Of a stretch of DNA of 64,000 nucleotides, positions 1 through 64,000 are shown one piece after another (within the stretch, counting starts at the first letter, position 1; each line of letters opens with the position of its first letter). A model generated the notes under the pieces. That model searched no databases. It saw only the letters and a program-made list of their open reading frames with translations, and had not been told where the DNA came from. Source of the stretch: Pirellulimonas nuda (GTDB taxonomy: Bacteria > Planctomycetota > Planctomycetia > Pirellulales > Lacipirellulaceae); contig NZ_CP036291.1 in the NCBI RefSeq assembly GCF_007750855.1, forward strand, positions 682,001 through 746,000. Direction: 5' to 3'. The position numbers and the translations under genes are program-made.

Positions 1-232
1 GGAGGTCGTGCCGGCGTTTGGCCGCGGCGGGGTCGTCGGCGCCCTGCTTGGCGGCCTCGGCCTGTAGCTGCGCGCCGAGCGTGTCGACCAGCTCGTGGCG
101 GAGCACTCGGACGTTGTCCGGGGCGTCGACGCCGATCCGCACCTTGTTGCCGCTGACGCGGAGGATCTCTACCGAGATGCCGAGGTTCGGGAAAACCACC
201 TTGTCTTGCGGGCCGCGCGAGAGAACGAGCAT
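1..232 (-). CDS. csrA: Carbon storage regulator CsrA (3' end outside window)
   Basis: CsrA is a small dimeric RNA-binding protein that binds GGA motifs in mRNA leaders and changes translation or stability. The reverse strand from 232 opens with MLVLSRGPQDKVVFPN, followed by EILRVSGNKVRIGVDAP and VRVLRHEL, which is the canonical CsrA fold including the GVDAP and VxRxE-like region. Seventy-seven codons are visible without a stop, already longer than the 61 residues of E. coli CsrA, so it carries an Ala/Gln-rich C-terminal extension. A GGAGG ribosome site lies five bases upstream of the ATG (238-242 on the plus strand). The gene runs off the left edge, so its true end is unknown. Confidence 0.93.
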   Translation of the reverse strand, partial: MLVLSRGPQDKVVFPNLGISVEILRVSGNKVRIGVDAPDNVRVLRHELVDTLGAQLQAEAAKQGADDPAAAKRRHDL

Positions 233-520
233 GGGGACCTCCGTTTCGAGTTCGGCCGGGAGTCTCCACCCGGCGGCAGACGCCGTCGCTCCGCGATGGC
301 GTTCCGCTGTGTAACATCTGGCGAGCACGTGACGCCCGGACCCAGGAACTACCTCCCTGGCGGCCGGCGTTGCGGAGGTCCCTTCCGCGGCTCGCGACTT
401 TTGGTCAACCAGAAATCTAATCCGCCCCGGCCGGTTTGCCTACGGCAGTTGGCGAAGGATTTTCTTCTGCTAGCACGCCCCAGCGTCGGCCCCCGGCTCC
501 GCGGGGGGCTGACGACCGGC

Positions 521-1390
521 TCACCACGTCCCTACGCCGTAGTAAGGCTCGGCGGTCAAACCGGTTCGGGCGTGAACGAGGCCCACGATCGCGTCGACCT
601 CGGCGTCTTCCAGCGGGCCGACGTACGACTCGGTCGGCTTGCGGGCGACCGTGTACACCTGCACCAGCCGCAGCCGGCCGCCGGCTGCGGTGATCTCATT
701 CAGCCGGTCGCAGAACGCCTCTAGCTCTGCCGCGGGGGGCGCCTCGCCCGCGACGCGCATGAAGAGCGACTGGATCACCAGCGGCCGCGTCTGCGCGGCG
801 GCCGTGATGTTGTCGACGATCCGCTGGAAAGGGATCGTGGTGCGGTCGATCTGCTTGAAGTACTCGGGGGTGCCCGCCTCGAGCTTGGCCCACACCTCGC
901 CGTTGTTCTGGTCGAGCACCTCGAGGCCGCGCTGCACCACGGGGCGGTGGAACATGCTGGCGTTGGTGATCAGCACCATCTTGACGTCGTCGAGCGCCAA
1001 CTCCCGCTTGACCCCCGCGGCGAGGGTCATCAACTGATCGAAGTTGCGGTACGTGGTCGGCTCGCCGTCGCCGCTAAAGGCGATGTCGTTCAGCCGCCGC
1101 AACGCGGGGGGGACGTCGCGGAACCGCGGGTGATCGAACAACTCGCCGGACGCGGCCAGGCGCAGCGACCACCGCAGCTCACCCAGCAGGTCGTCTGTTT
1201 CCACGAACCGGGTCTCGCTGCGCGTGGTGCGGTCGACCTGGCAGTAGACGCAGTCGAAGTTGCAGACCTTGTCGGGGTTCAGGTTGACGCCGATCGACAC
1301 CCCGCCGCTACGCCGGCTGAGCACCGGGTAGACAAACCGGCTGGTCTCGAACGACCGCGAGTGCTGCGTGTGGAGCGGGAGGGGGTTCAT
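521..1390 (-). CDS. Radical SAM protein, TYW1-like (COG0731 type)
   Basis: This is a 289-residue radical SAM enzyme. The CxxxCxxC motif that ligates the 4Fe-4S cluster is C43-NFD-C47-VY-C50, preceded by GVNLNPDKV. An SGDGEPT segment matches the GGE-like SAM-binding motif. The sequence resembles the family annotated as wyosine-type tRNA synthetase relatives; bacteria lack wyosine, so the reaction here is unknown. An in-frame extension upstream to 1567 is low-complexity Arg/Pro sequence, so I chose the ATG at 1390 before NPLPLHTQHSRSF. It is divergent from the following DUF1559 gene. Family assignment is firm; substrate is not. Confidence 0.85.
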   Translation of the reverse strand: MNPLPLHTQHSRSFETSRFVYPVLSRRSGGVSIGVNLNPDKVCNFDCVYCQVDRTTRSETRFVETDDLLGELRWSLRLAASGELFDHPRFRDVPPALRRLNDIAFSGDGEPTTYRNFDQLMTLAAGVKRELALDDVKMVLITNASMFHRPVVQRGLEVLDQNNGEVWAKLEAGTPEYFKQIDRTTIPFQRIVDNITAAAQTRPLVIQSLFMRVAGEAPPAAELEAFCDRLNEITAAGGRLRLVQVYTVARKPTESYVGPLEDAEVDAIVGLVHARTGLTAEPYYGVGTW

Positions 1391-1551
1391 GCGGGGGGCT
1401 TGTCCGCCTGGGCGAACGGGGCTTGTCGCTGCGCGACGGGGTTGCGGGAACGGCGGATCTGGCGTTGGCAATAAACCGCGGCGGGGGTGCGAAAAAGGGG
1501 TAAGGCGTCGGCGGCGGCGCCTCCGCACACCCTTCTCCAGAGGTTCACGAT

Positions 1552-2562
1552 ATGACGGCCCCAACACGAAGGCAAACGGGTTTTACGCTGGTCGAGCTGC
1601 TGGTGGTGATCGCCATCATCGGCACGCTGGTGGCGTTGCTGCTGCCGGCGGTGTCGATGGCGCGCGAGTCGGGGCGGCGTTCGGCATGCCTGAACAACCT
1701 GCGGCAGTTGACGCTGGCGGCGATCCAGTTCGAAGGGAGATTCCAGCGTTGGCCCGGGTCGATCGAGAAACTAGACAACAACCGGCTGGCGTCTCAGGAA
1801 GGAGAGCACTTTAGCACGTGGCCGGTGTCGCTGCTGAACGACCTGGAGCAGGCAAACCTGTTCGAGGTCTACGCCGCGGGGGGCGCCCCCGAGCCGTTCC
1901 TGTCGGTCATGCTCTGCCCCAGCGACGGCTACAAGCAGCGGTCGGGCGCGGCCAACTCGTACGTCGCCAACGCGGGGCGCGCGGGGCCCGCCAACGCAGA
2001 GAAGGCCGCAAACGGGCCGGCGCTAAACCGCGCCTACCGACCCCTGGCCGAGATGCGTGAAGGGATGTGGCGAGACGGCCGCGAGTACACGCTGACCTAT
2101 TCTGAGTCGCTCGAGGCGCCCCGCTTCGACGAGGTGGGGTGGAGCGGGTTCGACCGAGACTGGCCACTGCCGGACCACACGTTCATCGACGGCGACTATG
2201 TCTCGGGGGGCAAAGACCACCTGTGGGCGTCCGTCTTCTTCTGGCACAACAAGCCGAGCGAGTACGTCATCATCAACGGTCGGTCGGCGGGGTGCTCCAC
2301 CAACTGCGCGTGCGACACGGCCGACTACAGCGTCCGACGCTACACCAGCGATTGTGGGAACGGGTTCGAGGACCAGCGCTCCGCCTGGGCCAGACCCTCC
2401 AGCAACCACCCGGGCGGCGTGAACGCGGCGTTCGCCGGCGGACGCGTGGTCTTCCTCAAACAAGACATCAACTACGACGTCTTCCGCGGGCTGATGACCC
2501 CCAACGACCGCCGGTCGGACTCGCCCAACCCGGGGATCTTGATTGACGACGCGTCGTACTGA
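1552..2562 (+). CDS. DUF1559 family prepilin-like secreted protein
   Basis: The 336-residue product begins with a type IV pilin-like leader: basic residues, then [17 protein letters not shown], in which cleavage follows the Gly and the Glu sits at mature position 5. The hydrophobic helix continues to about residue 35, then [10 protein letters not shown], typical of the DUF1559 proteins that planctomycetes encode in many copies. The C-terminal part has FAGGRVVFL, matching the H/AGG signature near the end of these proteins. Role is unknown; by its leader it is probably exported and assembled or anchored by a type II/IV pilus-like machinery. A purine-rich site (CCAGAGG) precedes the ATG. Confidence 0.9.
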
Positions 2563-2591
2563 GCGACCGGCGTCGATCGGCGCCGCGTGTG

Positions 2592-2600
2592 TGCTATAAT
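2592..2600 (+). promoter_or_regulatory. Extended -10 promoter element of toxin-antitoxin operon
   Basis: TGCTATAAT is a perfect -10 hexamer (2595-2600) with a TGn extension, 33 bases before the antitoxin start codon. No convincing -35 box is visible at 17 bases spacing, which fits an extended -10 promoter. Confidence 0.6.
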
Positions 2601-2633
2601 CGACGCAGCGGTCTAGCCCAGGAGACATTGACG

Positions 2634-2870
2634 ATGACGCTGCCCGTGCCCAACGACCTCGCCCAAGAAATCGCCGATCGCATCGCGGCGGGGCAGTACA
2701 AGAGCGAAGAAGATTTCGTGCGCGCCGCGGTCGAAGCGCTCCGCCGCCAGGACACCGAGCTGGCGGCGATCGAAGAGGGGATTGCTGCGTGGCGCGAAGG
2801 CCGCGTGAGTGACCTCGACGAGTTCTCAGCCGAACTGCGAAAGGAGTTTGGCTGGGAAGAAGACAAGTGA
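2634..2870 (+). CDS. ParD/CopG-like antitoxin
   Basis: A 78-residue protein whose N-terminal half (LPVPNDLAQEIADRIAAGQY, then SEEDFVRAAVEALRRQD) has the ribbon-helix-helix pattern of ParD-type antitoxins: DNA-binding dimer at the start and an acidic toxin-wrapping tail (DEFSAELRKEF). A strong AGGAGA ribosome site lies ten bases before the ATG at 2634. An earlier in-frame start at 2589 overlaps the promoter and was rejected. Its TGA overlaps the GTG of the toxin gene (GTGA), the coupling usual in type II toxin-antitoxin operons. The pair is probably autorepressed at the TATAAT promoter just upstream. Confidence 0.82.
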   Translation: MTLPVPNDLAQEIADRIAAGQYKSEEDFVRAAVEALRRQDTELAAIEEGIAAWREGRVSDLDEFSAELRKEFGWEEDK

Positions 2871-3214
2871 GTTTTAAACTGCGTGTTACCGATCCGGCCA
2901 AGGACGACATCCGTCAAATCGTGACTTGGTGGTCCGAGCACCGAGACGCGGGACAGGCTCAGCGATGGCAAATCGGGCTTGAGACGCGGGTCCGGACGCT
3001 GAGGCAGCGTCCGACCTCCAGGCCGCTGGCGCCAGAGAGTCGGTACAGTTCCGTCCCGGTACGTCAGCTGAACTACGGAGTGCGAGGCAGGCCAACGCAC
3101 CGTGTCTTGTTCATCGTGACCGAGAACGAGGTCGTCGTCCTACGCGTACTCCACTTGGCCCAGGACGCACTCGCTCCCGAAGACCTAGGCTTCGACGGAC
3201 TTTCGAATCCCTAA
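2867..3214 (+). CDS. ParE/RelE superfamily toxin
   Basis: A 115-residue protein beginning GTG (MSFKLRVTDPAKDDIRQIV), with WWSEHRDAGQAQRW, LRQRP, and a C-terminal strand pair THRVLFIVTENEVVVLRVLH. These are hallmarks of the ParE-like fold: two N-terminal helices and a central sheet ending in the VLRVLH strand. It is translationally coupled to the antitoxin gene through a four-base overlap. ParE proteins poison gyrase and RelE proteins cut mRNA; the sequence does not decide between them. It is convergent with the ABC exporter gene seven bases downstream. Confidence 0.82.
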   Translation: MSFKLRVTDPAKDDIRQIVTWWSEHRDAGQAQRWQIGLETRVRTLRQRPTSRPLAPESRYSSVPVRQLNYGVRGRPTHRVLFIVTENEVVVLRVLHLAQDALAPEDLGFDGLSNP

Positions 3215-3220
3215 TCGCCC

Positions 3221-5218
3221 CTACGCGCTCTCGCGGTAGTTTACGTGGCACAACCTGCGGAACAGGTCGCAACGCGGCAGCAGCTCCTCCGGACGGCCGA
3301 CGTCGATCACGCGGCCCTTGTCCATCACCACCACGCGGTCGGCCAACGTCAGGGTGCTGGGGCGGTGGGTGATGAGCAGCGTGGTGCGGCCGCGGGTGAA
3401 CTCTTCCAGCACCTGGTGGATCAGGTGCTCGCTCTCGACGTCGATCTGGCTGGTCGCCTCGTCCAGGATCAAGATCTCCGGGTCGCGCAGGATGGCCCGC
3501 GCCAGCGCCACGCGCTGACGCTGCCCGCCGGACAGGCGTGAGCCGCCGTTGCCGACGATCGTGTCGTAGCCGTCCGAGAGCTTCTCGGTGATAAAGGTGT
3601 GGGCGTGCGCCTGGCGGGCCGCGGCCTCGATCTCGGCGGGCGTGGGGTGGTCGGCGCCGTAGGCGATGTTCGAGGCCACCGTGTCGTTGAACAGCACGGC
3701 GTCCTGCGTCACCAAACCGATCCGCTTGCGGAGGTCTTCTAGCCGCACGTCGCGCACGTTCACGCCGTCGATGGTGATCGCGCCGGAGTCCGCGTCGAAG
3801 AACCGGGGCAGCAGGTTCAGCAGCGTGCTCTTGCCGCAGCCGTTGGGGCCGACGATGGCGATCGTCTCGCCGGCGGCCACCTCGATCGTGGCGTCGATCA
3901 ACACGGGGTGGTCGACGTGGTAGGCGAAGTTGACGTCCTTGAACACCAGCGCCCGACGCAGCGGCGGGAGCGCCACGGGGTTCTTCGGGTCGACGATGGT
4001 CGGCTCGCGGTCCAGCACCTCGTAGACGCGGTCGGCCGAGGCGCTGGCGCGTTGGATGTCTTGCAGCAGGCTGCTGAGCCGACGCGCCGGGTCGCTCATC
4101 CCCACCAGCATGGCGAAGAAGACGCTCATCATGCCGTGCGTGAGCGGCTCGTTGCTGATCCGCAGGCCCAGCAGGTGCGTCTCCTGGTTGAGCACCAGGT
4201 ACCCGCCGGCCAGGGCGGCCATCACCACCATCGCCACGCCCAGGTTCTCTGTGATCGGGCTCACCAGCGAGTTGTAGAACGTGATCTTCAGGCTGCGGCG
4301 GTAGAACATCCGGCTGGAGGCCTCGAACCGCCGGCGTTCGATCGGCTCCATCGTGAAGGCCTTGATCAGCTTCATGCCGCTGAGGGTTTCCGAGAGCGTC
4401 TCGTAGATGCCCGAGAGCTCTTCCATCGCGCGGCGGTTGGCGCGTTTGATCGCCTTGGCGAGCCAGCGGATAGTGATCGCCACGATCGGGGCGATAATCG
4501 CCACCACGATCAGCAGCCGCCAGCTAATCATCGCCGCGGCGAAGAAGCAGGTGATCATCTTCAGCGGCTCGAGCACCGCCTGGCCGAACAGCGTCTGCAC
4601 CCCCCCGCCCACGGCGCCGAGGTCGTTGGTGCAGCGGTTCATCAGGTCGCCGCGGCCGCGCTCGGAGAACTCCGCCATGTCGAGGCGCAGCATGTGCGCG
4701 TAAAACCTGTCCCTCAGCTCGCGGCTCACCTGGGCGCCCAACCGGCCCACCAGCACCAGCGAAACGATCCGCAGCGCGTTCTTCAGCAGCGTGCAGCCCA
4801 TCACGAGCCCGCAGACCAGCAGCAGCGTCTTGAACGGCGTGCTGGGCATCCAGCGCTCGACCCAGGGACGCAGCCAGGCGATGCGCTGCGCCTTCTGGGC
4901 GAAGGTGGCCGCGTCGTGCTGGGCGATGGCCAACCGGCGGTGGAGCTCGGCCTGCTCGGCCTCCGGGGCGGCGTCGAGCTGCTGGTTCACGTTCTCGATG
5001 GTCGCACGCGCGGCGGCCAGCGACGTATCGGCCTGGGTCGCTTCTTCCTGCACCCACTCGTGCAGCGAGCGGTTCTGCATGATCACGTCGACCACCGGCC
5101 AGACCGCCGCCAGGTTGAACGCCCAGAAAAAGGCGACCACGACGGAGCAGAGCACCGCTGCCGCTACGTTCCAGCGGTGTGAGAGGGCGATGCGGAGGAC
5201 GCGGGTGTAGTTCTTCAT
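3221..5218 (-). CDS. MsbA-like ABC exporter (fused membrane and ATPase domains)
   Basis: The 665-residue protein has an N-terminal six-helix exporter domain and a C-terminal ATPase. Visible motifs are Walker A GPNGCGKST, Q-loop VTQD, signature LSGGQRQR, Walker B ILILDEAT and switch histidine ITHRP. It resembles the lipid/multidrug half-transporters that act as homodimers. An unusual feature is about 90 mostly polar, Ala/Gln/Glu-rich residues between the first and second membrane helices, predicted here as a periplasmic coiled-coil loop. The ATG at 5218 (MKNYTRVLRIA) was preferred to a GTG four codons earlier because the exporter helix starts right after it. The substrate is not deducible. Confidence 0.88.
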   Translation of the reverse strand: MKNYTRVLRIALSHRWNVAAAVLCSVVVAFFWAFNLAAVWPVVDVIMQNRSLHEWVQEEATQADTSLAAARATIENVNQQLDAAPEAEQAELHRRLAIAQHDAATFAQKAQRIAWLRPWVERWMPSTPFKTLLLVCGLVMGCTLLKNALRIVSLVLVGRLGAQVSRELRDRFYAHMLRLDMAEFSERGRGDLMNRCTNDLGAVGGGVQTLFGQAVLEPLKMITCFFAAAMISWRLLIVVAIIAPIVAITIRWLAKAIKRANRRAMEELSGIYETLSETLSGMKLIKAFTMEPIERRRFEASSRMFYRRSLKITFYNSLVSPITENLGVAMVVMAALAGGYLVLNQETHLLGLRISNEPLTHGMMSVFFAMLVGMSDPARRLSSLLQDIQRASASADRVYEVLDREPTIVDPKNPVALPPLRRALVFKDVNFAYHVDHPVLIDATIEVAAGETIAIVGPNGCGKSTLLNLLPRFFDADSGAITIDGVNVRDVRLEDLRKRIGLVTQDAVLFNDTVASNIAYGADHPTPAEIEAAARQAHAHTFITEKLSDGYDTIVGNGGSRLSGGQRQRVALARAILRDPEILILDEATSQIDVESEHLIHQVLEEFTRGRTTLLITHRPSTLTLADRVVVMDKGRVIDVGRPEELLPRCDLFRRLCHVNYRESA

Positions 5219-5329
5219 CCCAGAACGCACGGCGTGTTAGGGGGGCAAGAAGTGGGAGCGGGGTTCTAGCAGAGACCGGCCCACGCAACCAATGGCGGAT
5301 GCCGCCGGCGTGCTAGCAGCCCGGGGGCC

Positions 5330-5575
5330 CTAGTCGAAGGGAGTCCGGTCGTCGTCAGAAGGCCGGCGGCGGAACAGCCGACGGGCCTCGCGCACCAGCC
5401 CCGCGAGCACCAGCACCACCAACGGGGCGCCCGCGGCGAACAACACAAAGTACATGCGATCGGCGCCCCCGCGCCGCATGCCCCCGTACCCGGCCGAAGC
5501 GATCGCAACGATCAGCGTCAGCAAGAAGAGATGCCGCGTACCGAAGCGGAAGCGATTGCGGGGGGGCTGTGACAT
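5330..5575 (-). CDS. Small two-helix membrane protein
   Basis: An 81-residue hypothetical protein. After a basic N-terminus (RNRFRFGTRHLFLLTLI) comes one hydrophobic helix, a short loop with GGMRRGG, and a second helix (YFVLFAAGAPLVVLVLAGLV), ending in a basic and acidic tail. The FGTRHLFLL start resembles the FSLRTLL-type opening of many small planctomycete membrane proteins. I took the ATG at 5575; an earlier in-frame start adds eight residues with no ribosome site. The start codon sits inside the imperfect palindrome TGTGACATCGTCACA (5569-5583). Function unknown. Confidence 0.6.
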   Translation of the reverse strand: MSQPPRNRFRFGTRHLFLLTLIVAIASAGYGGMRRGGADRMYFVLFAAGAPLVVLVLAGLVREARRLFRRRPSDDDRTPFD

Positions 5576-5665
5576 CGTCACAGTATACCCAGATCCCAAT
5601 CGCCGCCGGGCTACGCCCCGGCGCCGCGATTTGATGGGGTATTTACTCCGCCACGCGCCGCCGCG

Positions 5666-6856
5666 CTAAGCTCCGCAGCTCGCGCACCCTTCTTCCACCG
5701 GGACCCGCATCACCACCGTCCGCGGGACGCGGAAGGTGCGGACGAACTCTTCTTGCCGGCAGACCTGCACCGGCACCTCGACCGTCTGGGTCTCGGTCAC
5801 GTACCGGCAGGTACGCACCGTGTAGGGCTCAACGCGTTCTTCGGCAACCATCTTGCAGGTCACCACGGGCACCTGGCGGACGCGTTCCTCGGTCACCATC
5901 TTGCAAACCTGCACAGGCACCTGACGCTCGATCCGCTCCACCACCTGCTTGCACACCTGCACCGGCACCTCGCGGACCCGCTCTTCGGACACCATCCGCA
6001 CGGTCTGCACCGGCACCTTCCGGCACTGCACCTCGGACACCATCTTGCAGACCTGCACAGGCACCTGCTCAACAACCTGCTGCGCGCACATCTGCGTCAC
6101 CGGCACCTGCACCGCCACCAGATTGGGGCGGTAGACGCGCTGCACCACCTGCTGCGGCGGCGTCTGGGTGTTCACCCACGACAGCCCCGGCCGGATGGTT
6201 TGCACCACGCCGGTGGTCGGGTCGACCGTCTGCTGCGGGCCGACCCAACGGAGCCGTGGGCCGGAGGTCTGGCCGGGGGTGACCGACACCACGTCTTGGA
6301 AGCCGCCCTGATCGACCACTTGGGTAACGTTGGTCGTGACCGGCATCATCACCGTGCGGGTCTGCGCCTGCATGACCGTCTCGGTCACGGGCCGCTGGAC
6401 CACGTACTGCTCGACACGCTCGCTGGTCTCGGTGACTGGGCGTTGCACGACGAAGCGCTCTTGCCGGACCTGCGTCTCGGTGACGTTGCGCACCTGGTTG
6501 TAGCTGGCGTCGCGGTACACGGTTTCGTACACGGGCCGCTGCACGCTGTAGCGTTCTTCACGCATGCTGGTTTCTTGCACGGGGCGCATCACGGTGAAGC
6601 GGCGTTCGCGTTGCTCGGTCTCAAACACCGGCACCCGACGCGTCACCTGACGCTGCTCCATCACCGTCTCGGTGACGGGGCGGTAGCAGGTGACCTGCCG
6701 TTCTTCGTACACGGTCTGGCAGACCGTCTTGAACGCCTGTTGGCAGCAGGGCTCGCCGCAGGCCTCGCAGCCGCTCTGGGCGAGCGCACGGGGACCGGCC
6801 AGGTTGCTGCAGCACATCGCCGCGGCCAGCACAACGCGAAAAGGAGTGAGGTTCAT
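5666..6856 (-). CDS. YTV-type Cys-rich repetitive cell-envelope protein
   Basis: The 396-residue product has a signal peptide (FRVVLAAAMCCSNLAGPRALAQ) followed by a Cys-rich segment (CEACGEPCCQQAFKTVC). The rest is a degenerate repeat of roughly 14-25 residues: first half RPVTETVMEQRQV-like, second half VPVQVCKMVSEERVR-like, with a Cys per repeat. A YTVRTCRYV unit occurs near the end. This matches the YTV-motif proteins reported as abundant in the protein cell wall of Rhodopirellula; disulfide cross-linking through the regularly spaced Cys is the usual inference. The C-terminus is EEGCASCGA. A central unique stretch of about 90 residues (GGFQDVVSVTPGQ to PNLVAVQVP) lacks the repeat. It is transcribed alone. 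Confidence 0.85.
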   Translation of the reverse strand: MNLTPFRVVLAAAMCCSNLAGPRALAQSGCEACGEPCCQQAFKTVCQTVYEERQVTCYRPVTETVMEQRQVTRRVPVFETEQRERRFTVMRPVQETSMREERYSVQRPVYETVYRDASYNQVRNVTETQVRQERFVVQRPVTETSERVEQYVVQRPVTETVMQAQTRTVMMPVTTNVTQVVDQGGFQDVVSVTPGQTSGPRLRWVGPQQTVDPTTGVVQTIRPGLSWVNTQTPPQQVVQRVYRPNLVAVQVPVTQMCAQQVVEQVPVQVCKMVSEVQCRKVPVQTVRMVSEERVREVPVQVCKQVVERIERQVPVQVCKMVTEERVRQVPVVTCKMVAEERVEPYTVRTCRYVTETQTVEVPVQVCRQEEFVRTFRVPRTVVMRVPVEEGCASCGA

Positions 6857-7162
6857 CAGAGTTACGACCCAAAAACGGGAACCTGAAAACGATCGGCCAA
6901 CGCCAAATGGAAAAGCCGTTGAGCAACTGTGCGTGACAAACCGCGGCGCGGCAAATCAATTTTCTTCCGCGCCACCGCTAGCAGCACAAAAACATTCAAG
7001 CACAATTCGACTTAGAGCGCTAACGGAGTTTATGACTGCCCCAATTGTGGGACGACACTCCCGGGCGTCCAATGCCCATTGCGCCCCGTTTCTGCGGCCC
7101 GCGGCGGGCCGAAACGCTACAATCGGCGCCACCCCCAAAGTCGCCCCCTCACGCATAGCGCC
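6857..7162. other. Intergenic region between divergent genes
   Basis: About 300 bases between the YTV gene (leftward) and the lipoate ligase-like gene (rightward). It is locally AT-richer (6945-7030) than the surroundings. Apart from a TACAAT box at 7118-7123, I see no gene or clear structure. Confidence 0.5.
7118..7123 (+). promoter_or_regulatory. Possible -10 box (TACAAT) of lipoate ligase-like gene
   Basis: GCTACAATCG lies 40 bases before the ATG at 7163. The same decamer-like context occurs before the toxin pair, the VanZ-like gene and hpf, so it probably is the housekeeping -10 motif of this genome. No -35 is recognisable. Confidence 0.4.
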
Positions 7163-7876
7163 ATGCGCCTGGTCTACCTCACCCTCCCAACCCCCGCCGA
7201 GAACCTGGCGCTCGACGAGGCGCTGTTATCAGAAGGGGAAGAGACGCTCCGCCTGTGGGAGACCCCCACCCCGATGGTCGTGCTGGGCCGCGCCAGCCCC
7301 AGCCAGAGCGAGGTCGACCAACAGGCCTGCCGGCGCCACGGCGCGGCGGTGCTGCGACGCATCAGCGGCGGCGCTACGGTAGTCGCCCTGCCCGGCTGTC
7401 TGATGTACGCCGTGGTGCTCAATACGGCCAAACGACCCGAGGCGCGGGCCATCGACGCGGCGCACCGCTACGTGCTGGGGAACTTGGTCGACGCGCTGCG
7501 GCCCTTCGAGCCGACCGTGCGGATCGCCGGCACCAGCGACCTGGCCGTCCAGCGCCAGGGGAGGCTGCTCAAGGTCAGCGGCAACAGCCTACGCGTCACC
7601 CGCGATCGGCTGCTGTACCATGGCACCCTGCTGTACGCGGCCGACCTGCCCCTGGTGGCCGAGCTGCTGGGAACCCCCGAGCGGCAACCCGACTACCGAG
7701 AACGCCGGCCCCACGGGGAGTTTGTCGCCAACCTCCACGCAACCGCGCCACAGCTTGCTGAGTCGCTGACGCGGGTTTGGGGGGCCGCGGAAGAAAGCGC
7801 CCCGCGTGCGTTGGAGCGGGTTGAGGGGCTTTGTGCTCAGAAGTACGCGCTGGCGAGTTGGAACCTCGCTCGGTGA
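7163..7876 (+). CDS. Lipoate-protein ligase A family protein
   Basis: A 237-residue BPL/LplA-fold protein, predicted to act on lipoyl or octanoyl groups for the 2-oxoacid dehydrogenases or the glycine cleavage system. It shows PMVVLGRASPSQSEV, RRISGGATVVALPGCL (corresponding to RRxSGGGAVxHDxGN) and KVSGNSLRVTRDRLLYHGTL (the ligase lysine motif KxSG). The usual His-Asp after the Gly-rich loop is replaced by ALP, which may affect the acyl-adenylate step, so an octanoyl/lipoyl transferase variant is possible. The ATG at 7163 starts LVYLTLPTPAENLALDEALL, the normal family start; the extension upstream to 7079 is not family-like. Confidence 0.82.
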   Translation: MRLVYLTLPTPAENLALDEALLSEGEETLRLWETPTPMVVLGRASPSQSEVDQQACRRHGAAVLRRISGGATVVALPGCLMYAVVLNTAKRPEARAIDAAHRYVLGNLVDALRPFEPTVRIAGTSDLAVQRQGRLLKVSGNSLRVTRDRLLYHGTLLYAADLPLVAELLGTPERQPDYRERRPHGEFVANLHATAPQLAESLTRVWGAAEESAPRALERVEGLCAQKYALASWNLAR

Positions 7877-7904
7877 GGGGGCGCCCGTCGGCCAACTACG
7901 CTCC

Positions 7905-7956
7905 GCAACTAACAACCGACAACTGGCAACTGACAACTGGCTGGCAACTGACAACG
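7905..7956 (+). repeat. Short tandem direct repeats (CAACTGRCAACT)
   Basis: The spacer before the Nudix gene is built of imperfect repeats of the type ACAACTGGCAACTG, continuing to the base before the Nudix ATG. No coding function is apparent. Confidence 0.7.
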
Positions 7957-8526
7957 ATGCATCGACAACCCTTGCTAGCGCTGCTCGACCGCCACGACGC
8001 TCGGTTTCCCGCGGAGCGTGGCATGACCGACCGGGTGCGTGCGTTGGTCGCCGCGCATGAGGACTGCTTCGCGCGTACGTGCGTGCCGGGGCACGTGACG
8101 GGGAGCGCCTGGATCGTGTCGGACGACGGCGCCCGCGTGCTGCTGCTGCACCACCGCAAGCTGGGGATCTGGCTGCAGCCCGGCGGGCACGCCGACGGCG
8201 ACGCCGACGTGCTGCGCGTCGCGATGCGCGAGGCAGAAGAAGAGACGGGCATCCCGGGGCTCAAGGCGGTGGACCCCCACACGCCGCTGGATGTCGACGT
8301 CCACCTGATCCCGGCCCGCCACGATGCAGCGGGCGCCCAGATCGACCCGGCCCACGAGCACCACGACATCCGCTTCTTGCTGGTCGCGCCGCCGGGGGCA
8401 GAACCCGTGGTCAGTGACGAGTCGCACGCGGTGCGGTGGGTCCCCCTCCCAGAGCTGGAAGCATGGACCACCGAGACAAGCATCCTGCGGATGGCCCAAA
8501 AAGCAGCACAGCGCCAAGACAAGTGA
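7957..8526 (+). CDS. Nudix hydrolase
   Basis: A 189-residue Nudix-fold protein. The signature GX5EX7REUXEEXGU is present as GHADGD-A-DVLRVAM-REAEEETGI: the metal-binding REAEEETG half is intact but the first Glu is Ala. It begins MHRQPLLALLDRHDARFP, followed by SAWIVSDDGARVLLLHH and GIWLQPGGHADGD, the pattern of Nudix proteins acting on nucleotide-linked substrates. The ATG at 7957 directly follows the repeat tract, whose translation upstream would be nonsense. The substrate is unknown. Confidence 0.82.
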   Translation: MHRQPLLALLDRHDARFPAERGMTDRVRALVAAHEDCFARTCVPGHVTGSAWIVSDDGARVLLLHHRKLGIWLQPGGHADGDADVLRVAMREAEEETGIPGLKAVDPHTPLDVDVHLIPARHDAAGAQIDPAHEHHDIRFLLVAPPGAEPVVSDESHAVRWVPLPELEAWTTETSILRMAQKAAQRQDK

Positions 8527-8530
8527 TAGC

Positions 8531-8593
8531 CCAATAGCTGGCAGCTATTGGGTTGCGGTGCTACTGGGTTACTGGGCTATTGGGTTGCTTGGG
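8531..8593 (+). repeat. Hairpin and GGGTTACTGGG-type repeats
   Basis: A short perfect hairpin (CCAATAGCT-GGC-AGCTATTGG, 8531-8551) lies just after the Nudix stop, followed by repeated TACTGGGTTACTGGGCTATTGGG units. The hairpin might act in termination although no T-run follows. Confidence 0.5.
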
Positions 8594-8653
8594 GTTGGGA
8601 TCCGCGACTCCCGCCGCGTACGATAGCGCATCAAGTCACCACGCGCCCCCGCT

Positions 8654-9478
8654 ATGCAAGAATCCCTCCGCCGCCGCCTCGAAGCGCTCAACCGCGACCG
8701 CGTCGACGGCGCACCCGCGCCGCCACCACGGCCCGTGGTGCGCGATGCGCCGCTGCTGCCTGCGACGGCCACGGGGCTGCTTTCGACCGGCGTTGTCGAG
8801 TCGACCCCCGCCGGCGAGCACCTGTCGATCGTCGTGCCGCTGGGCGACCTCTGGCCCGGGGGAGAGCGCCTGGTCGACGCCCGACGGCAGTTCTTGATGG
8901 AGCTGGACGACCTGGCCGAGCCCTTCCCGGCCTGGCTGTCGGCGTTCCCCGCGCGCTCGGTGCTGCTGGACCTAGAGACCTGCGGGCTGGGGGGGGCGGC
9001 GCTCTTCTTGGTTGGGCTGCTGCGTGAGGTCGACCACCGGCTGGTGGTCGAGTTGCTGCTGGCCCGCAACTACGCCGAGGAGGCCGCGGTGCTGCACTCG
9101 CTCTGGCGCCGGCTGGAGGGCGCCGAGGCGCTTGTCACCTATAACGGCAAGAGCTTCGACTGGCCCACGGTGCTCGACCGCAGCCGCCGGCACCTGCTGC
9201 ACAAGTCGCACGCGCTGGCGTGCCCCGCGCTGCACCTAGACGTGCTGCACCCCGCGCGGCGCAAGTGGAAGAACCTGCTCCCCGACTGCCGGCTGCTGAC
9301 GCTCGAGAGCCGAGTCTGCCGCCGCCGCCGAGCGCTCGACATCCCGGGCGCCCGCATCCCGGCCGCGTACGACGCGTACGTGCGCACGGGGCGTGCGGAA
9401 GAGATGGAGCAGATCCTGCACCACAACGCGCTCGACCTGGTGACGCTGCTAGACGTGACGCTGCGCGTGGCGGCTTGA
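8654..9478 (+). CDS. RNase H-like exonuclease domain protein (YprB type)
   Basis: The 274-residue protein has a variable N-terminus of about 100 residues and a 3'-5' exonuclease-like domain. LLDLETCGL supplies the first acidic pair (DxE), VTYNGKSFDWP the ExoII-like motif, and HHNALDLVTLLDV the C-terminal D motif. This is the PF13482/YprB arrangement, in which the fold usually covers about 170 residues. The role in planctomycetes is unknown; DNA or RNA turnover is inferred. The ATG at 8654 is the first in-frame start and is followed by plausible coding sequence. Confidence 0.8.
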   Translation: MQESLRRRLEALNRDRVDGAPAPPPRPVVRDAPLLPATATGLLSTGVVESTPAGEHLSIVVPLGDLWPGGERLVDARRQFLMELDDLAEPFPAWLSAFPARSVLLDLETCGLGGAALFLVGLLREVDHRLVVELLLARNYAEEAAVLHSLWRRLEGAEALVTYNGKSFDWPTVLDRSRRHLLHKSHALACPALHLDVLHPARRKWKNLLPDCRLLTLESRVCRRRRALDIPGARIPAAYDAYVRTGRAEEMEQILHHNALDLVTLLDVTLRVAA

Positions 9479-9479
9479 G

Positions 9480-9765
9480 CTAGTCCATCAGGGAGTCGAT
9501 GTCGCGGGCGCCGTGGAGGATGCGGTAGACGTAGACGCCATTCGGGTCCGCGGCATAGAAAAGCACGTAGGGGCGGACCGTGAGGCGACGCATCCTTCTT
9601 CCGCTGATCTCAAAGCTTTCGCCCATCTCTGGATTGCGTGACAGCCGAGAGAGCTTCGATCCGAAGCAGCATTCGATCCGCCGCTCTCTCATCGAAACCT
9701 GCGATATAGGCCAGCGCTTCTGCCAAGTCGAGCTTGGCGAGCGCCGAGAGCGTGTACCGAGTCAT
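9480..9765 (-). pseudogene. Frameshifted ParE-type toxin
   Basis: On the reverse strand an ATG at 9765 opens MTRYTLSALAKLDLAEALAY, a normal ParE beginning, through ADRMLLRIEA. The reading frame then ends prematurely. The remaining ParE sequence (LSRLSRNPEMGESFEISG, then YVLFYAADPNGVYVYRILHG and ARDIDSLMD) continues in the next frame. The shift falls near 9645-9665. The ATG overlaps the TGA of the upstream partner gene (ATGA), as in functional toxin-antitoxin operons. One base change therefore separates it from an intact 95-residue toxin; loss of the toxin is the likely consequence. Confidence 0.75.
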
Positions 9766-10046
9766 TGGCCGTTCGCCCGCTTGGCAGCAGCGGCGATAAC
9801 CCCTCGGAAGTATTCCGGGTCGAACTCAACCACGTCGCCTCGGTCGACCGCGTCGATCCCCTCCTGAAGCTTGCGCTCGCCCTCGGGGGTCAGCTGAAAC
9901 GGCTTCACCCGCTCCACCGCGTAGGTGGTTTGTGACTGCGGGTCGAAGAACTCGGCATACCCGTCCCCCGCGGCTAGGGCGGCCCGCTGCTCCGGGGTGA
10001 TCGGGATGGCGGGGGGAACGGCGATCGGGGGGGTGGGCGTGTCCAT
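9762..10046 (-). CDS. Probable antitoxin partner of the broken ParE toxin
   Basis: A 94-residue protein, Pro-rich at the N-terminus (TPPIAVPPAIPITPEQRAAL), with AGDGYAEFFDPQSQTTYAV and an acidic C-terminal half ending FDPEYFRGVIAAAAKRANG. I recognise no DNA-binding motif. Its identification as an antitoxin rests on size, acidic tail and the four-base ATGA overlap with the downstream ParE-like frame. It appears intact although its partner is frameshifted. Confidence 0.5.
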   Translation of the reverse strand: MDTPTPPIAVPPAIPITPEQRAALAAGDGYAEFFDPQSQTTYAVERVKPFQLTPEGERKLQEGIDAVDRGDVVEFDPEYFRGVIAAAAKRANGQ

Positions 10047-10180
10047 GCCCCGATTATAGCCCCCGCCGCCGGGCCGGTGAACATTGGCCCCGCCGGGCGT
10101 GTCCTGCGGCCGGTTGCGGGCCCCATGGGCCGTGACTAAACTTCTACCTTCCCTACAGTTAGGACTCCCGCGAGGCGGTT

Positions 10181-10681
10181 ATGCGGCACGTGCTTTCGGC
10201 CCTGGTTCAAAACGTACCGGGCGTGCTTGCGCACGTCGCGGGGATGCTCGCCTCGCGGGGCTACAACATCGACAGCCTCGCCGTGGGCGAAACCGAGCAA
10301 CGCGACCTGTCGCGGATGACCTTCGTGGTCGTCGGAGACGACAGCGTGCTCGACCAGGTCCGCAAGCAGCTGGAGAAGATCGTCACCGTCGTCCAGGTAG
10401 ACGACATCAGCTCGCAGGAGCACGTGGAGCGCGACCTGATGCTCATCAAGGTCCGCACCCCGTCCGGCAAGCGGAGCGAGGCGCAGGAGCTGACCAACAT
10501 CTTCCGCGGACGCGTGGTCGACGTGTCGGCCGACGAGATGATCGTCGAGATCGCCGGCCAAGAGAAGAAGATCGAGGCGTTCATCGACGTCATGCGGCCG
10601 TTCGGCATCGTCGAGCTGGTCCGCACGGGCCGGATCGCGATGGTCCGCTCGGCAAGCCAGCCGGCGAACGACAAAGCTTAA
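10181..10681 (+). CDS. ilvN: Acetolactate synthase small (regulatory) subunit
   Basis: A 166-residue regulatory subunit of acetolactate synthase, the first committed enzyme of branched-chain amino acid synthesis; it binds valine through an N-terminal ACT domain. Seen here: VLSALVQNVPGVLAHVAGML and RGYNIDSLAVGETEQRDLSR (ACT), then LMLIKVRTPSGKRSEAQEL and a C-terminal domain ending VELVRTGRIAMVR. Length is normal for IlvH/IlvN. The catalytic large subunit gene is not adjacent. ilvC follows 198 bases downstream in the same direction, separated by a long inverted repeat. Confidence 0.95.
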   Translation: MRHVLSALVQNVPGVLAHVAGMLASRGYNIDSLAVGETEQRDLSRMTFVVVGDDSVLDQVRKQLEKIVTVVQVDDISSQEHVERDLMLIKVRTPSGKRSEAQELTNIFRGRVVDVSADEMIVEIAGQEKKIEAFIDVMRPFGIVELVRTGRIAMVRSASQPANDKA

Positions 10682-10703
10682 GCACGGATAACGAAAGACG
10701 GAC

Positions 10704-10836
10704 GATGGCCACGAAAAGGCACAAAAAAGCACAAAGACGGAATGACCAATAACCAATAGAAGAACTGCATGACGCAGGCGTCCAGTCTTTGGTCATTGAG
10801 GATTTTTTGTGCTCTTTGTGCCTTTTTGTGGCCATC
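10704..10836 (+). repeat. Long inverted repeat between ilvN and ilvC
   Basis: The left arm 10704-10736 (GATGGCCACGAAAAGGCACA and onward) is nearly the reverse complement of the right arm 10802-10836, which ends TTTTTGTGGCCATC. An inner pair, AATGACCAA (10741) and TTGGTCATT (10789), extends the complementarity, so most of 133 bases could fold into one hairpin. It is AT-richer than its flanks. It could end or attenuate ilvN transcription, or be a mobile palindromic repeat. Confidence 0.75.
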
Positions 10837-10878
10837 TCCCTTAAGGCATTTTCACTTAACGATTTCTCGGAGATCCTG

Positions 10879-11886
10879 ATGGCCGCCACGGTCTACTACG
10901 ACAAAGACGCCGACCTCAAGCACCTTGCCGGCAAGACCGTTGGCATCCTGGGCTACGGCTCGCAGGGCCACGCCCACGCGCAGAACCTGCGTGACAGCGG
11001 CGTGAAGGTGATCGTGGGTCAGCGCCCCGGGGGCGCCAACTACGACCTGGCCAAGAAGCACGGCTTCGAGCCGGTGAGCGCCGCCGACGCCGCCAAGCAG
11101 GCGGACGTGCTGAACATCTTGCTGCCGGACGAGCTGCAGGCCGAGGTCTTCGAGCGCGACATCCGCGCCAACCTCAAGCCGGGCAACGTGCTGATGTGCT
11201 CGCACGGGTTCAACCTGCACTTCGGGCTGATCGAGCCCCCCAAGGGGGTCGGCCTGCTGCTGGTGGCGCCCAAGGGCCCGGGCCACCTAGTGCGGAGCGA
11301 GTTTGTGGCCGGCGGCGGCGTCCCCTGCCTGATCGCCACCGGCGGCGACAACGAAGACGCCAGCTTCAACATCGGCATGGCCTACGCCAAGGGGATCGGC
11401 GGCACCCGCGGCGGCGTGATCCGCACCTCGTTTGCCGAAGAGACCGAGACCGACCTGTTCGGCGAGCAGGCTGTCCTCTGCGGCGGCATCAGCGAGCTGA
11501 TCAAGGCGGGCTTCAACACCCTGGTCGAGGCGGGCTACCAGCCAGAGATGGCCTACTTTGAGTGCATGCACGAGGTGAAGTTGATCGTCGACCTGCTGTA
11601 CCAGGGGGGCCTCAGCTACATGCGTTACAGCGTGAGCAACACCGCCGAGTACGGCGACTACCGCACCGGCCCGCGGATCGTGACCGACGAGACCCGCGCC
11701 GAGATGAAGCGCATCCTAGAAGACATCCAGTCGGGCCGGTTCGCCCGCGACTGGATGCTGGAGAACAAGGCGGGCGCCCCCAGCTTCAAGGCGACCCGCC
11801 GCCGCGAGCGGGCCCTGCCCATCGAGCAGGTCGGCAAAGAGCTGCGCCGCATGATGAGCTGGATCGAAGAGAAAGAAGTCGACTAA
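10879..11886 (+). CDS. ilvC: Ketol-acid reductoisomerase
   Basis: A 335-residue class I enzyme that isomerises and NADPH-reduces 2-acetolactate or 2-aceto-2-hydroxybutyrate, the second step of valine, leucine and isoleucine synthesis. The cofactor loop is [51 protein letters not shown] and SNTAEYG are conserved catalytic-domain segments with the metal-binding Asp and Glu. The ATG at 10879 ([12 protein letters not shown]) is the family start; the in-frame stretch back to 10789 lies in the inverted repeat. Next to ilvN, consistent with a pathway cluster. Confidence 0.97.
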
Positions 11887-11929
11887 GCGAGCCGAGCGTC
11901 GCAGTCGGAGCAAGCGTTCGGGAAAAGCG

Positions 11930-12017
11930 AATAGCCGATGGGCTCCGCCCCGTCGCGGTCCTTCTGTTATCGCGTCCGGTCCGAAGCGCAGCGACGGGGC
12001 GGAGCCCGTCGGCTATT
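11930..12017 (+). repeat. Intergenic palindrome, GGGCTCCGCCCCGTC family (copy 1)
   Basis: The arms 11930-11956 and 11991-12017 are 27 bases each and complementary at 26 positions, enclosing a 34-base loop. They read AATAGCCGATGGGCTCCGCC and onward. The repeat lies in the gap between ilvC and the phosphopantetheinyl transferase, 16 bases before the latter's start. A second member lies after that gene. Confidence 0.85.
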
Positions 12018-12033
12018 GGGTTTCGTGTGTGCT

Positions 12034-12708
12034 ATGACGGATCCACCCGCCATCCGCGTTTGGTACTGGCGCACGTGCGACCCCTGCACCGCGGCCCAGT
12101 GGTCGCTGCTGGACGGGGCAGAAACCGCCTGGGCGCACCGCTTGGTGCGCGACGTGAGCCGCACCCGCTACGTCGCCTCGCACGTGGGGCTGCGCACGCG
12201 GCTGGCGGAGCTGACGGGCGAGCGGCCCGAGGCGCTGCGGTTCAGCACGGGGCCGCAGGGGAAGCCCAGCCTGGTTGGCGGCGGGAACCCGTCGTTCAAC
12301 CTGGCCCACTCGGGCGACTGGGCGGCGCTGGCGGTTTCGACCCTCGGCGAGCTGGGGGTCGACCTGGAAGTCTTCCGCAAGGTCCGCGATGCCCGCGCCA
12401 TCGCCCGACGCTACTTCGCCCCCAGCGAGCACGCGGCGATCGAGGTCGATGAGCCGGACACCCCATTCCTGCGGGTGTGGACCCGCAAGGAGGCGGTGGT
12501 GAAGCTAATCGGCACCGGGCTGCTGCAGCCGCTCACGTCGTTCGCGGTCCCCACCTCCGCCGAGCCGGCCGAGTGGATCGACCTGCCGCAACCCAACCCG
12601 ATCGCCGAGCCACGGTGCTGGGTCGCGGCGCTGCGGGCGCCCCAGGGTTGCCTGGCGGCGTTGGCCACCGCGCGGGCGCCCGCGTCCGTCACGATCGAAG
12701 AAGCGTAG
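12034..12708 (+). CDS. 4'-phosphopantetheinyl transferase (Sfp type)
   Basis: A 224-residue enzyme that moves the phosphopantetheine arm of CoA onto carrier proteins of fatty acid, polyketide or peptide synthases. The two Sfp-family signatures are present: GVDLE (Mg-binding Asp and Glu) and, 40-50 residues later, FLRVWTRKEAVVKLIGTGL. FSTGPQGKPSLVGG and FNLAHSGDWAALAV complete the CoA-binding face. ATG 12034 was chosen; the longer frame upstream runs through the palindrome. No carrier protein or synthase gene is nearby, so it may serve the general acyl carrier protein or a distant cluster. Confidence 0.9.
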   Translation: MTDPPAIRVWYWRTCDPCTAAQWSLLDGAETAWAHRLVRDVSRTRYVASHVGLRTRLAELTGERPEALRFSTGPQGKPSLVGGGNPSFNLAHSGDWAALAVSTLGELGVDLEVFRKVRDARAIARRYFAPSEHAAIEVDEPDTPFLRVWTRKEAVVKLIGTGLLQPLTSFAVPTSAEPAEWIDLPQPNPIAEPRCWVAALRAPQGCLAALATARAPASVTIEEA

Positions 12709-12742
12709 CCCCCAAGCAAGCGCCCCTCCCCACTTTGGCGCA

Positions 12743-12830
12743 AGTAGCCGACGGGCTCCGCCCCGTCGGGGTGCGTCAATGGACGCGTCGTTCGGACGCC
12801 CCCTGACGGGGCGGAGCCCGCCGGCTAGCT
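12743..12830 (+). repeat. Intergenic palindrome, GGGCTCCGCCCCGTC family (copy 2)
   Basis: The arms 12743-12767 and 12805-12830 are complementary except for two or three positions and share the core GGGCTCCGCCCCGTC with the copy at 11930. It sits just after the phosphopantetheinyl transferase stop, where it could also form a transcript 3' hairpin. Confidence 0.8.
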
Positions 12831-12948
12831 AGGGGACACGCGTCCCCGGGGGGTGATCGGGCTTGCTTGCTTTGCGACCAGGTTCTATAAGCCGCCCCGC
12901 ATCCGGAGCCGTGTCGGCTGTTCGGACCCAAAACTTTAGGTGGCGAGG

Positions 12949-14409
12949 ATGCCCCAACCAAATCTGCCCCGAACCGCACGAAACGCCCCTGCTAGCTGGG
13001 TGCTGGCGGCCCTGTTGGTCGCGACCCCGGCCGCTGCGCAGGATGCGCTGTGGACCGCCAACCGCAGCGTCCCCGCCACGCCGAGCGCGGACGTGGTGGC
13101 GTCGGGAACCTTGGTGGCCAACCCGAACCGCGTCGCGGGGGCGCCCCCCTACGCGATCGCCGACCGCGACGGGAAGATCGTGCGGCTGGTCGAGCCCAAC
13201 GGCGGCGTCGACCTCCCCGCGATGGTCGGCCAGCGGGTGCGGATCCGGCACGACACGGGCAAGACGCTGCTGGCGACGCAGCTCACGGCGCCCGACCCAC
13301 AACCCCTGCAGCAATCGCTGCCCATGCAGCGGGCGGACGACCTGGTGCGGCTCGCCCAAGGCTACGCGTACGTCGACACCGGCATGGACTGCCCGCCGAT
13401 CATGATGGAGCCGTGCGGGCCCGCGTGCCCCACCTGCCCGCCGCCGTGCGCGCCGGTCTGTGTGCCCGTGTCGCCCCCCCCGCCCGGCAGGTGCGAACTC
13501 TGCACGCCGCGCAGCTTTGTTTTCGGCGAGTACCTGCACCTCCGCGGCATCGACGGCGACGTCACCCATGCCCAGCAGCAGAACGGGATCGGGGGCGCCG
13601 GCACCGTGCCGTTCGGACAGATCGGCACGGTCGATACCGACTACTCTTCGGGCTACCGCGTCGGCGGCGGCTTGTGGCTGGACGAGTGCTCCGGCCTGGC
13701 CGTCTCCTACACCCGTTTCCAGGTCGACGGGACCGACACCGTGACGCCCCCAAACATCACGGGCGGGGGGGGCGCGGTAGGCTCGCTGGTGCTGCACCCC
13801 GGCGCCGCGCTGACCGCTTCGGTCGGCCCGGTCACGGCCAACTACGACATCAGCTTCCGCCTGGCGGACGTGATGTACCGCGACGCGATCACCTGCTCGC
13901 GCTACGTCGAACTGAACTACGCGCTCGGCGCGGTGTTCGCACAGCTCGACCAAACCTTCTCGCAAACCGGCGTCTTCGGCGGCGGAGCGGGGGGGCAGAT
14001 CGACACGCGGGCCAACGTAGACTTCGAAGGGGCGGGCCTCAAGGCGGGCCTCGACGGCCGGCGCCGGCTCGCCGGGGGTTTCAGCGTGTACGGTCGGACC
14101 AGCGCCTCGGCGATGACCGGCCGGGTGAACGCGGACTTCACGCAAACCAACGCCACCACCACCGCCCTGCTGGCCAACTCGGTGTGGGAAGACAACCGCT
14201 TCGCGTCGATCCTGGAGTACGAGTTGGGGCTGGCCTGGAGCACCCCCAAGGAACGCTTCATGGTCTCTGCCGGTTACCTCTTCCAGCGTTGGGGGGGCGT
14301 GCTCCCCACCGATGAGTGGATCCGCGGCGTGCAGTCCAACAGTTATGTCGACCTCGACAACTCGCTCGGCTTCGACGGCCTGACCGCCCGCGCCGAAGCC
14401 CGCTGGTAG
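12949..14409 (+). CDS. BBP7/Lpg1974-like outer-membrane beta-barrel protein
   Basis: The 486-residue product has a signal peptide (ASWVLAALLVATPAAAQDA), about 130 residues of soluble sequence, a Pro/Cys-rich linker (CGPACPTCPPPCAPVCVPV), and then a C-terminal part made of alternating amphipathic strands. FVFGEYLHLRGIDGDVTHA opens that part, the typical first strand of the Lpg1974/BBP7 families. YRVGGGLWLDECSGLAVSYT and RFMVSAGYLFQRWGGVLP are further strands, and it ends near FDGLTARAEARW with an aromatic terminal residue as in barrel proteins. ATG 12949 starts a cleaner leader than a GTG three codons earlier. Pore or surface role is inferred. Confidence 0.75.
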   Translation: MPQPNLPRTARNAPASWVLAALLVATPAAAQDALWTANRSVPATPSADVVASGTLVANPNRVAGAPPYAIADRDGKIVRLVEPNGGVDLPAMVGQRVRIRHDTGKTLLATQLTAPDPQPLQQSLPMQRADDLVRLAQGYAYVDTGMDCPPIMMEPCGPACPTCPPPCAPVCVPVSPPPPGRCELCTPRSFVFGEYLHLRGIDGDVTHAQQQNGIGGAGTVPFGQIGTVDTDYSSGYRVGGGLWLDECSGLAVSYTRFQVDGTDTVTPPNITGGGGAVGSLVLHPGAALTASVGPVTANYDISFRLADVMYRDAITCSRYVELNYALGAVFAQLDQTFSQTGVFGGGAGGQIDTRANVDFEGAGLKAGLDGRRRLAGGFSVYGRTSASAMTGRVNADFTQTNATTTALLANSVWEDNRFASILEYELGLAWSTPKERFMVSAGYLFQRWGGVLPTDEWIRGVQSNSYVDLDNSLGFDGLTARAEARW

Positions 14410-14857
14410 GGCCCCGCGATCAGTCCTCTGACCCCAGCCAGGCCCAGCGGAACGAGCCGCGGCCTCGGGCGTCTTTCTGCCCGCGATTGATTTCTCTGCC
14501 GGCACGCAGGGAAAGCTTGGGGTAGGCTTCTCGTTGGTGCGTCCGCGCCGGTCGGCCTTGAGCGCAACGCCCCGCTGTGCGACGGCTTGCGTCCCGCTTC
14601 TGCCGGGTGAGCCCGCCCCGCGTCTGCCTGGTTCCTCGACGATGCGCCGAGAAGGGTTCCACTAGGCGCGGCCGGCCCGGCCCCATCTCTCAACGCCCCC
14701 GGTTATTTTCCCCGCACGGGGGGGAAACGTGACCTACGTTTCTGGTAGAGGGCCAATTATTCATTGCCCTTGAGACTTATCCAACCGTGCTTTTCCAGGC
14801 GCTTTGCCCCGCGACCCGTCCTTGGCGCGTCGGCTACTTTTACTCCGCGTTTCGGCC
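14410..14857. other. Intergenic region before the TadE cluster
   Basis: About 450 bases. Open frames here have no family-like sequence. A G/C-rich stretch (14715-14730) and an AT-rich patch (14752-14762) precede the tad genes and may hold their promoter, but I cannot point to a convincing box. Confidence 0.4.
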
Positions 14858-15328
14858 ATGCCCCGAACCCCCCGTCAACACGAGCGTCGCGGCACGTCCG
14901 CTATCGAGGCGGCGTTTGTGCTGCCGGTGTTCTTGTTCTTCATCTTCGCCCTGATCGAGTTCGGTCACGCGCAGATGGTGAACAACGTTCTCCGCAGCGC
15001 GTGCCGCGAGGGCGCCCGGCTCGGGTCGACCACCGGCAGCTCGTCGGCGGGGGTCGAGACACACGTACGCAACGTCCTATCCAGCGCGATCAATCCGGCG
15101 TCGGTGACGGTGTACGTGAAGAGCGCCGCCTCGATGGAGACGACGTCCGCCCCAGACACGGCCGCAACACAGCTCGAGGCGATGCCGGATATCGAGCTCG
15201 CCGACGCCGAGTCTCGGCAGATGTTCATGGTGCGGGCCAAGGTGCCGTACAACTCGATCGCCCTGGTGCCGATGCCGTTCATGCACGGCGTGGTCCTGCA
15301 GGGACAAGCGTTCATCCGCCATGAGTAG
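14858..15328 (+). CDS. TadE-like pseudopilin
   Basis: A 156-residue protein with the TadE signature: a short basic N-terminus, RRGTSAIEAAFVLPVFLFFIF and a hydrophobic helix carrying the conserved Glu (E in AIEAAFVLP), followed by EFGHAQMVNNVLRSACREGAR. TadE/TadF are processed by a prepilin peptidase and assist Flp pilus assembly. ATG 14858 (MPRTPRQHERRG) was chosen over an upstream start that would add 18 residues. The stop overlaps the next gene by eight bases, so the two are translationally coupled. Confidence 0.85.
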   Translation: MPRTPRQHERRGTSAIEAAFVLPVFLFFIFALIEFGHAQMVNNVLRSACREGARLGSTTGSSSAGVETHVRNVLSSAINPASVTVYVKSAASMETTSAPDTAATQLEAMPDIELADAESRQMFMVRAKVPYNSIALVPMPFMHGVVLQGQAFIRHE

Positions 15329-15839
15329 CCGCCCAACCCCGTCCGCTGCCAGGAACTTGACCATGACACGAAACAGGTCTCCAAAGACCGACCGCCGCGG
15401 CGCCGTAGCGGTCGAGTTTGCCGTGATCGCCCCGGTGCTGATGGCGATCGCCGTGGGCATGATCGAGGTGAACCGCGTCTACGAGGCTCAGAACCTGCTG
15501 GCCACCGCCGCCCGAGAAGGCGCCCGTTTCGCGTCGATGGACCGCGAGGGCCTGCTGCGGGACGGGCAGACCGCCAACCAGAAGCTGTCGGACGACGTGA
15601 AGACGTTCCTCGCGTCCAACGGCATCCCCCGCGACAGCGTGCAGGTGGGGATCAAAGACCACGACAACCCGTCGCTGGACTTCGACATCGACGAGCCCAC
15701 AAACGACCTGCGGCTCTTCGAGGTCCAGGTCTCGGCCGACTACTCCGGGGTGAGCTACTCCCCCGTGGCGCCGGGCGACGACTACTCGATGTCCGCCACG
15801 ATGGTGTTCCGCAACGGCCGTGCGACCATCAGCCAGTAG
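15321..15839 (+). CDS. TadE-like pseudopilin (second copy)
   Basis: A 172-residue TadE-family protein: DRRGAVAVEFAVIAPVLMAI contains the processing region and conserved Glu, followed by the helix and EVNRVYEAQNLLATAAREGA. It overlaps the preceding tadE-like gene by eight bases (start 15321); an internal ATG at 15363 (MTRNRSPKTDRRG) is an alternative start with a leader length closer to the family. The C-terminal half is predicted to be beta-rich and extracytoplasmic. Minor-pilin or pilus-assembly role is inferred. Confidence 0.85.
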   Translation: MSSRPTPSAARNLTMTRNRSPKTDRRGAVAVEFAVIAPVLMAIAVGMIEVNRVYEAQNLLATAAREGARFASMDREGLLRDGQTANQKLSDDVKTFLASNGIPRDSVQVGIKDHDNPSLDFDIDEPTNDLRLFEVQVSADYSGVSYSPVAPGDDYSMSATMVFRNGRATISQ

Positions 15840-15936
15840 ACAGCAATCCGTATCGTCCGAGTCGTCGCTTAAGAACCGTCGTTTTACTTCCCAAGTACGT
15901 GAGCCAGAAGCTCGAACTTTCCCGGAGAAACGTGTC

Positions 15937-17700
15937 ATGAAGTCCTTGGTCCAGAACCGCCGAAGGGTCCCCGCGCCCAGGCGCGGCGTGGTGATCGTGC
16001 TCACGGGGCTGCTGTTGGTGGTGATCTTTGCGTTCGTGTCGCTCTCGATCGACTCGGGCCGGATCGTGCTCACCGAGACCCAGATGCAGAACGCGGTCGA
16101 CGCCGCGTCGTTGGCCGCGTCGCAGGAGATCACCGCGGCGGTCTACGCCGCCGGCCAGGGGCAGGGCTCCGCGAACATCGACGCGAACTCCGACACCGTC
16201 GCCCGCGCCCGGCTGATGGCCGCCGATATTGCGGCCGCCAACGGCGTGCACGTCGACGCGGACACCGACGTCTTCTTCGGCAAGCGCGGCTACGACTTCA
16301 ACACCGATAGCTGGGTGACCCAGTGGAACCAGTCCCCCTTCAACGTGGTGAAGGTGGTCGCCCGCCGCACGGACGCGGACCTCTCTTCCCCCAACGGCGA
16401 GCTGCCGCTCGCCTTCGGCTGGGCGGTCGGCCGCCAGAGCGTTCCGTTGCAAACCACAGCAACCAGCTTCGTTGAGGCGCGCGACATGGTGCTGGTGCTG
16501 GACTTCTCTGGCTCGATGAGCGACGACACCGAGATCAGCGCCTTCGGTCGACTAGGCCAATCGCAGGTCGAGGCCTCGTTGGACGTCATGTGGGACGAGC
16601 TGCGCGACAGCGACGCCCGCTGGCCCGACAAGCCCAGCGTACAGAAGTGGCTTCCGGCGTTCGGCGGGATCAACTCTTCGGTCGGCACGTACATCAACAG
16701 CAGCAACACCGACTACATCTACGGCCAACTGAAACTGGGAGAGAAAAAATCGGACGGGACGCTCAAGTACCCGTACCCCCAATCGGGCCGCTACAGCGAC
16801 GGCTCTCCCAAAAACTTCCCGACCGACTCGCAGAGCGAGTCGCGGTGGAAGAGCTACATCGACTACGTGAAGAGCAACGGCGGAACGTACAAACGCAAGT
16901 TCGGCTTCCGCTCGCTGATGAACTACATCCAGCAGAACAACCAGATGACGTGGACCGAGTCCGAAGACCTCTGGCGGACCTCGCACTACCCCTTCACCGC
17001 GGTCAAGAACGGCGCCTCGCTCTTCCTGAACTTCCTCGATGAGCTCGGCTACGGCGACGAGATCGGCGTGGTGAGCTACGGCTCCTACGCGGTGTGGGAA
17101 GACTCCCACCAAGACGGCGAGGTTAACCTCGACCTCACCAGCGACCCCATCTCCGACGACTACGCCGCTGTAGACGCCATCCAGCGCCGCCACCAAGCGG
17201 GCCACTACGACGTCTACACCAACATCGGCGACGGCGTGCTCAAGGCCCGGGAGTTGCTCGTCGGCAAAGAAAGCGACGCCAACGACACCGGCCACTCCCG
17301 CTACGGCGCCCGCCCGACCATCATCCTGATGACCGACGGCAACGCCAACCGCCGGCCCAACAACTGGAGCCTGCCCGGCAGCTTCCAGTGGAAGGACTGG
17401 ACGGACTTCGACGGCAACGGCACCGCCGACTACTCCACCAGCGACAAGAACATCCAGTACGCCTTCTGGGAGGTCACCAAGGCGGCCGAACGCGGCATCA
17501 CGGTCCACACCATGGCCGTGGGCGCCGGCGCCGACCGCGACTTCATGCGGGCCGCGGCCTTCGCCGGCAACGGCTTGTTCATCAGCGTGCCGGGGGGTTC
17601 GACCATCGCCGAGATGGAAGACCAGATGCTCGAAGCCTTCGGCCGGATCGCCTCGAAGGTGCCGCCGGCCCAGCTCGTGTACGAGATGCAGAGCAACTAG
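15937..17700 (+). CDS. TadG-like protein with von Willebrand A domain
   Basis: A 587-residue protein. The N-terminal helix RRGVVIVLTGLLLVVIFAFV followed by ESQMQNAVDAA-like sequence (here TETQMQNAVDAASLAASQEI) is the Tad/TadG anchor. A VWA domain follows with an intact metal-site motif DFSGSMSDD (DxSxS), a central insertion of about 150 residues rich in Tyr/Ser/Asp, and the later ILMTDGNANRR strand. Start ATG 15937 follows a GGAGA site. Placed 97 bases after two tadE-like genes, it completes a pseudopilin-type trio. The secretion ATPase, TadB/TadC and prepilin peptidase are not in the window. Confidence 0.87.
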   Translation: MKSLVQNRRRVPAPRRGVVIVLTGLLLVVIFAFVSLSIDSGRIVLTETQMQNAVDAASLAASQEITAAVYAAGQGQGSANIDANSDTVARARLMAADIAAANGVHVDADTDVFFGKRGYDFNTDSWVTQWNQSPFNVVKVVARRTDADLSSPNGELPLAFGWAVGRQSVPLQTTATSFVEARDMVLVLDFSGSMSDDTEISAFGRLGQSQVEASLDVMWDELRDSDARWPDKPSVQKWLPAFGGINSSVGTYINSSNTDYIYGQLKLGEKKSDGTLKYPYPQSGRYSDGSPKNFPTDSQSESRWKSYIDYVKSNGGTYKRKFGFRSLMNYIQQNNQMTWTESEDLWRTSHYPFTAVKNGASLFLNFLDELGYGDEIGVVSYGSYAVWEDSHQDGEVNLDLTSDPISDDYAAVDAIQRRHQAGHYDVYTNIGDGVLKARELLVGKESDANDTGHSRYGARPTIILMTDGNANRRPNNWSLPGSFQWKDWTDFDGNGTADYSTSDKNIQYAFWEVTKAAERGITVHTMAVGAGADRDFMRAAAFAGNGLFISVPGGSTIAEMEDQMLEAFGRIASKVPPAQLVYEMQSN

Positions 17701-17847
17701 CGCGGCAGAGCCGCGGGACGCGCAAGCGAGAAAAGCCCACGGATACTAGAGCCGATCGACGCTATCGATTGAGCGGAGCGAGCCCCGGAGTTGCAACTGT
17801 TGCAGCCCCGGGGCTCCTCTCATTGGCGGCCCGCATGGAGGGCGCAT

Positions 17848-17915
17848 GGAGCCGGAAGCGTCAGCGCCCGGAGGAGTGGTTGCTGTGACCTCCGGGCGCT
17901 GACGCTTCCGGCTCC
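17848..17915 (+). repeat. Perfect palindrome after the TadG gene
   Basis: Two 27-base arms (17848-17874 and 17889-17915) beginning GGAGCCGGAAGCGTCAGCGC are perfectly complementary around a 14-base loop. Just upstream, 17780-17817 has a weaker hairpin (GAGCCCCGG and CCGGGGCTC). The palindrome lies between convergent genes (TadG-like rightward, tadA leftward), so bidirectional termination is possible; no T-run follows. Confidence 0.85.
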
Positions 17916-17938
17916 AACCACGCGCGTCGCGCAGCGAC

Positions 17939-18664
<726 letters not shown>

Positions 18665-18682
18665 TCAGCCGCACCCCGCCGG

Positions 18683-18688
18683 TACAAT
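18683..18688 (+). promoter_or_regulatory. Possible -10 box (TACAAT) of VanZ-like gene
   Basis: GGTACAATCG places a good -10 hexamer only seven bases before the ATG at 18696. If used, transcription would start at or next to the A of the start codon, giving a leaderless message. Confidence 0.35.
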
Positions 18689-18695
18689 CGATCGG

Positions 18696-19154
18696 ATGAG
18701 AATGTTCCTACCCACCAACCCGCGGTTCTGGGCCCTGCTGGCCGTGGGCTACTGGCTGTCGCTGCTGGTGGCCACGCACCTCCCCGCAGACCTCGCCCCC
18801 GCGCACGCGGGCTCCTGGGACAAGGTGGCCCACACCGTCGGGTTCGGGCTGCTGGCGCTGTTCTGCGGCATCGCATGGCGGCTGGTTGCCGGCGCCCTCG
18901 GGCTGCGGGAATCCGCAGCAATCCTGCTTACGCTGTCGATCTACGCGGCCATCGACGAATGCACCCAACCCTGGTTCGGCCGCAACTGCGACCCCCTCGA
19001 CTGGGCCGCCGACATGGCGGGGGCATCTGCGGGACTCGCCGCAGCGATGGTGCTAATCGCCGTCGTCCGCCGCCCCCGCCGCCGCGCCCGACCCACCCCA
19101 ACGCCGCCGACCGTTCATAGCAGCGGGGAAGAGTTCGCCGTCGGGGCCAACTAG
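18696..19154 (+). CDS. VanZ-like membrane protein
   Basis: A 152-residue protein with four predicted membrane helices. The VanZ-family marks are SWDKVAHTVGFGLLALF (conserved DKxxH) and the acidic IYAAIDECTQPWFG (DExxQ), then DPLDWAADMAGASAG. It ends in a basic, Pro/Thr-rich tail of about 30 residues. The biochemical role of stand-alone VanZ-like proteins is not established; phospholipid or envelope modification has been proposed for relatives. The ATG at 18696 is directly before RMFLPTNPRFW. Confidence 0.82.
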   Translation: MRMFLPTNPRFWALLAVGYWLSLLVATHLPADLAPAHAGSWDKVAHTVGFGLLALFCGIAWRLVAGALGLRESAAILLTLSIYAAIDECTQPWFGRNCDPLDWAADMAGASAGLAAAMVLIAVVRRPRRRARPTPTPPTVHSSGEEFAVGAN

Positions 19155-19307
19155 CCGGCGGTCAAAACCCCCGGGCCGGCATCTGCGCCCGGGATCCGGG
19201 ATCCTCTCGGCGACCTGCATCCCATGCGCGCGTTGATCGCACTGGGACGCCCCCTCGATGCCGACCCCCGTGGGTAAGACGGCCCCCCTCGGCGGCGTCC
19301 CAACCGC

Positions 19308-20039
19308 ATGAGAGCGGCCGAAGCCCCGAACCCAGCGGCCGGGCGCCCAGCGCCGGCCTCATGGACCCCCGACCGGCGCCTGGGGTACGATCGCACGCGT
19401 GACTGGAACGGATTTGCCCTAGCGAGCCCCGACGTGCCCGAAACCGACGCCGACGATTGGATCAGGCGGCTCCGCTCGTCGGGGCCCGAGCACGACGCCG
19501 CGCTGGCCGAGTTGCGGCGGGTGCTGGTGCGTGGGCTGTCGCGGTCGCTGGCCGACCGTGGCGGCGGCGAGGCGTTTGCCGAAGACATCGCCCAGGACGC
19601 GCTGTTGAAGATCACCCGCTCGCTCGACACGTTCGAGGGACGCAGCCGGTTCACGACCTGGGCGATCACCATCGCCACGCGGCTGGCGATCAGCGAGCTG
19701 CGGCGTCGGCGGTTTCAAGACGTGTCGCTGCACTCCGTCACCAAGCCGGGCGAACGCAGCCTGGAGATCGCTATCGACGGCCAACCGGGGCCAGAGCAGC
19801 AGAGCGAGCGCGAAGAGCTGCTCGTGCAACTGCGGCGGCTGATCGACGAGGGGCTGACCCCCCGTCAACGCGAGGCGACCCACGCCCTGCTCGACGGGAT
19901 GCCGGTCGAGGAGTTCGCCTACCGCACCGGCAGCAACCGCAACGCGGTGTACAAACTTGTCCATGACGCCCGCGCAAAGCTGCGCGTGGGCCTTGAAGAA
20001 GCGGGCGTGACCGCGGACGACATCGCGGCAACGCTCTAA
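19308..20039 (+). CDS. ECF-type RNA polymerase sigma factor
   Basis: Up to 243 residues. Region 2 is seen as EAFAEDIAQDALLKITRS and FTTWAITIATRLAISELRRR; region 4 is LTPRQREATHALLDGMPVEE followed by the helix-turn-helix FAYRTGSNRNAVYKLVHDAR. The first 42 residues are Pro/Ala/Arg-rich and unlike sigma factors, so translation may begin at the GTG at 19434 (VPETDADDWIRRL). The next gene, 13 bases downstream, encodes a small Cys/His protein that probably holds it inactive. Its target promoters are unknown. Confidence 0.85.
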   Translation: MRAAEAPNPAAGRPAPASWTPDRRLGYDRTRDWNGFALASPDVPETDADDWIRRLRSSGPEHDAALAELRRVLVRGLSRSLADRGGGEAFAEDIAQDALLKITRSLDTFEGRSRFTTWAITIATRLAISELRRRRFQDVSLHSVTKPGERSLEIAIDGQPGPEQQSEREELLVQLRRLIDEGLTPRQREATHALLDGMPVEEFAYRTGSNRNAVYKLVHDARAKLRVGLEEAGVTADDIAATL

Positions 20040-20052
20040 AGGGGACCGAGCC

Positions 20053-20316
20053 ATGGCGCTCACCAACGAACAAATCAAAACCCTACTCAGCCTGGTCTGC
20101 ACAACCTGCGACGACTCGCTGGACTGCGACGGCTGCTACGAACGCGTCGCCGAGTTTGCCGAGGCAGAGCTGACCGGCCGGCCGCTGTGCGAGGCGCTGT
20201 GCGCCGTCCGCACCCACCTGAAGAACTGCCCCTGTTGTGCAGACGAGTACCGGGCGCTGCTGGCGGCGCTCGAGGAGCTGAAGCAGGCGGGTCCGGAGGC
20301 TTCGCAGGAATGCTAG
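20053..20316 (+). CDS. Putative zinc-binding anti-sigma factor
   Basis: An 87-residue soluble protein rich in Cys. RTHLKNCPCCADEYRALLAA contains the HxxxCxxC core of zf-HC2/ZAS anti-sigma domains; CTTCDDSLDCDGC near the start provides further possible zinc ligands. It has no membrane helix, so it would act in the cytoplasm. It lies 13 bases after the ECF sigma gene, the usual order for a sigma/anti-sigma pair. A Cys-rich ZAS protein could sense redox or zinc status, which is inference. TGA/TAG context and length look normal. Confidence 0.7.
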   Translation: MALTNEQIKTLLSLVCTTCDDSLDCDGCYERVAEFAEAELTGRPLCEALCAVRTHLKNCPCCADEYRALLAALEELKQAGPEASQEC

Positions 20317-20341
20317 GGAGCGGCGCCGTCAAACGAGCTGC

Positions 20342-20406
20342 GCCGGGGGCGGGGACGCCCCGGCTCGCTTGAGCCAAGTGTGAGCCGGGGCGTCCCCGCC
20401 CCCGGC
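20342..20406 (+). repeat. Perfect palindrome between anti-sigma gene and trxB
   Basis: Two perfectly complementary 25-base arms (20342-20366 and 20382-20406), reading GCCGGGGGCGGGGACGCCCC and onward, enclose a 15-base loop. Strong GC hairpin, no T-run. It resembles in organisation, not sequence, the palindromes at 11930, 17848, 28512 and 58154. Confidence 0.85.
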
Positions 20407-20528
20407 CTAGCGCGGGTAGCCGCCGTCCCGCTGCCAACTCACCGCCCCCCGCACGGTTCCGCCATTGTTAGCGTCTTCCTATACTATCGCGTCACTCCAA
20501 CACCTAGCGTTCCCAAGGATACCCCCTC

Positions 20529-21575
20529 GTGCCTGAGCATCTGGTCATCATCGGCAGCGGCCCCGCCGGCTGGACCGCCGCCATCTACGCCGCCCGCGCC
20601 AACCTGAACCCGCTGGTGTTCGAGGGCGCAATCACGGAAGAAAACCGTCAGGACGGCACGCTCCCCTTGGGCCAGCTTGCGCTGACAACCGAGGTAGAGA
20701 ACTTCCCCGGCTTCCCCGCCGGCGACATGAGCGGCTACCTCAAGGACGCACTGCACGACGACCACAGCTACCTGGCCGAAATGCATAAAAAGGAGGGCGT
20801 CTCCGGCCCCGAGCTGATGCACCTGATGCGTCAGCAGGCCATGAACTTCGGCGCCCGCGTGGTGACGGACGACATCGCCAAGGTCGACCTCTCCAAGCGA
20901 CCCTTCAAGGTCACCCCCAGCGAGGGTGACGCGGTCGAGGCCCACTGCCTGATCATCGCCACGGGCGCCCGGGCGAACTACCTGGGGCTCACCTCGGAGC
21001 AGAAGTACAAGAACATGGGCGTCAGCGCCTGCGCCGTTTGCGACGGCGCCCTGCCCCGCTTCCGCAACAAGCCGCTGGTGGTGGTGGGCGGGGGCGACTC
21101 GGCCGTGGAAGAGGCCGACTACCTCAGCAAGTTCGCCAGCAAGGTCTACCTGATCCACCGCCGCGAGGAGCTGCGTGCGTCGAAGATCATGGCGGACCGC
21201 GCCCTGAACAACAAGAAGATCGACATCCAGTGGAACAGCGAGGTCGAGGAGGTGCTGGGGAGCGACGAGAAGGGGGTCACCGGCGCCCGACTCAAGAGCA
21301 CCACCGACGGCAGCACCCGCGAGGTCGAGGCGGCCGGCATGTTCCTGGCCATCGGCCACACCCCCAACACCCGCTTCCTGGAGGGCCAGCTCGAGATGAC
21401 CTCCAAGAAGTACCTCAAGTGGACGGTCCCCTTCCGCACCAACACCAGCGTCGAAGGGGTCTTCGCCGCGGGCGACGTGGCGGACGACTACTACCGCCAA
21501 GCGGTGACGGCCGCGGGGACGGGGTGCATGGCGGCGCTTGACGCGGAGCGGTGGTTGGCTTCGGAGGGGATTTAG
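20529..21575 (+). CDS. trxB: Thioredoxin reductase
   Basis: A 348-residue FAD/NADPH disulfide reductase that regenerates reduced thioredoxin. FAD loop [16 protein letters not shown], redox-active CAVCDG, NADPH loop [12 protein letters not shown] and the C-terminal [19 protein letters not shown] are all intact. It is slightly longer than the 315-320 residue norm because of an insertion around residues 70-100 ([20 protein letters not shown]). The start is GTG at 20529 ([11 protein letters not shown]). The following glycosyltransferase gene begins 45 bases later in the same direction. Confidence 0.95.
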
Positions 21576-21620
21576 GTGGCGCGGGCCGACGCGACCGTGT
21601 CGCGCAACGGCGCGTCCGAG

Positions 21621-22838
21621 ATGAAGGTGCTCATCTTCGAACCCCACTTCAACGGGCACCGCAGCATCTATGTGCGGCACATCATCGATGCGTGCCGTGG
21701 CCTGGCGATCGAACTAACATTGGCCACCACGGTCGGCGTGCTCGATCAAGAAGAGTATCAAAAATCTCTGGCGCCGCTCGCGGATGAGTTCAAGCTGGAC
21801 GCGTCGATCGCGCCCGCGACGGGTTCGCACACCAGCATTGCTCGGCACGGCGCCGCTCAACTACGCAAGGCCATCCGCCGCAGCGGTGCGCAGCACGCGT
21901 ACCTGCCCTACGGCGACGGCGTTTCGCAGTTTGTTTGCCTGGGCGCGCTGCTCGGTCAGCGGCGATTGCCGTGCGAGATTGAAGTGATCCTGCACCACTC
22001 GCAGCACTCCTACCCGCAAAGTCGCGTGCGAAAACGGCTGCGTCTGCAGGTGGAACGCGCCGCCTGGCGGGCCAGCCCTTTCGAAAGGGTGCACCACGTC
22101 GACTTCCTGGAGTACCGCGGCTGGAGCGAACGCGGCATCGCTGCCGGCATGTGCGTGCTGCTGCCCGACCCTGTTGAATGTCCCCCGCCGATGGAGAAGC
22201 GGGTTGCACGCGAGAAACTCGGACTGACGACTGACGGGTTGTGGATGGGGGTCGTGGGCCTGATCGACGAGCGCAAGGGGTGCCACCGTGCGCTTGAGGC
22301 CCTCCGACTCGCGGACCTGCCGAGCGACGCGCGGTTGCTGCTGGCGGGCTCGCACAGCCCGCAGATCCGAGAGCTGCTTGCAACCCGCTACAAGCCGCTG
22401 GTTGACGCGGGGCGGGTCGTGTCGCGCGATGGGTTCCTTCCGCTGGCCGAGTTGCACGCGGCGCTCGCGGCACTCGATTTGTCGCTTGTAACGCACCAGA
22501 ACCACATTGGCATCTCTAGCATCGCGCTGCGATCCGCCGCGGCGGGGAGGCCTGTGCTGGGCGCGAACACCGGCTGGATCGAAGCGATCGTCCCACGGTT
22601 CGACCTGGGTTGGACCTGCGACGTGACCGATCCGGCGAACCTTGCGCAGGCCATCGAAGCGGCGCTTCCAAAGGCCGCGACCTGGCGGCTGGGGCCAGCG
22701 GGAGCGAAATTACTGGCGTTCCACGACGTCGCCAACTTCCGCGCTTGTATTGCCCGCCGCCTCCGAAAGCGTCTGGACTTGCCCGACGATTCGCAGCGGA
22801 TTGATTGGAGCGCCGTCGAATCCGCCGTCGACGCCTAA
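21621..22838 (+). CDS. Glycosyltransferase, GT4-like fold
   Basis: A 405-residue GT-B protein. MKVLIFEPHFNGHRSIYVRH begins the N-terminal domain with the substrate loop FNGH; the C-terminal domain has GVVGLIDERKGCHRALEAL (nucleotide-sugar binding strand) and ISSIALRSAAAGRPVLGANT, in place of the usual EPFGxxxxEAMA. This suggests a GT4 relative that transfers a sugar to a lipid-linked or polymer acceptor. ATG 21621 was chosen; a GTG at 21576 is possible. It converges with the next glycosyltransferase gene and the two stop codons overlap by four bases. Confidence 0.78.
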   Translation: MKVLIFEPHFNGHRSIYVRHIIDACRGLAIELTLATTVGVLDQEEYQKSLAPLADEFKLDASIAPATGSHTSIARHGAAQLRKAIRRSGAQHAYLPYGDGVSQFVCLGALLGQRRLPCEIEVILHHSQHSYPQSRVRKRLRLQVERAAWRASPFERVHHVDFLEYRGWSERGIAAGMCVLLPDPVECPPPMEKRVAREKLGLTTDGLWMGVVGLIDERKGCHRALEALRLADLPSDARLLLAGSHSPQIRELLATRYKPLVDAGRVVSRDGFLPLAELHAALAALDLSLVTHQNHIGISSIALRSAAAGRPVLGANTGWIEAIVPRFDLGWTCDVTDPANLAQAIEAALPKAATWRLGPAGAKLLAFHDVANFRACIARRLRKRLDLPDDSQRIDWSAVESAVDA

Positions 22839-24070
22839 GACGACGGAAGCGAGCGTTTGTTGTGCTGCGCGATCGACGCTTCGAGCAGGCCCTCGACGCG
22901 GTCGATCATCTGCGACATCTGCAAGCCTTCTTCGACTTCGCGCCGGGCTTGGGTTCTGAGACGCTCGGCCAGCCCATCCTCAATGACCAAGCGGGTCAGG
23001 CAGCGCGCCGCCGCTTCGGCGTCTCCCGGCGGGTAGGTCAGACAGTTTTCTCCGTCGCGGCACAGTTCTGTCGTCCCGCCGGTTGTGGTCGCGACGACGG
23101 CCAAACCAGACGCCATGGCCTCCATCACGCCGATGCTGAACGGCTCGTGCCATTCGGACGGCAGGACGTAAACGTCGTGCGATTGGTAGACGCACAGTAG
23201 TTCCTCTCGCGCCACGTGCGCCAAGAACTCAACCCGCAGCGTGACGCCCCCCTCTTCGGCCAAACGCTGCAGCCGCGTACGGTACGCCTCGGAAGGGCAG
23301 CGGCCGACAACGGTCAGGCAGATCTCCTGTGAGCAGTCGCGCGCCGCGACGCCGAAGGCCTCGACCAACGTATGCACCCCCTTGGGTTCCTCAATACGGC
23401 CCGCAAAGAGGACCTTTCTCGCGGCGCGGGCCTCGGCGCGGAACGGGAGCTGATCGAGCTCGACCCCCCAGTGCACCACGTGCGGCGACTCGAGTTCTAC
23501 GCCCGCCTCGGCGGCTTCGTCGCGGATGAAGCCGCTGACGAACTGTGCGTCCCGCGCCTTGAGCGTCGAGGACCGCGGGGCGATCCCCAGCCGGGATAGC
23601 AGCCGCCGGAACGCGGACCGGAACGCCCCCTGCCGCTTCTGCCTGGCGCCCGCCCAACCGGCGGTCGCGGTGCGCGTCATCCAGTGATCGCTGACGTAGT
23701 AGACCACGAGGTAGCCCTGGTCTTCGGCCAACCAGCCGATGGAAGTCGAAACGCCTACCGGGCTGAACACGTACACGAGCTCGGGCTTGACGTCGCTTAG
23801 AGTCCGTGCGAGCTGGCGAGCATTGCGCCATTGGCGGCGTGAGGTTTCCCAGTACCGGCCCAGCCGCGTTGTCGGTTTGGCCACGAAATTCCCCGACAGC
23901 CTGCGGAGGACGTGCCCCTGATCGACGGGCGCCGCCACGCCGTACGTGCTTGTCAGGACCGTGACTTCATGCCCGCGGGCGCGGAGCCCCTCGGCCACGT
24001 CTCGGCAGCCGAGCTCGTAGCCCCCCAGGTAGTGGGGCGGGTAGAGGTTGGAGATGACTAGGATTCGCAT
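22835..24070 (-). CDS. Glycosyltransferase family 4
   Basis: A 411-residue GT-B enzyme. MRILVISNLYPPHYLGGYEL gives the N-terminal Gly-rich acceptor loop (LGGYE); ARKVLFAGRIEEPKGVHTLV and SEWHEPFSIGVMEAMASGLA are the canonical GT4 donor-binding motifs (E-x7-E as EPFSIGVME). It would add a sugar to a growing surface glycan on the cytoplasmic face. Last gene of a leftward group (TylF-like, flippase, methyltransferase, this gene) with gaps of 5-35 bases, so probably one operon. Confidence 0.9.
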   Translation of the reverse strand: MRILVISNLYPPHYLGGYELGCRDVAEGLRARGHEVTVLTSTYGVAAPVDQGHVLRRLSGNFVAKPTTRLGRYWETSRRQWRNARQLARTLSDVKPELVYVFSPVGVSTSIGWLAEDQGYLVVYYVSDHWMTRTATAGWAGARQKRQGAFRSAFRRLLSRLGIAPRSSTLKARDAQFVSGFIRDEAAEAGVELESPHVVHWGVELDQLPFRAEARAARKVLFAGRIEEPKGVHTLVEAFGVAARDCSQEICLTVVGRCPSEAYRTRLQRLAEEGGVTLRVEFLAHVAREELLCVYQSHDVYVLPSEWHEPFSIGVMEAMASGLAVVATTTGGTTELCRDGENCLTYPPGDAEAAARCLTRLVIEDGLAERLRTQARREVEEGLQMSQMIDRVEGLLEASIAQHNKRSLPSS

Positions 24071-24105
24071 GGCAGGCCTGAGGCTTCACGCTTGGCGCCA
24101 GATCT

Positions 24106-24882
24106 TCACGCCTCGCGGCGGAGCACGGCAAGGTTCGATTGGTAGATGAGCCCGCCGCCGGAGGGCTCCGTAAACCGCGTCATCCATCCGCTACGCAGCG
24201 CTTCGTGCGACGCGTGCTTCAACAAGCGGGCGGCGCCGGTGACCATCCAAGAAAGCGGGCCCCGAGTCGCGGGTTTGAACGTGACCGACGCCAGCATTGT
24301 GCCGAGCGCTTCGCGACCGCCGCCGAGTTGTTCAATCCGCTCTACCGTCAGGCCGGCGTGCTGCGCGTGCCACGCGATTGCGTGTGGGGTGGCGCGCCAG
24401 AAGTCGTAAGGCTGCTCATGCAGGCGGTAAACGAACGGGCACGTCATCAGCACCCGTCCCCCCACGGCCAGCAGCGAATAAAGGTTTGCGAACGCAGCCT
24501 TCCAGTCCGCAACATGCTCAAAGACCTCCGTGCACAGCAGCAGGTCGAAGGGTCCGCGCGCAGAGAGCGACGCAGGGAGATCGCCGTCAATCGTGCCGAG
24601 CTCATCGACGTCACCTCGGATGTTTTGAAGCACGTCAAAACTGGCGTAGTGGAAACCGAGCCGCTGGGCGAGAGGCCGGAAGGGTTGCTCGCCGCAGCCT
24701 ACGTCCAGGAGCCGCTGTTTCGGGCCGGCCGTGGAGAGGCTCTCGAGCGTCTGCTCGATCTCCCGTCGGAGGAGCGGCACAATGAAGCAGTCGGGACGGC
24801 GTACGCCCGCAGAGTAGTCGGACCTGCGGTAGACGTCGCGCGGGTCCTGGTTGGAATCGGAGGTTTGAGTTTCAGCTGCCAT
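24106..24882 (-). CDS. SAM-dependent methyltransferase (class I)
   Basis: A 258-residue methyltransferase. RLLDVGCGEQPFRPLAQRL is SAM-binding motif I; FDLLLCTEVFEHVADWKAAF corresponds to motifs around the acceptor strand, and LAVGGRVLMTCPFVYRLHEQ to motif IV/V with a YDFWR that follows. Such type 11/12 enzymes are common in polysaccharide loci, where they methylate sugars. ATG 24882 (MAAETQTSDSNQD) is five bases after the stop of the flippase gene, indicating coupled expression; longer in-frame translation upstream would overlap the flippase gene extensively. Confidence 0.85.
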   Translation of the reverse strand: MAAETQTSDSNQDPRDVYRRSDYSAGVRRPDCFIVPLLRREIEQTLESLSTAGPKQRLLDVGCGEQPFRPLAQRLGFHYASFDVLQNIRGDVDELGTIDGDLPASLSARGPFDLLLCTEVFEHVADWKAAFANLYSLLAVGGRVLMTCPFVYRLHEQPYDFWRATPHAIAWHAQHAGLTVERIEQLGGGREALGTMLASVTFKPATRGPLSWMVTGAARLLKHASHEALRSGWMTRFTEPSGGGLIYQSNLAVLRREA

Positions 24883-24887
24883 TTCCG

Positions 24888-26411
24888 CTAAGATGCCCGG
24901 TGGTTTGAGGAGTGCGTACCGCGACGGACGCGGTTGGCGAGACCGCGGAGCCGTAGTTGGTCCAACGTGTCCGCCAACAAGTGAGGAGCGATCCACGCCA
25001 GCGTAACGGTGTAGACCATGGCAAACAGTGATCCGCCGAGTGTCAAGTCGAGCAGGTCCGCCATCAATCCTTGCGCCGTCGCTCGCACAAGAATCGCTGC
25101 GGCAATCAGTGCCGCAACCCCGGCGATGAGCGGTGGAGTGACCTCGCGAATCACCCCCCCTGTGCCGTGGCCGCGGACTGCTAGTCGGAAAATTGCCACC
25201 GCGCTTGCGGCGTGCCAAACCGCCACGGCTGCCGCCACCCAATTAACATTGCCGGCCCCCCACGCCGCGGCGGAGACCAGGACGACGTACACGGCTGTCC
25301 ATCGGAGCCAGAGCACCAAAAGTTCTCGGAACCGAGACTGCGCCATCAAGAGGCTGCTTGCCGGCCAAGCGGGGGCGTTAAGGATCACGGCCAGCGTCAA
25401 TATCTGGAATGAAGCCAATGCGTCCTGTTTGTCGGGCGGGAAGCAGATGCGGAACAGCGACGCTCCTAACACGACCTGGGCAAGGCAGAACGGGACGATC
25501 ACCACGGCCAGGATTCGGGCGGCTCGGCGGGTCGCGCCGACCTGCCGCGGCGGATCGCTGCTGAGCTTGGTGAGCGCGGGAAAAACCGCGTGAATAACGG
25601 ATGAGCTCATCAACTGAGTGGCCTGCGCAGACATGCTGTATGCGAAATAGTAGAGACCAATCGCTGACAGACTAAAGCCGGCGAGCCCGAGAACGACATA
25701 GGCGCCTTGGGCGACTAGGGTTTGAAGGATGCGCGTGGCGCCGAGTTGGGAACTAGCACGCACTAGGTAGCGCCAGCGCCTGAATTGGAAGGTTGGGTGA
25801 ATGGTGGGTCTGGCGAAACGCCAAGCCAACGCAGCCGTAACACCGGAGGCGATTGGAACAGGCGCCACAAAGCTATAGGCGCCCCAGCCGGCCGCGGCGG
25901 TGGCGATCGTCAACGACACGGTCACCAATCGCATCACAAACGCAAGCAACGCCAGTTCGCGAAAACGGAGCTGGGAGCGGAGCAGTGCGTTAGGAACGAC
26001 GAGCAGCGCGTTGGTCGGCGCTGAGAGTGCCATCACGCAAACGAGCCCCATCACGCCTGGCTCACCGTACGCCCATGCAGCAGCGGGAGCGGCCGCAAGC
26101 ATCCCAACCGCGCCCACAACCCCCAAGCAGAGCCCCATCCAATAGGCCGGGGTCACCCAGTGGCGGATCCCGTGCGTGCGACTCACTAGCACAGACTCGA
26201 TTCCAGGGTCGCACAAGAGCTGCAGAAACGCAGAAACGGTCAAAGCCAAGCCCACCGAGCCCCAGTCACTCGAGTCGAGCAGCCAGGCCAACGCGGCGGC
26301 CTGAAGGGCGCCCAATAGACGCGTCAATCCAGACTGGAAAGATAACCAGAAAACGCCGCCCGTCATCCGTTCGCGGAGTGACGGCTCTCCGGGGAGCAGG
26401 CTGCTGGCCAT
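24888..26411 (-). CDS. Wzx-like polysaccharide flippase
   Basis: A 507-residue integral membrane protein of the MATE/Wzx superfamily with about 12-14 hydrophobic helices. It opens SLRERMTGGVFWLSFQSGLT, the usual cytoplasmic start plus first helix, and has FARPTIHPTFQFRRWRYLV and LTKLSSDPPRQVGATRRAAR loops typical of this fold. It probably moves lipid-linked oligosaccharides across the inner membrane. ATG 26411 (MASSLLPGEPSL) is selected; it leaves a 29-base gap to the upstream TylF-like gene. The neighbours (transferases, methyltransferases) support the role. Confidence 0.85.
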   Translation of the reverse strand: MASSLLPGEPSLRERMTGGVFWLSFQSGLTRLLGALQAAALAWLLDSSDWGSVGLALTVSAFLQLLCDPGIESVLVSRTHGIRHWVTPAYWMGLCLGVVGAVGMLAAAPAAAWAYGEPGVMGLVCVMALSAPTNALLVVPNALLRSQLRFRELALLAFVMRLVTVSLTIATAAAGWGAYSFVAPVPIASGVTAALAWRFARPTIHPTFQFRRWRYLVRASSQLGATRILQTLVAQGAYVVLGLAGFSLSAIGLYYFAYSMSAQATQLMSSSVIHAVFPALTKLSSDPPRQVGATRRAARILAVVIVPFCLAQVVLGASLFRICFPPDKQDALASFQILTLAVILNAPAWPASSLLMAQSRFRELLVLWLRWTAVYVVLVSAAAWGAGNVNWVAAAVAVWHAASAVAIFRLAVRGHGTGGVIREVTPPLIAGVAALIAAAILVRATAQGLMADLLDLTLGGSLFAMVYTVTLAWIAPHLLADTLDQLRLRGLANRVRRGTHSSNHRAS

Positions 26412-26440
26412 AGTGGATCTCGGACGCCAACCGCGGAAGG

Positions 26441-27196
26441 CTAGACCTTCAGGCAGAGTCGCGCCGTGTAGTCGATGCGGCACAATAGGGGCGGACGGTC
26501 AAGCTGCGCGAAGTATTCATCCACCGCTTTGCGCGCACCTTGCCAGTGCCCGTAGTCGTCAATAATTAGCACCCCCCCCTCGGCGAGACGAGGATAGAGG
26601 TGCTCCAGCTCGTGCTTGGTGGACTCGTACCAGTCTGTATCTAGCCGCAGCAGGGCAATCTTTTCCGGCGCTTGCCGGGGGATGGTGTCCTCTACCAACC
26701 CTTGAACGTAGTTGATCCGTTCGGCGGGGTAGCCGGTCGAAGACATGTTCTTCTTGACTACGTCCAGCGGTCCAACCGCCCAAACGTCGCTCGTCGCCCG
26801 ATCCTCGCTCGCCAATGCGTCCTTGGCGGACCTTGTATTGAACTCTCGATCCACGTCCGACGGCGGCGGCATCCCCTCAAACGTGTCGAAGAGGTGCAAC
26901 GTGCGAATGTCGTTTAGCTCCTGGAGAAGCCGAGCAGCCACCATCATGCTGCCCCCCTTAAAAACGCCGCACTCCGCGATATCTCCCTCAATCCCTCGCG
27001 CAGACACGTACCGGATCGCGTCGCGCAGCGCCGACACGCGTTCGATGCTCGTCATCGTGCAAGGCCGCACCGCCTCGAATGCAGAGACCGTCGCCGCGTC
27101 CATATCAGGCGGGAAACCAGCGTCCTTCAGAGGGACGATCCGGCAACCCAGCCCGTTCAACAACCGGTTCACCGATCGGGCTAATCGCTTTTGCAT
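26441..27196 (-). CDS. TylF/MycF-family O-methyltransferase
   Basis: A 251-residue SAM-dependent enzyme. IEGDIAECGVFKGGSMMVAA is the SAM-binding motif of the macrocin O-methyltransferase family; LFDTFEGMPPPSDVD, LRLDTDWYESTKHELEHLY (metal-binding Asp residues) and LIIDDYGHWQGARKAVDEY follow in order. Family members methylate sugar hydroxyls. It begins at ATG 27196 (MQKRLARSVNRLL) and is the first gene of the leftward glycan operon; the epimerase gene upstream ends about 100 bases before it. Confidence 0.88.
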   Translation of the reverse strand: MQKRLARSVNRLLNGLGCRIVPLKDAGFPPDMDAATVSAFEAVRPCTMTSIERVSALRDAIRYVSARGIEGDIAECGVFKGGSMMVAARLLQELNDIRTLHLFDTFEGMPPPSDVDREFNTRSAKDALASEDRATSDVWAVGPLDVVKKNMSSTGYPAERINYVQGLVEDTIPRQAPEKIALLRLDTDWYESTKHELEHLYPRLAEGGVLIIDDYGHWQGARKAVDEYFAQLDRPPLLCRIDYTARLCLKV

Positions 27197-27302
27197 GTCC
27201 GTAGCTGTTGGTTTGTATGTACGATTCCGGAACTGGATTGGTCGCGGGTGAGGCTGTTCGAAGATCGAGGCGCGCGGCGATGCTACGCGCCAACCGCGCG
27301 CT

Positions 27303-28364
27303 CTAACGCATACCCCCCCACCAAACCACAAACCGCCTCACCCCCTCCCCCAAACCCACCTCCGGCCGATACCCAAAATCCGCCGACAGCGCGTCGATGT
27401 CGGCGTACGTCTCCGGCACGTCGCCCGGCTGCATCGGCAGCGGGTTGCGGATCGCCTTGATGCCGAGCTCGGCTTCCAGCGTGGTGATCACGGTTTCGAG
27501 CTCTTCCGGGTGGTTGTGGCCGATGTTGTACAGGCGGTAGGGGGCGGCCGTTGGCAGCGGGGATTGGCCGTCGCTGGGGCGGCGCTCGCCCGGGCGGGGC
27601 GGGGAGGCGAGCACGCGGAGCACCCCTTCCACAATATCATCGATGTACGTGAAGTCGCGGCGCATCACGCCGTGGTTGTAGACGTCGATGGGACTTCCCG
27701 CACGCATCAACTCGCTGAACTTGTAGATCGCCATGTCGGGCCGACCCCACGGGCCGTAGACCGTGAAGAACCGCAGGCCGGTGGTCGGCAGGGCGTACAG
27801 GTGGCTGTAGGTGTGGGCCATCAGCTCGTTCGCCTTTTTGGTGGCGGCGTACAGGCTGTAGGGGTGGTCCACCGGGTCGCCCACGGCGAACGGCGTCTTC
27901 TTGGCGCCGCCGTACACGCTGCTGCTGCTGGCGTAGACCAGGTGCCCGAACGCGTCGCCGTGCGCCTCGCGTTGCCGCCGGCAGCCCTCCAGGATGTGGC
28001 CGAAGGCGACCAGGTTGCTCTGGACGTACGCCGAGGGGTTCTCCAGCGAGTACCGCACCCCCGCCTGGGCGGCGAGGTGGACGACGCTCCCGAACGGTTC
28101 GGCGAAGAGCCGGCTGGTTTGATCGGCGTCGGCCAGCTCAAGTTTGCGGAACTCGAAGCCGGGCGACCCTTCGAGCTGGGCCAAACGGGCCTGCTTGAGC
28201 CGGACGTCGTAGTAGTCGTTGAGGTTGTCGACCCCCAGCACCGTGTGACCGGCGGCCAGCAGCCGCTGGCAGACGTGCATGCCGATGAACCCCGCGGCGC
28301 CGGTAACCAGCACGCGGCGGGCGTCGGTTGCCCGTGGGGTGGGCTGTGCGGTGGGCGAGGGCAT
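27303..28364 (-). CDS. UDP-glucuronate 4-epimerase (extended SDR)
   Basis: A 353-residue NAD-dependent enzyme that would interconvert UDP-glucuronate and UDP-galacturonate. The Rossmann loop is VTGAAGFIGMHV; DNLNDYYDVRLKQARLAQL, HLAAQAGVRYSLENPSAYV and FFTVYGPWGRPDMA are diagnostic of this epimerase type. The catalytic triad is in SSSSVYG and YAATKKANE (Y-x3-K). An insertion around SPPRPGERRPSDGQSP is a little longer than usual. It is divergent from a UDP-glucuronate decarboxylase gene, both drawing on the same UDP-glucuronate pool. Confidence 0.92.
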   Translation of the reverse strand: MPSPTAQPTPRATDARRVLVTGAAGFIGMHVCQRLLAAGHTVLGVDNLNDYYDVRLKQARLAQLEGSPGFEFRKLELADADQTSRLFAEPFGSVVHLAAQAGVRYSLENPSAYVQSNLVAFGHILEGCRRQREAHGDAFGHLVYASSSSVYGGAKKTPFAVGDPVDHPYSLYAATKKANELMAHTYSHLYALPTTGLRFFTVYGPWGRPDMAIYKFSELMRAGSPIDVYNHGVMRRDFTYIDDIVEGVLRVLASPPRPGERRPSDGQSPLPTAAPYRLYNIGHNHPEELETVITTLEAELGIKAIRNPLPMQPGDVPETYADIDALSADFGYRPEVGLGEGVRRFVVWWGGMR

Positions 28365-28511
28365 GGGAGTGGTCGGTGGTCGGCCGGCGATAGGGTAGAC
28401 CGTCCATCATGGGCGGACCTGCCAGATCGGGCAACGGCCCTGCCGGGCAGGAAAGCCCTGCGGGGAGGGGTATCGCGGGGGTCTGGGGCGATTGTGCCGG
28501 CGACACGGGCT

Positions 28512-28584
28512 GGCGAGCCGTCGGCGTCAGCCACCGGAGCCTTTCCCCCGCAAAACCTCCGGCGGCCGACGCCGACGGCTCGCC
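28512..28584 (+). repeat. Intergenic palindrome, GGCGAGCCGTCGGCGT family (copy 1)
   Basis: The arms 28512-28539 and 28557-28584 (28 bases each) are complementary at 26 positions. The outer GGCGAGCCGTCGGCGT sequence recurs in the palindrome at 58154. It lies in the divergent gap between the epimerase and decarboxylase genes. Confidence 0.85.
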
Positions 28585-28613
28585 TACCCGGGGCGCCCCG
28601 GGGCGGGACTGAT

Positions 28614-28619
28614 TACACT
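28614..28619 (+). promoter_or_regulatory. Possible -10 box (TACACT) of UDP-glucuronate decarboxylase gene
   Basis: TGATTACACTG is 50 bases before the ATG at 28669 and follows the palindrome. It resembles the TACAAT boxes seen upstream of other genes here; TACACT is also upstream of the sulfatase gene at 38625. Confidence 0.35.
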
Positions 28620-28668
28620 GAGGGGCTCACTCCGATTGATTCCCGCCCGAACCCGATCCCACCGCAGC

Positions 28669-29640
28669 ATGCCCCTCAAACGTATCCTCGTGACCGGCGG
28701 CGCCGGATTTCTTGGCTCTCACCTGTGCGAGCGGCTCATCGAGCAGCAGCACGACGTGATCTGCCTCGACAACTTCTTCACCAGCCAGAAGTCGAACGTC
28801 GTCCACCTGCTCGACCACGCCAACTTCGAGCTGGTGCGGCACGACGTCACCCACCCCATCTGGCTGGAGGTCGACGAGGTGTTCAACCTCGCCTGCCCCG
28901 CGGCGCCGGGGCACTACCAGTTCAACCCCATCAAGACGATGAAGACCAGCGTGATGGGGGCCATCAACGTGCTGGGGATGGCCAAACGCTGCCACGCCAA
29001 GGTGCTGCAGGCCAGCACCAGCGAGGTGTACGGCGACCCCGAGATCCACCCGCAGCCCGAGAGCTACCGCGGCAGCGTGAACCCCATCGGCCCGCGCGCC
29101 TGCTACGACGAGGGGAAGCGGGCAGCCGAGACGCTGTTCATGGACTACCACCGCAGCAACCGGGTCAACGTACGCATCGTGCGGATCTTCAACACCTACG
29201 GGCCGCGGATGCACCCGTTCGACGGCCGCGTGGTGAGCAACTTCATCCGTCAGGCGCTACACGGCGAGGACATCACCATCTTCGGCGACGGCAGCCAGAC
29301 GCGCAGCTTCTGCTACCGCGACGACCTGGTGGAAGGGATGATCCGCATGATGAACGGCCCCGACGACTTCATCGGCCCGGTGAACATCGGCAACCCGGGC
29401 GAGTTCACCATCCTCGAGCTGGCCAAGCAGGTGATCGAGATGACCGGCTCCAAGAGCAAGCTGGTCCACCGCCCGCTGCCGGCCGACGACCCTACGCAGC
29501 GCCAGCCGGACATCACGCTGGCGCGCGAGAAGCTGGGCTGGGAGCCGAAGATCAAGCTCCGCGATGGCCTCGAGAAGACCATCGCGTGGTTCAAGACGGT
29601 GAAGCTGGAAGACTTCCGCGCGCCGACGCCGAACTACTAG
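28669..29640 (+). CDS. UDP-glucuronate decarboxylase (UDP-xylose synthase)
   Basis: A 323-residue extended SDR that would convert UDP-glucuronate to UDP-xylose with bound [20 protein letters not shown] is the cofactor loop, [13 protein letters not shown] the adenine-side segment, STSEVYGDP and YDEGKRAAE the catalytic Ser/Tyr/Lys set. The YDEGKRAAE form and [20 protein letters not shown] distinguish UXS enzymes from epimerases. ATG 28669 ([11 protein letters not shown]) begins at the Rossmann strand. Its TAG is the last unique sequence before the 409-bp duplicated sulfatase segment. Confidence 0.93.
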
Positions 29641-30047
29641 CACGGCGTGCGCAAATCGGGCATCCACGCGTGCGAAGATCTTCGTGCGACATTGACGAAA
29701 TTGCAGCCCACCGCGGCCCGATCCGCTTGCTACACTGCCAGAGTTGGCCCCCCTTCTCTGCTCCCTGCTGCCGGCAAGCACTATGCCCTCGTCTGCTCTC
29801 GCGATTGGTCGGATCGGCGTGTTGTTGGTCGCGCCCTTGGTTCTCTTCGGGGGCGCCTCGCTCGCGGCGGCGCGGGCGCCGAACGTGGTGTTGATTCTGG
29901 CGGACGACCTTGACTGGGCCGACACCACGCTGTACGGCCACACCCGGCTGTACCGCACGCCGAACATCCAGCGGCTAGCGGCGCGGGGCGTCACCTTCAC
30001 CCGGGCCTACTCCGCCAGCCCGCTCTGTTCGCCGACGCGGTCGGCGG
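29639..30047 (+). repeat. 409-bp direct repeat, left copy (sulfatase 5' region)
   Basis: This segment matches 38481-38889 without gaps at a constant offset of 8842; I count about eleven mismatches. It includes roughly 140 bases of promoter/leader and the first 265 bases of a sulfatase gene. Identity stops abruptly at 30047 (GTCGGCGG), after which the sequence is unrelated. Confidence 0.92.
29783..30047 (+). pseudogene. Truncated sulfatase gene (N-terminal fragment)
   Basis: The ATG at 29783 starts the same signal peptide and N-terminal domain as the full sulfatase at 38625: [20 protein letters not shown] and onward through LCSPTRSA, i.e. up to the formylglycine motif. It then breaks off. The frame runs 17 codons into unrelated DNA that is antisense to the neighbouring oxidoreductase gene, so no functional enzyme is possible. 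Coding differences from the intact copy include Gly to Asp in the metal-binding DDLGW region (DDLDW), consistent with relaxed selection. Confidence 0.9.
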
Positions 30048-30072
30048 CTACGCAAAACGCTTCCGTGAACGA

Positions 30073-30831
30073 TCAGGCGGTTGCGACCGCCGCATGATTG
30101 AGCCACTGCGTAAGGCTGGTCTGTCCCAATCGCGGCGCGCCAATGGGCCGTAGTTCGCCGTTGTTCGGTCGGGCGCCGTAGTACCGGGCCTCGGGGTCGG
30201 CGACCACCTTCCGCGTGTCGCCGCGCGAGGCCAAGAACCGCCGCGCGGCCTCGTCCATCGGGATGTCCTCCGGGCCGGCGATCTCGATGGCGCCGTTGGA
30301 GGGGGCTTCATCGACCACGTCCGCAAGCGCCGCGGCGACGTCGTCCGCCGCGATGGGCTGCATCTCAGCCGTGGGGAGGCGGATCTCTTCGCCCGAGGCG
30401 GCTGATTCGGCGATGGCGCCCAGGAACTCGAAGAACTGCGTGGCGCGGACGATCGTGTAGGGGACCCCGGAGGCCCGGATCAACGCTTCTTGGGCCGCCT
30501 TTGCACGCATGTAGCCGCTGTCGGGCAGCCGGTCGGCGCCCACCACCGAGAGCGCCACATGATGCTTCACACCCGCCGCCGATTCTGCGGCGAGCAGGTT
30601 CCGCCCGGAGGTCTCGAAGAACGCCAGCACGTCTTTGTCCGCGAACGACGGCGAGTTCGCCACGTCGACGATTACCTGCGCTCCCACAAGGGCGTCGGCT
30701 AACCCTTCGCCCGTGATGGTGTTCACCCCCGTCGAGGGGGCCGCGGCCAGCACGTCGTGCCCAAGGTCACGGAGCCTGCGGGCGAGCTTCGTTCCGATCA
30801 GTCCCGTGCCGCCGATGATTACGATGTTCAT
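30073..30831 (-). CDS. NmrA-like NAD(P)-binding oxidoreductase
   Basis: A 252-residue atypical [23 protein letters not shown] is the Rossmann start, [17 protein letters not shown] and [20 protein letters not shown] follow as in the NAD(P)H-binding family used near ECF41 sigmas; [20 protein letters not shown] is the substrate side. It has no classical YxxxK triad in the usual form (YMRAKAAQE gives Y-x3-K-like spacing). It is 76 bases after the AhpD-like gene and probably co-transcribed from the ECF41-type promoter at 31505-31531. Substrate unknown. Confidence 0.85.
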
Positions 30832-30907
30832 TTTGGTTTCTCCCGTGTTTCGTGGTTGGGTGGGCAAAAAACAATGAGGGGCGTGCATCCTGCCCCGGTG
30901 AACCCGA

Positions 30908-31381
30908 TTACTTGTTCGATGCGCCGGGCGGCTGATAGTTTCCCGGGACCGTCCGCAGAGCGATGTTCACACGGTTCCAGGCGTTGATGGCGCTGACGGT
31001 CCAGGCTAGGTCGCTGAGCTCTTGGTCGTTAAAACTTTTGCGGGCTGCTTCATGCACCTCGTCTGGGATCGAGCGGTCGGCCACCCGGGTGAGCTCCTCC
31101 GCCAGCATGAAGGCCACACGTTCTCGCTCGCTGTAGTAGGGGCTCTCACGCCAGGCCGAGAGGCCGTAGAGCCGCTGCTCTGATTCGCCAGCCGCGCGGG
31201 CGTCCTTCCAGTGCATGTCGATGCAGAAGGCGCAGCCGTTGATCTGCGACACGCGGAGATGGATCAACTCTCGCAGCGGCTTCTCGATGCTGCCCTGCGC
31301 CAGCGCCTTCTCCACGCCCAGCATCGCACGGTAGGCAGTGGTGCTTTGTTTATCGACAGTCGACCTGGCAGTCGTGCTCAT
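30908..31381 (-). CDS. Carboxymuconolactone decarboxylase/AhpD-like protein
   Basis: A 157-residue alpha-helical protein of the CMD/AhpD fold. The thiol motif C50-AF-C53-IDMH57 (CxxCxxxH) is intact, as in alkylhydroperoxidase AhpD-core proteins that reduce peroxides. LRVSQINGCAFCIDMHWKDA and RERVAFMLAEELTRVADRSI are the core helices. The start at 31381 (MSTTARSTVDKQS) is preferred because the predicted promoter at 31505-31531 lies inside the longer frame. Genes of this kind are the best-known targets of ECF41 sigma factors, whose gene is next upstream. Confidence 0.9.
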   Translation of the reverse strand: MSTTARSTVDKQSTTAYRAMLGVEKALAQGSIEKPLRELIHLRVSQINGCAFCIDMHWKDARAAGESEQRLYGLSAWRESPYYSERERVAFMLAEELTRVADRSIPDEVHEAARKSFNDQELSDLAWTVSAINAWNRVNIALRTVPGNYQPPGASNK

Positions 31382-31504
31382 CGCGTTCTCGCTATTGCGT
31401 TTGATGGTTGCTTGATGGCGGGATCGGGCGCCCGCCCTTTTCTTTACTGGCTCTGTTGCCCGCCGTTTGGAATGTTCCAAAGCAACGGGCCCTGCTACTT
31501 CAAG

Positions 31505-31531
31505 GACGGAGGGGACCGCGTTTTTGTGACA
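31505..31531 (-). promoter_or_regulatory. ECF41-type promoter (TGTCACA-N16-CGTC) of AhpD-like/NmrA-like genes
   Basis: Read on the reverse strand, TGTCACA (31531-31525) is followed after exactly 16 bases by CGTC (31508-31505). This is the recognition sequence described for ECF41 sigma factors. It lies about 125 bases before the AhpD-like start codon, and the sigma gene ends 110 bases further upstream. Confidence 0.8.
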
Positions 31532-31641
31532 GCCACTCAGAAGAAATGTACGGGGGGCGAATCGAGGCGGCTTGCAGCGCCCCCCAGCGCAGCAGGCCGC
31601 GGCCACGGGTTGGACGGGAGGCGACTCGCTCAGCAGAGCGG

Positions 31642-32538
31642 CTAGTCCACTTTGGCGACCGACCAGCGGGCAAGCTTCTCTGGGTTCACGCTCATGTAGA
31701 CGCCGCTGACGCCGTGCTCGATACGCAAGGACACCACGTGTTTCACCACGCCGTCCTGCGTGAAGAAAACACCGGGGTCGCCGTTCACGGTGGCGGCGTG
31801 CATCTCGCAGCCCCTGCGCTTCTTGTGGAACACCACGCTCAGGTACTTTGCAACGCGGGCGCGTCCGCGGACCACGACCCGCGCGGCGAACACCTTGCCG
31901 CCGCCATCGGAATGGGCCTCGACGTCGTCCGTCAGCAGCTGTTCAACCGTCTTCACGTCCCCCGCCCGACAAGCGGCGACAAATTGCTCGGCCAGCTCGA
32001 CCGCCTTCTCGGGGGGCGGTCGGAACCGGGGGACCGCTTCCGCCAAATGGGCCTTGGCGCGGCTAACGATCTTGCGGACGTACGCCTCAGAAACCCCCAG
32101 ACACTCGGCCACCTCAGAGAACTCGTAATCGAAAACGGTCCGCAATACGAACGCCGCCCGCTCTCTAGGAGAAAGACGCTCGAGCATCAGCAGAAAGCCC
32201 TGGCTAAGCGACTCTTCCATGCTTGCGTCGTGCATGCCGGTGGAGGTGTCTACGGGTTCGGGAACCCAGGGGCCGATGTACGACTCACGCCGGCGGGCCG
32301 CGCGGAGGTGATCGATGCAGCGCCGGGTGGTTGTCCTGATCAGGAAGCCCTCCGGCGAGCGCACGTCGCGGGCGTTCTGCAAGCGGAGGAACGCGTCTTG
32401 GACCGCGTCTTCGGCGTCCACTACGCTGCCGAGCATGCGGTAGGCGACCGACATCATCCGCGGCCGCAGCTCGTGGGCGCCATCGAGCGTGGCGCTGCTT
32501 TGCGTGGCGCTGCCGCCGTCAGCAATGGAACCAACCAT
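31642..32538 (-). CDS. ECF41-group sigma factor with SnoaL-like C-terminal domain
   Basis: A 298-residue sigma factor. Region 2 is AYRMLGSVVDAEDAVQDAFL and region 4 LSPRERAAFVLRTVFDYEFS plus EVAECLGVSEAYVRKIVSRA. About 115 extra C-terminal residues form a SnoaL-like domain. Three motifs typical of ECF41 are present: WVPEP in the linker (91-95), DGGGK (210-214) and NPEKL near the end (284-288). In this group the fused domain regulates the sigma in place of a separate anti-sigma. A GGAGG site precedes ATG 32538. It follows the cupin gene by 50 bases and is probably autoregulated from the promoter at 33091-33117. Confidence 0.93.
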   Translation of the reverse strand: MVGSIADGGSATQSSATLDGAHELRPRMMSVAYRMLGSVVDAEDAVQDAFLRLQNARDVRSPEGFLIRTTTRRCIDHLRAARRRESYIGPWVPEPVDTSTGMHDASMEESLSQGFLLMLERLSPRERAAFVLRTVFDYEFSEVAECLGVSEAYVRKIVSRAKAHLAEAVPRFRPPPEKAVELAEQFVAACRAGDVKTVEQLLTDDVEAHSDGGGKVFAARVVVRGRARVAKYLSVVFHKKRRGCEMHAATVNGDPGVFFTQDGVVKHVVSLRIEHGVSGVYMSVNPEKLARWSVAKVD

Positions 32539-32588
32539 CGAGTCCTCCTCGCCGCCCGTTGGGGAACCGGCAAAACTGCTTGCCGTCT

Positions 32589-33026
32589 TTACTGGTGATG
32601 TTCGACCGGGACCGCGATCTGGTCGGTGTCGCGGGAGTGCAGCACGACCGCAATCAGGCGGGTCGGTCCCTTGTCCGATGGGTTCCTAGACACCCGGTGC
32701 AGGCATCCGGTCGGCTCGTAGAACGTTTCCCCTGCCTTGAAACGCTTGGTTGGCTCATCGTTGATGCCGAGCTCGTATTCCCCTTCGAGCACGTAGACGA
32801 ACCCCGGCCCCGGATGCCGGTGGGCAAGGCCGCTCTGGCCCGGCCCGATGGTGACTTCCACGATGGTCGCCTTCGCCTCGACGCCGTCGAGCATTTCTTG
32901 GATGTCCTGCGAGGAGAGGACGCGCACGTGCTCGCCATCCTCCGGGTGGCGCCCACCGACCGCCCCACCTAGCCCAAGACCGATAACAATTACGCCGACA
33001 GAAACCACGAACGTGCGAAGCATCAT
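32589..33026 (-). CDS. Secreted cupin-domain protein
   Basis: A 145-residue protein with a hydrophobic N-terminal leader (LRTFVVSVGVIVIGLGLGGA), then one small beta-barrel. Cupin motif 1 is seen as GLAHRHPGPGFVYVLEGEYE (HxH...E), and motif 2 as GETFYEPTGCLHRVSRN (H). The His/Glu ligands for a metal are therefore present. The first of two adjacent ATG codons (33026) follows GGGAGAGA. It is the first gene after an ECF41-type promoter and shares the unit with the sigma gene, so it is likely part of the stress response controlled by it. The substrate is unknown. Confidence 0.85.
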   Translation of the reverse strand: MMLRTFVVSVGVIVIGLGLGGAVGGRHPEDGEHVRVLSSQDIQEMLDGVEAKATIVEVTIGPGQSGLAHRHPGPGFVYVLEGEYELGINDEPTKRFKAGETFYEPTGCLHRVSRNPSDKGPTRLIAVVLHSRDTDQIAVPVEHHQ

Positions 33027-33090
33027 TCTCTCCCGGAAGACCCTTGAAAACAACTACCCGGCCGAACGCGGTGCTCGGCTCACAAACAAG

Positions 33091-33117
33091 GACGGACGGC
33101 CGGGTCGATTTGTGACA
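33091..33117 (-). promoter_or_regulatory. ECF41-type promoter (TGTCACA-N16-CGTC) of cupin-sigma operon
   Basis: Reverse strand TGTCACA (33117-33111), 16 bases, then CGTC (33094-33091), the same consensus and spacing as at 31505-31531. It lies 65 bases before the cupin start codon and would make the sigma gene autoregulated. Confidence 0.8.
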
Positions 33118-33623
33118 GCAGGGGTCAGCATCGGTCATTGTCCCTGCGATGGGTCTGAAACCCTCGCCTTCAGGCGAAGCCTTTTGGTTCATATATTGGG
33201 TGGATGGAGAACTACCGCACGGGTGCGCATAGCCGCTATGACATCAAGTATCACTTCGTGTGGGTGACGAAGTACCGGAAGCAGGTCCTTTCGGGTGCAG
33301 TAGGCACACGGGTTCGGGACTTGGTGCGTGAGGTCTGCCGGACCAATGACATCGAGATTCTGCAGGGGTCGGTGTCGCTCGATCACGTGCACGTATTGCT
33401 GTCGTGCCCGCCGACACTCTCGCCGAGCTAGATTATGCAGTACATCAAGGGGAAGACGTCGCGGAAGCTGATGATGGAGTTCAAGCACATTGAGAGGCGG
33501 TTCTGGGGTCGGCATCTGTGGGCGCGGGGGCTACTTCGTGGCGACCAGCGGTAACGTGACCGACGAGGCTATCGCGGCGTACATCCGCGGGCAGGACGGC
33601 GCCGAACCAAGCGATGGTGACGA

Positions 33624-34887
33624 CAGGGCAATCGCATCTAATCCGAACGAGGAGCATTGTTGCGTCGTAATGCTTGGAGTCTAGTGGGTCGGCGGAGCCG
33701 ACCCGGCGGTAGCATTCCTAGCACGGAGGTCGGAGCATGGCGTCTGCAAACGTTCCTGTAATTCTTACACACTTCGAGGAGCTGTCCGATCCGCGTATGG
33801 ATCGGACGAAGCAGCACCGTCTGGGCGACATGGTGGCCATCGCCATCTGCGGCGCGATCTGCGGCGCCGACACGTGGGCCGATGTGGAGCGGTTTGGCCG
33901 TGAGAAGTTCGAGTGGTTCCGCACGTTCTTGCGTCTTGAGAACGGCGTCCCCTCGCACGACACGTTCGGGCGGGTGTTCGCCTTGCTCGACACCAGCGAG
34001 TTCTACAACTGCTTGGCGAACTGGGTCGCTAGCCTGCAGCTCGACCTGAAGGGGAAGACCGTGGCGATCGATGGCAAGACCCTCCGCAGGTCGCACGACA
34101 AGTCGGTCGGCCGCTCGGCGCTGCACGTGGTCAACGCGTGGGCGACCGACCTGGGGGTGTCGATCGGCCAGGTGGCGACCGAAGAGAAGTCGAACGAGAT
34201 CACCGCGGTTCCCCGGCTTCTTGAGATGCTGGCGATCGAGGGGGCGGTGGTCACCCTCGACGCCATGCACTGTCAGAAGGAGACCGCCCGAGCGATCCGC
34301 AACCGCGGCGCCGACTACGTGCTGCAGGTCAAAGCCAATCAGCCTTCGATGCACGACGCGCTGCAAGAGTTGTTCATCGAGTTCGGCGACGCCGACTACC
34401 GCGGCGTGCGTCGGCACACGACTGTCGAGAAGAGCCACGGGCGGGAAGAACGGCGGGAGTACTACGTCGCGGCGGCGCCCGAGTCGCTTGCCCGCGACTG
34501 GCGCGATGTCCGCTCGGTCGGCATGGTGTACCGCTGCCGCGAGGCCAGCGGCAAAGAGAGCCGCGAGGTGTCGTTTTTCCTCAGTCCGCCGCGGCGGACC
34601 CGCCGAAAGTGCGGTCGTTGGCCGGGCATGTGCGGGGGCACTGGCGGGTGGAAAACGCACTGCACTGGTCGCTCGATGTAACTTTTTCAGAGGACCAGAG
34701 CCGCATCCGCAAGGGCAGCGGCCAAGAAATATGCTCTGGATTTCGCCGCCTGGCGCTCTCGATTCTCAAGCAGGACACTACCCTCCGTGAGAGTCTACGC
34801 GGCAAACGTCTCCGCGCAGGGTGGAATAACGCCACGCTTCAGAGGATTCTCACGGGGAATGCCGCGTGATTAGATGCGATTGCCCTG
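33624..34887 (+). mobile_element. ISAs1-family element 1, inserted in IS200
   Basis: 1264 bp bounded by perfect 20-bp inverted repeats (CAGGGCAATCGCATCTAATC at 33624-33643 and its complement at 34868-34887). The 10-bp target repeat ATGGTGACGA occurs at 33614-33623 and 34888-34897. Intact ends with exact target duplication indicate direct transposition into the IS200 tnpA gene. Confidence 0.96.
33737..34869 (+). pseudogene. ISAs1 transposase with frameshift (element 1)
   Basis: ATG 33737, after a GGAG site, starts a normal ISAs1 transposase: LTHFEELSDPRMDRTKQHRL, GKTVAIDGKTLRRSHDKS (first Asp), VVTLDAMHCQKETARAIRN (second Asp) are intact. Near 34580-34610 the frame is lost; the expected continuation (RSLAGHVRGHWRVENALHWS, SLDVTFSEDQSRIR with the catalytic Glu, then a tail to 34869) is found in another frame. 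The first frame stops at 34681. The catalytic Glu is therefore not made unless ribosomes shift, so this copy is probably immobile on its own. Confidence 0.88.
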
Positions 34888-35129
34888 ATGGTGACGACCG
34901 ATTCCAAGTTACTCCACCATCGTGAGTTGAGGACTTCAGTCCGAATCTCACGGAACGTCCAAACCCACCGGCTTCAGCCGGTGGTAGTTTAGTTTTTCGT
35001 AGACTGCCGTCGATTTGTGGTGGAGGGAAGACAAACCGGGGGCACCCAACCTCCGAGCATTTCACCACCCCCGTTTGACGACCAACTGTTCGCGTGTGCA
35101 CGGCACAGCGTGCCGTCCGTTTCCCGCTC

Positions 35130-35460
35130 ACGCGAGGCGCGGCGCCCACGGACCGCCTGGCACGCGCTGACCGGGTCGATCCTGCCGTGTTGGCGGCGCA
35201 CCACTGCATCAACCGCTGCGTGCGGCGATGTTTCCAGTGTGGGCTCGACCTCTACACTGGCCAGAACTTTGACCACCGCAAGGCGTGGCTCGAACCACGG
35301 CTACCGAGCTCGCGGGGCTGCTGGGTGTCGACGTAATCGGCTTTGCGATCATGTCGAACCACTTCCACCTGGTTCTGCGGAGCCGGCCCGGCTGGTCGAG
35401 GTGCGGCGCCGGCTGAGCGACATCAGCTAGCTGATACGGATGCTCTCCGGTAGGCAATCG
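35130..35460 (+). pseudogene. Remnant of REP-associated-type tyrosine transposase
   Basis: Pieces of an IS200-like (RayT-type) transposase are readable in successive frames. AAHHCINRCVRRCFQCGLDL and YTGQNFDHRKAWLEPRL come first, then, after a frame change near 35305, ELAGLLGVDVIGFAIMSNHF and HLVLRSRP. The HUH-like motif is HFHLVL. LSDIS-stop-LIRMLS follows, where a Trp codon seems to have become TAG. No complete frame and no start codon remain. It is directly left of the IS4 insertion at 35472. Confidence 0.7.
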
Positions 35461-36704
35461 GTATCAGGAACGAATGGCACTGTCGTTCGCAGGCTGTTTC
35501 ACGTACAGCGTTTAGCGAGTTGAGCGCGGAGCACGCTGCGGGGTTTTTGCATGAGTGGGTAGGGCTTGGGTCGTCGTTTGCGTACGCGGGGTTCGAGGCG
35601 CCCGGGTCGGTTGGCGACCTCGCAGGCGGCGATGTGCTCCAGTGCGGTGGCCGCGATCTGTTTCAGCCTGTCGCTGTGGGGGTGATCGGCGCGGATGACC
35701 ATCCAGGTCGCCAGCACGTACTGGCAGGTGCTGGTGAAGCTGATCTGACGCGCCAGCTTCTGATGCGCCAGCGCCGCGGCGGCGGCCGTGGTGCGGATCA
35801 GGTTGTAGGCCAGCAGCGTCGCCCACAACTCGCGACGGACCATCTCCGGCGACAGCGTCCGCACGTGGTTCAGGTTCAGCGAGGTCTTGATATGGTTGAT
35901 ATCGGTCTCGCTGTTCCAGCGGAAGCCGTACAGGTCGGCGATCGACTGCTTGTCGTGCACGGCTGGGTCGAGCAGCGTGGTGATGATGGTGACCGACTTG
36001 GTGCGCCGCCCCTTCTCGACAATCCAGTAGCGGATTTCGCGGAGGACCAGCAGCGGGGGGATCAGCTCGTATGCGGCCTGGTCCATCCAGGCCGGGCGTG
36101 CGGGCCGGGTCCACGCGATCAGGTGGTCGTACTTGCCCAGCCGCAGGCCACGGCGGAAGTCGCTGTGCCGCTTGTGGTGCTTGCGGGCGCAGACCTCGGC
36201 CCCCCGCCCGCGCAGCAGCGCGATCATCATGAAGGAGCAGTAGTAGCGGTCCATCACCGCCACATCCCCCGCACCGAAGCGGCCCAACAGCATCCGCAGC
36301 AGCGCCGACTCGCCGGTCTGCTTGCCGCGGTAGCGGGCGATCGCGGCGTCGAGCACGCACGCGGTGGCGAGCGACACCACCACCACGGCCCGCGCGATCG
36401 GCAGGCCGCACCCCGGGCGTTGCGTCTTGGGTTGGGGGTACTCGGCCTGGTTGGCGGGGGTGTCGGGCATGGTGAAGGTGAACCCGTCCACAAGCTTCGC
36501 GTGCAGCCCCTTCCACAGCCACGCGGGCTTGGCTGCCTGCTCGACATCTCCTGCAACCAACGTGGTCAGCTCGTGCAGGGCGCCCTCGCACAGCTTCGCG
36601 CGGGCGCGGCAGTAGTCGCCGGTGTCTTGGGTCGGAGGCTCGATCCCGCTGGCCTGGCAGTAGGCGACCACCCGCGCCACCGCGCCCTGGCACGAGGCCT
36701 CCTT

Positions 36705-37965
36705 CAGGGCGATTGCACGTTAACTCATGCCCCGCAGAGCACTTCGAGTCGGTACTGATCGCTCCATGCCGCGGTGAGGCGTTTGTTCTTTACGCCGAGC
36801 TTTCGGGAGGTGTTGTTCTTGAGCAGGCTCAGCGCCGTTCTGCGCAGCAGGCTGAGGTTGGCGTCGGCGTGTCCCTTGCGGACGCGGCATTGGTCTTCGC
36901 CGAACGTCACGTCGAGCTGCCAGTGGAGTGAGTTCTCGATCCCCCAGTGGCCGCGCACCGCCTCGGCGAACCTCTTGCCGCTCACGTAGCGGCTGGTGAT
37001 GTAGTAGCGTGTGTCGAATGTCTGTGCGCCGTCGCCATGGGTGGTGATGCGGACCGCCATGCCGATCGCCTTGAGCCCACGCCACTTCTCACGCTCGGGA
37101 AACCCCTCCGGCAGCTTCGTCAGGTAGTAGTAACGGTCTTCCTCGCGGCCGTGCCCCTTCTCGTGCGACTCGTGCCGTCGGCACGCCACGTTCCGGCAGT
37201 CGTCTTCCAGTTGCGCGGTGAAGAACGCATCGATCGCTTCGCACAAGTTCGGTTGGTTCCCCTTGGTCGCCAGCACGTAGTCGCCGCCCCCTTCGACGAT
37301 CCGCTCGGCGATCTCCCGTTGACACCCCATCGCGTCGATGGTCACCAAACACCCCTTGATTTCCAGCATCTCAAGCAGCCTTGGGATGGCTGTGATCTCG
37401 TTGCTCTTGGCGTCGGTGACGACCTGCCCCAGGGCGATATGATTGGCGGTCGCCCAGGCGCTCACCATGTGGATCGCCGCCTTGCTGCTCGCTGCGTCGA
37501 AGCTGCGCCGCAGCGTCTTACCATCGATCGCGATCACCTGGCCGTCGGTGACCTCATGCAGCGCGGTGACCCAGCTCAAGAAGCACTTCTCGAACTCGGC
37601 CGGGTTGAGGGCCGCGAAGACCGCGTTGAAGCGGTCGTGCGAAGGCACGCCCGCCGACAGGTCCAAGAACTTCGCCAGCCACCCTCTCTTCTCCCTCGAC
37701 CACGCGGCGATCGACACGAAGTCGTCCGCCCCGCTTAGGACCGCGCACAACGCCATCACCACAACGTTCACCAACGGGTAGATCGGCTCACGCCGACGCG
37801 GATCGGTTAGCCCCTCGAAATGCCTCGCGATCCCTGCCTCGGAAACCTCGCCCACAACAATCCCTCCGGCAAGAACGCAAACATGACGCAAGCGGCGCTC
37901 CCAACGAAATCATGTTCGACTCGCCGTAAGTCTCGCAGACTACCCAGCGTGGCGCAATCGCCCTG
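36705..37965 (-). mobile_element. ISAs1-family element 2, inserted in IS4
   Basis: 1261 bp with ends CAGGGCGATTGC (36705) and GCAATCGCCCTG (to 37965), and the 10-bp target repeat AGGCCTCCTT at 36695-36704 and 37966-37975. It differs clearly from element 1 but is close to element 3. Confidence 0.95.
36725..37855 (-). CDS. ISAs1-family transposase (element 2)
   Basis: A 376-residue DDE transposase with the H-repeat N-terminal domain (HFEGLTDPRRREPIYPLVN). DGQVIAIDGKTLRRSFDAAS has the first Asp, CLVTIDAMGCQREIAERIV the second, and IENSLHWQLDVTFGEDQCRV the Glu. The start is GTG 37855, preceded by GGAGGG; the same start gives an identical length in element 3. The frame is complete, so this copy may be active. 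It probably also could mobilise element 3, whose ends are similar. Confidence 0.93.
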   Translation of the reverse strand: MGEVSEAGIARHFEGLTDPRRREPIYPLVNVVVMALCAVLSGADDFVSIAAWSREKRGWLAKFLDLSAGVPSHDRFNAVFAALNPAEFEKCFLSWVTALHEVTDGQVIAIDGKTLRRSFDAASSKAAIHMVSAWATANHIALGQVVTDAKSNEITAIPRLLEMLEIKGCLVTIDAMGCQREIAERIVEGGGDYVLATKGNQPNLCEAIDAFFTAQLEDDCRNVACRRHESHEKGHGREEDRYYYLTKLPEGFPEREKWRGLKAIGMAVRITTHGDGAQTFDTRYYITSRYVSGKRFAEAVRGHWGIENSLHWQLDVTFGEDQCRVRKGHADANLSLLRRTALSLLKNNTSRKLGVKNKRLTAAWSDQYRLEVLCGA

Positions 37966-38480
37966 AGGCCTCCTTGCCGTCGCGCAACACCTGCCCCAAG
38001 AACGACCAGACCATCACCGCCGTGCTGTAGACCGACCTCAACCCGAACAGGTTCTGGTGACGCGCGAAGACCGCCTCGATCCGATCGGCCGAGATGACCT
38101 CGGCGAACGGCAGCCCCTCGGCGCTCAGAAATGCCTCGGCGATCTGGCCAAACCCGTCTGGCCGCCGAGGCCGGGGATCGATTATCCCAGACATGAGAAA
38201 ACCCTCCTTGGCAAGTTCACTGCTCGTGACACCAAGGAGGGCTCTCAAAAAACTACCAAGGCGGGCCAAACTCCTACAAGATCAACCTGCCGGGGACAGC
38301 TTATAACAAAAAGCCAAACCGCGGCCAGCTCAGACTGCGCGCCGCGAGGAAATCGACAGTGCCATTCGTATCAGGAACCTTTTCCTCCGACGAGAGAGGG
38401 ATCCGGACACCGCTTGCCGGCGGGCAAACACCCGAGCCGTGCACGCCAGCAAGCGGAGCAGCGCCACGCCGCACTCCCCC

Positions 38481-38889
38481 AGCACGGCGTGCGCGAATCG
38501 GGCATCCACGCGTGCGAAGATCTTCGTGCGACATTGACGAAATTGCAGCCCATCGCGGCCCGATCCGCTTGCTACACTGCCAGAGTTGGCCCCCCTTCTC
38601 TGCTCCCTGCTGCCGGCAAGCACTATGCTCTCGTCTGCTCTCGCGATTGGTCGGATCGGCGTGTTATGGGTCGCGCCCCTGGTTCTCTTCGGGGGCGCCT
38701 CGCTCGCGGCGGCGCGGGCGCCCAACGTGGTGCTGATTCTGGCGGACGACCTTGGCTGGGCCGACACCACGCTGTACGGCCACACCCGGCTGTACCGCAC
38801 GCCGAACATCCAGCGGCTAGCGGCGCGGGGCGTCACGTTCACCCGGGCCTACTCCGCCAGCCCGCTTTGTTCGCCGACGCGGTCGGCGG
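38481..38889 (+). repeat. 409-bp direct repeat, right copy (sulfatase 5' region)
   Basis: Partner of 29639-30047. Here the repeat continues into the complete sulfatase gene. The sequence just before it (38379-38480) has no counterpart at the left copy, which instead follows directly on the UDP-glucuronate decarboxylase stop codon. Confidence 0.92.
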
Positions 38890-40151
38890 TGCTGACGGGG
38901 CTCAGCCCCGCGCGGACCGGCATCACCGCGCCCAACTGCCACCTGCCCCAGGTGGTGCTGCAAGCGAGCCCCACACGCACCGCCGCGCCCAACCAGAAGG
39001 CCACCATCCCGTCGGCCGTGACGCGGCTCAAGACCCAGTACCGCACGCTGGCCGACGCGTTGGGGGAGGCCGGCTACGCGACGGGCCACTTCGGCAAGTG
39101 GCACCTGGGGCCGAAGCCCTACTCGCCGCTGGAGCAGGGTTTTGCGGTAGACATCCCCCACTGGCCCGGCCCGGGGCCGGCCGGCAGCTACGTGGCGCCC
39201 TGGAAGTTCAAGGACTTCGACGCCGACCCCGGCGTCCCCGATCAGCACATCGAAGACCGCATGGCCCAAGAAGCGGTCGACTGGATAGAGCAGCACGCCC
39301 AGGAGCCCTTCTTCCTCAACTACTGGATGTTCAGCGTGCACGCGCCGTTCGACGCGAAGAGTGCATTGATCGACGCGTACCGTGATCGCATCGACCCCAA
39401 CGACCCGCAGCACTGCCCCACCTACGCGGCGATGGTCCAGAGCATGGACGACGCGGTCGGGACGCTGTTGGACGCGCTCGACCGGCTCGGCATCGCCGAC
39501 AACACGGTCGTGGTGTTCGCCTCGGACAACGGCGGCAACATGTACAACGTGGTCGAAGGCGCCCCGCCCACCAGCAACGCCCCGCTCCGCGGCGGCAAGG
39601 CCACGATGTACGAGGGGGGGACGCGCGTGCCGTGCGTCGTCGATTGGCCCGGCGTCACCCCGGCCGGCGCCCGCACCGACGCCCTGTGCCAGAGCGAAGA
39701 CTTCTATCCAACGCTGCTGGCGGGGCTGGGGCTCGACCCGGCGCCCGGCCAGAAGTTCGACGGCGTGAGCCTGATGCCGGTGCTGCGCGACCCCACCCAG
39801 CCGGACGAGGCGACCGGCCGCAACGCGGTGTTTCAGTACTTCCCGCACAACCCGCCGGTGCCCGACTGGCTCCCGCCGTCGGTGTCGGTCCACCGCGGCG
39901 ACTGGAAACTAATCCGCATCTTCCACGGCGGCGAAGAGGGCGGGCACCGCTACCTGCTGTTCAACCTCAAGGAAGACCTCGGCGAGCGCGACAACCTCGC
40001 CGCCGAAAAGCCTGAGCTGGTCGCGGAGCTCGACGGGCTGATCAAAACGTTCCTCACCGACACGGCCGCCGCGACGCCGACGCCCAACCCCAAATTCGAC
40101 CCCAAGAAGTACCGCCCGGAGCTCGAGGGGCGCGGGAAGACCCGCTCGTGA
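38625..40151 (+). CDS. Secreted sulfatase, intact copy
   Basis: A 508-residue S1-type arylsulfatase. The signal peptide ends at about [21 protein letters not shown] supplies metal-binding Asp residues. C82-S-P-T-R-S is the formylglycine motif (CxPxR), and [10 protein letters not shown] and [11 protein letters not shown] give the conserved Lys/His and DNG residues. It would remove sulfate esters from polysaccharides in the periplasm after maturation by a formylglycine-generating enzyme, not seen here. The ATG at 38625 begins the leader; the upstream TACACT at 38573-38578 may be its -10. Its 5' 265 bases are duplicated at 29783. Confidence 0.93.
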
Positions 40152-40241
40152 GCGGGAGCGGCGCGGCTCCGGCAACCACCGTTGGCAGGACTACTTTCAA
40201 CCCCGCCAGACAAGCGATCGGCGAAGAGGCATCCTACTGCC

Positions 40242-41748
40242 CTAGCAGCCCGTTGAAAAATGCCACTCCCCCGACCAACCCCTTGGCGCTAAACTGCGTC
40301 GCCGACGAAAGCGTGACTTGAGCAGGAGCGAAGCGATGGGGATGGGAAGGCGAGAGCGGGATCGGCAGGACGTGTTGTTCGTGACGGCAGAGCAGCTGCC
40401 CAAGAGTCAGGGGCACGCGTTCTACAAGCGGCTCAATAGGCTGCTTTCCGAGGCGGGCTTCGACCGCGAGGTCGAGAAGCTGTGCGAGCCGTACTACCAG
40501 CCGACCGGCACGCGTGGGCGGCCGTCGGTCCCGCCGGGAGTCTACTTCCGGATGTTGATGGTGGGTTACTTCGAGGGGATCGGTTCACAGCGGGGCATCG
40601 CGTGGCGGTGCGCCGACAGCCTCAGCCTGCGGGAGTTCCTGGGCGTTCCGCTGACCGAGGCGACCCCCGATCACTCGACGCTCAGCCGGGTCCGCGACCG
40701 CCTGCCGCTAGAAGTCCACCAGGAAGTGTTCCGGCTGGTGCTGCAACTGGCGGCGCAGCAGGGGCTGCTAAAAGGCAAGACGGTAGCGGTCGATTCGACT
40801 ACCCTTGAAGCCGATGCGGCGATGAAGAGCATCGTGCGGCGCGACACAGGAGAAGACTGGAAGGCGTACGTCATTGGCTTGATGAAGAAGGAAGGAGTGA
40901 TCGAAAAAGAAGACGAGCCGAGCGACGACGAGGTCCGCCGTTTCGATAAGAAGCGGAAGAACAAAAAGGTCTCGAACGCCGAGTGGGTCAGCACGACCGA
41001 CCCGAGCGCACGGATCACCAAGCTCAAGGACGGCCGCACGCATTTGGCGTACAAGGCGGAGCACGTGGTCGATATCGATACGGAGCTGATCTTGGCGGCA
41101 GAGGTCTATCACGGCGACCACAGCGACACGAAGACCCTCTGCGACAGTGTGATGGAGGCGCAGACGCACCTGTCAGAGGCTGGGCTGGAAGCGCAGATCG
41201 AAGAAGCGGTTGCCGACAAGGGCTACCACGCTGCCGAGCAGCTGGAACTGGTCACGTCGGTCGGGGTGCGGACGTATGTGCCGGAGCCCAAGCGCCGCGG
41301 CGAGTCGCGTCTGAGCGCCAAGCCAGTCGAGCAGCAGCGCGCGGTGAAGGGTAACCGCCGGCGGACCAAGACCGCCAAGAACAAACGGCTCCAGCGGCTG
41401 AGGAGTGAACGGGTCGAGCGCAGCTTCGCCCACGTGTGCGACACCGGCGGGTCACGCCGCACATGGCTGCGGGGGATCGACAAGGTGAGGAAGCGGTTAC
41501 TGACGTCGGCGCTGGTGCGGAACCTGGGCCTGGTAATGCGGAAGCTGTTCGGGATCGGCACGCCGAGGGGCCTGCAGGGCGAAGGTGGCTCCGCCGGGCT
41601 TATGCAGCTCGCCTGGCTTCTCATCGCGGCGATGAAGAACTTGTGGGACACACATGCTCGCCTGGGAGCCCGGCCTACAGAGTCACGCCTCCAACTGCTC
41701 ACAGTTGGCGGGCCGCAGGAGTATGCGCTTAGATCAACGGGCTGCTAG
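40242..41748 (+). mobile_element. IS1182-family element, copy 1
   Basis: 1507 bp with ends CTAGCAGCCCGTTGA and TCAACGGGCTGCTAG. The outer CTAG tetranucleotides may be a target duplication or part of the inverted repeat. It has the same length as copy 2 (49125-50631) and opposite orientation. Its right end joins the 3' end of the LRR gene remnant. Confidence 0.93.
40336..41748 (+). CDS. IS1182-family transposase (copy 1)
   Basis: A 470-residue DDE transposase. The N-terminal domain has YYQPTGTRGRPSVPPGVYFR and SLREFLGVPLTEATPDHSTL (typical IS1182/IS5-like DUF772 sequence). GKTVAVDSTTLEADAA carries the first Asp, EAVADKGYHAAEQLEL the second, and RVERSFAHVCDTGGSRR the Glu region. ATG 40336 follows AGGAGCG; an upstream TTG is possible. 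The stop codon TAG is formed by the terminal CTAG of the element. It differs from copy 2 at only a few residues and looks intact. Confidence 0.94.
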   Translation: MGMGRRERDRQDVLFVTAEQLPKSQGHAFYKRLNRLLSEAGFDREVEKLCEPYYQPTGTRGRPSVPPGVYFRMLMVGYFEGIGSQRGIAWRCADSLSLREFLGVPLTEATPDHSTLSRVRDRLPLEVHQEVFRLVLQLAAQQGLLKGKTVAVDSTTLEADAAMKSIVRRDTGEDWKAYVIGLMKKEGVIEKEDEPSDDEVRRFDKKRKNKKVSNAEWVSTTDPSARITKLKDGRTHLAYKAEHVVDIDTELILAAEVYHGDHSDTKTLCDSVMEAQTHLSEAGLEAQIEEAVADKGYHAAEQLELVTSVGVRTYVPEPKRRGESRLSAKPVEQQRAVKGNRRRTKTAKNKRLQRLRSERVERSFAHVCDTGGSRRTWLRGIDKVRKRLLTSALVRNLGLVMRKLFGIGTPRGLQGEGGSAGLMQLAWLLIAAMKNLWDTHARLGARPTESRLQLLTVGGPQEYALRSTGC

Positions 41749-42678
41749 CTCGACCACCACGGGAAAGCCGTCGTCATCGCGGCGTCCACGCACATCAGCG
41801 GCTCGGTGCTTCGCAGTGTGTAGACGAACGAACTCTGCCGCGTCTTCTGCCGACACTTTCGCGCCGCTCAGCGAGATTCTGTCTAAGCTTGCGCACCCCA
41901 ACAGCTCACGGAGCCCCTTTCCGCTGAACTGTGTGTCAGACATATCGAGGTTCTGAAGATTGGGCAATTGCTTGAGAACCTGAGCGCACTCATCGGTCAC
42001 TGCCGTCGACGCAAGGCCAAGGATCTGGATCGATGACAATTCTCTCAATGCTGATACGCCCGCATCGGTAACGTCCGTCTGACTTAGGCCGAGGTCCGTC
42101 AGTTTGTGCGCATCGCAAAGCTGCGTCAAAGCTGCATCAGTTACGTTGGAATCACTCAGATCAAGGCTTGCGAGCCCGTCCTGTGGCTTGAAACCGCCGA
42201 GCTCGCTATCCTCAAAACTCGCTTGGTAGAGATCAAGTGACGCAAGCTGGCTGTGCCCCCGCAGCGACGCCAACGCCCCCGCTTCTACCCGCGAGCCCCT
42301 GGCCGAAAGCACCTGCAAAGTTGTGATCCGCGCTACCGCCCCCGCTAGCTGCGCGTCGACTCGCGCGGGACCAACAGACGCTGATCGCACCGTGCCACAA
42401 GCAGCGAAGCGGTTCACCCACGACTCCGGGGTTTGTACCTGACCAAGATCGATTCCGCCGATTTCGCCGCCAGCTCCCTGGCCGGCGTGTCCACCGGCCT
42501 GAAGAAGGGACTTCACCAGTCGTTCGTTGTCCGGCCCTCCCCACCGGGGCAAGCGGTCGATGGCGCGCAAGCCACCCCCCTCACCCACGATGACCGTCAC
42601 CGCCGGCTGATACCACGGAAGTTCTCTGCTTTCAACTAGCGCTTGTTGTCTCTTCAGATGCGCTAGGCAGAAAGCGTG

Positions 42679-43935
42679 CAGGGCGATCGCACCATAACTC
42701 ACCTCCCGCACAGGACTTCAAGCCGATACTGGTCGCTCCATGCGGCCGCGAGGCGTTTGTTCTTGACGCCCAGCTTGCGTGAGGTGTTGTTCTTGAGCAG
42801 GCTCAGCGCTGTCCTGCGCAGCAGGCTGAAGTTGGCGTCGGCGTGGCCTTTGCGGATGCGGCATTGGTCTTCGCCGAAGGTGACGTCTAGTTGCCAGTGC
42901 AACGCGTTCTCGATCGCCCAGTGGCCACGGACCGCGTCGGCGAACTTTTGGCCGCTGAGGTAGCGGCTGGCGATGTAGTAGCGGGTGTCGTGCGTCTGTG
43001 TTCCGTCGGCGTGGGTCGTGATGCGGCACGCCAGGCCGATCGCCTTGAGCCCGCGCCACTTGCTCCCCTCGTCGAACCCGTCCGGAAGCTTCGCTAAGTA
43101 GTAGTAGCGATCGTCCTGCCGGCCGTGCCCCTTCTCGTGCGACTCGGAGCGGCGGCAATCGATGCCGCTGCAATCGTCTTCGAGGTGGGCGGCGAAGAAG
43201 CCCTTGATCGCTGTGTGCAGATTGGGCTGGTTCCCCTTGACCGCCAGCACGTAGTCCCCCCCTCCCACGACGATCTGCTCGGCGATCTCCCGCTGGCAGC
43301 CCATCGCATCGATCGTCACCAAACACCCCTGGATTTCTAGGATATCCAGCAGCTTGGGAATGGCCGTGATCTCGTTGCTCTTCGCGTCGGTGACCACCTG
43401 CCCCAGCGCGATGTGATTGGCCGACGCCCACGCGCTGACCATGTGGATCGGCGCCTTGCTGCTCGCCGCGTCGAAGCTCCTCCGTAAGGTCTTGCCGTCG
43501 ATCGCGATCACCTGCCCTTCGGTCACCTCGTGCAACGCCGTGATGAAGCTCAGCAGGCACTTCTCGAACTCCGCCGGCTTGATCGCCGCGAAGACCGCGT
43601 TGAAGCGGTCGTGCGAGGGGACCCCACTGCTCATGTCCAAGAATCTCGCCAGCCAATCCTTCTTCTCCCGCGACCAGTCGGCGATCGCCACGAAGTCGTC
43701 CGCCCCGCTCAGCACCGCGCACAACGCCATCGCCACGATGTTCACCAGCGGGTAGGTCACCTCACGCCGACGCGGGTCGGTGAGGCCCTCGAAATGCTCC
43801 GCAATCCGCACGCTCGCCTTGGCGCCCATGCCCATCCCTCCAGGTCCCGCCGGCCGCCAGGCAACACCTGCTGCCATTCCAAACGCCGGCTTGCCTAGAG
43901 GGTCGCATATTGCCTAGCTTGGCGCAATCGCCGTG
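42679..43935 (-). mobile_element. ISAs1-family element 3, inserted in LRR gene
   Basis: 1257 bp with ends CAGGGCGATCGC (42679) and GCAATCGCCGTG (to 43935) and a 9-bp target repeat GAAAGCGTG at 42670-42678 and 43936-43944. Close relative of element 2 over its whole length. Confidence 0.94.
42699..43829 (-). CDS. ISAs1-family transposase (element 3)
   Basis: A 376-residue DDE transposase nearly identical to that of element 2: HFEGLTDPRRREVTYPLVN, QVIAIDGKTLRRSFDAASSK, CLVTIDAMGCQREIAEQIV and IENALHWQLDVTFGEDQCRI hold the N-terminal domain and the D, D, E residues. ATG 43829 lies eight bases after GGAGGG. An ATG two codons upstream lies too close to the ribosome site. The frame is complete and may be functional. 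Confidence 0.93.
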   Translation of the reverse strand: MGAKASVRIAEHFEGLTDPRRREVTYPLVNIVAMALCAVLSGADDFVAIADWSREKKDWLARFLDMSSGVPSHDRFNAVFAAIKPAEFEKCLLSFITALHEVTEGQVIAIDGKTLRRSFDAASSKAPIHMVSAWASANHIALGQVVTDAKSNEITAIPKLLDILEIQGCLVTIDAMGCQREIAEQIVVGGGDYVLAVKGNQPNLHTAIKGFFAAHLEDDCSGIDCRRSESHEKGHGRQDDRYYYLAKLPDGFDEGSKWRGLKAIGLACRITTHADGTQTHDTRYYIASRYLSGQKFADAVRGHWAIENALHWQLDVTFGEDQCRIRKGHADANFSLLRRTALSLLKNNTSRKLGVKNKRLAAAWSDQYRLEVLCGR

Positions 43936-44261
43936 GAAAGCGTGCGCTTGGTCACGTGATACTGCGGTCCTCAACGCTCTAACAATTACGAGCTGCGCAT
44001 TGTCTACTAGCTGAATTAACGCTTCCGCATCAAAGCCCGTAGACGACACGTTGAGCTCGCGAAGCAGCGGCAGTTCTCGCAGTGACTCAGCACAACGTCC
44101 GGTGATTTCTGTGTTGTACAAGTTCACTGCCTCAAGCATCTTAAGCTCAGTCAAGCAAGCCACATCGACGTCGCGAACTGCCGCACCACTAACGTCGAGG
44201 CGTCGTAGTTGAGTGCATTTCTCGATTCCACTGAGTCCGTCCTTTGGTAGCCCTGCGTTAG

Positions 44262-45808
44262 TACTACAGCGCTACGTTGATCTTGTTTGCGTTTGGGCGA
44301 TCGGCCATGTTGTTGGTGTCGCAGGGGGGCGACCTGGCGCAGGGCCGCTAGCATGGACGCCGATGAGATCCGCCGTTTGAAGCCGGAATTGACGAGTTAC
44401 TTGCACGAATTCGACGCCTGTTTCTCGCGTCGAGATACTCGTGCGCACTTGCCAACCTACGTCGAAGGCCAACTCTCCGAACTGCCCGCGAAGAGTTGCG
44501 AGCCGATGGCGCTGGCCGCCGGAGTGGCGCCGCGGACGCTGCAAGAGTTCCTGGCCCAGCACCGCTGGGACGAAGACGCCGTGCGCCGGCGACTCCAAGA
44601 GATCGTCCTCCGAGATCATGCGGGGCCGCACTCGATCGGCCTGATCGACGAAACGAGCGACGTCAAGAAGGGGGACAAGACGCCCGGCGTGCAGCGGCAG
44701 TACTGCGGCTGCGTCGGCAAGCAGGAGAACGGCATCGTCACGGTCCACTTGGGCTACGCGACCGGCGACTTCCACGCGCTGGTCGACGGCGAGCTGTTCT
44801 TGCCGGAGAGTTGGTCGGAGGACCGCCAGCGGTGTCGGGCCGCCGGCATTCCCGAGGACATGGTCTACCGCTCCAAGTGGAAGATCGCCCTGGAGCTTTG
44901 CGATCGGGCCGCGGCCCACGGCGTGATGTTCGACTGGCTGACGTTCGACGAAGGCTACGGCGGAAAGCCGCTGTTTTTGCAGGGCTTGGACGGTCGAAAG
45001 CAACGCTTCGTCGCCGAGGTCCCGACGACGTTCTCGTGTTGGACCGACCGGCCGCGCGTGACGGAGCGACCCTTTCGCCGCGGCGGTCGCGGCCGGCCCC
45101 GCAAGGTCCCGCGGTTGGTCGCCGCAGCGAGCGCCCCGCAGAGCGTGCAAGACCTCGCCGAGAACTGGCCCGAGCTGCGTGATCAAGCGTGGACCCGGTA
45201 CTACGTGAAGGACGGCGAGAAGGGGCCGCTCGTGTGGGAGGCGAAGCACGCCCGCATCGTCATGAAGAACGACGACGGGTTGCCGGGGATCGAACTCCAC
45301 CTGCTCGTCGCCCGCAACGCATTGAACCACGATGAGGTGAAGTATTTCATCAGCAACGCCCCGTCCGACACGACCATCGAGACGTTGTTGCTGGTTGCGT
45401 TCTCGCGGTGGCGCGTCGAACGGTGCTTCCGCGACCAGAAGCAGGAGATCGGACTCGATCAGTGGGAGGGCCGCTGTTACCTCGGTCTCAAACGCCATTT
45501 GATCCTGTCGTGCGTCAGCTACTTGTTCCTGGCCCGCTGTCGTGAACGGCTGCGGGGGAAAAAATCCGGAGGTCACGGTCTGCCAAGTCCACGCCGCCGT
45601 CGGCGCGCTGCTGCCGAGTTGGCAGCGTAACGGCCGGGCCTCGCCGACGCTCATCGAGCACACCGCCAACGTCATCCAGCACTGGCAACAACGCAACGCC
45701 GCCGCGCGGGCCTCCCACCGGAAGCGAACCCTGAAAAAACTGCGGAGAAACGGCATCATTCTCAAAGGCCTGATACGCTGCAGATGGACGTGACCTAGCG
45801 CTGTAGTG
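44262..45808 (+). mobile_element. IS701-family element, inserted in LRR gene
   Basis: 1547 bp, inverted ends (T/C)ACTACAGCGCTA (44262 and, reversed, to 45808) with the 4-bp target repeat TTAG at 44258-44261 and 45809-45812. TTAG fits the YTAR target preference known for IS701. Confidence 0.85.
44353..45793 (+). pseudogene. IS701-family transposase with +1 frameshift at an A6 run
   Basis: ATG 44353 (MDADEIRRLKPELTSYLHEF) starts a 425-residue DDE protein: HSIGLIDETSDVKKGDKTPG has the first Asp, DWLTFDEGYGGKPLFLQGL the second, and RWRVERCFRDQKQEIGLDQW the Glu region. At GGGGGAAAAAA (45554-45564) the frame that continues the family sequence (NPEVTVCQVHAAVGALLPSW to the TGA near 45793) is one base ahead, so the 0 frame ends at 45630 in an Arg/Ala tail. 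One extra A would explain it. The catalytic core is complete; only the C-terminal 80 residues are displaced, so some activity or slippage rescue is possible. Confidence 0.85.
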
Positions 45809-45827
45809 TTAGGCCAGAGAGAGTAAA

Positions 45828-46193
45828 TTGAGATCGCCTGGGCGCAAGTTGTTTGTCGTAATCCTTCTGGGTTACCAGCTATTCGCTATTCTCAACGTGT
45901 ATACGGATGGGTACTGCCTCCCCGCGACAAACGTGTATGCTCTGTGGGCGTTGTGTATGGCGGCGGCGCTGTGCGCTTTAGGCAGACGTTTCGGATGGGT
46001 CATGGCATTCTTGTCTGCTGGTTTGACTGCCAGCCTGTCGCTGATACCTACTCCGTCAAGTTTCTTCGGGCATGTTCTCATGTTCGTGGCATTCGGAGTC
46101 TTAGCGGGCATTGTTGTTGATTTCCTCACTTTTTCACCTGTAAGTTTGAGCCCTGACAACGCGAGGAAGGGAAGTGCAAAGCTCTCGCGATAG
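45828..46193 (+). CDS. Small four-helix membrane protein, orphan
   Basis: A 121-residue predicted membrane protein: KLFVVILLGYQLFAILNVY, NVYALWALCMAAALCAL, FGWVMAFLSAGLTASLSLI and HVLMFVAFGVLAGIVVDFL are the helices; the tail is Ser/Lys-rich. The only usable start is TTG 45828, with AGAGAG upstream, or a later GTG; the start is therefore uncertain. It is antisense to the last traces of the LRR gene and begins 19 bases after the IS701 end. Its GC content is lower than that of its neighbours. I do not recognise a family. Confidence 0.5.
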   Translation: MRSPGRKLFVVILLGYQLFAILNVYTDGYCLPATNVYALWALCMAAALCALGRRFGWVMAFLSAGLTASLSLIPTPSSFFGHVLMFVAFGVLAGIVVDFLTFSPVSLSPDNARKGSAKLSR

Positions 46194-46250
46194 GGTGCTA
46201 GAAGCCGTCGAGAACCAGTAGCCGGGCGCCTCTCTTCCGCAGCTCGCCCC

Positions 46251-46460
46251 ATGCAGCAACCGATCACCGGATACCACACCGACGACGACGGTCATTGGGT
46301 GGCCCAGCTCGCCTGCGGTCACAACCAACACGTACGCCACGACCCTCCGTGGCTGATCCGGGTGTGGGTCACCACCAGCAGCGGGCGCGAAGCGATGCTC
46401 GGACACCGGCTCGGATGCAAGAAGTGCGACGAGCACGCGGCCCCCGGCCCGCGCCCCTAA
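46251..46460 (+). CDS. DUF3565 family protein
   Basis: A 69-residue protein: MQQPITGYHTDDDGHWVAQL, ACGHNQHVRHDPPWLIRVWV and GHRLGCKKCDEH are characteristic of the DUF3565 family. The regularly placed Cys and His (CGH, HVRH, CKKC) suggest zinc binding. It starts at ATG 46251 after the tail of the orphan membrane protein. Function is unknown; the family usually consists of short stand-alone proteins of this length. Confidence 0.88.
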   Translation: MQQPITGYHTDDDGHWVAQLACGHNQHVRHDPPWLIRVWVTTSSGREAMLGHRLGCKKCDEHAAPGPRP

Positions 46461-46624
46461 CATTCGCAGCAGTGGCGCAGTAGCCGCGCGGGTCCGAGGG
46501 TCCGCCGAGGGGGCGCCGGCTTACGCCTGCGACCCCGGCCACCCGACCGGATCGTGCTTGACCCAATCCCCCCCGCCCCCTAACCTGCCGCCGCGTCTTC
46601 CGGGTCAGACGGGGCGAGGCGGCC

Positions 46625-47536
46625 ATGCAAGCGATCCACGCGGTCACGATCGGCGTTTGCGCGTCGCTTGTCGGTTGTGTCTCGCTCAGCCCCCCGGGCG
46701 TGCGTTCGATCGACGACGCCATCGTCTACCAACCCGCGAAGCACTACGCAGAGGCGATTCATCCCGCCGACTTCGTGCCCGAGGATGCGTTCTTCGAGGC
46801 AGACGACGGCGTAGCGCTGCATGGCTGGTACTGCCCGGTCGCGTCGCCGGAATCGATCATCCTCTTCGCCCATGGCAACGCCGGGAATGTGGCCGACCGG
46901 TGGATGGTCGCCCGGCAGCTCAACCAGCACTGCAACGCCAGCGTGCTGTTGTTCGACTACCGGGGCTACGGCCGGAGCGAGGGGACGCCGTCAGAGCCCG
47001 GCCTGCTGCGCGACGCCCGGGCCGCCAGGGCGTGGTTGAGCCAACGCGCGGGCGTGCCGGCCAGCGACATCGTGCTCTACGGCCAGTCGCTGGGGGGCGG
47101 GGTGATGGTCGACTTAGCGGCGAACGACGGCGCACGGGCGCTGGTGCTTGAGAGCACGTTCACGTCGCTCCCAGACGTCGCTCACGACGCTCTGCCGCTG
47201 CTGCCCACGCGGCTGCTGATGCGCAACCGCTTCGACTCGCTCAAGAAGATCCAGCGGTTCCACGGGCCGACCTGGATCGCGCACGGCGACGCCGACAGGG
47301 TGATCGACATCGAGCACGGCAGAAAGCTGTACGCCGCCGCGAACGAGCCCAAGCAGTTCGTTGCGGTTCCAGGACAGGGCCACAACTGGGTCCCCAACGG
47401 CATGCACCTCGCGCAGTTGCGAAGGTTCCTGGAATCCGCCGGCAAGGCGGCCGGAGACCCGCTCGGCGAGATCGACGCATCGGCGGCCACTTCCAAGTCG
47501 GGCTGGTCGCCCCATCCGCCAAGCCCATCAACCTAG
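46625..47536 (+). CDS. Alpha/beta hydrolase lipoprotein (BEM46/ABHD17-like)
   Basis: A 303-residue protein with a lipoprotein leader (VTIGVCASLVGC, lipobox L-V-G-C) and a serine-hydrolase domain. ILFAHGNAGNVADRW is the oxyanion-loop HGNxGN, YGQSLGGGVMVDLA the nucleophile elbow (GxSxG), HGDADRVI the acidic residue and GQGHNW the catalytic His. FDYRGYGRSEG is also typical of the BEM46 group. It is expected on the outer side of the inner membrane or in the outer membrane. A Pro/Ser tail ends the protein. The substrate is unknown. Convergent with the sulfatase gene. Confidence 0.88.
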   Translation: MQAIHAVTIGVCASLVGCVSLSPPGVRSIDDAIVYQPAKHYAEAIHPADFVPEDAFFEADDGVALHGWYCPVASPESIILFAHGNAGNVADRWMVARQLNQHCNASVLLFDYRGYGRSEGTPSEPGLLRDARAARAWLSQRAGVPASDIVLYGQSLGGGVMVDLAANDGARALVLESTFTSLPDVAHDALPLLPTRLLMRNRFDSLKKIQRFHGPTWIAHGDADRVIDIEHGRKLYAAANEPKQFVAVPGQGHNWVPNGMHLAQLRRFLESAGKAAGDPLGEIDASAATSKSGWSPHPPSPST

Positions 47537-47563
47537 AAGGCGCCCAAGGCGCCTAGCGCCCCG

Positions 47564-48946
47564 CTAGTTCGGCCGCTCCAAGTGCTCCAGCCCCTTGTCG
47601 CCGGTCTCCGCGATCCAGCCATCGACCAGCCCCCTCAGCTCTTCGAGCGTCGGGCGGTGCTCCGCGGACTCCGCTAGGTTGTTCAGCTCGAACGGGTCTT
47701 CCACAATGTCGTACAGCTCCTCGGCCGGCTTGGTCTGGGCCACGATCGTCTGTTGAGCGCTGGTGAGCTTCCCCTCCGCCGCGAGCCGCTCGATGACCGG
47801 CAGCATCGGGCGGTTCTCTCGCACGTACTCGCACTCGCGGTAGCCGTTTTCGGGGTTGTAGTTGCGGATGTACTTGTAGCGGTCGGTGCGCACGCAGCGG
47901 ATGTGATCCATCACCTCGTCGATCAGGTCGCGCGCCGCGAACACGTGGTCCCGGGACTGTGCGTTGGGGCCCAGGATCGGCCGGCCGTCGAGCCAATCGG
48001 GGAGCCCGTCGGCCCCCCCGTCCGCACCCCCCACGCCGGCGATCTCCAGCACGGTCGCCGAGACGTCGATCATGCTCACCAGGCTCGTCTCGACCGAACC
48101 GGGCGCCACGTGGCCCGGCCAGCGGATCACCAGCGGCACGCGGATCCCCGGGTCGTACAGCCAACACTTGCCGCGCAGGTGGCAGCGGCCGTTGTCGCCG
48201 ATGAAGATCACGACCGTGTTGTCCGCGATCCCCTCGCGGTCGAGCCGCGCGACCACCTGGCCCACCTGGGCGTCCATCGCCTCGATCGCGTCGAGGTACA
48301 TCGCCCAGTCCAACCGGCACGCGGGGTCGTCCGGGAAGTAGGGGGGGAGCTCGACCTTGGCGGGGTCGACCGGGTGAGGCGAACGCCGCCGCACGTCGGT
48401 CCAGCCCCGGCCCGGGTTGCGGTGGGTGCCGTACAGCGTGATCTGCGCAAAGAAGGGCTGACCGGGCCGGCGGGCCTGCCAGTCGGGGCCGTCGAACAGC
48501 GGGTCGGCCTCGAAGTTCAGGTCGGTCTTGTCGGAGTAGCCGCAGCCCAGGGCGGTGTAGTAGCCCGCTTCGCGCAGCAGCCGCGTGATCGGCACGACGC
48601 CGGCCGGCAGCGTCACGCCGCTGCGCCGCTGGTCCTGCGTGCCGGTGCGGGTCTGGTAGACGCCTGTCATCATCGCGTTGCGCGAAGGGGTGCAGGAGGG
48701 GGCGGTGCAGAAGGCGTTGGTGTAGCGGGCGCCTTGCGACGCCAGCGCGTCGAGGTGCGGCGTCTGGACGGCCGGCTCGCCGTAGCAGGCCAGCTCGGTG
48801 CTGATGTCCTCGGCCATGATCCAGACGATGTTGCTGCGGGCGCCAGCGGCGAGAACGGCGGGCGCCAGCAGACCGACAAGCAGCGAGGAAGCTACCAGCG
48901 TGGAAGCGAGCAGTCGCGCAAGCGCGTTGGATGGTGCGTGTTTCAT
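47564..48946 (-). CDS. Secreted sulfatase, second family member
   Basis: A 460-residue S1-type sulfatase, not closely similar to the one at 38625. Signal peptide LASTLVASSLLVGLLAPAVLA; metal-binding MAEDISTELACYG; formylglycine motif C85-T-P-S-R; then VVIFIGDNGRCHLRGKCWLY (DNG) and GIRVPLVIRWPGH. It keeps WLYDPGIRVPL, as in the heparan/iduronate-type S1 subfamilies, so N- or O-sulfate removal from polysaccharide is plausible but unproven. It starts at ATG 48946. It lies between the two IS1182 copies, whose movement could carry it. Confidence 0.92.
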   Translation of the reverse strand: MKHAPSNALARLLASTLVASSLLVGLLAPAVLAAGARSNIVWIMAEDISTELACYGEPAVQTPHLDALASQGARYTNAFCTAPSCTPSRNAMMTGVYQTRTGTQDQRRSGVTLPAGVVPITRLLREAGYYTALGCGYSDKTDLNFEADPLFDGPDWQARRPGQPFFAQITLYGTHRNPGRGWTDVRRRSPHPVDPAKVELPPYFPDDPACRLDWAMYLDAIEAMDAQVGQVVARLDREGIADNTVVIFIGDNGRCHLRGKCWLYDPGIRVPLVIRWPGHVAPGSVETSLVSMIDVSATVLEIAGVGGADGGADGLPDWLDGRPILGPNAQSRDHVFAARDLIDEVMDHIRCVRTDRYKYIRNYNPENGYRECEYVRENRPMLPVIERLAAEGKLTSAQQTIVAQTKPAEELYDIVEDPFELNNLAESAEHRPTLEELRGLVDGWIAETGDKGLEHLERPN

Positions 48947-49124
48947 CCACTCAAACCTAGTTGGCGCGGGGCGATCCTGCCATTGCTTGGGAAAAAGGCG
49001 TCAGGAACCTCTTTCGTTGACTTGTGGACGAGCGCCGCGGCCGGCTAACCTCGGCGAGTGGGACGACCACGCCGGGCCCCCTAGTGCGCGACGCCTTCTT
49101 GTCACCCGGGGGGGCGTTGTGCCG

Positions 49125-50537
49125 CTAGCAGCCCGTTGATCTAAGCGCATACTCCTGTGGCCCGCCAACTGTGAGCAGTTGGAGGCGTGACTCTGTAGGC
49201 CGGGCTCCCAGGCGAGCATGTGTGTCCCACAAGTTCTTCATCGCCGCGATGAGAAGCCAGGCGAGCTGCATAAGCCCGGCGGAGCCACCTTCGCCCTGCA
49301 GGCCCCTCGGCGTGCCGATCCCGAACAGCTTCCGCATTACCAGGCCCAGGTTCCGCACCAGCGCCGACGTCAGTAACCGCTTCCTCACCTTGTCGATCCC
49401 CCGCAGCCATGTGCGGCGTGACCCGCCGGTGTCGCACACGTGGGCGAAGCTGCGCTCGACCCGTTCACTCCTCAGCCGCTGGAGCCGTTTGTTCTTGGCG
49501 GTCTTGGTCCGCCGGCGGTTACCCTTCACCGCGCGCTGCTGCTCGACTGGCTTGGCGCTCAGACGCGACTCGCCGCGGCGCTTGGGCTCCGGCACATACG
49601 TCCGCACCCCGACCGACGTGACCAGTTCCAGCTGCTCGGCAGCGTGGTAGCCCTTGTCGGCAACCGCTTCTTCGATCTGCGCTTCCAGCCCAGCCTCTGA
49701 CAGGTGCGTCTGCGCCTCCATCACGCTGTCGCAGAGGGTCTTCGTGTCGCTGTGGTCGCCGTGATAGACCTCTGCCGCCAAGATCAGCTCCGTCTCGATA
49801 TCGACCACGTGCTCCGCCTTGTACGCCAAATGCGTGCGGCCGTCCTTGAGCTTGGTGATCCGTGCGCTCGGGTCGGTCGTGCTGACCCACTCGGCGTTCG
49901 AGACCCTTTTGTTCTTCCGCTTCTTATCGAAGCGGCGGACCTCTTCGTCGCTCGGCTCGTCTCCTTTTTCGATCACTCCTTCCTTCTTCATCAAGCCGAT
50001 GACGTACGCCTTCCAGTCTTCTCCTGTGTCGCGCCGCACGATGCTCTTCATCGCCGCATCGGCTTCAAGGGTAGTCGAATCGACCGCTACCGTCTTGCCT
50101 TTTAGCAGTCCCTGCTGCGCCGCCAGTTGCAGCACCAGCCGGAACACTTCCTGGTGGACTTCCAGCGGCAGGCGGTCGCGGACCCGGCTGAGCGTCGAGT
50201 GATCGGGGGTCGCCTCGGTCAGCGGAACGCCCAGGAACTCCCGCAGGCTGAGGCTGTCGGCGCACCGCCACGCGATGCCCCGCTGTGAACCGATCCCCTC
50301 GAAGTAACCCACCATCAACATCCGGAAGTAGACTCCCGGCGGGACCGACGGCCGCCCACGCGTGCCGGTCGGCTGGTAGTACGGCTCGCACAGCTTCTCG
50401 ACCTCGCGGTCGAAGCCCGCCTCGGAAAGCAGCCTATTGAGCCGCTTGTAGAACGCGTGCCCCTGACTCTTGGGCAGCTGCTGGGCCGTCACGAACAACA
50501 CGTCCTGCCGATCCCGCTCTCGCCTTCCCATCCCCAT
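49125..50537 (-). CDS. IS1182-family transposase (copy 2)
   Basis: A 470-residue DDE transposase, same motifs as copy 1 (KTVAVDSTTLEADAA, AVADKGYHAAEQ, RVERSFAHVCDT). Differences seen include VTAQQLP for VTAEQLP, IEKGDEPSDEEV for IEKEDEPSDDEV, KNKRVSN for KNKKVSN and DIETEL for DIDTEL. The stop TAG again comes from the terminal CTAG. Frame complete, so probably functional. Confidence 0.94.
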   Translation of the reverse strand: MGMGRRERDRQDVLFVTAQQLPKSQGHAFYKRLNRLLSEAGFDREVEKLCEPYYQPTGTRGRPSVPPGVYFRMLMVGYFEGIGSQRGIAWRCADSLSLREFLGVPLTEATPDHSTLSRVRDRLPLEVHQEVFRLVLQLAAQQGLLKGKTVAVDSTTLEADAAMKSIVRRDTGEDWKAYVIGLMKKEGVIEKGDEPSDEEVRRFDKKRKNKRVSNAEWVSTTDPSARITKLKDGRTHLAYKAEHVVDIETELILAAEVYHGDHSDTKTLCDSVMEAQTHLSEAGLEAQIEEAVADKGYHAAEQLELVTSVGVRTYVPEPKRRGESRLSAKPVEQQRAVKGNRRRTKTAKNKRLQRLRSERVERSFAHVCDTGGSRRTWLRGIDKVRKRLLTSALVRNLGLVMRKLFGIGTPRGLQGEGGSAGLMQLAWLLIAAMKNLWDTHARLGARPTESRLQLLTVGGPQEYALRSTGC

Positions 50538-50631
50538 CGCTTCGCTCCTGCTCAAGTCACGCTTTCGTCGGCGACGCAGTTTAGCGCCAAGGGGTTGGTC
50601 GGGGGAGTGGCATTTTTCAACGGGCTGCTAG
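49125..50631 (-). mobile_element. IS1182-family element, copy 2
   Basis: 1507 bp, ends CTAGCAGCCCGTTGA (49125) and TCAACGGGCTGCTAG (to 50631), identical to copy 1 and in the opposite orientation. Together they enclose 7.4 kb (41749-49124). Confidence 0.94.
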
Positions 50632-50940
50632 GTCCGACGTGCCGGGGCGCAGGTCTTCCACACCTCCGCGGCTACTCGCCGGACGACCCCCGCGGCGGCA
50701 GGTGCGGCTCGGGCAGCGTGGGGGGCGTCGGATCTGAGGGCGGTGATGTCCACCGCCGTCAGATTGGGCGATAATCGAACCTGCCCAGGAGGGTCACTCC
50801 TTCGCTAGACAAATTGGCGCAGTTCCCCCCCTATGTGAGTCCCGCCTCGCCAATTCGTCCCTCACTCTCCGGTTCCACACGCACCTGCTATTGATACGTT
50901 AAAGGCGCAACTCAATCGCAGATCGTATAGACTTAGACAA
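50632..50940. other. Intergenic region after IS1182 copy 2
   Basis: About 310 bases. GC-rich at the left, becoming AT-richer from 50880 where the promoter of the orphan membrane protein may lie. I see no gene, hairpin or repeat here. Confidence 0.4.
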
Positions 50941-51459
50941 ATGGCAATTGCAAAACCAGTTCCTTGCCCTAAGTGTGGGCGGTCTATGGTTAGGTTCCTG
51001 CGATTCTTTGTTTCCGCGTTATTCTTAATCGGATTCATCCTGGCTTGTGCGTCTTGGGTGCGAGGCTACTGGTGGTCTGACCACGTTGGGGGGAAGTACT
51101 CTGGAAATAACTTCAGCCTTCAATCCGCTTGTGGACAATTCCGGCTGTCGACAGTTACCAATCCGCAGCCGCTCGCTTGGAGCTTTTATTCCACGAACCT
51201 GAACGCGGAAGAGATTACGTGGGTAGGACTGAAGTTGACACTCCCCGGAGTGAAACCCATAGTCGATTTTCCCGCTTTGAATGTGACTTGGACACCAGGG
51301 AGAAAGATCGTCTGGTTAAAGGCCTGGGTGCCAACCTATCTGTTTGCTTCCCTAGCGATTCTCCCTTGGATGAGATGGCCAATACGGTTCAGTCTTCGCG
51401 GTTCGTTGCTTGCTACGGCAATCATTGCTATTCTAGTGATGATCGCGAGTGCTTCGTAA
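50941..51459 (+). CDS. Orphan membrane protein with zinc-ribbon start
   Basis: A 172-residue protein: PVPCPKCGRSM (a CxxC knuckle), a first membrane helix (FFVSALFLIGFILACASWV), an exported middle part of about 80 residues, and two C-terminal helices (YLFASLAILPWM, then RFSLRGSLLATAIIAILVMI). The RFSLRGSLL segment resembles the FSLRTLL motif frequent in small planctomycete membrane proteins. Its GC content is visibly lower than the neighbours. ATG 50941 is chosen; ATG 50986 would remove the CxxC. Function unknown. Confidence 0.6.
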   Translation: MAIAKPVPCPKCGRSMVRFLRFFVSALFLIGFILACASWVRGYWWSDHVGGKYSGNNFSLQSACGQFRLSTVTNPQPLAWSFYSTNLNAEEITWVGLKLTLPGVKPIVDFPALNVTWTPGRKIVWLKAWVPTYLFASLAILPWMRWPIRFSLRGSLLATAIIAILVMIASAS

Positions 51460-52156
51460 CCCACAAAAACTTTCCGCTGAGCAATCGCTGTGGAATCACC
51501 TTAGCTGTCTCTCCTTTGATTCTGAGATTCCAGCGGAGGCGTGAACAACCGCTTTTGGAATTGTCGGGATGTTAAGTCGCTCAGGAGGCGTCGTCCTGAG
51601 CAGGTGCGGCCGACGCGCAGCTCGCGTCGGTGCAGCTCACCCCCCTCAGCTCACCGATAGAGCGCCTCTGCTCATCGGCGCCTCACTCTGGGTGGCTAGC
51701 GTCGGCCTAAACCTGCGGCGGTGTCCTCGCGAAGAGGCAGTGACGACGCCAGGAACCCCCGCCTCCCCCCCGGCCTCGCCGGGGCGTGCGTGACCCCGTA
51801 GGGCGGCGTCTCGGCGCCGAGCTCGTTCCCTCGGCACGATCCCCCGGCGGGGCCAGTGCAGACGGGTTTTTCGCCTTTTTCTGATTTTGTTGTACGGCGC
51901 CGGCCCGGATCCGCCACTAATCAGAGTGGGGGCGTGCTTTGCGGCGGCCGGCCTCGCTTTGCGAGCAGCCGCCCGGCGCGTCCGAGAGACCGCTTTTTAC
52001 GCTGTTTTGCCGCCCGAGGAGGGGCTTGTCCGGTTTGGAATCGGGCCGCCCGCCGGACACGCAGGACAAAGCTCTACGCAGCAAGACGCCGCAGCCAGAA
52101 ACCGACAGCCCAACGCCATACGCCGCCCGCCGGCGACCCAACCGAGCCGAACCGCC
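51460..52156. other. Long gap before the FecR-like protein gene
   Basis: About 700 bases. Translated frames are not family-like. A CCCGGC-CTC-GCCGGG hairpin occurs near 51771-51786. The last 270 bases have an open frame joined to the next gene, but it looks non-coding (Arg/Ala/Gln-rich). No promoter can be assigned with confidence. Confidence 0.4.
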
Positions 52157-54454
52157 ATGCGACTGACCCTACGAACCCTGCTCGCCTACCTAGACGACGT
52201 GCTGACCCCGGCCGACCGCGAGGACCTGCGGCACCGGATCGCGGCCAGCGAGTTCGCCAGCGACCTGATCCACCGGGTCAGCGACACCATGCGGCGGATC
52301 CGCTTGGGCGCCCCGGAGGTGCTGGGGGAAGGGGTCGGCGCCGACCCAAACACGGTGGCGGAGTACCTAGACAACACCATGTCGGCCGAAGTGGTGCCGG
52401 AGTTCGAGCGCGTCTGCCTGGAGCGGAACAGCCCGCTGGCAGACGCCCAGCTGGCGGAGACGGCCGCGTGCCACCACATCTTGACGATGGTGCTGGGGCA
52501 GCCGGTCGAGATCGACACCGCGGCTCGGCAGCGGATGTACGCGCTACTAGAGGTGGCGCAGCGCAACGCGGAGGCCTCGGCCCAGGCCGCCGCCACGCCG
52601 CGGCCCGCCCCCGAGCCTGAGGAGCGGATGAGCCAGACGCCCGACTACCTGCGGGCGCCCGAGCGGCCGCTGTGGGTGCGGCTGGCGCCGGCGATCGCGG
52701 CGGTGCTGTTGTTGGGCGCCACCTGCTGGTTTGCGTTCCGGCCCGGCGGCCCCTTGGGTCCAGACGTCGCCAAGAACAACCCCCAACCCGCTGCCCCCGC
52801 CGAGCCGCAAACGCCCCCGGACGGAGATGGGGAAGCAGACGCCGGCGCAGGCGAGGCAGGACAGCCCGACGCTGGTGAGCCCGAAACTGGACAGGCCGAC
52901 TCTGGGCAGGACGACGCAGCCACGCCCGAAGCCGGCGCCGGCGACCCCGAGACCGCAACCCCCGCTGCCGGCGATACCCCCGCAGAAGGGACCGCGTCGC
53001 CAGACACGGGGGAAGAACCTGCGCCCGGACCTGCTGGGGGACCTGACGCGGGCGCCGACCCGGGGGTGGATGACCCCGAAATGGACGATCTTGGGCCCGC
53101 TCTCCCGGTGGAATCGGCCGACCCGTCGGCCACGGCGGCGCCCGGTGCTGAGGGCGGCCCGGGCCCGGCCGAGGGGGGGACGCCCCCCGGCGCAACGGCG
53201 GGCGAGGGTGCTGCGCCGGGGCCCGAGACAGCAGGCCCCGAGATAGCAGACCCCGAAGCAGTGGACCCGGACGCAGCAGAGACCGACGCCCCGGTGGCGC
53301 CCCCCGAGCCCCGCGAGATGGGCCGGACACTCCCCTCCGACCAGGTGCTGCTGCTGCGCGACCCGATCGACAATAGCTGGGTCCGGCTCGCGGCCAAGCA
53401 GCCCCTGTTGACCGGGGACGAGCTGCTGGCGCTGCCCACCTACCGCCCCGCTATCAACCTGGAGGGGGAGTTCGACGTAGAGATGCTGGGCGGGACCCGG
53501 GCCCAGATCGATGTCACGGGCGAGACCCCCAAGCTCAAGGTGGTGTACGGCCGGGCGGTGATCACGAACGTCGCCAAGCAGCCGGCCGACTTCCGGCTGG
53601 AGGCGGGGGACGCGGGGCTCGACCTGCGTATCGGCCCCGGCGGCACCGTGGCGGTCGACACGGTACGGCCCTTCCGGCCGGGGCTCGACCCGATGCAAGA
53701 GCTGGCGCCGGCGGAGACGAACGTCTTCGCCAAGGCGGGCCAATCCCCCATCGAATGGACGTGGGACGGAGAGCCGGGGGGCGTGGCGGCCGGCGCCGAG
53801 GCGGGCTGGTCGATGCGTGGCGGCGTGGCGACGCCCAGCGCGTTGGTGGCCTTCCCGCTGTGGGTGGTGAGCCGCGAGGCGCCCAGCACGCTGGACGAGA
53901 CCGCCTCGCCGCGGCTGGAAAAGCAGCTCGTGGTGGGGGAGGAGGCCTGGCCGAAGCTGCTGGCCGCGTTTAACTCGCCGATGAAGGAAGAGCGTTACCT
54001 GGCGGCGGTTTCTAGCATGCACGTAGGCAACTTCGAGCCGTTCGTCACGTCGCTGCGGGACGAGGAGCAGAAGCAGGCCTGGAATCAAGAGATCCAGGCG
54101 ATGCGGGTGTTCATGAGCCGCAGCCAGTCGTTGGCCAAGGCGGTCAAAGACGAGCTGATCGTGCAGCGTCCGGAGCAGGGGGAGGTGATGTACGAGATGC
54201 TGGTGGGTTACACCCCCGAGCAGGTGGGGCTGACCGCGGAATCGCGCAAGAGCGGGGTGCTGAAGGAGCTGATCGACCGGCTGGAGAGCGACGTGCTGGA
54301 GTACCGGGTGCTGGCGATCTACAACATCGAGAAAATCACGGGCCGGAAGGTGGGTTTCGCCCCGGCCGGGACGCCCCAAAACCGCGACCGGTACGTCCGC
54401 ACGCTCCGCCACCTGCTGGAAACGGACGGTTTCGCGCCAGCGGGCGCCCCGTAG
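52157..54454 (+). CDS. Single-span protein with long acidic linker and FecR-like outer domain
   Basis: A 765-residue protein. The cytoplasmic N-terminus (MRLTLRTLLAYLDDVLTPAD, then helices with DTMRRIRLGAPEV and TVAEYLDNTMSAEVVPEFER) resembles planctomycete anti-sigma-like domains. One membrane helix lies at about 176-194 (LAPAIAAVLLLGATCWFAF). A low-complexity stretch rich in Ala/Asp/Glu/Gly/Pro follows to about 390 (52740-53310). The next part (LLTGDELLALPTYRPAI, GEFDVEMLGGTRAQIDVTG) has the pattern of FecR-type periplasmic domains; an alpha-helical C-terminus completes it. ATG 52157 matches the conserved-looking start. A signalling or envelope-sensing role is inferred; no dedicated sigma gene is adjacent. 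Confidence 0.7.
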   Translation: MRLTLRTLLAYLDDVLTPADREDLRHRIAASEFASDLIHRVSDTMRRIRLGAPEVLGEGVGADPNTVAEYLDNTMSAEVVPEFERVCLERNSPLADAQLAETAACHHILTMVLGQPVEIDTAARQRMYALLEVAQRNAEASAQAAATPRPAPEPEERMSQTPDYLRAPERPLWVRLAPAIAAVLLLGATCWFAFRPGGPLGPDVAKNNPQPAAPAEPQTPPDGDGEADAGAGEAGQPDAGEPETGQADSGQDDAATPEAGAGDPETATPAAGDTPAEGTASPDTGEEPAPGPAGGPDAGADPGVDDPEMDDLGPALPVESADPSATAAPGAEGGPGPAEGGTPPGATAGEGAAPGPETAGPEIADPEAVDPDAAETDAPVAPPEPREMGRTLPSDQVLLLRDPIDNSWVRLAAKQPLLTGDELLALPTYRPAINLEGEFDVEMLGGTRAQIDVTGETPKLKVVYGRAVITNVAKQPADFRLEAGDAGLDLRIGPGGTVAVDTVRPFRPGLDPMQELAPAETNVFAKAGQSPIEWTWDGEPGGVAAGAEAGWSMRGGVATPSALVAFPLWVVSREAPSTLDETASPRLEKQLVVGEEAWPKLLAAFNSPMKEERYLAAVSSMHVGNFEPFVTSLRDEEQKQAWNQEIQAMRVFMSRSQSLAKAVKDELIVQRPEQGEVMYEMLVGYTPEQVGLTAESRKSGVLKELIDRLESDVLEYRVLAIYNIEKITGRKVGFAPAGTPQNRDRYVRTLRHLLETDGFAPAGAP

Positions 54455-54495
54455 CAGCGGGGTTGTTCTAGGTTTCCCATAGCCGCCACTATCGC

Positions 54496-54501
54496 TACAA
54501 T
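54496..54501 (+). promoter_or_regulatory. Possible -10 box (TACAAT) before hpf
   Basis: ATCGCTACAATCG repeats the context seen at 7118 and 18683. It is about 160 bases before the hpf start codon, which would leave a long leader. Confidence 0.35.
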
Positions 54502-54658
54502 CGTGGCTTGGACCGAAGCCCGCGGGCCTCGGGCGCCAATCGTCTCGCGGCCCGCAGACCGGGCGAGCGCGGCCCATTGGCCGTGGGCGCCCAAGCGGGT
54601 TCCGGCTCCGATGCGATCTTGGACGAACGACAACTAGAGCGGCTGGAGCAGGACGGTA

Positions 54659-55102
54659 GTGCAAACGATTGTCACGACGAGGCACGGAGAGCTAAGCGAA
54701 TCCAGCCGCCAGGTGCTGGTGAAGAAAGCCGAGAAGCTCGGCAGGTTCTTTGAGCGGCTGACCGCGATCGAGGTGATCGTCGACCTCAAGGACGAGCACC
54801 GTCCGCGGGTCGACATCAAGGTGTCTGCGGAGCACAAGCACGATTTTATCGGTCACGACCAGTCGGAAAACCTGCTGACCGCCCTGGAATCGGCGGTTCA
54901 GAAGGTGGAGCAGCAGCTCCGCAAGTACAAAGAACGGGTCCAGACACGGGCCCGTTCGCCCGAGGCGCGTCGCTGGGACGGCTCGAAGGCCGTGGACGGG
55001 GCGCCCGAAGGCACGCCGGGAGGCGACGGGTCCATCGGCGACGAGTCCATTGGAGACGAGTCCATTGGAGACGAGGACCTCAAGGACGACTCGGTCGGGT
55101 GA
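54659..55102 (+). CDS. hpf: Ribosome hibernation promoting factor (short HPF/YfiA type)
   Basis: A 147-residue protein starting GTG 54659. MQTIVTTRHGELSESSRQVL, KAEKLGRFFERLTAIEVIVD and VDIKVSAEHKHDFIGHDQSE are the beta-alpha-beta-beta-beta-alpha HPF fold; LESAVQKVEQQLRKYKERV is the last helix that lies in the mRNA channel. It binds the 30S subunit and idles ribosomes in slow growth. There is no long-HPF dimerisation domain; the tail is instead Gly/Asp/Ser-rich, with the short repeat GDESI three times. It is followed by ptsN, an order also known from the rpoN-hpf-ptsN group of proteobacteria. Confidence 0.9.
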   Translation: MQTIVTTRHGELSESSRQVLVKKAEKLGRFFERLTAIEVIVDLKDEHRPRVDIKVSAEHKHDFIGHDQSENLLTALESAVQKVEQQLRKYKERVQTRARSPEARRWDGSKAVDGAPEGTPGGDGSIGDESIGDESIGDEDLKDDSVG

Positions 55103-55228
55103 CCGGCCCGCGCCGAGCGCACGACCACCAACCGCACGACGACACGACCACTCCGCGCAGGCGATCGACGGATGGACGTCGACCCGCGGGTCACGATCAC
55201 AAGGCCTGATCATTAGGAAAGGCTCACC

Positions 55229-55705
55229 ATGAATTTTGCGGATTTTATTTGTAAGGAAGCGATCCGGACTGACCTTCAAGCGACCGACAAGGAAGCGGTG
55301 ATTCGGGAGATGGTGACGGCGTTGCAAGAAGCCGGCTCGGTTTCTGCGGCCAACTTCGAGAGCATCGTTCAGGCGATCCTCAAGCGTGAAGAGCTGGGCA
55401 GCACCGGCATCGGACGCGGGGTCGCCGTGCCGCACACCAAGCACCCGACGGTCGACAAGCTGTCGGGCGCCGTCGCGGTGAGCGAGAGCGGCGTCGACTT
55501 TAGCAGCCTGGACGGCGAGCCGGTGCACCTGCTGTTCCTGCTGGTGTCGCCCCCGGACCGCCCGGGAGACCACCTGCGGGCGCTGGAGAACATCTCTCGC
55601 CGGTTGCGCGACGAGTCGTTCTGCCGGTTCCTGATCCAGAGCAAAACGTCCGAAGACGTCTGGCAACTGCTGGAAGAGGCAGACAACAACCAGTTCGGCT
55701 CCTAA
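55229..55705 (+). CDS. ptsN: PTS EIIA-2 domain protein (PtsN-like)
   Basis: A 158-residue EIIA of the fructose/nitrogen type. The phosphorylated His is H69 in [23 protein letters not shown] before it and [20 protein letters not shown] after it are conserved. It accepts phosphate from HPr and typically acts as a regulator (of potassium uptake or sensor kinases) when no EIIB/EIIC partner exists. It begins [16 protein letters not shown] at ATG 55229, after AGGAAAGG, and is followed at 77 bases by the HPr gene. Confidence 0.93.
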
Positions 55706-55782
55706 CCCGCAGGCGCGCGGCGCCATCGGGCCTTTCGGGGTCATTCGACGGCGCCGGGCGACGGCAGCAACCCACGATCGCC

Positions 55783-56100
55783 ATGCCCGTCTACCACGCC
55801 ACCCGGATCGTCGTGGTCCGACACGCCGATGGGCTCCACGCCCGGCCGGCGGAGATGGTGGCGCGTCAGGCGATGCAGTACAAGTCGCGCGTCGAGTTGG
55901 TGCGCGACCAACGCCGCATCGACGCCCGCAGCATCTTGAATATCTTGACGCTCGGGGCGGAGTGCGGCGTGCAGCTAATCGTTGAGGCCGAAGGGGACGA
56001 CGCCGACGCGGCGGTCGAGGCGATCGCCCGGCTGATCGAAAGCGAATTCACTACCGAGGCGCCCTCGCACGAGCAGCGCCCGTGCGGAGACGGCGGGTGA
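55783..56100 (+). CDS. HPr phosphocarrier protein
   Basis: A 105-residue HPr. HADGLHARPAEMVARQA has the phosphocarrier His (H19); the regulatory Ser region appears as DARSILNILTLGAECG with Ser50 at the Ser46 position, so control by an HPr kinase is possible. The tail (TEAPSHEQRPCGDGG) exceeds the usual 85-90 residues. It relays phosphate from EI (gene downstream) to EIIA (gene upstream). Confidence 0.93.
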   Translation: MPVYHATRIVVVRHADGLHARPAEMVARQAMQYKSRVELVRDQRRIDARSILNILTLGAECGVQLIVEAEGDDADAAVEAIARLIESEFTTEAPSHEQRPCGDGG

Positions 56101-56390
56101 CGCCGCCGTCGGAAAGCGAGCGTTGTGGGAGGCGAGCGTTGGGCAGAGCCCCGGCGTTCGGCCCCACCGCGAATTACATCCAACACACCGATCCCCCCGC
56201 AGCGGCGCCGCGGCAACAAAGCCCGCCCGGGACGACGTAGAAACAAGCTCCGCACACGCAAGCCCGTTGTTTTACCGATGACGCACCCGACCCCATCGAC
56301 GGCCCTCATCGCCCGCGCGCCCCGCGCGCTGGCGCCGCCGGGCGGCAGGAAAACACCAGGCTGCTAACGTGTGTGGCGCGCAAGGGCGCC

Positions 56391-58133
56391 ATGCAACGGC
56401 TACAAGGTATCGCGGTTTCGCCCGGCGTGGCGATCGGCGAGGCGATCGTCCTCGACAACGAGGGGTTCCGCATCCCCAGGCGGTTCCTCACCCGTCACGC
56501 GGTACGCAACGAGATCAAGCGGCTTGAGGCCGCGATCAACGAATCGACCGCCGAGGTGGAGCGCAGCCGCGTGCGCATCGCGGCCGAGCTGGGCGACGAC
56601 TACGCCTCGATCTTCTCCGCCCACGCCCAGATGCTCAACGACCCCCGGCTCCGCGAGGAGCTGGAGGAGCTGATCCGCGAACGGCACTACTCGCCGGAAT
56701 ACGCGGTGAGCCGGGTGCTGAGGCGCTACGCCAAGGTGTTCCAGGCGCTCGAAGGCTCGACCATGGCCGAGCGCGCCAGCGACATCTTCGACATCGAGAA
56801 GCGGCTGCTCCGCCGGTTGCTGGGGCAGAAGCGGGAGGACCTGTCGCGGATCACCTCCGAGGTGCTGGTGCTGGCCCGCAACCTCACCCCCAGCGAAACC
56901 GCCAGCATCAACCCGAAGTTCGTCCGCGCGTTCGCCACCGAAACGGGCGGCCCCGGCAGCCACACGGCGATCGTGGCCGAGGGGCTGGGGATCCCGGCGG
57001 TGGTGGGCGTGGGCGCCTTCCTGGCGGAGGTGTCCGGCGGCGAGACCGTCATCATCGACGGCGACCAGGGGCTGGTGATCGTCCAGCCGGACGAGGAGAC
57101 CCTGGCCCGCTACCGGCACGAGGTCGACCACCAGCGATCGCTCGCGGTCAAGCTGCAGGAGCTGCGCGACCTGCCGGCCGAGACGACCGACGGCGTGCAC
57201 GTACAGATGCTGGGGAACATCGAGTTCCCCAGCGAGGTAGAGCACTGCCTGGCCCGCGGCGCCGACGGCGTGGGGCTGTACCGCACGGAGTTCCTCTACC
57301 TCACCGGCGGCAGCGAGCCGACGGAGGACGAGCACTACGAGGCCTACGCGTCGGTGATGAAGGCCATGGGGGACCGCCCGGTGGTGATGCGCACCCTCGA
57401 CCTGGGCGCCGACAAGCTCCCCCACCTGCCGACCCCCGAGGACGAACGCAACCCGTTCCTGGGGCTGCGCAGCATCCGGCTGGCGCTGAAGCACGTTGAC
57501 ATGTTCCGCACCCAGTTGCGGGCGATGCTGCGGGCCAGCGTGCACGGCGAGCTGAAGATCATGTTCCCGCTGGTCAGCACACTGATCGAGCTGCGCCGCG
57601 CGAAGATGGTGCTGGCCGACGCCATGGAAGACCTGGAGGAAGAAGGGGTCCCCTTCGACCGCAATCTGAAGGTGGGCATGATGGTCGAGGTGCCCAGCGC
57701 CGTGCTGATGATGGACCACTTCGTCGAAGAGGTCGACTTCTTCAGCATCGGCACGAACGACCTCATCCAGTACGCGTTGGCGGTCGATCGCAGCAACAAG
57801 GACGTTGCGGGGCTCTACACCGCCGCCGAGCCGGCGGTGATCAAGCTGATCCAGATGTCGGTCGATGCGGCAAACGCCGGCGGCAAGCCGATCAGCATGT
57901 GCGGGCAGATGAGCGGCAACCCCCTCTACACGATGCTGCTGCTGGGGCTGGGGCTGCGGGCGCTCAGCGCCACGCCGGCGGCGCTGCCGGAAGTCAAACG
58001 CGTGTGCCGCAGCGTGTCGATCAAGCGTTGCCAGAAGGTGGCCGCCCACACGCTCAGGCTGGAGAGCGCGCGGGACGTGAAGAACTACCTCCGTGAGGAG
58101 CTGAACCGATTACTACCCGATCAACCACTTTAA
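56391..58133 (+). CDS. ptsI: Phosphoenolpyruvate-protein phosphotransferase (PTS enzyme I)
   Basis: A 580-residue enzyme I. It takes phosphate from PEP onto H191 in ATETGGPGSHTAIVAEGLGI and hands it to HPr. LYRTEFLYLTGG, MRTLDLGADKLPHLP, GLRSIRLALKHVDMFRTQLR and SIGTNDLIQYALAVDRSN are the PEP-binding barrel motifs, and SMCGQMSGNP holds the catalytic Cys. There is no GAF domain, so it is EI proper, not the EI-Ntr form. ATG 56391 (MQRLQGIAVSPG) was preferred to GTG 56373. It lies 290 bases after HPr in the same direction. Confidence 0.94.
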   Translation: MQRLQGIAVSPGVAIGEAIVLDNEGFRIPRRFLTRHAVRNEIKRLEAAINESTAEVERSRVRIAAELGDDYASIFSAHAQMLNDPRLREELEELIRERHYSPEYAVSRVLRRYAKVFQALEGSTMAERASDIFDIEKRLLRRLLGQKREDLSRITSEVLVLARNLTPSETASINPKFVRAFATETGGPGSHTAIVAEGLGIPAVVGVGAFLAEVSGGETVIIDGDQGLVIVQPDEETLARYRHEVDHQRSLAVKLQELRDLPAETTDGVHVQMLGNIEFPSEVEHCLARGADGVGLYRTEFLYLTGGSEPTEDEHYEAYASVMKAMGDRPVVMRTLDLGADKLPHLPTPEDERNPFLGLRSIRLALKHVDMFRTQLRAMLRASVHGELKIMFPLVSTLIELRRAKMVLADAMEDLEEEGVPFDRNLKVGMMVEVPSAVLMMDHFVEEVDFFSIGTNDLIQYALAVDRSNKDVAGLYTAAEPAVIKLIQMSVDAANAGGKPISMCGQMSGNPLYTMLLLGLGLRALSATPAALPEVKRVCRSVSIKRCQKVAAHTLRLESARDVKNYLREELNRLLPDQPL

Positions 58134-58153
58134 CCCCGGAGCTGCGCCCTGTG

Positions 58154-58228
58154 CCGGCGAGCCGTCGGCGTTAGCCGACGGACAAGTCCGCGCGAATCTC
58201 CGTCGGCTCACGCCGACGGCTCGCCCGG
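58154..58228 (+). repeat. Intergenic palindrome, GGCGAGCCGTCGGCGT family (copy 2)
   Basis: The left arm 58154-58182 (CCGGCGAGCCGTCGGCGTTA and onward) is complementary with one or two mismatches to the right arm 58199-58228. It shares GGCGAGCCGTCGGCGT with the copy at 28512. It lies after the EI stop codon and before RNase E/G. Confidence 0.85.
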
Positions 58229-58289
58229 CGGACGCCCCGCCAACCAGAGCGTTGCCTCCGGCGCCAGACAACCAAAGGAAACCTTTTCG

Positions 58290-59966
58290 ATGAAGCAAGA
58301 AATGCTCATCAACGTCGCCCAGCCGGAAGAGTGCCGGATCGCGATTGTTGAGAACGGGCAGCTCGAAGAGCTGTACGTAGAACGAACCAGCGCCGACAAC
58401 TACGTCGGCAATATCTACCGCGGAAAGATCGTCAACCTCGAGCCGAGCATCCAGGCCGCGTTTGTTGATTTCGGCGTGGGCCGCAACGGCTTCCTGCACA
58501 TCAGCGACGTCGAGGCCCAGTACTTCCGCCAGGGGGGCTACGACCCCGACGTGCCGATCGAGCCCAGCGGCCGCCAGAGCGCCCCGCAGCGCGAGGCGCC
58601 GCGGGACGACGACTTCGGCGACGACGACGACGACGGCGAAGAGTCGGCCGGCGGCGACGACGCGCCCCGCTCCAACGGGCGCGCGACCCAGACGCAGCGG
58701 AAGATGCGCCCCGGCGTGCGGCCGCGCATCAAGCCCCCCATCCAGGAGGTGTTCCAACGCGGCGACGAGGTGATCGTGCAGGTCATCAAGGAAGGGATCG
58801 GCACCAAGGGGCCGACGCTCTCGACCTACATCAGCATCCCGGGTCGGTACCTGGTGCTGATGCCGGCGTTGGGCCGGATCGGCGTGTCGCGGAAGATCGA
58901 AGACGACGACGCCCGCAAGCGGCTGCGGACCATCCTCCGCGAGCTCAACCCCCCCAAGGGGCTCGGCTTTATCGTCCGCACCGCGGGGACCGAGCGCACC
59001 AAGAAAGAACTCTCGCGCGACCTGGCGTACCTGGTGCGGCTGTGGAAGGTGCTGGTGCGGCGGATCCGCAAGAGCGAGGGCCCCTCGGACATCTACGAAG
59101 AGAGCGACATCGTCATCCGCACGATCCGCGACATCGTGACCTCCGACGTTGAGTCGATCCACATCGACGAGCCCCAGGCGTACGAACGGGCCAAGGAGTT
59201 CTTGCAGTTTGTCATGCCCCGGCACGTCGGCCGGCTGCACCTGCACGACGGCAAAGAGCCGCTGTTCAACAAGTACAAGCTGGACGAGGAGATCGCCCGC
59301 ATCAACCAGCGCAAGGTGCCGCTGCGGGGGGGCGGGTCGCTGGTGATCGACCAGACCGAGGCGCTGGTGGCGATCGACGTAAACAGCGGCGCGTTCCGCA
59401 CCGACGGCGGCGCCGAGGAGTCGGCCTACCAGCTCAACCTGATCGCCGCCAAGGAGATCGCGCGGCAGCTCCGGCTGCGCGACCTGGGGGGCGTGGTGGT
59501 GAACGACTTCATCGACATGCGCAAGGAGCGCAACCGCCGCACCGTAGAGCACACGCTCCGCGACGCGATGAAGCGGGACCGCGCCCGCACCAAGATCTTG
59601 CGCACCAGCCCATTCGGCCTGATCGAGATGACCCGTCAGCGGGTCCGCCCCAGCCTGAAGCGCAGCGTCTACCGCGAGTGCCCGTGCTGCATGGGGAACG
59701 GCCTGGTGAAGAGCGCCGAGAGCATGTCGATCGAGGTGGTGCGGAAGCTGATGATGGCGAGCCAGCTCGACCGGGTCGAGCGGATCACGCTCACCGTCGA
59801 CGAGAGCGTGGCTACCTACCTGAACAACAAGAAACGCCGAGAGCTGGCGCGGTTGGAGGACGAGAACAACGTGCAGATCTTGGTGCTGGGCCGCGAGGGG
59901 CTGTCGCCGGAGCACCTCGAGTTTCAGTGCGTCGACGCGGCGGGGAAGGAGATCGCGTTCGAGTGA
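58290..59966 (+). CDS. rng: Ribonuclease E/G family endoribonuclease
   Basis: A 558-residue single-strand endoribonuclease that processes rRNA and starts mRNA decay. NYVGNIYRGKIVNLEPSIQA and FVDFGVGRNGFLHISDV are the split S1 domain. An acidic, disordered insertion of about 50 residues (DDDFGDDDDDGEESAGGD) interrupts S1. The DNase I-like catalytic domain has AIDVNSGAF (D363) and GGVVVNDFIDM (second Asp), and CPCCMGNG is the zinc link. Length and lack of a C-terminal scaffold fit RNase G or a short RNase E. It starts MKQEMLINVAQPEECRIA at ATG 58290. Confidence 0.93.
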   Translation: MKQEMLINVAQPEECRIAIVENGQLEELYVERTSADNYVGNIYRGKIVNLEPSIQAAFVDFGVGRNGFLHISDVEAQYFRQGGYDPDVPIEPSGRQSAPQREAPRDDDFGDDDDDGEESAGGDDAPRSNGRATQTQRKMRPGVRPRIKPPIQEVFQRGDEVIVQVIKEGIGTKGPTLSTYISIPGRYLVLMPALGRIGVSRKIEDDDARKRLRTILRELNPPKGLGFIVRTAGTERTKKELSRDLAYLVRLWKVLVRRIRKSEGPSDIYEESDIVIRTIRDIVTSDVESIHIDEPQAYERAKEFLQFVMPRHVGRLHLHDGKEPLFNKYKLDEEIARINQRKVPLRGGGSLVIDQTEALVAIDVNSGAFRTDGGAEESAYQLNLIAAKEIARQLRLRDLGGVVVNDFIDMRKERNRRTVEHTLRDAMKRDRARTKILRTSPFGLIEMTRQRVRPSLKRSVYRECPCCMGNGLVKSAESMSIEVVRKLMMASQLDRVERITLTVDESVATYLNNKKRRELARLEDENNVQILVLGREGLSPEHLEFQCVDAAGKEIAFE

Positions 59967-60060
59967 GGCCCGCGGCGTTCTGAAGTGAAGCATGCCGGCG
60001 TGCGCGGCTCGCAGCAATCGAGTCGCGCACGTCAGTAAGCGGAGCGCCCCGGCAAAGCGC

Positions 60061-63045
60061 CTAAGCACCCCCCTCGTCCAACCGCTGGAACAAGGTCTCC
60101 AGGTCGGCGATGTCGACCGGCTTGATCAGGTGCTCGTTGAACCCCGCCTCGAACGCCTTCTCGCGGTCGGTGTCCTGGCCGTAGCCGGTCATCGCCACGC
60201 AGAAGATGTCCGACGTATCGAGCCGGGCGCGGATCCGGCGGACCAGTTCGTAGCCGGTCATGCCGGGCATCGAGATGTCGGACAGCACGACCTGGGGCGA
60301 GTAGCTGTCGAGCCGCTCGAGGGCCTGGGCGCCGTTTTCTACGGTCACCACGTGGTGCCCCAGCCTCTCCAGCAGCCGGGCGAGGATCACGCGTAGCGCG
60401 TGCATGTCTTCCACCACCAGCACCTGGAAGGACCGAGCGGTTTTCTTTGCCTGGCCGTCGGCGGGCTGCTGCGCGTCGGCGGCGACGGGCTTCGATGTTT
60501 CCGGGAGCGTCACGCAAAACACGCTCCCCAGCCCCAGCCCCTCGCTCTGGGCGGTGACCGATCCTCCGTGCAGCTCCATCAGCGTCTTGACCAGCGTCAG
60601 CCCGATCCCAAGCCCGGCCGCGCCACGCTCCAGGCTGTCGCTGACCTGCGAGAACATCTGGAAGATCCCCTCGAGCTGGTCCGCGGCCAGGCCGATCCCC
60701 TCGTCGGTCACGCGGACGAAGGCGCGGCCATCCTCCGACCCGGTTTCTAGCGTGATGCGGCTGCCGGCGTTGCTGTACTTGGCGGAGTTGTTCAGCAGGT
60801 TCGAGACGACCTGCGTCATGCGCGAGGGGTCGGCGTCGATGAAGACGTCGGCGTCGCTGTGGACGACGTCCAGCTCCTGGCCGCTCTCCGCGATGAAGGG
60901 GCGGGAGGCCTCCACGGCCGCGTCGACGATCGACCGCAGGTCGACCACCTCCTTGCGCAGCGCGATCTTGCCGCGGCTGATGCGTGAGACGTCTAGCAGG
61001 TCGTCGATCAAGCGGACGAGCTGCTCGACCTGCCGGGCCATGGTCTCGCGGAGCTCTTCCGTCTCGGTGTCGAGCTGGGAGAGCCCCATCAGTTGCACGG
61101 CGTTCTTGATGGGGGCCAGCGGGTTGCGGAGCTCGTGGGCGAGCGTGGCGAGGAACTCGTTCTTACGGCGGTCCATCTCGGAGAGTTTGGCGGCCAGCTC
61201 GGCCAGCTCGTCCTGGGCCAGTTTGCGCTGGGTGAGGTCGCGCATGACCTTGCTGTACCCGATGAGCTGGTCGTCTTCGTCGCGGATGGCGGTGGTGATG
61301 CCGGAGGCCCAGATCCGTTCGCCCCCCTTGCGCAGCATCCAGCGGTCGTCGCTGGCGTCGCCGGATTCTCGCGCGGTGCGGAACTCGGCCTCGTGGCTTC
61401 CTTCGGCGATCGCCTCTGGGGGGAAGATCAGCTGGCGGATGTCCTCGCCCAGGAATTCCTTCTCTTCGAATCCCAGCACCTGCTGGACCCCCTGGTTCCA
61501 ACTAGTGGCGCGGCAGTCGACGTCCATGCTGAAGATGGCGTAGTCCTTTACCTGCTCCAGGAACTGCCGCATCTGGCGGTCGAGCCGGCGGTGCATCGCT
61601 TCCAGCCGGCGCTGGCCCGTAACGTCCGACAGCACCAACAACACCGAGCCGCGGCCCGGTCGGCCCGAGTCGAAACGCCGGACCGCCATCCGCAGCACAC
61701 ACCGTCCGATGCTGGCGAAGTCGTGATCGACCTCGTCTTGCTGGACGCGGTCCCCCTCTACGGTAAGCCCCTCCAGCAGCGCCCGCAGTTCGGGCACGTC
61801 GAGCTGCCCCCCCACGATCTCGAAGACCGAGGCCGCGGCCGAGCCGCGGTCGATAGCGCCGAAGGTGTCTTCGAACGTGCGGTTGTGATTGATGACATTC
61901 AATTGGTCGTCGAGCACCAACACCGAAGCCGGCAGCGCGTCGAGCACCGCGCCCAAGAACTGGGCGACTTCCTGCTGCTGCCTTTCTTCCGCGCGTCGGT
62001 CGGTTACGTCGCGGAACACCAGCACGGCGCCGTCGATGGCCCCATCGCGGGTGCGGATGGGGGCGGCGCTGTCGTCGATCGGACACTCGGAGCCCTGCTT
62101 GGAGATCAGCAGCGTGTGGTTCGCCAGCCCCATGATGACCCCCTCGCGCAGGGCGGGCAGCCCGGGGTTCTCCACCGTTTCGCGGGTGTCTTCGTTGATG
62201 ATCTTGAAGATGGACTCCAGCGGCTGCCCGCGCGCCTCTTCGTTGGTCCAGCCGGTGAGGCCTTCTGAGATCGCGTTTTGAAACGTGACGTTCCCGTCTC
62301 TATCGGTAGAGATCACGCCGTCGCCGATGCTCGCCAGCGTCACTCTTAGGCGTTCGCGCTCGGCGAAGATCGCCGTGGCGGCGTTCTCTGCCCGTCGGCG
62401 GTTGTGCTGCAGCAGGTAGACGATCCCTCCCACCAGCGCAAGGCCGGCCAGCGTCGTGACCGCCGTCGTCAGCAGGCTGCTGTTGTAGGTCTGGCTCAGC
62501 CGTTGCTTGCGGTCTTCCATGAGATCGATCTCGACCTGGCGCATCTGGGCGAGCCGGTCGCGGACCCTGTCCATCAGCCTGGCGCCGATATCGGTGGCGA
62601 CCGCTGCTTTGGCCGCTTCGATCCCCCCCTCCTCACGGTAGACATCAATCGGCTCCTTGAGTTCGGCCAGCCGCTGGTCGATCTGGGGCCGAAGGCCGTC
62701 TAGGAGTTCTTGCTGGGTCGGGTTGTCGGCCGTCAGCCGGGTCAGGTCCGCTACCGTGGCGTCGATCGCGCCGAGAGATTGGCTGTAGGGTTCGAGGTGG
62801 CTCTCGTCGCCGGTGATCAGGAACCCGCGCTGGGCTGTCTCTGCGTCGACCAGGGTGGTCGACACCCGATCAATCTGGGCCAACACCTCGTAGGTGTGCA
62901 CCACTGATTCTCGATTGGCTCGTAGCCGCATGGCGCCCTGGAGCGTGAGCAACCCCGAGACAAGCAGCAGCACGACCACGATCGAGACCGCCAGCGGCTC
63001 GGCGAGGAAGTGCTTCTGGACAGGGGGGGGAGATGCAGGCGCCAA
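60061..63045 (-). CDS. Hybrid sensor histidine kinase (CHASE3-PAS-HisKA-HATPase-REC)
   Basis: A membrane-bound kinase of about 994 residues. A first helix (AVSIVVVLLLVSGLLTLQGA), a CHASE3-type periplasmic domain (VVHTYEVLAQIDRVSTTLVD, ETAQRGFLITGDESHLEPY) and a second helix (TAVTTLAGLALVGGIVYLL) come first. Three PAS domains follow. The kinase core has FLATLAHELRNPLAPIKNAV (phospho-His), NNSAKYSNAG (N box), DEGIGLA and GAAGLGIGLTLV. A receiver domain ends the protein (LVVEDMHALR, VLSDISMPGMTGYE with the phospho-Asp, EHLIKPVD). The start is probably TTG 63045, ten bases after GGAG; no ATG is near. Signal and partner regulator are unknown. Confidence 0.9.
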   Translation of the reverse strand: MAPASPPPVQKHFLAEPLAVSIVVVLLLVSGLLTLQGAMRLRANRESVVHTYEVLAQIDRVSTTLVDAETAQRGFLITGDESHLEPYSQSLGAIDATVADLTRLTADNPTQQELLDGLRPQIDQRLAELKEPIDVYREEGGIEAAKAAVATDIGARLMDRVRDRLAQMRQVEIDLMEDRKQRLSQTYNSSLLTTAVTTLAGLALVGGIVYLLQHNRRRAENAATAIFAERERLRVTLASIGDGVISTDRDGNVTFQNAISEGLTGWTNEEARGQPLESIFKIINEDTRETVENPGLPALREGVIMGLANHTLLISKQGSECPIDDSAAPIRTRDGAIDGAVLVFRDVTDRRAEERQQQEVAQFLGAVLDALPASVLVLDDQLNVINHNRTFEDTFGAIDRGSAAASVFEIVGGQLDVPELRALLEGLTVEGDRVQQDEVDHDFASIGRCVLRMAVRRFDSGRPGRGSVLLVLSDVTGQRRLEAMHRRLDRQMRQFLEQVKDYAIFSMDVDCRATSWNQGVQQVLGFEEKEFLGEDIRQLIFPPEAIAEGSHEAEFRTARESGDASDDRWMLRKGGERIWASGITTAIRDEDDQLIGYSKVMRDLTQRKLAQDELAELAAKLSEMDRRKNEFLATLAHELRNPLAPIKNAVQLMGLSQLDTETEELRETMARQVEQLVRLIDDLLDVSRISRGKIALRKEVVDLRSIVDAAVEASRPFIAESGQELDVVHSDADVFIDADPSRMTQVVSNLLNNSAKYSNAGSRITLETGSEDGRAFVRVTDEGIGLAADQLEGIFQMFSQVSDSLERGAAGLGIGLTLVKTLMELHGGSVTAQSEGLGLGSVFCVTLPETSKPVAADAQQPADGQAKKTARSFQVLVVEDMHALRVILARLLERLGHHVVTVENGAQALERLDSYSPQVVLSDISMPGMTGYELVRRIRARLDTSDIFCVAMTGYGQDTDREKAFEAGFNEHLIKPVDIADLETLFQRLDEGGA

Positions 63046-63125
63046 GATTTCCAGACTCCGGTGGGCTTGAGGGAGTCTAACAGTATAGCGACGCGATCCC
63101 AATCGGGCGTTGACGCGGCGCCGAG

Positions 63126-64000
63126 CTACGCGCGCAGTCCCAGCAGCGGGAAGCACAAGATCGGGATCGCCATACTCGCCACGCCGACGACCCACCGCGT
63201 GTCGTCGAGCTCCATGGAGTCGTCGGAGGTGGGGGGGTGATGGATCCCCATCAAGATCACCAGCACCAGCATCACGGTCCAGATAGCGGCTTGTTCGAGG
63301 TGGATCACGACGTACGCGATCGCCACCATCGTGAACGCCTGCGAGATCTTGTAGCTCTGCCGGCCGAACAAGCCGTGGATGGTGTGCCCGCCGTCGAGCT
63401 GGCTCACCGGCAGCATGTTCAGCCCGGTGATCAGCATGCCGACCCAACCCGCCATGAACAGGGCGTTCACCTGAGAGATGCCGATCCAGTAAACCCTTTC
63501 GGGGAGCTCCGGGTGGAGGTACTGGATCATCCAGCGGACGATCACCGGGTTGTACAGCTCTACCTCGCCCGGCAGGGGGCTGGAATTGAGGTTGAGCTGC
63601 TGGACCCCCATCCACAGCACCGGCACCGCGATCACCAGCCCGGCCAGCGGGCCGGCCAGGCCGATGTCGAAGATCTGCAGCCGGTTGGCCCGCCGCCCGT
63701 CCATGCTGATCACCGCGCCCATGGTGCCGATGGCGTTGATGGGGACCGGGATGAACAGCGGGTAACTGGCCGGGATGCGGTGGTGGAGGGTCATGACAAA
63801 GTGACCCATCTCGTGGGCCATCAGGATGCCCAGCAGGGCGCCCATGTAGGTGAGCCCCACCTGCCAGTTGGCCGCCATCACTCGGAGCATCGCGGCCGGG
63901 TGCTCTAGGCTCAAGAAGTCCTGCGGGCGCCAACCGGTGCTGCCGACCCAGAAGGTAGAGACGCACGTCGCCAGGAACAGCAGCAGCGGCAGCCGCACCG
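63126..64000 (-). CDS. M50 family intramembrane metalloprotease (5' end outside window)
   Basis: At least 290 residues of a site-2-protease-like enzyme. GILMAHEMGHFVMTLHHRIP contains the HExxH zinc motif in a membrane helix; ITGLNMLPVSQLDGGHTIHG gives the second motif (NxxPxxxLDGGH) with the third zinc ligand. Several further hydrophobic helices are visible. Such enzymes cut membrane proteins such as anti-sigma factors. The frame is open to the right edge, so the start lies outside. It ends 80 bases before the start of the histidine kinase gene, in the same direction. Confidence 0.9.
   Translation of the reverse strand, partial: VRLPLLLFLATCVSTFWVGSTGWRPQDFLSLEHPAAMLRVMAANWQVGLTYMGALLGILMAHEMGHFVMTLHHRIPASYPLFIPVPINAIGTMGAVISMDGRRANRLQIFDIGLAGPLAGLVIAVPVLWMGVQQLNLNSSPLPGEVELYNPVIVRWMIQYLHPELPERVYWIGISQVNALFMAGWVGMLITGLNMLPVSQLDGGHTIHGLFGRQSYKISQAFTMVAIAYVVIHLEQAAIWTVMLVLVILMGIHHPPTSDDSMELDDTRWVVGVASMAIPILCFPLLGLRA

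Follow-up and report, generated by a model that had tools for sequence, protein, structure and literature searches.

A self-contained ECF41 sigma factor module with two matching promoter motifs in Pirellulimonas nuda, and its recurrent cupin partner in Planctomycetes

A 64,000-nucleotide stretch of the Pirellulimonas nuda genome (the window hereafter; positions 682001-746000 of a single 6.62 Mb contig) carries four genes on the minus strand, which encode a cupin, an ECF41 sigma factor, a CMD/AhpD-like protein and an NmrA-like oxidoreductase. We read them as one ECF41 module, in which a self-regulated sigma factor would serve two promoters and two output units (at a probability of roughly 0.87), and which is real, well formed and belongs to a sigma group already known. 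The features, all located on the minus strand, are the following:

30073 to 30831, minus strand: gene for an NmrA-like NAD(P)-binding oxidoreductase (PF13460, NAD_binding_10, and PF05368, NmrA, above cut-off)
30908 to 31381, minus strand: gene for an AhpD-like protein of the CMD family, with a CxxC (CAFC) (PF02627 and TIGR00778 above cut-off)
31505 to 31531, minus strand: promoter 2, exact match to TGTCACA-N16-CGTC, upstream of the AhpD-like/NmrA-like unit
31642 to 32538, minus strand: ECF41 sigma factor gene, 298 residues, sigma2-WVPEP-sigma4-SnoaL_2 (Pfam, NCBIfam PRK09636, SigJ 5xe7)
32589 to 33026, minus strand: gene for a Cupin_2 protein, 145 residues, with an N-terminal hydrophobic segment (Pfam, alignment, AlphaFold, Foldseek)
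33091 to 33117, minus strand: promoter 1, exact match to TGTCACA-N16-CGTC, upstream of the cupin-sigma unit

In the sigma factor both Sigma70_r2 (PF04542) and Sigma70_r4_2 (PF08281) score above their Pfam cut-offs, and the C-terminal extension matches SnoaL_2 at 31.2 bits (cut-off 27). The SigJ-type NCBIfam model PRK09636 reaches 292.2 bits (cut-off 271), and TIGR02957 (SigX4) gives 300.5 bits, below its cut-off of 323.25. WVPEP occupies residues 91-95, DGGGK 211-215 and NPEKL 285-289 (the latter two being what we take to be the names of the ECF41 extension motifs); across 15 aligned sigmas the WVPEP of residues 91-95, DGGG and NP.K are invariant. The nearest solved sequence is SigJ of Mycobacterium tuberculosis (5xe7, E 5.2e-38), the best solved relative over residues 21-259, SnoaL_2 part included, although its host belongs to a different phylum. 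Pfam places cupin, CMD and NmrA-like genes around the sigma gene and no anti-sigma gene next to it. These family matches and motif positions confirm the sequence-only reading, which had named an ECF41 sigma with all three marks and a fused SnoaL-like domain. Searched over the whole genome, the SigJ model produced 11 matches with a single one above cut-off (291.8 bits; the runner-up scored 48.8), and the window's sigma is the sole ECF41 gene of the genome. A WLPEP motif in the sigma2-sigma4 linker of ECF41 is given by Wecke 2012 (PMC3426412), in the main text of which neither extension-motif name was found.

An exact scan of the 64-kb window recovered TGTCACA-N16-CGTC twice, with equal spacing, on one strand, at the places first reported and without a third copy (shuffle expectation 0.05, sd 0.22; two copies in 0 of 100 shuffles). 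At one mismatch 3 matches were counted against 1.23 expected, and at least 3 arose in 11 of 100 shuffles; thus, only the exact form is informative. Scanning the whole genome for further targets, as had been proposed, added one exact copy to the two in the window (3 places in all). It falls within a stop-free frame of 559 codons, which reads like a secreted LamG-type protein, and this position ruled it out as a promoter. Over the genome the one-mismatch form matched 28 times, fewer than the 35 of its reversed-pattern control; with no enrichment, we propose no further targets here. The four bases after CGTC are alike at both promoters, giving CGTCCTTG; as an extended promoter box this was discarded and given no weight, since the window holds 12 copies (2.7 expected), 10 of them elsewhere. 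The motif itself agrees with the published ECF41 consensus, TGTCACA-n16-CGTC (Wecke 2012, PMC3426412), as the sequence-only reading had maintained.

Two ECF41 systems analysed in that paper, Ecf41Bli-ydfG (Bacillus licheniformis) and Ecf41Rsp-RSP_0606 (Rhodobacter sphaeroides), have in common with the window the sigma architecture, the W[LV]PEP linker, the C-terminal extension, TGTCACA-n16-CGTC, a CMD target adjoining the sigma and the lack of an anti-sigma gene (PMC3426412, which also describes the COE neighbours of ECF41 genes). Their published targets, in two bacteria, bear out the claim that the AhpD/oxidoreductase target type is established for this group (PMC3426412). Unlike these systems, the window has two promoters and two units on one strand, its leading gene encodes a probably exported cupin and an NmrA-like gene is added, and the window's relatives have motif-bearing cupin loci away from the sigma. 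In B. licheniformis target activity rose about 20-fold, and in R. sphaeroides 120-fold, once the C-terminal extension was shortened, whereas its full removal abolished activity; co-expressing the CMD protein made no significant difference (PMC3426412).

The window's module has relatives, in which the cupin recurs. A scan of genome contigs returned 14 relative loci, nine of them titled as planctomycetes; a further one (L047), titled only 'Bacterium', was counted as the tenth because its sigma groups with theirs. In all ten a cupin lies upstream of the sigma and the stretch also includes an NmrA-like gene; two of them have AhpD. None of the other four (Actinomycetota, Pseudomonadota) has a cupin in that place; in three of these four the motif stands before an AhpD-like gene, once with a spacer of 15. 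The distribution of the sigma is patchy: counting the window's genome, it was present in 16 of the 392 genomes drawn from the phylum (E 1e-50), 9 of 396 from the order (E 1e-85) and 6 of 43 from the family (E 1e-40). In a quick tree of the 66 sigmas from the loci in hand (a single support measure, some long branches), the window's sigma falls in a 22-member clade (SH-aLRT 99), in which 20 members are cupin-adjacent; two more cupin-adjacent sigmas lie just outside. By path, its nearest rows are G694 (another family of the order), Thalassoglobus and then a member of its own family. The sequence-only reading had regarded the cupin as an unusual addition, a view overturned by its presence in 20 of the 22 and by the four cupin-fold proteins that Wecke 2012 (PMC3426412) places in presumed operons with ECF41 genes.

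For all 22 members we scanned the 450 bases upstream of the first gene (fewer at contig ends). The motif was exact in 11, present in 14 when a spacer of 17 or CGTT was allowed, and in 20 when any first base was additionally allowed; L146 and L079 (the latter without a cupin) had none before the first gene, the relaxed form included. Six members have an AhpD gene, each with the motif upstream, and an NmrA-like gene is found in the fetched stretch of 20. Cupin, sigma and NmrA are the core of the clade and AhpD its variable gene, and both predicted promoters are conserved within it.

In the 11 aligned cupins His68, His70 and His109 (counted from the second Met) are invariant and may plausibly form a three-histidine metal site. 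The glutamate usual in cupins is absent from its place. In all 108 cupin frames listed (repeats of one gene in overlapping loci included) the barrel is preceded by a stretch of 12 residues whose mean Kyte-Doolittle value is at least 1.48; the lowest value belongs to L162, which has no clear start. From this hydropathy scan the N-terminal segment is a probable Sec signal or anchor, and the cupin is likely exported or anchored. Its AlphaFold model is confident in the barrel (blocks mostly of pLDDT 89-97) and unsure at residues 1-27. Foldseek matched generic cupins only (oxalate oxidase, DMSP lyase, TM1459 and others), and no function was assigned from the fold search.

The same cupin family also occurs away from the sigma. 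Among 397 genomes of the class 64 were positive (E 1e-25) at 84 places. All were read, the 450 bases upstream of each cupin match (fewer at 3 loci, at contig ends) being scanned for TGTCAC, 16-18 bases and CGTC or CGTT. The cupins of genomes without ECF41 were mostly more distant relatives. ECF41 presence was taken as a SigJ-model match at E 1e-30. The motif preceded the cupin at 15 of the 25 loci that had a sigma match no more than about 1.5 kb away (one of them, L094, being a sigma remnant only), at 15 of the 41 with ECF41 elsewhere in the genome and at none of the 18 in genomes without ECF41. The contrast between the last two has a Fisher p of 0.0025, a value that overstates independence as the genomes are related. 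Counted per genome, the motif was present at a cupin in 28 of 48 with ECF41 and in 0 of 16 without (3 of these 16 being below 85% complete, at 81-84%), and all 30 motif-bearing loci lie in ECF41-positive genomes. A relaxed pattern gave 22/25, 15/41 and 0/18, and the reversed form 0/84. Restricted to cupins of at least 50% identity without an adjacent sigma, the counts were 15/33 and 0/11 (p 0.008); for those with an adjacent NmrA and no sigma they were 8/13 and 0/1, a contrast that, with a single locus without ECF41, is uninformative. As the motif at the cupin tracks ECF41 presence across genomes, the cupin operon also seems to be an ECF41 target in trans. Since 26 of the 41 loci with a non-adjacent ECF41 gene lack the strict motif, many cupin paralogues would not be targets. 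Position-weight scoring, which is illustrative only (the matrix was trained on the motifs of such loci), found near-consensus sites at cupin loci without the strict motif in several ECF41-positive genomes. Loci of the types in L093, L096 and L101 have a motif-bearing cupin-NmrA operon in a genome with its ECF41 gene elsewhere. The ECF41 genes of G373, G601, G640 and G852 fall on another branch of the tree and have the motif about 1.4-1.5 kb upstream; at L067 (in G373) a frame of 438 residues that reads like an FAD-dependent oxidoreductase stands between motif and sigma.

An AAA-extended pattern, TGTCACAAA-N14-CGTC, picked after some of these loci had been seen, was searched in 80 genomes (the 64 with the cupin, 6 added as known ECF41 carriers and 10 arbitrary ones). 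It matched 38 times, against 5 for the reversed pattern, in the 54 genomes with ECF41 (421 Mb; 53 of them also above the model cut-off, G105 under it), and 3 times against 2 in the 26 without (168 Mb). Read by hand, 30 of the 38 matches stand at sigma, cupin, AhpD or NmrA units, leaving 8 unassigned, against the 5 control matches. We give about even odds to the broader reading that, in Planctomycetes, ECF41 controls a conserved exported-cupin/NmrA regulon (with or without CMD) both in cis and in trans, contrary to the one adjacent target operon of the published rule, and carries an ECF41 response to the cell envelope.

The sequence-only reading had one sigma driving a four-gene peroxide or small-molecule response, of which the self-contained four-gene cis regulon with two matching promoters is supported and the peroxide half is weak. 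The AhpD-like protein passes the AhpD core-domain model (TIGR00778), but on the AhpD subfamily model (TIGR00777) it scores 24.4 bits against 191.95, and the solved sequences near it are 2ijc and 2o4d (PA0269). A peroxide response is weakly suggested, mainly by the CMD/AhpD name, and also by the CxxC and by the slightly raised H2O2 sensitivity of an M. tuberculosis sigJ mutant cited in PMC3426412. Against it stand the subfamily score, far under its cut-off, and the two ECF41 systems in which an oxidative-stress phenotype was tested for and not found (Wecke 2012, PMC3426412). A response to a small molecule is the safer half, and the enzymes suggest the handling of a reactive organic molecule.

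The module is flanked by a truncated 5' sulfatase copy and by multi-copy IS elements, after which comes the intact sulfatase (about 409 shared bases, 97% identical). The GC3 of its four genes is 0.78-0.85, against 0.92 in the two flanking genes compared; setting and GC3, together with the patchy distribution, suggest acquisition by transfer. Its location and GC3 would also suit a decaying, unexpressed passenger of an IS-rich insertion, which we consider very unlikely, as the four frames are open and of normal length, both promoters are exact and the conserved sigma motifs are kept. About 11-19 bases upstream of promoter 1 (judged from copies elsewhere in the genome) starts an insertion element, itself split by another IS, that reads like an IS200-type element with a broken frame. 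The sequence beyond promoter 1 has therefore been replaced, which, together with the conclusion of Wecke 2012 (PMC3426412) that an ECF41 factor generally has one target operon, speaks for a sigma that controls promoter 2 only (the classic single COE target), promoter 1 being a relic and the cupin-sigma unit driven otherwise, e.g., from the adjacent insertion element. There is little chance of this in our estimate, given that promoter 1 is kept, in its relaxed form, in 20 of the 22 clade members and that the motif-bearing cupin loci, 30 of 30, are in ECF41-positive genomes.

It is also conceivable, though improbable, that the cupin, beyond being an output, takes part in sensing the signal, either as a ligand-processing enzyme outside the cytoplasm or as a partner like ChrR. 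ChrR, the anti-sigma with a cupin-like domain that partners RpoE (ECF11) of R. sphaeroides, likewise has a cupin fold and a gene next to that of an ECF sigma. Cupin_7, the ChrR cupin-like model, is matched by all 11 aligned cupins (the window's, at 25.8 bits, falls just below the gathering score of 27), and the link of cupin to sigma holds in most of the clade. However, Cupin_2 fits the window's protein far better, and Pfam found cupin families only and no zinc anti-sigma (ZAS) domain, unlike in ChrR. The hydrophobic N-terminus, a further difference from ChrR, points away from the cytoplasm, where the sigma acts; moreover, the cupin family is present in genomes without ECF41 too, and 2 of the 22 clade members lack the cupin.

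We therefore return to the self-regulated module, a scheme that joins what this analysis provides (gene content, family, motif, conservation and the co-occurrence of motif and ECF41) to motif recognition and C-terminal control from the literature on other members. By homology with those, the window's sigma may be kept at low activity by its own fused SnoaL_2 domain until released by a small molecule or state. It would then direct RNA polymerase to the two TGTCACA-N16-CGTC promoters, the first driving cupin and sigma, so that the sigma would amplify itself, and the second the AhpD-like and NmrA-like enzymes. The clade's standing output would be the probably exported cupin and NmrA, and the likeliest task of these two and the CMD protein is to alter or clear a reactive small molecule. 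In this scheme we infer the use of these promoters by the sigma, the export, the chemistry and the signal.

The consensus, the targets and the four operonic cupin-fold neighbours were already published in 2012 (PMC3426412); parts of PMC8999054 and PMC8103513 were also drawn on. Our additions are the partnership with the cupin in planctomycetes and the evidence for ECF41 targets there beyond the sigma's own neighbourhood. The ten phyla surveyed in 2012 (Table 3, PMC3426412) do not include Planctomycetes, and our literature search, with most subscription papers and the 2021 ECF re-classification outside it, found no description of a planctomycete ECF41-cupin regulon, which is not to claim that none is in print. 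As a sigma group, ECF41 is widely distributed (PMC3426412). A cupin that recurs, is probably exported and seemingly follows ECF41 in trans would be a second output, and its chemistry could give a lead to the signal. The genome of P. nuda, which has a single ECF41 gene and two promoters, is a compact place in which to study the idea of targets in trans.

The sigma module (the cupin, ECF41 sigma, AhpD-like and NmrA-like genes; 30073-33117, minus strand) and a cluster of insertion sequences (IS; approximately 33130-38270) lie together between a truncated sulfatase 5' end on one side and an intact sulfatase gene (38586-40151) on the other. These two flanking sulfatase stretches form a direct repeat of approximately 409 bases (29639-30047 and 38481-38889), its two copies sharing 97% identity. 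The IS elements are multi-copy and carry DDE transposases, with one element nested inside another and several having copies of 98-100% identity at other places in the genome; the closest IS edge is found 11-19 bases from the cupin promoter. An inverted repeat was additionally observed at 28499-28597 (46-base arms, 83% complementary, separated by a 7-base gap).

Within another genome (G373), a second branch of planctomycete ECF41 was recovered (locus L067, 100-2379), in which the ECF41-type promoter motif is followed by an oxidoreductase-like frame and then by the sigma gene. At a further locus of this genome (L094), a short sigma remnant, matching only residues 23-74 of the sigma query, is situated between the cupin and AhpD genes, and a further ECF41 gene is encoded elsewhere in the genome. 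It looks as if L094 has lost its cis-encoded sigma while retaining the targets and the motif.
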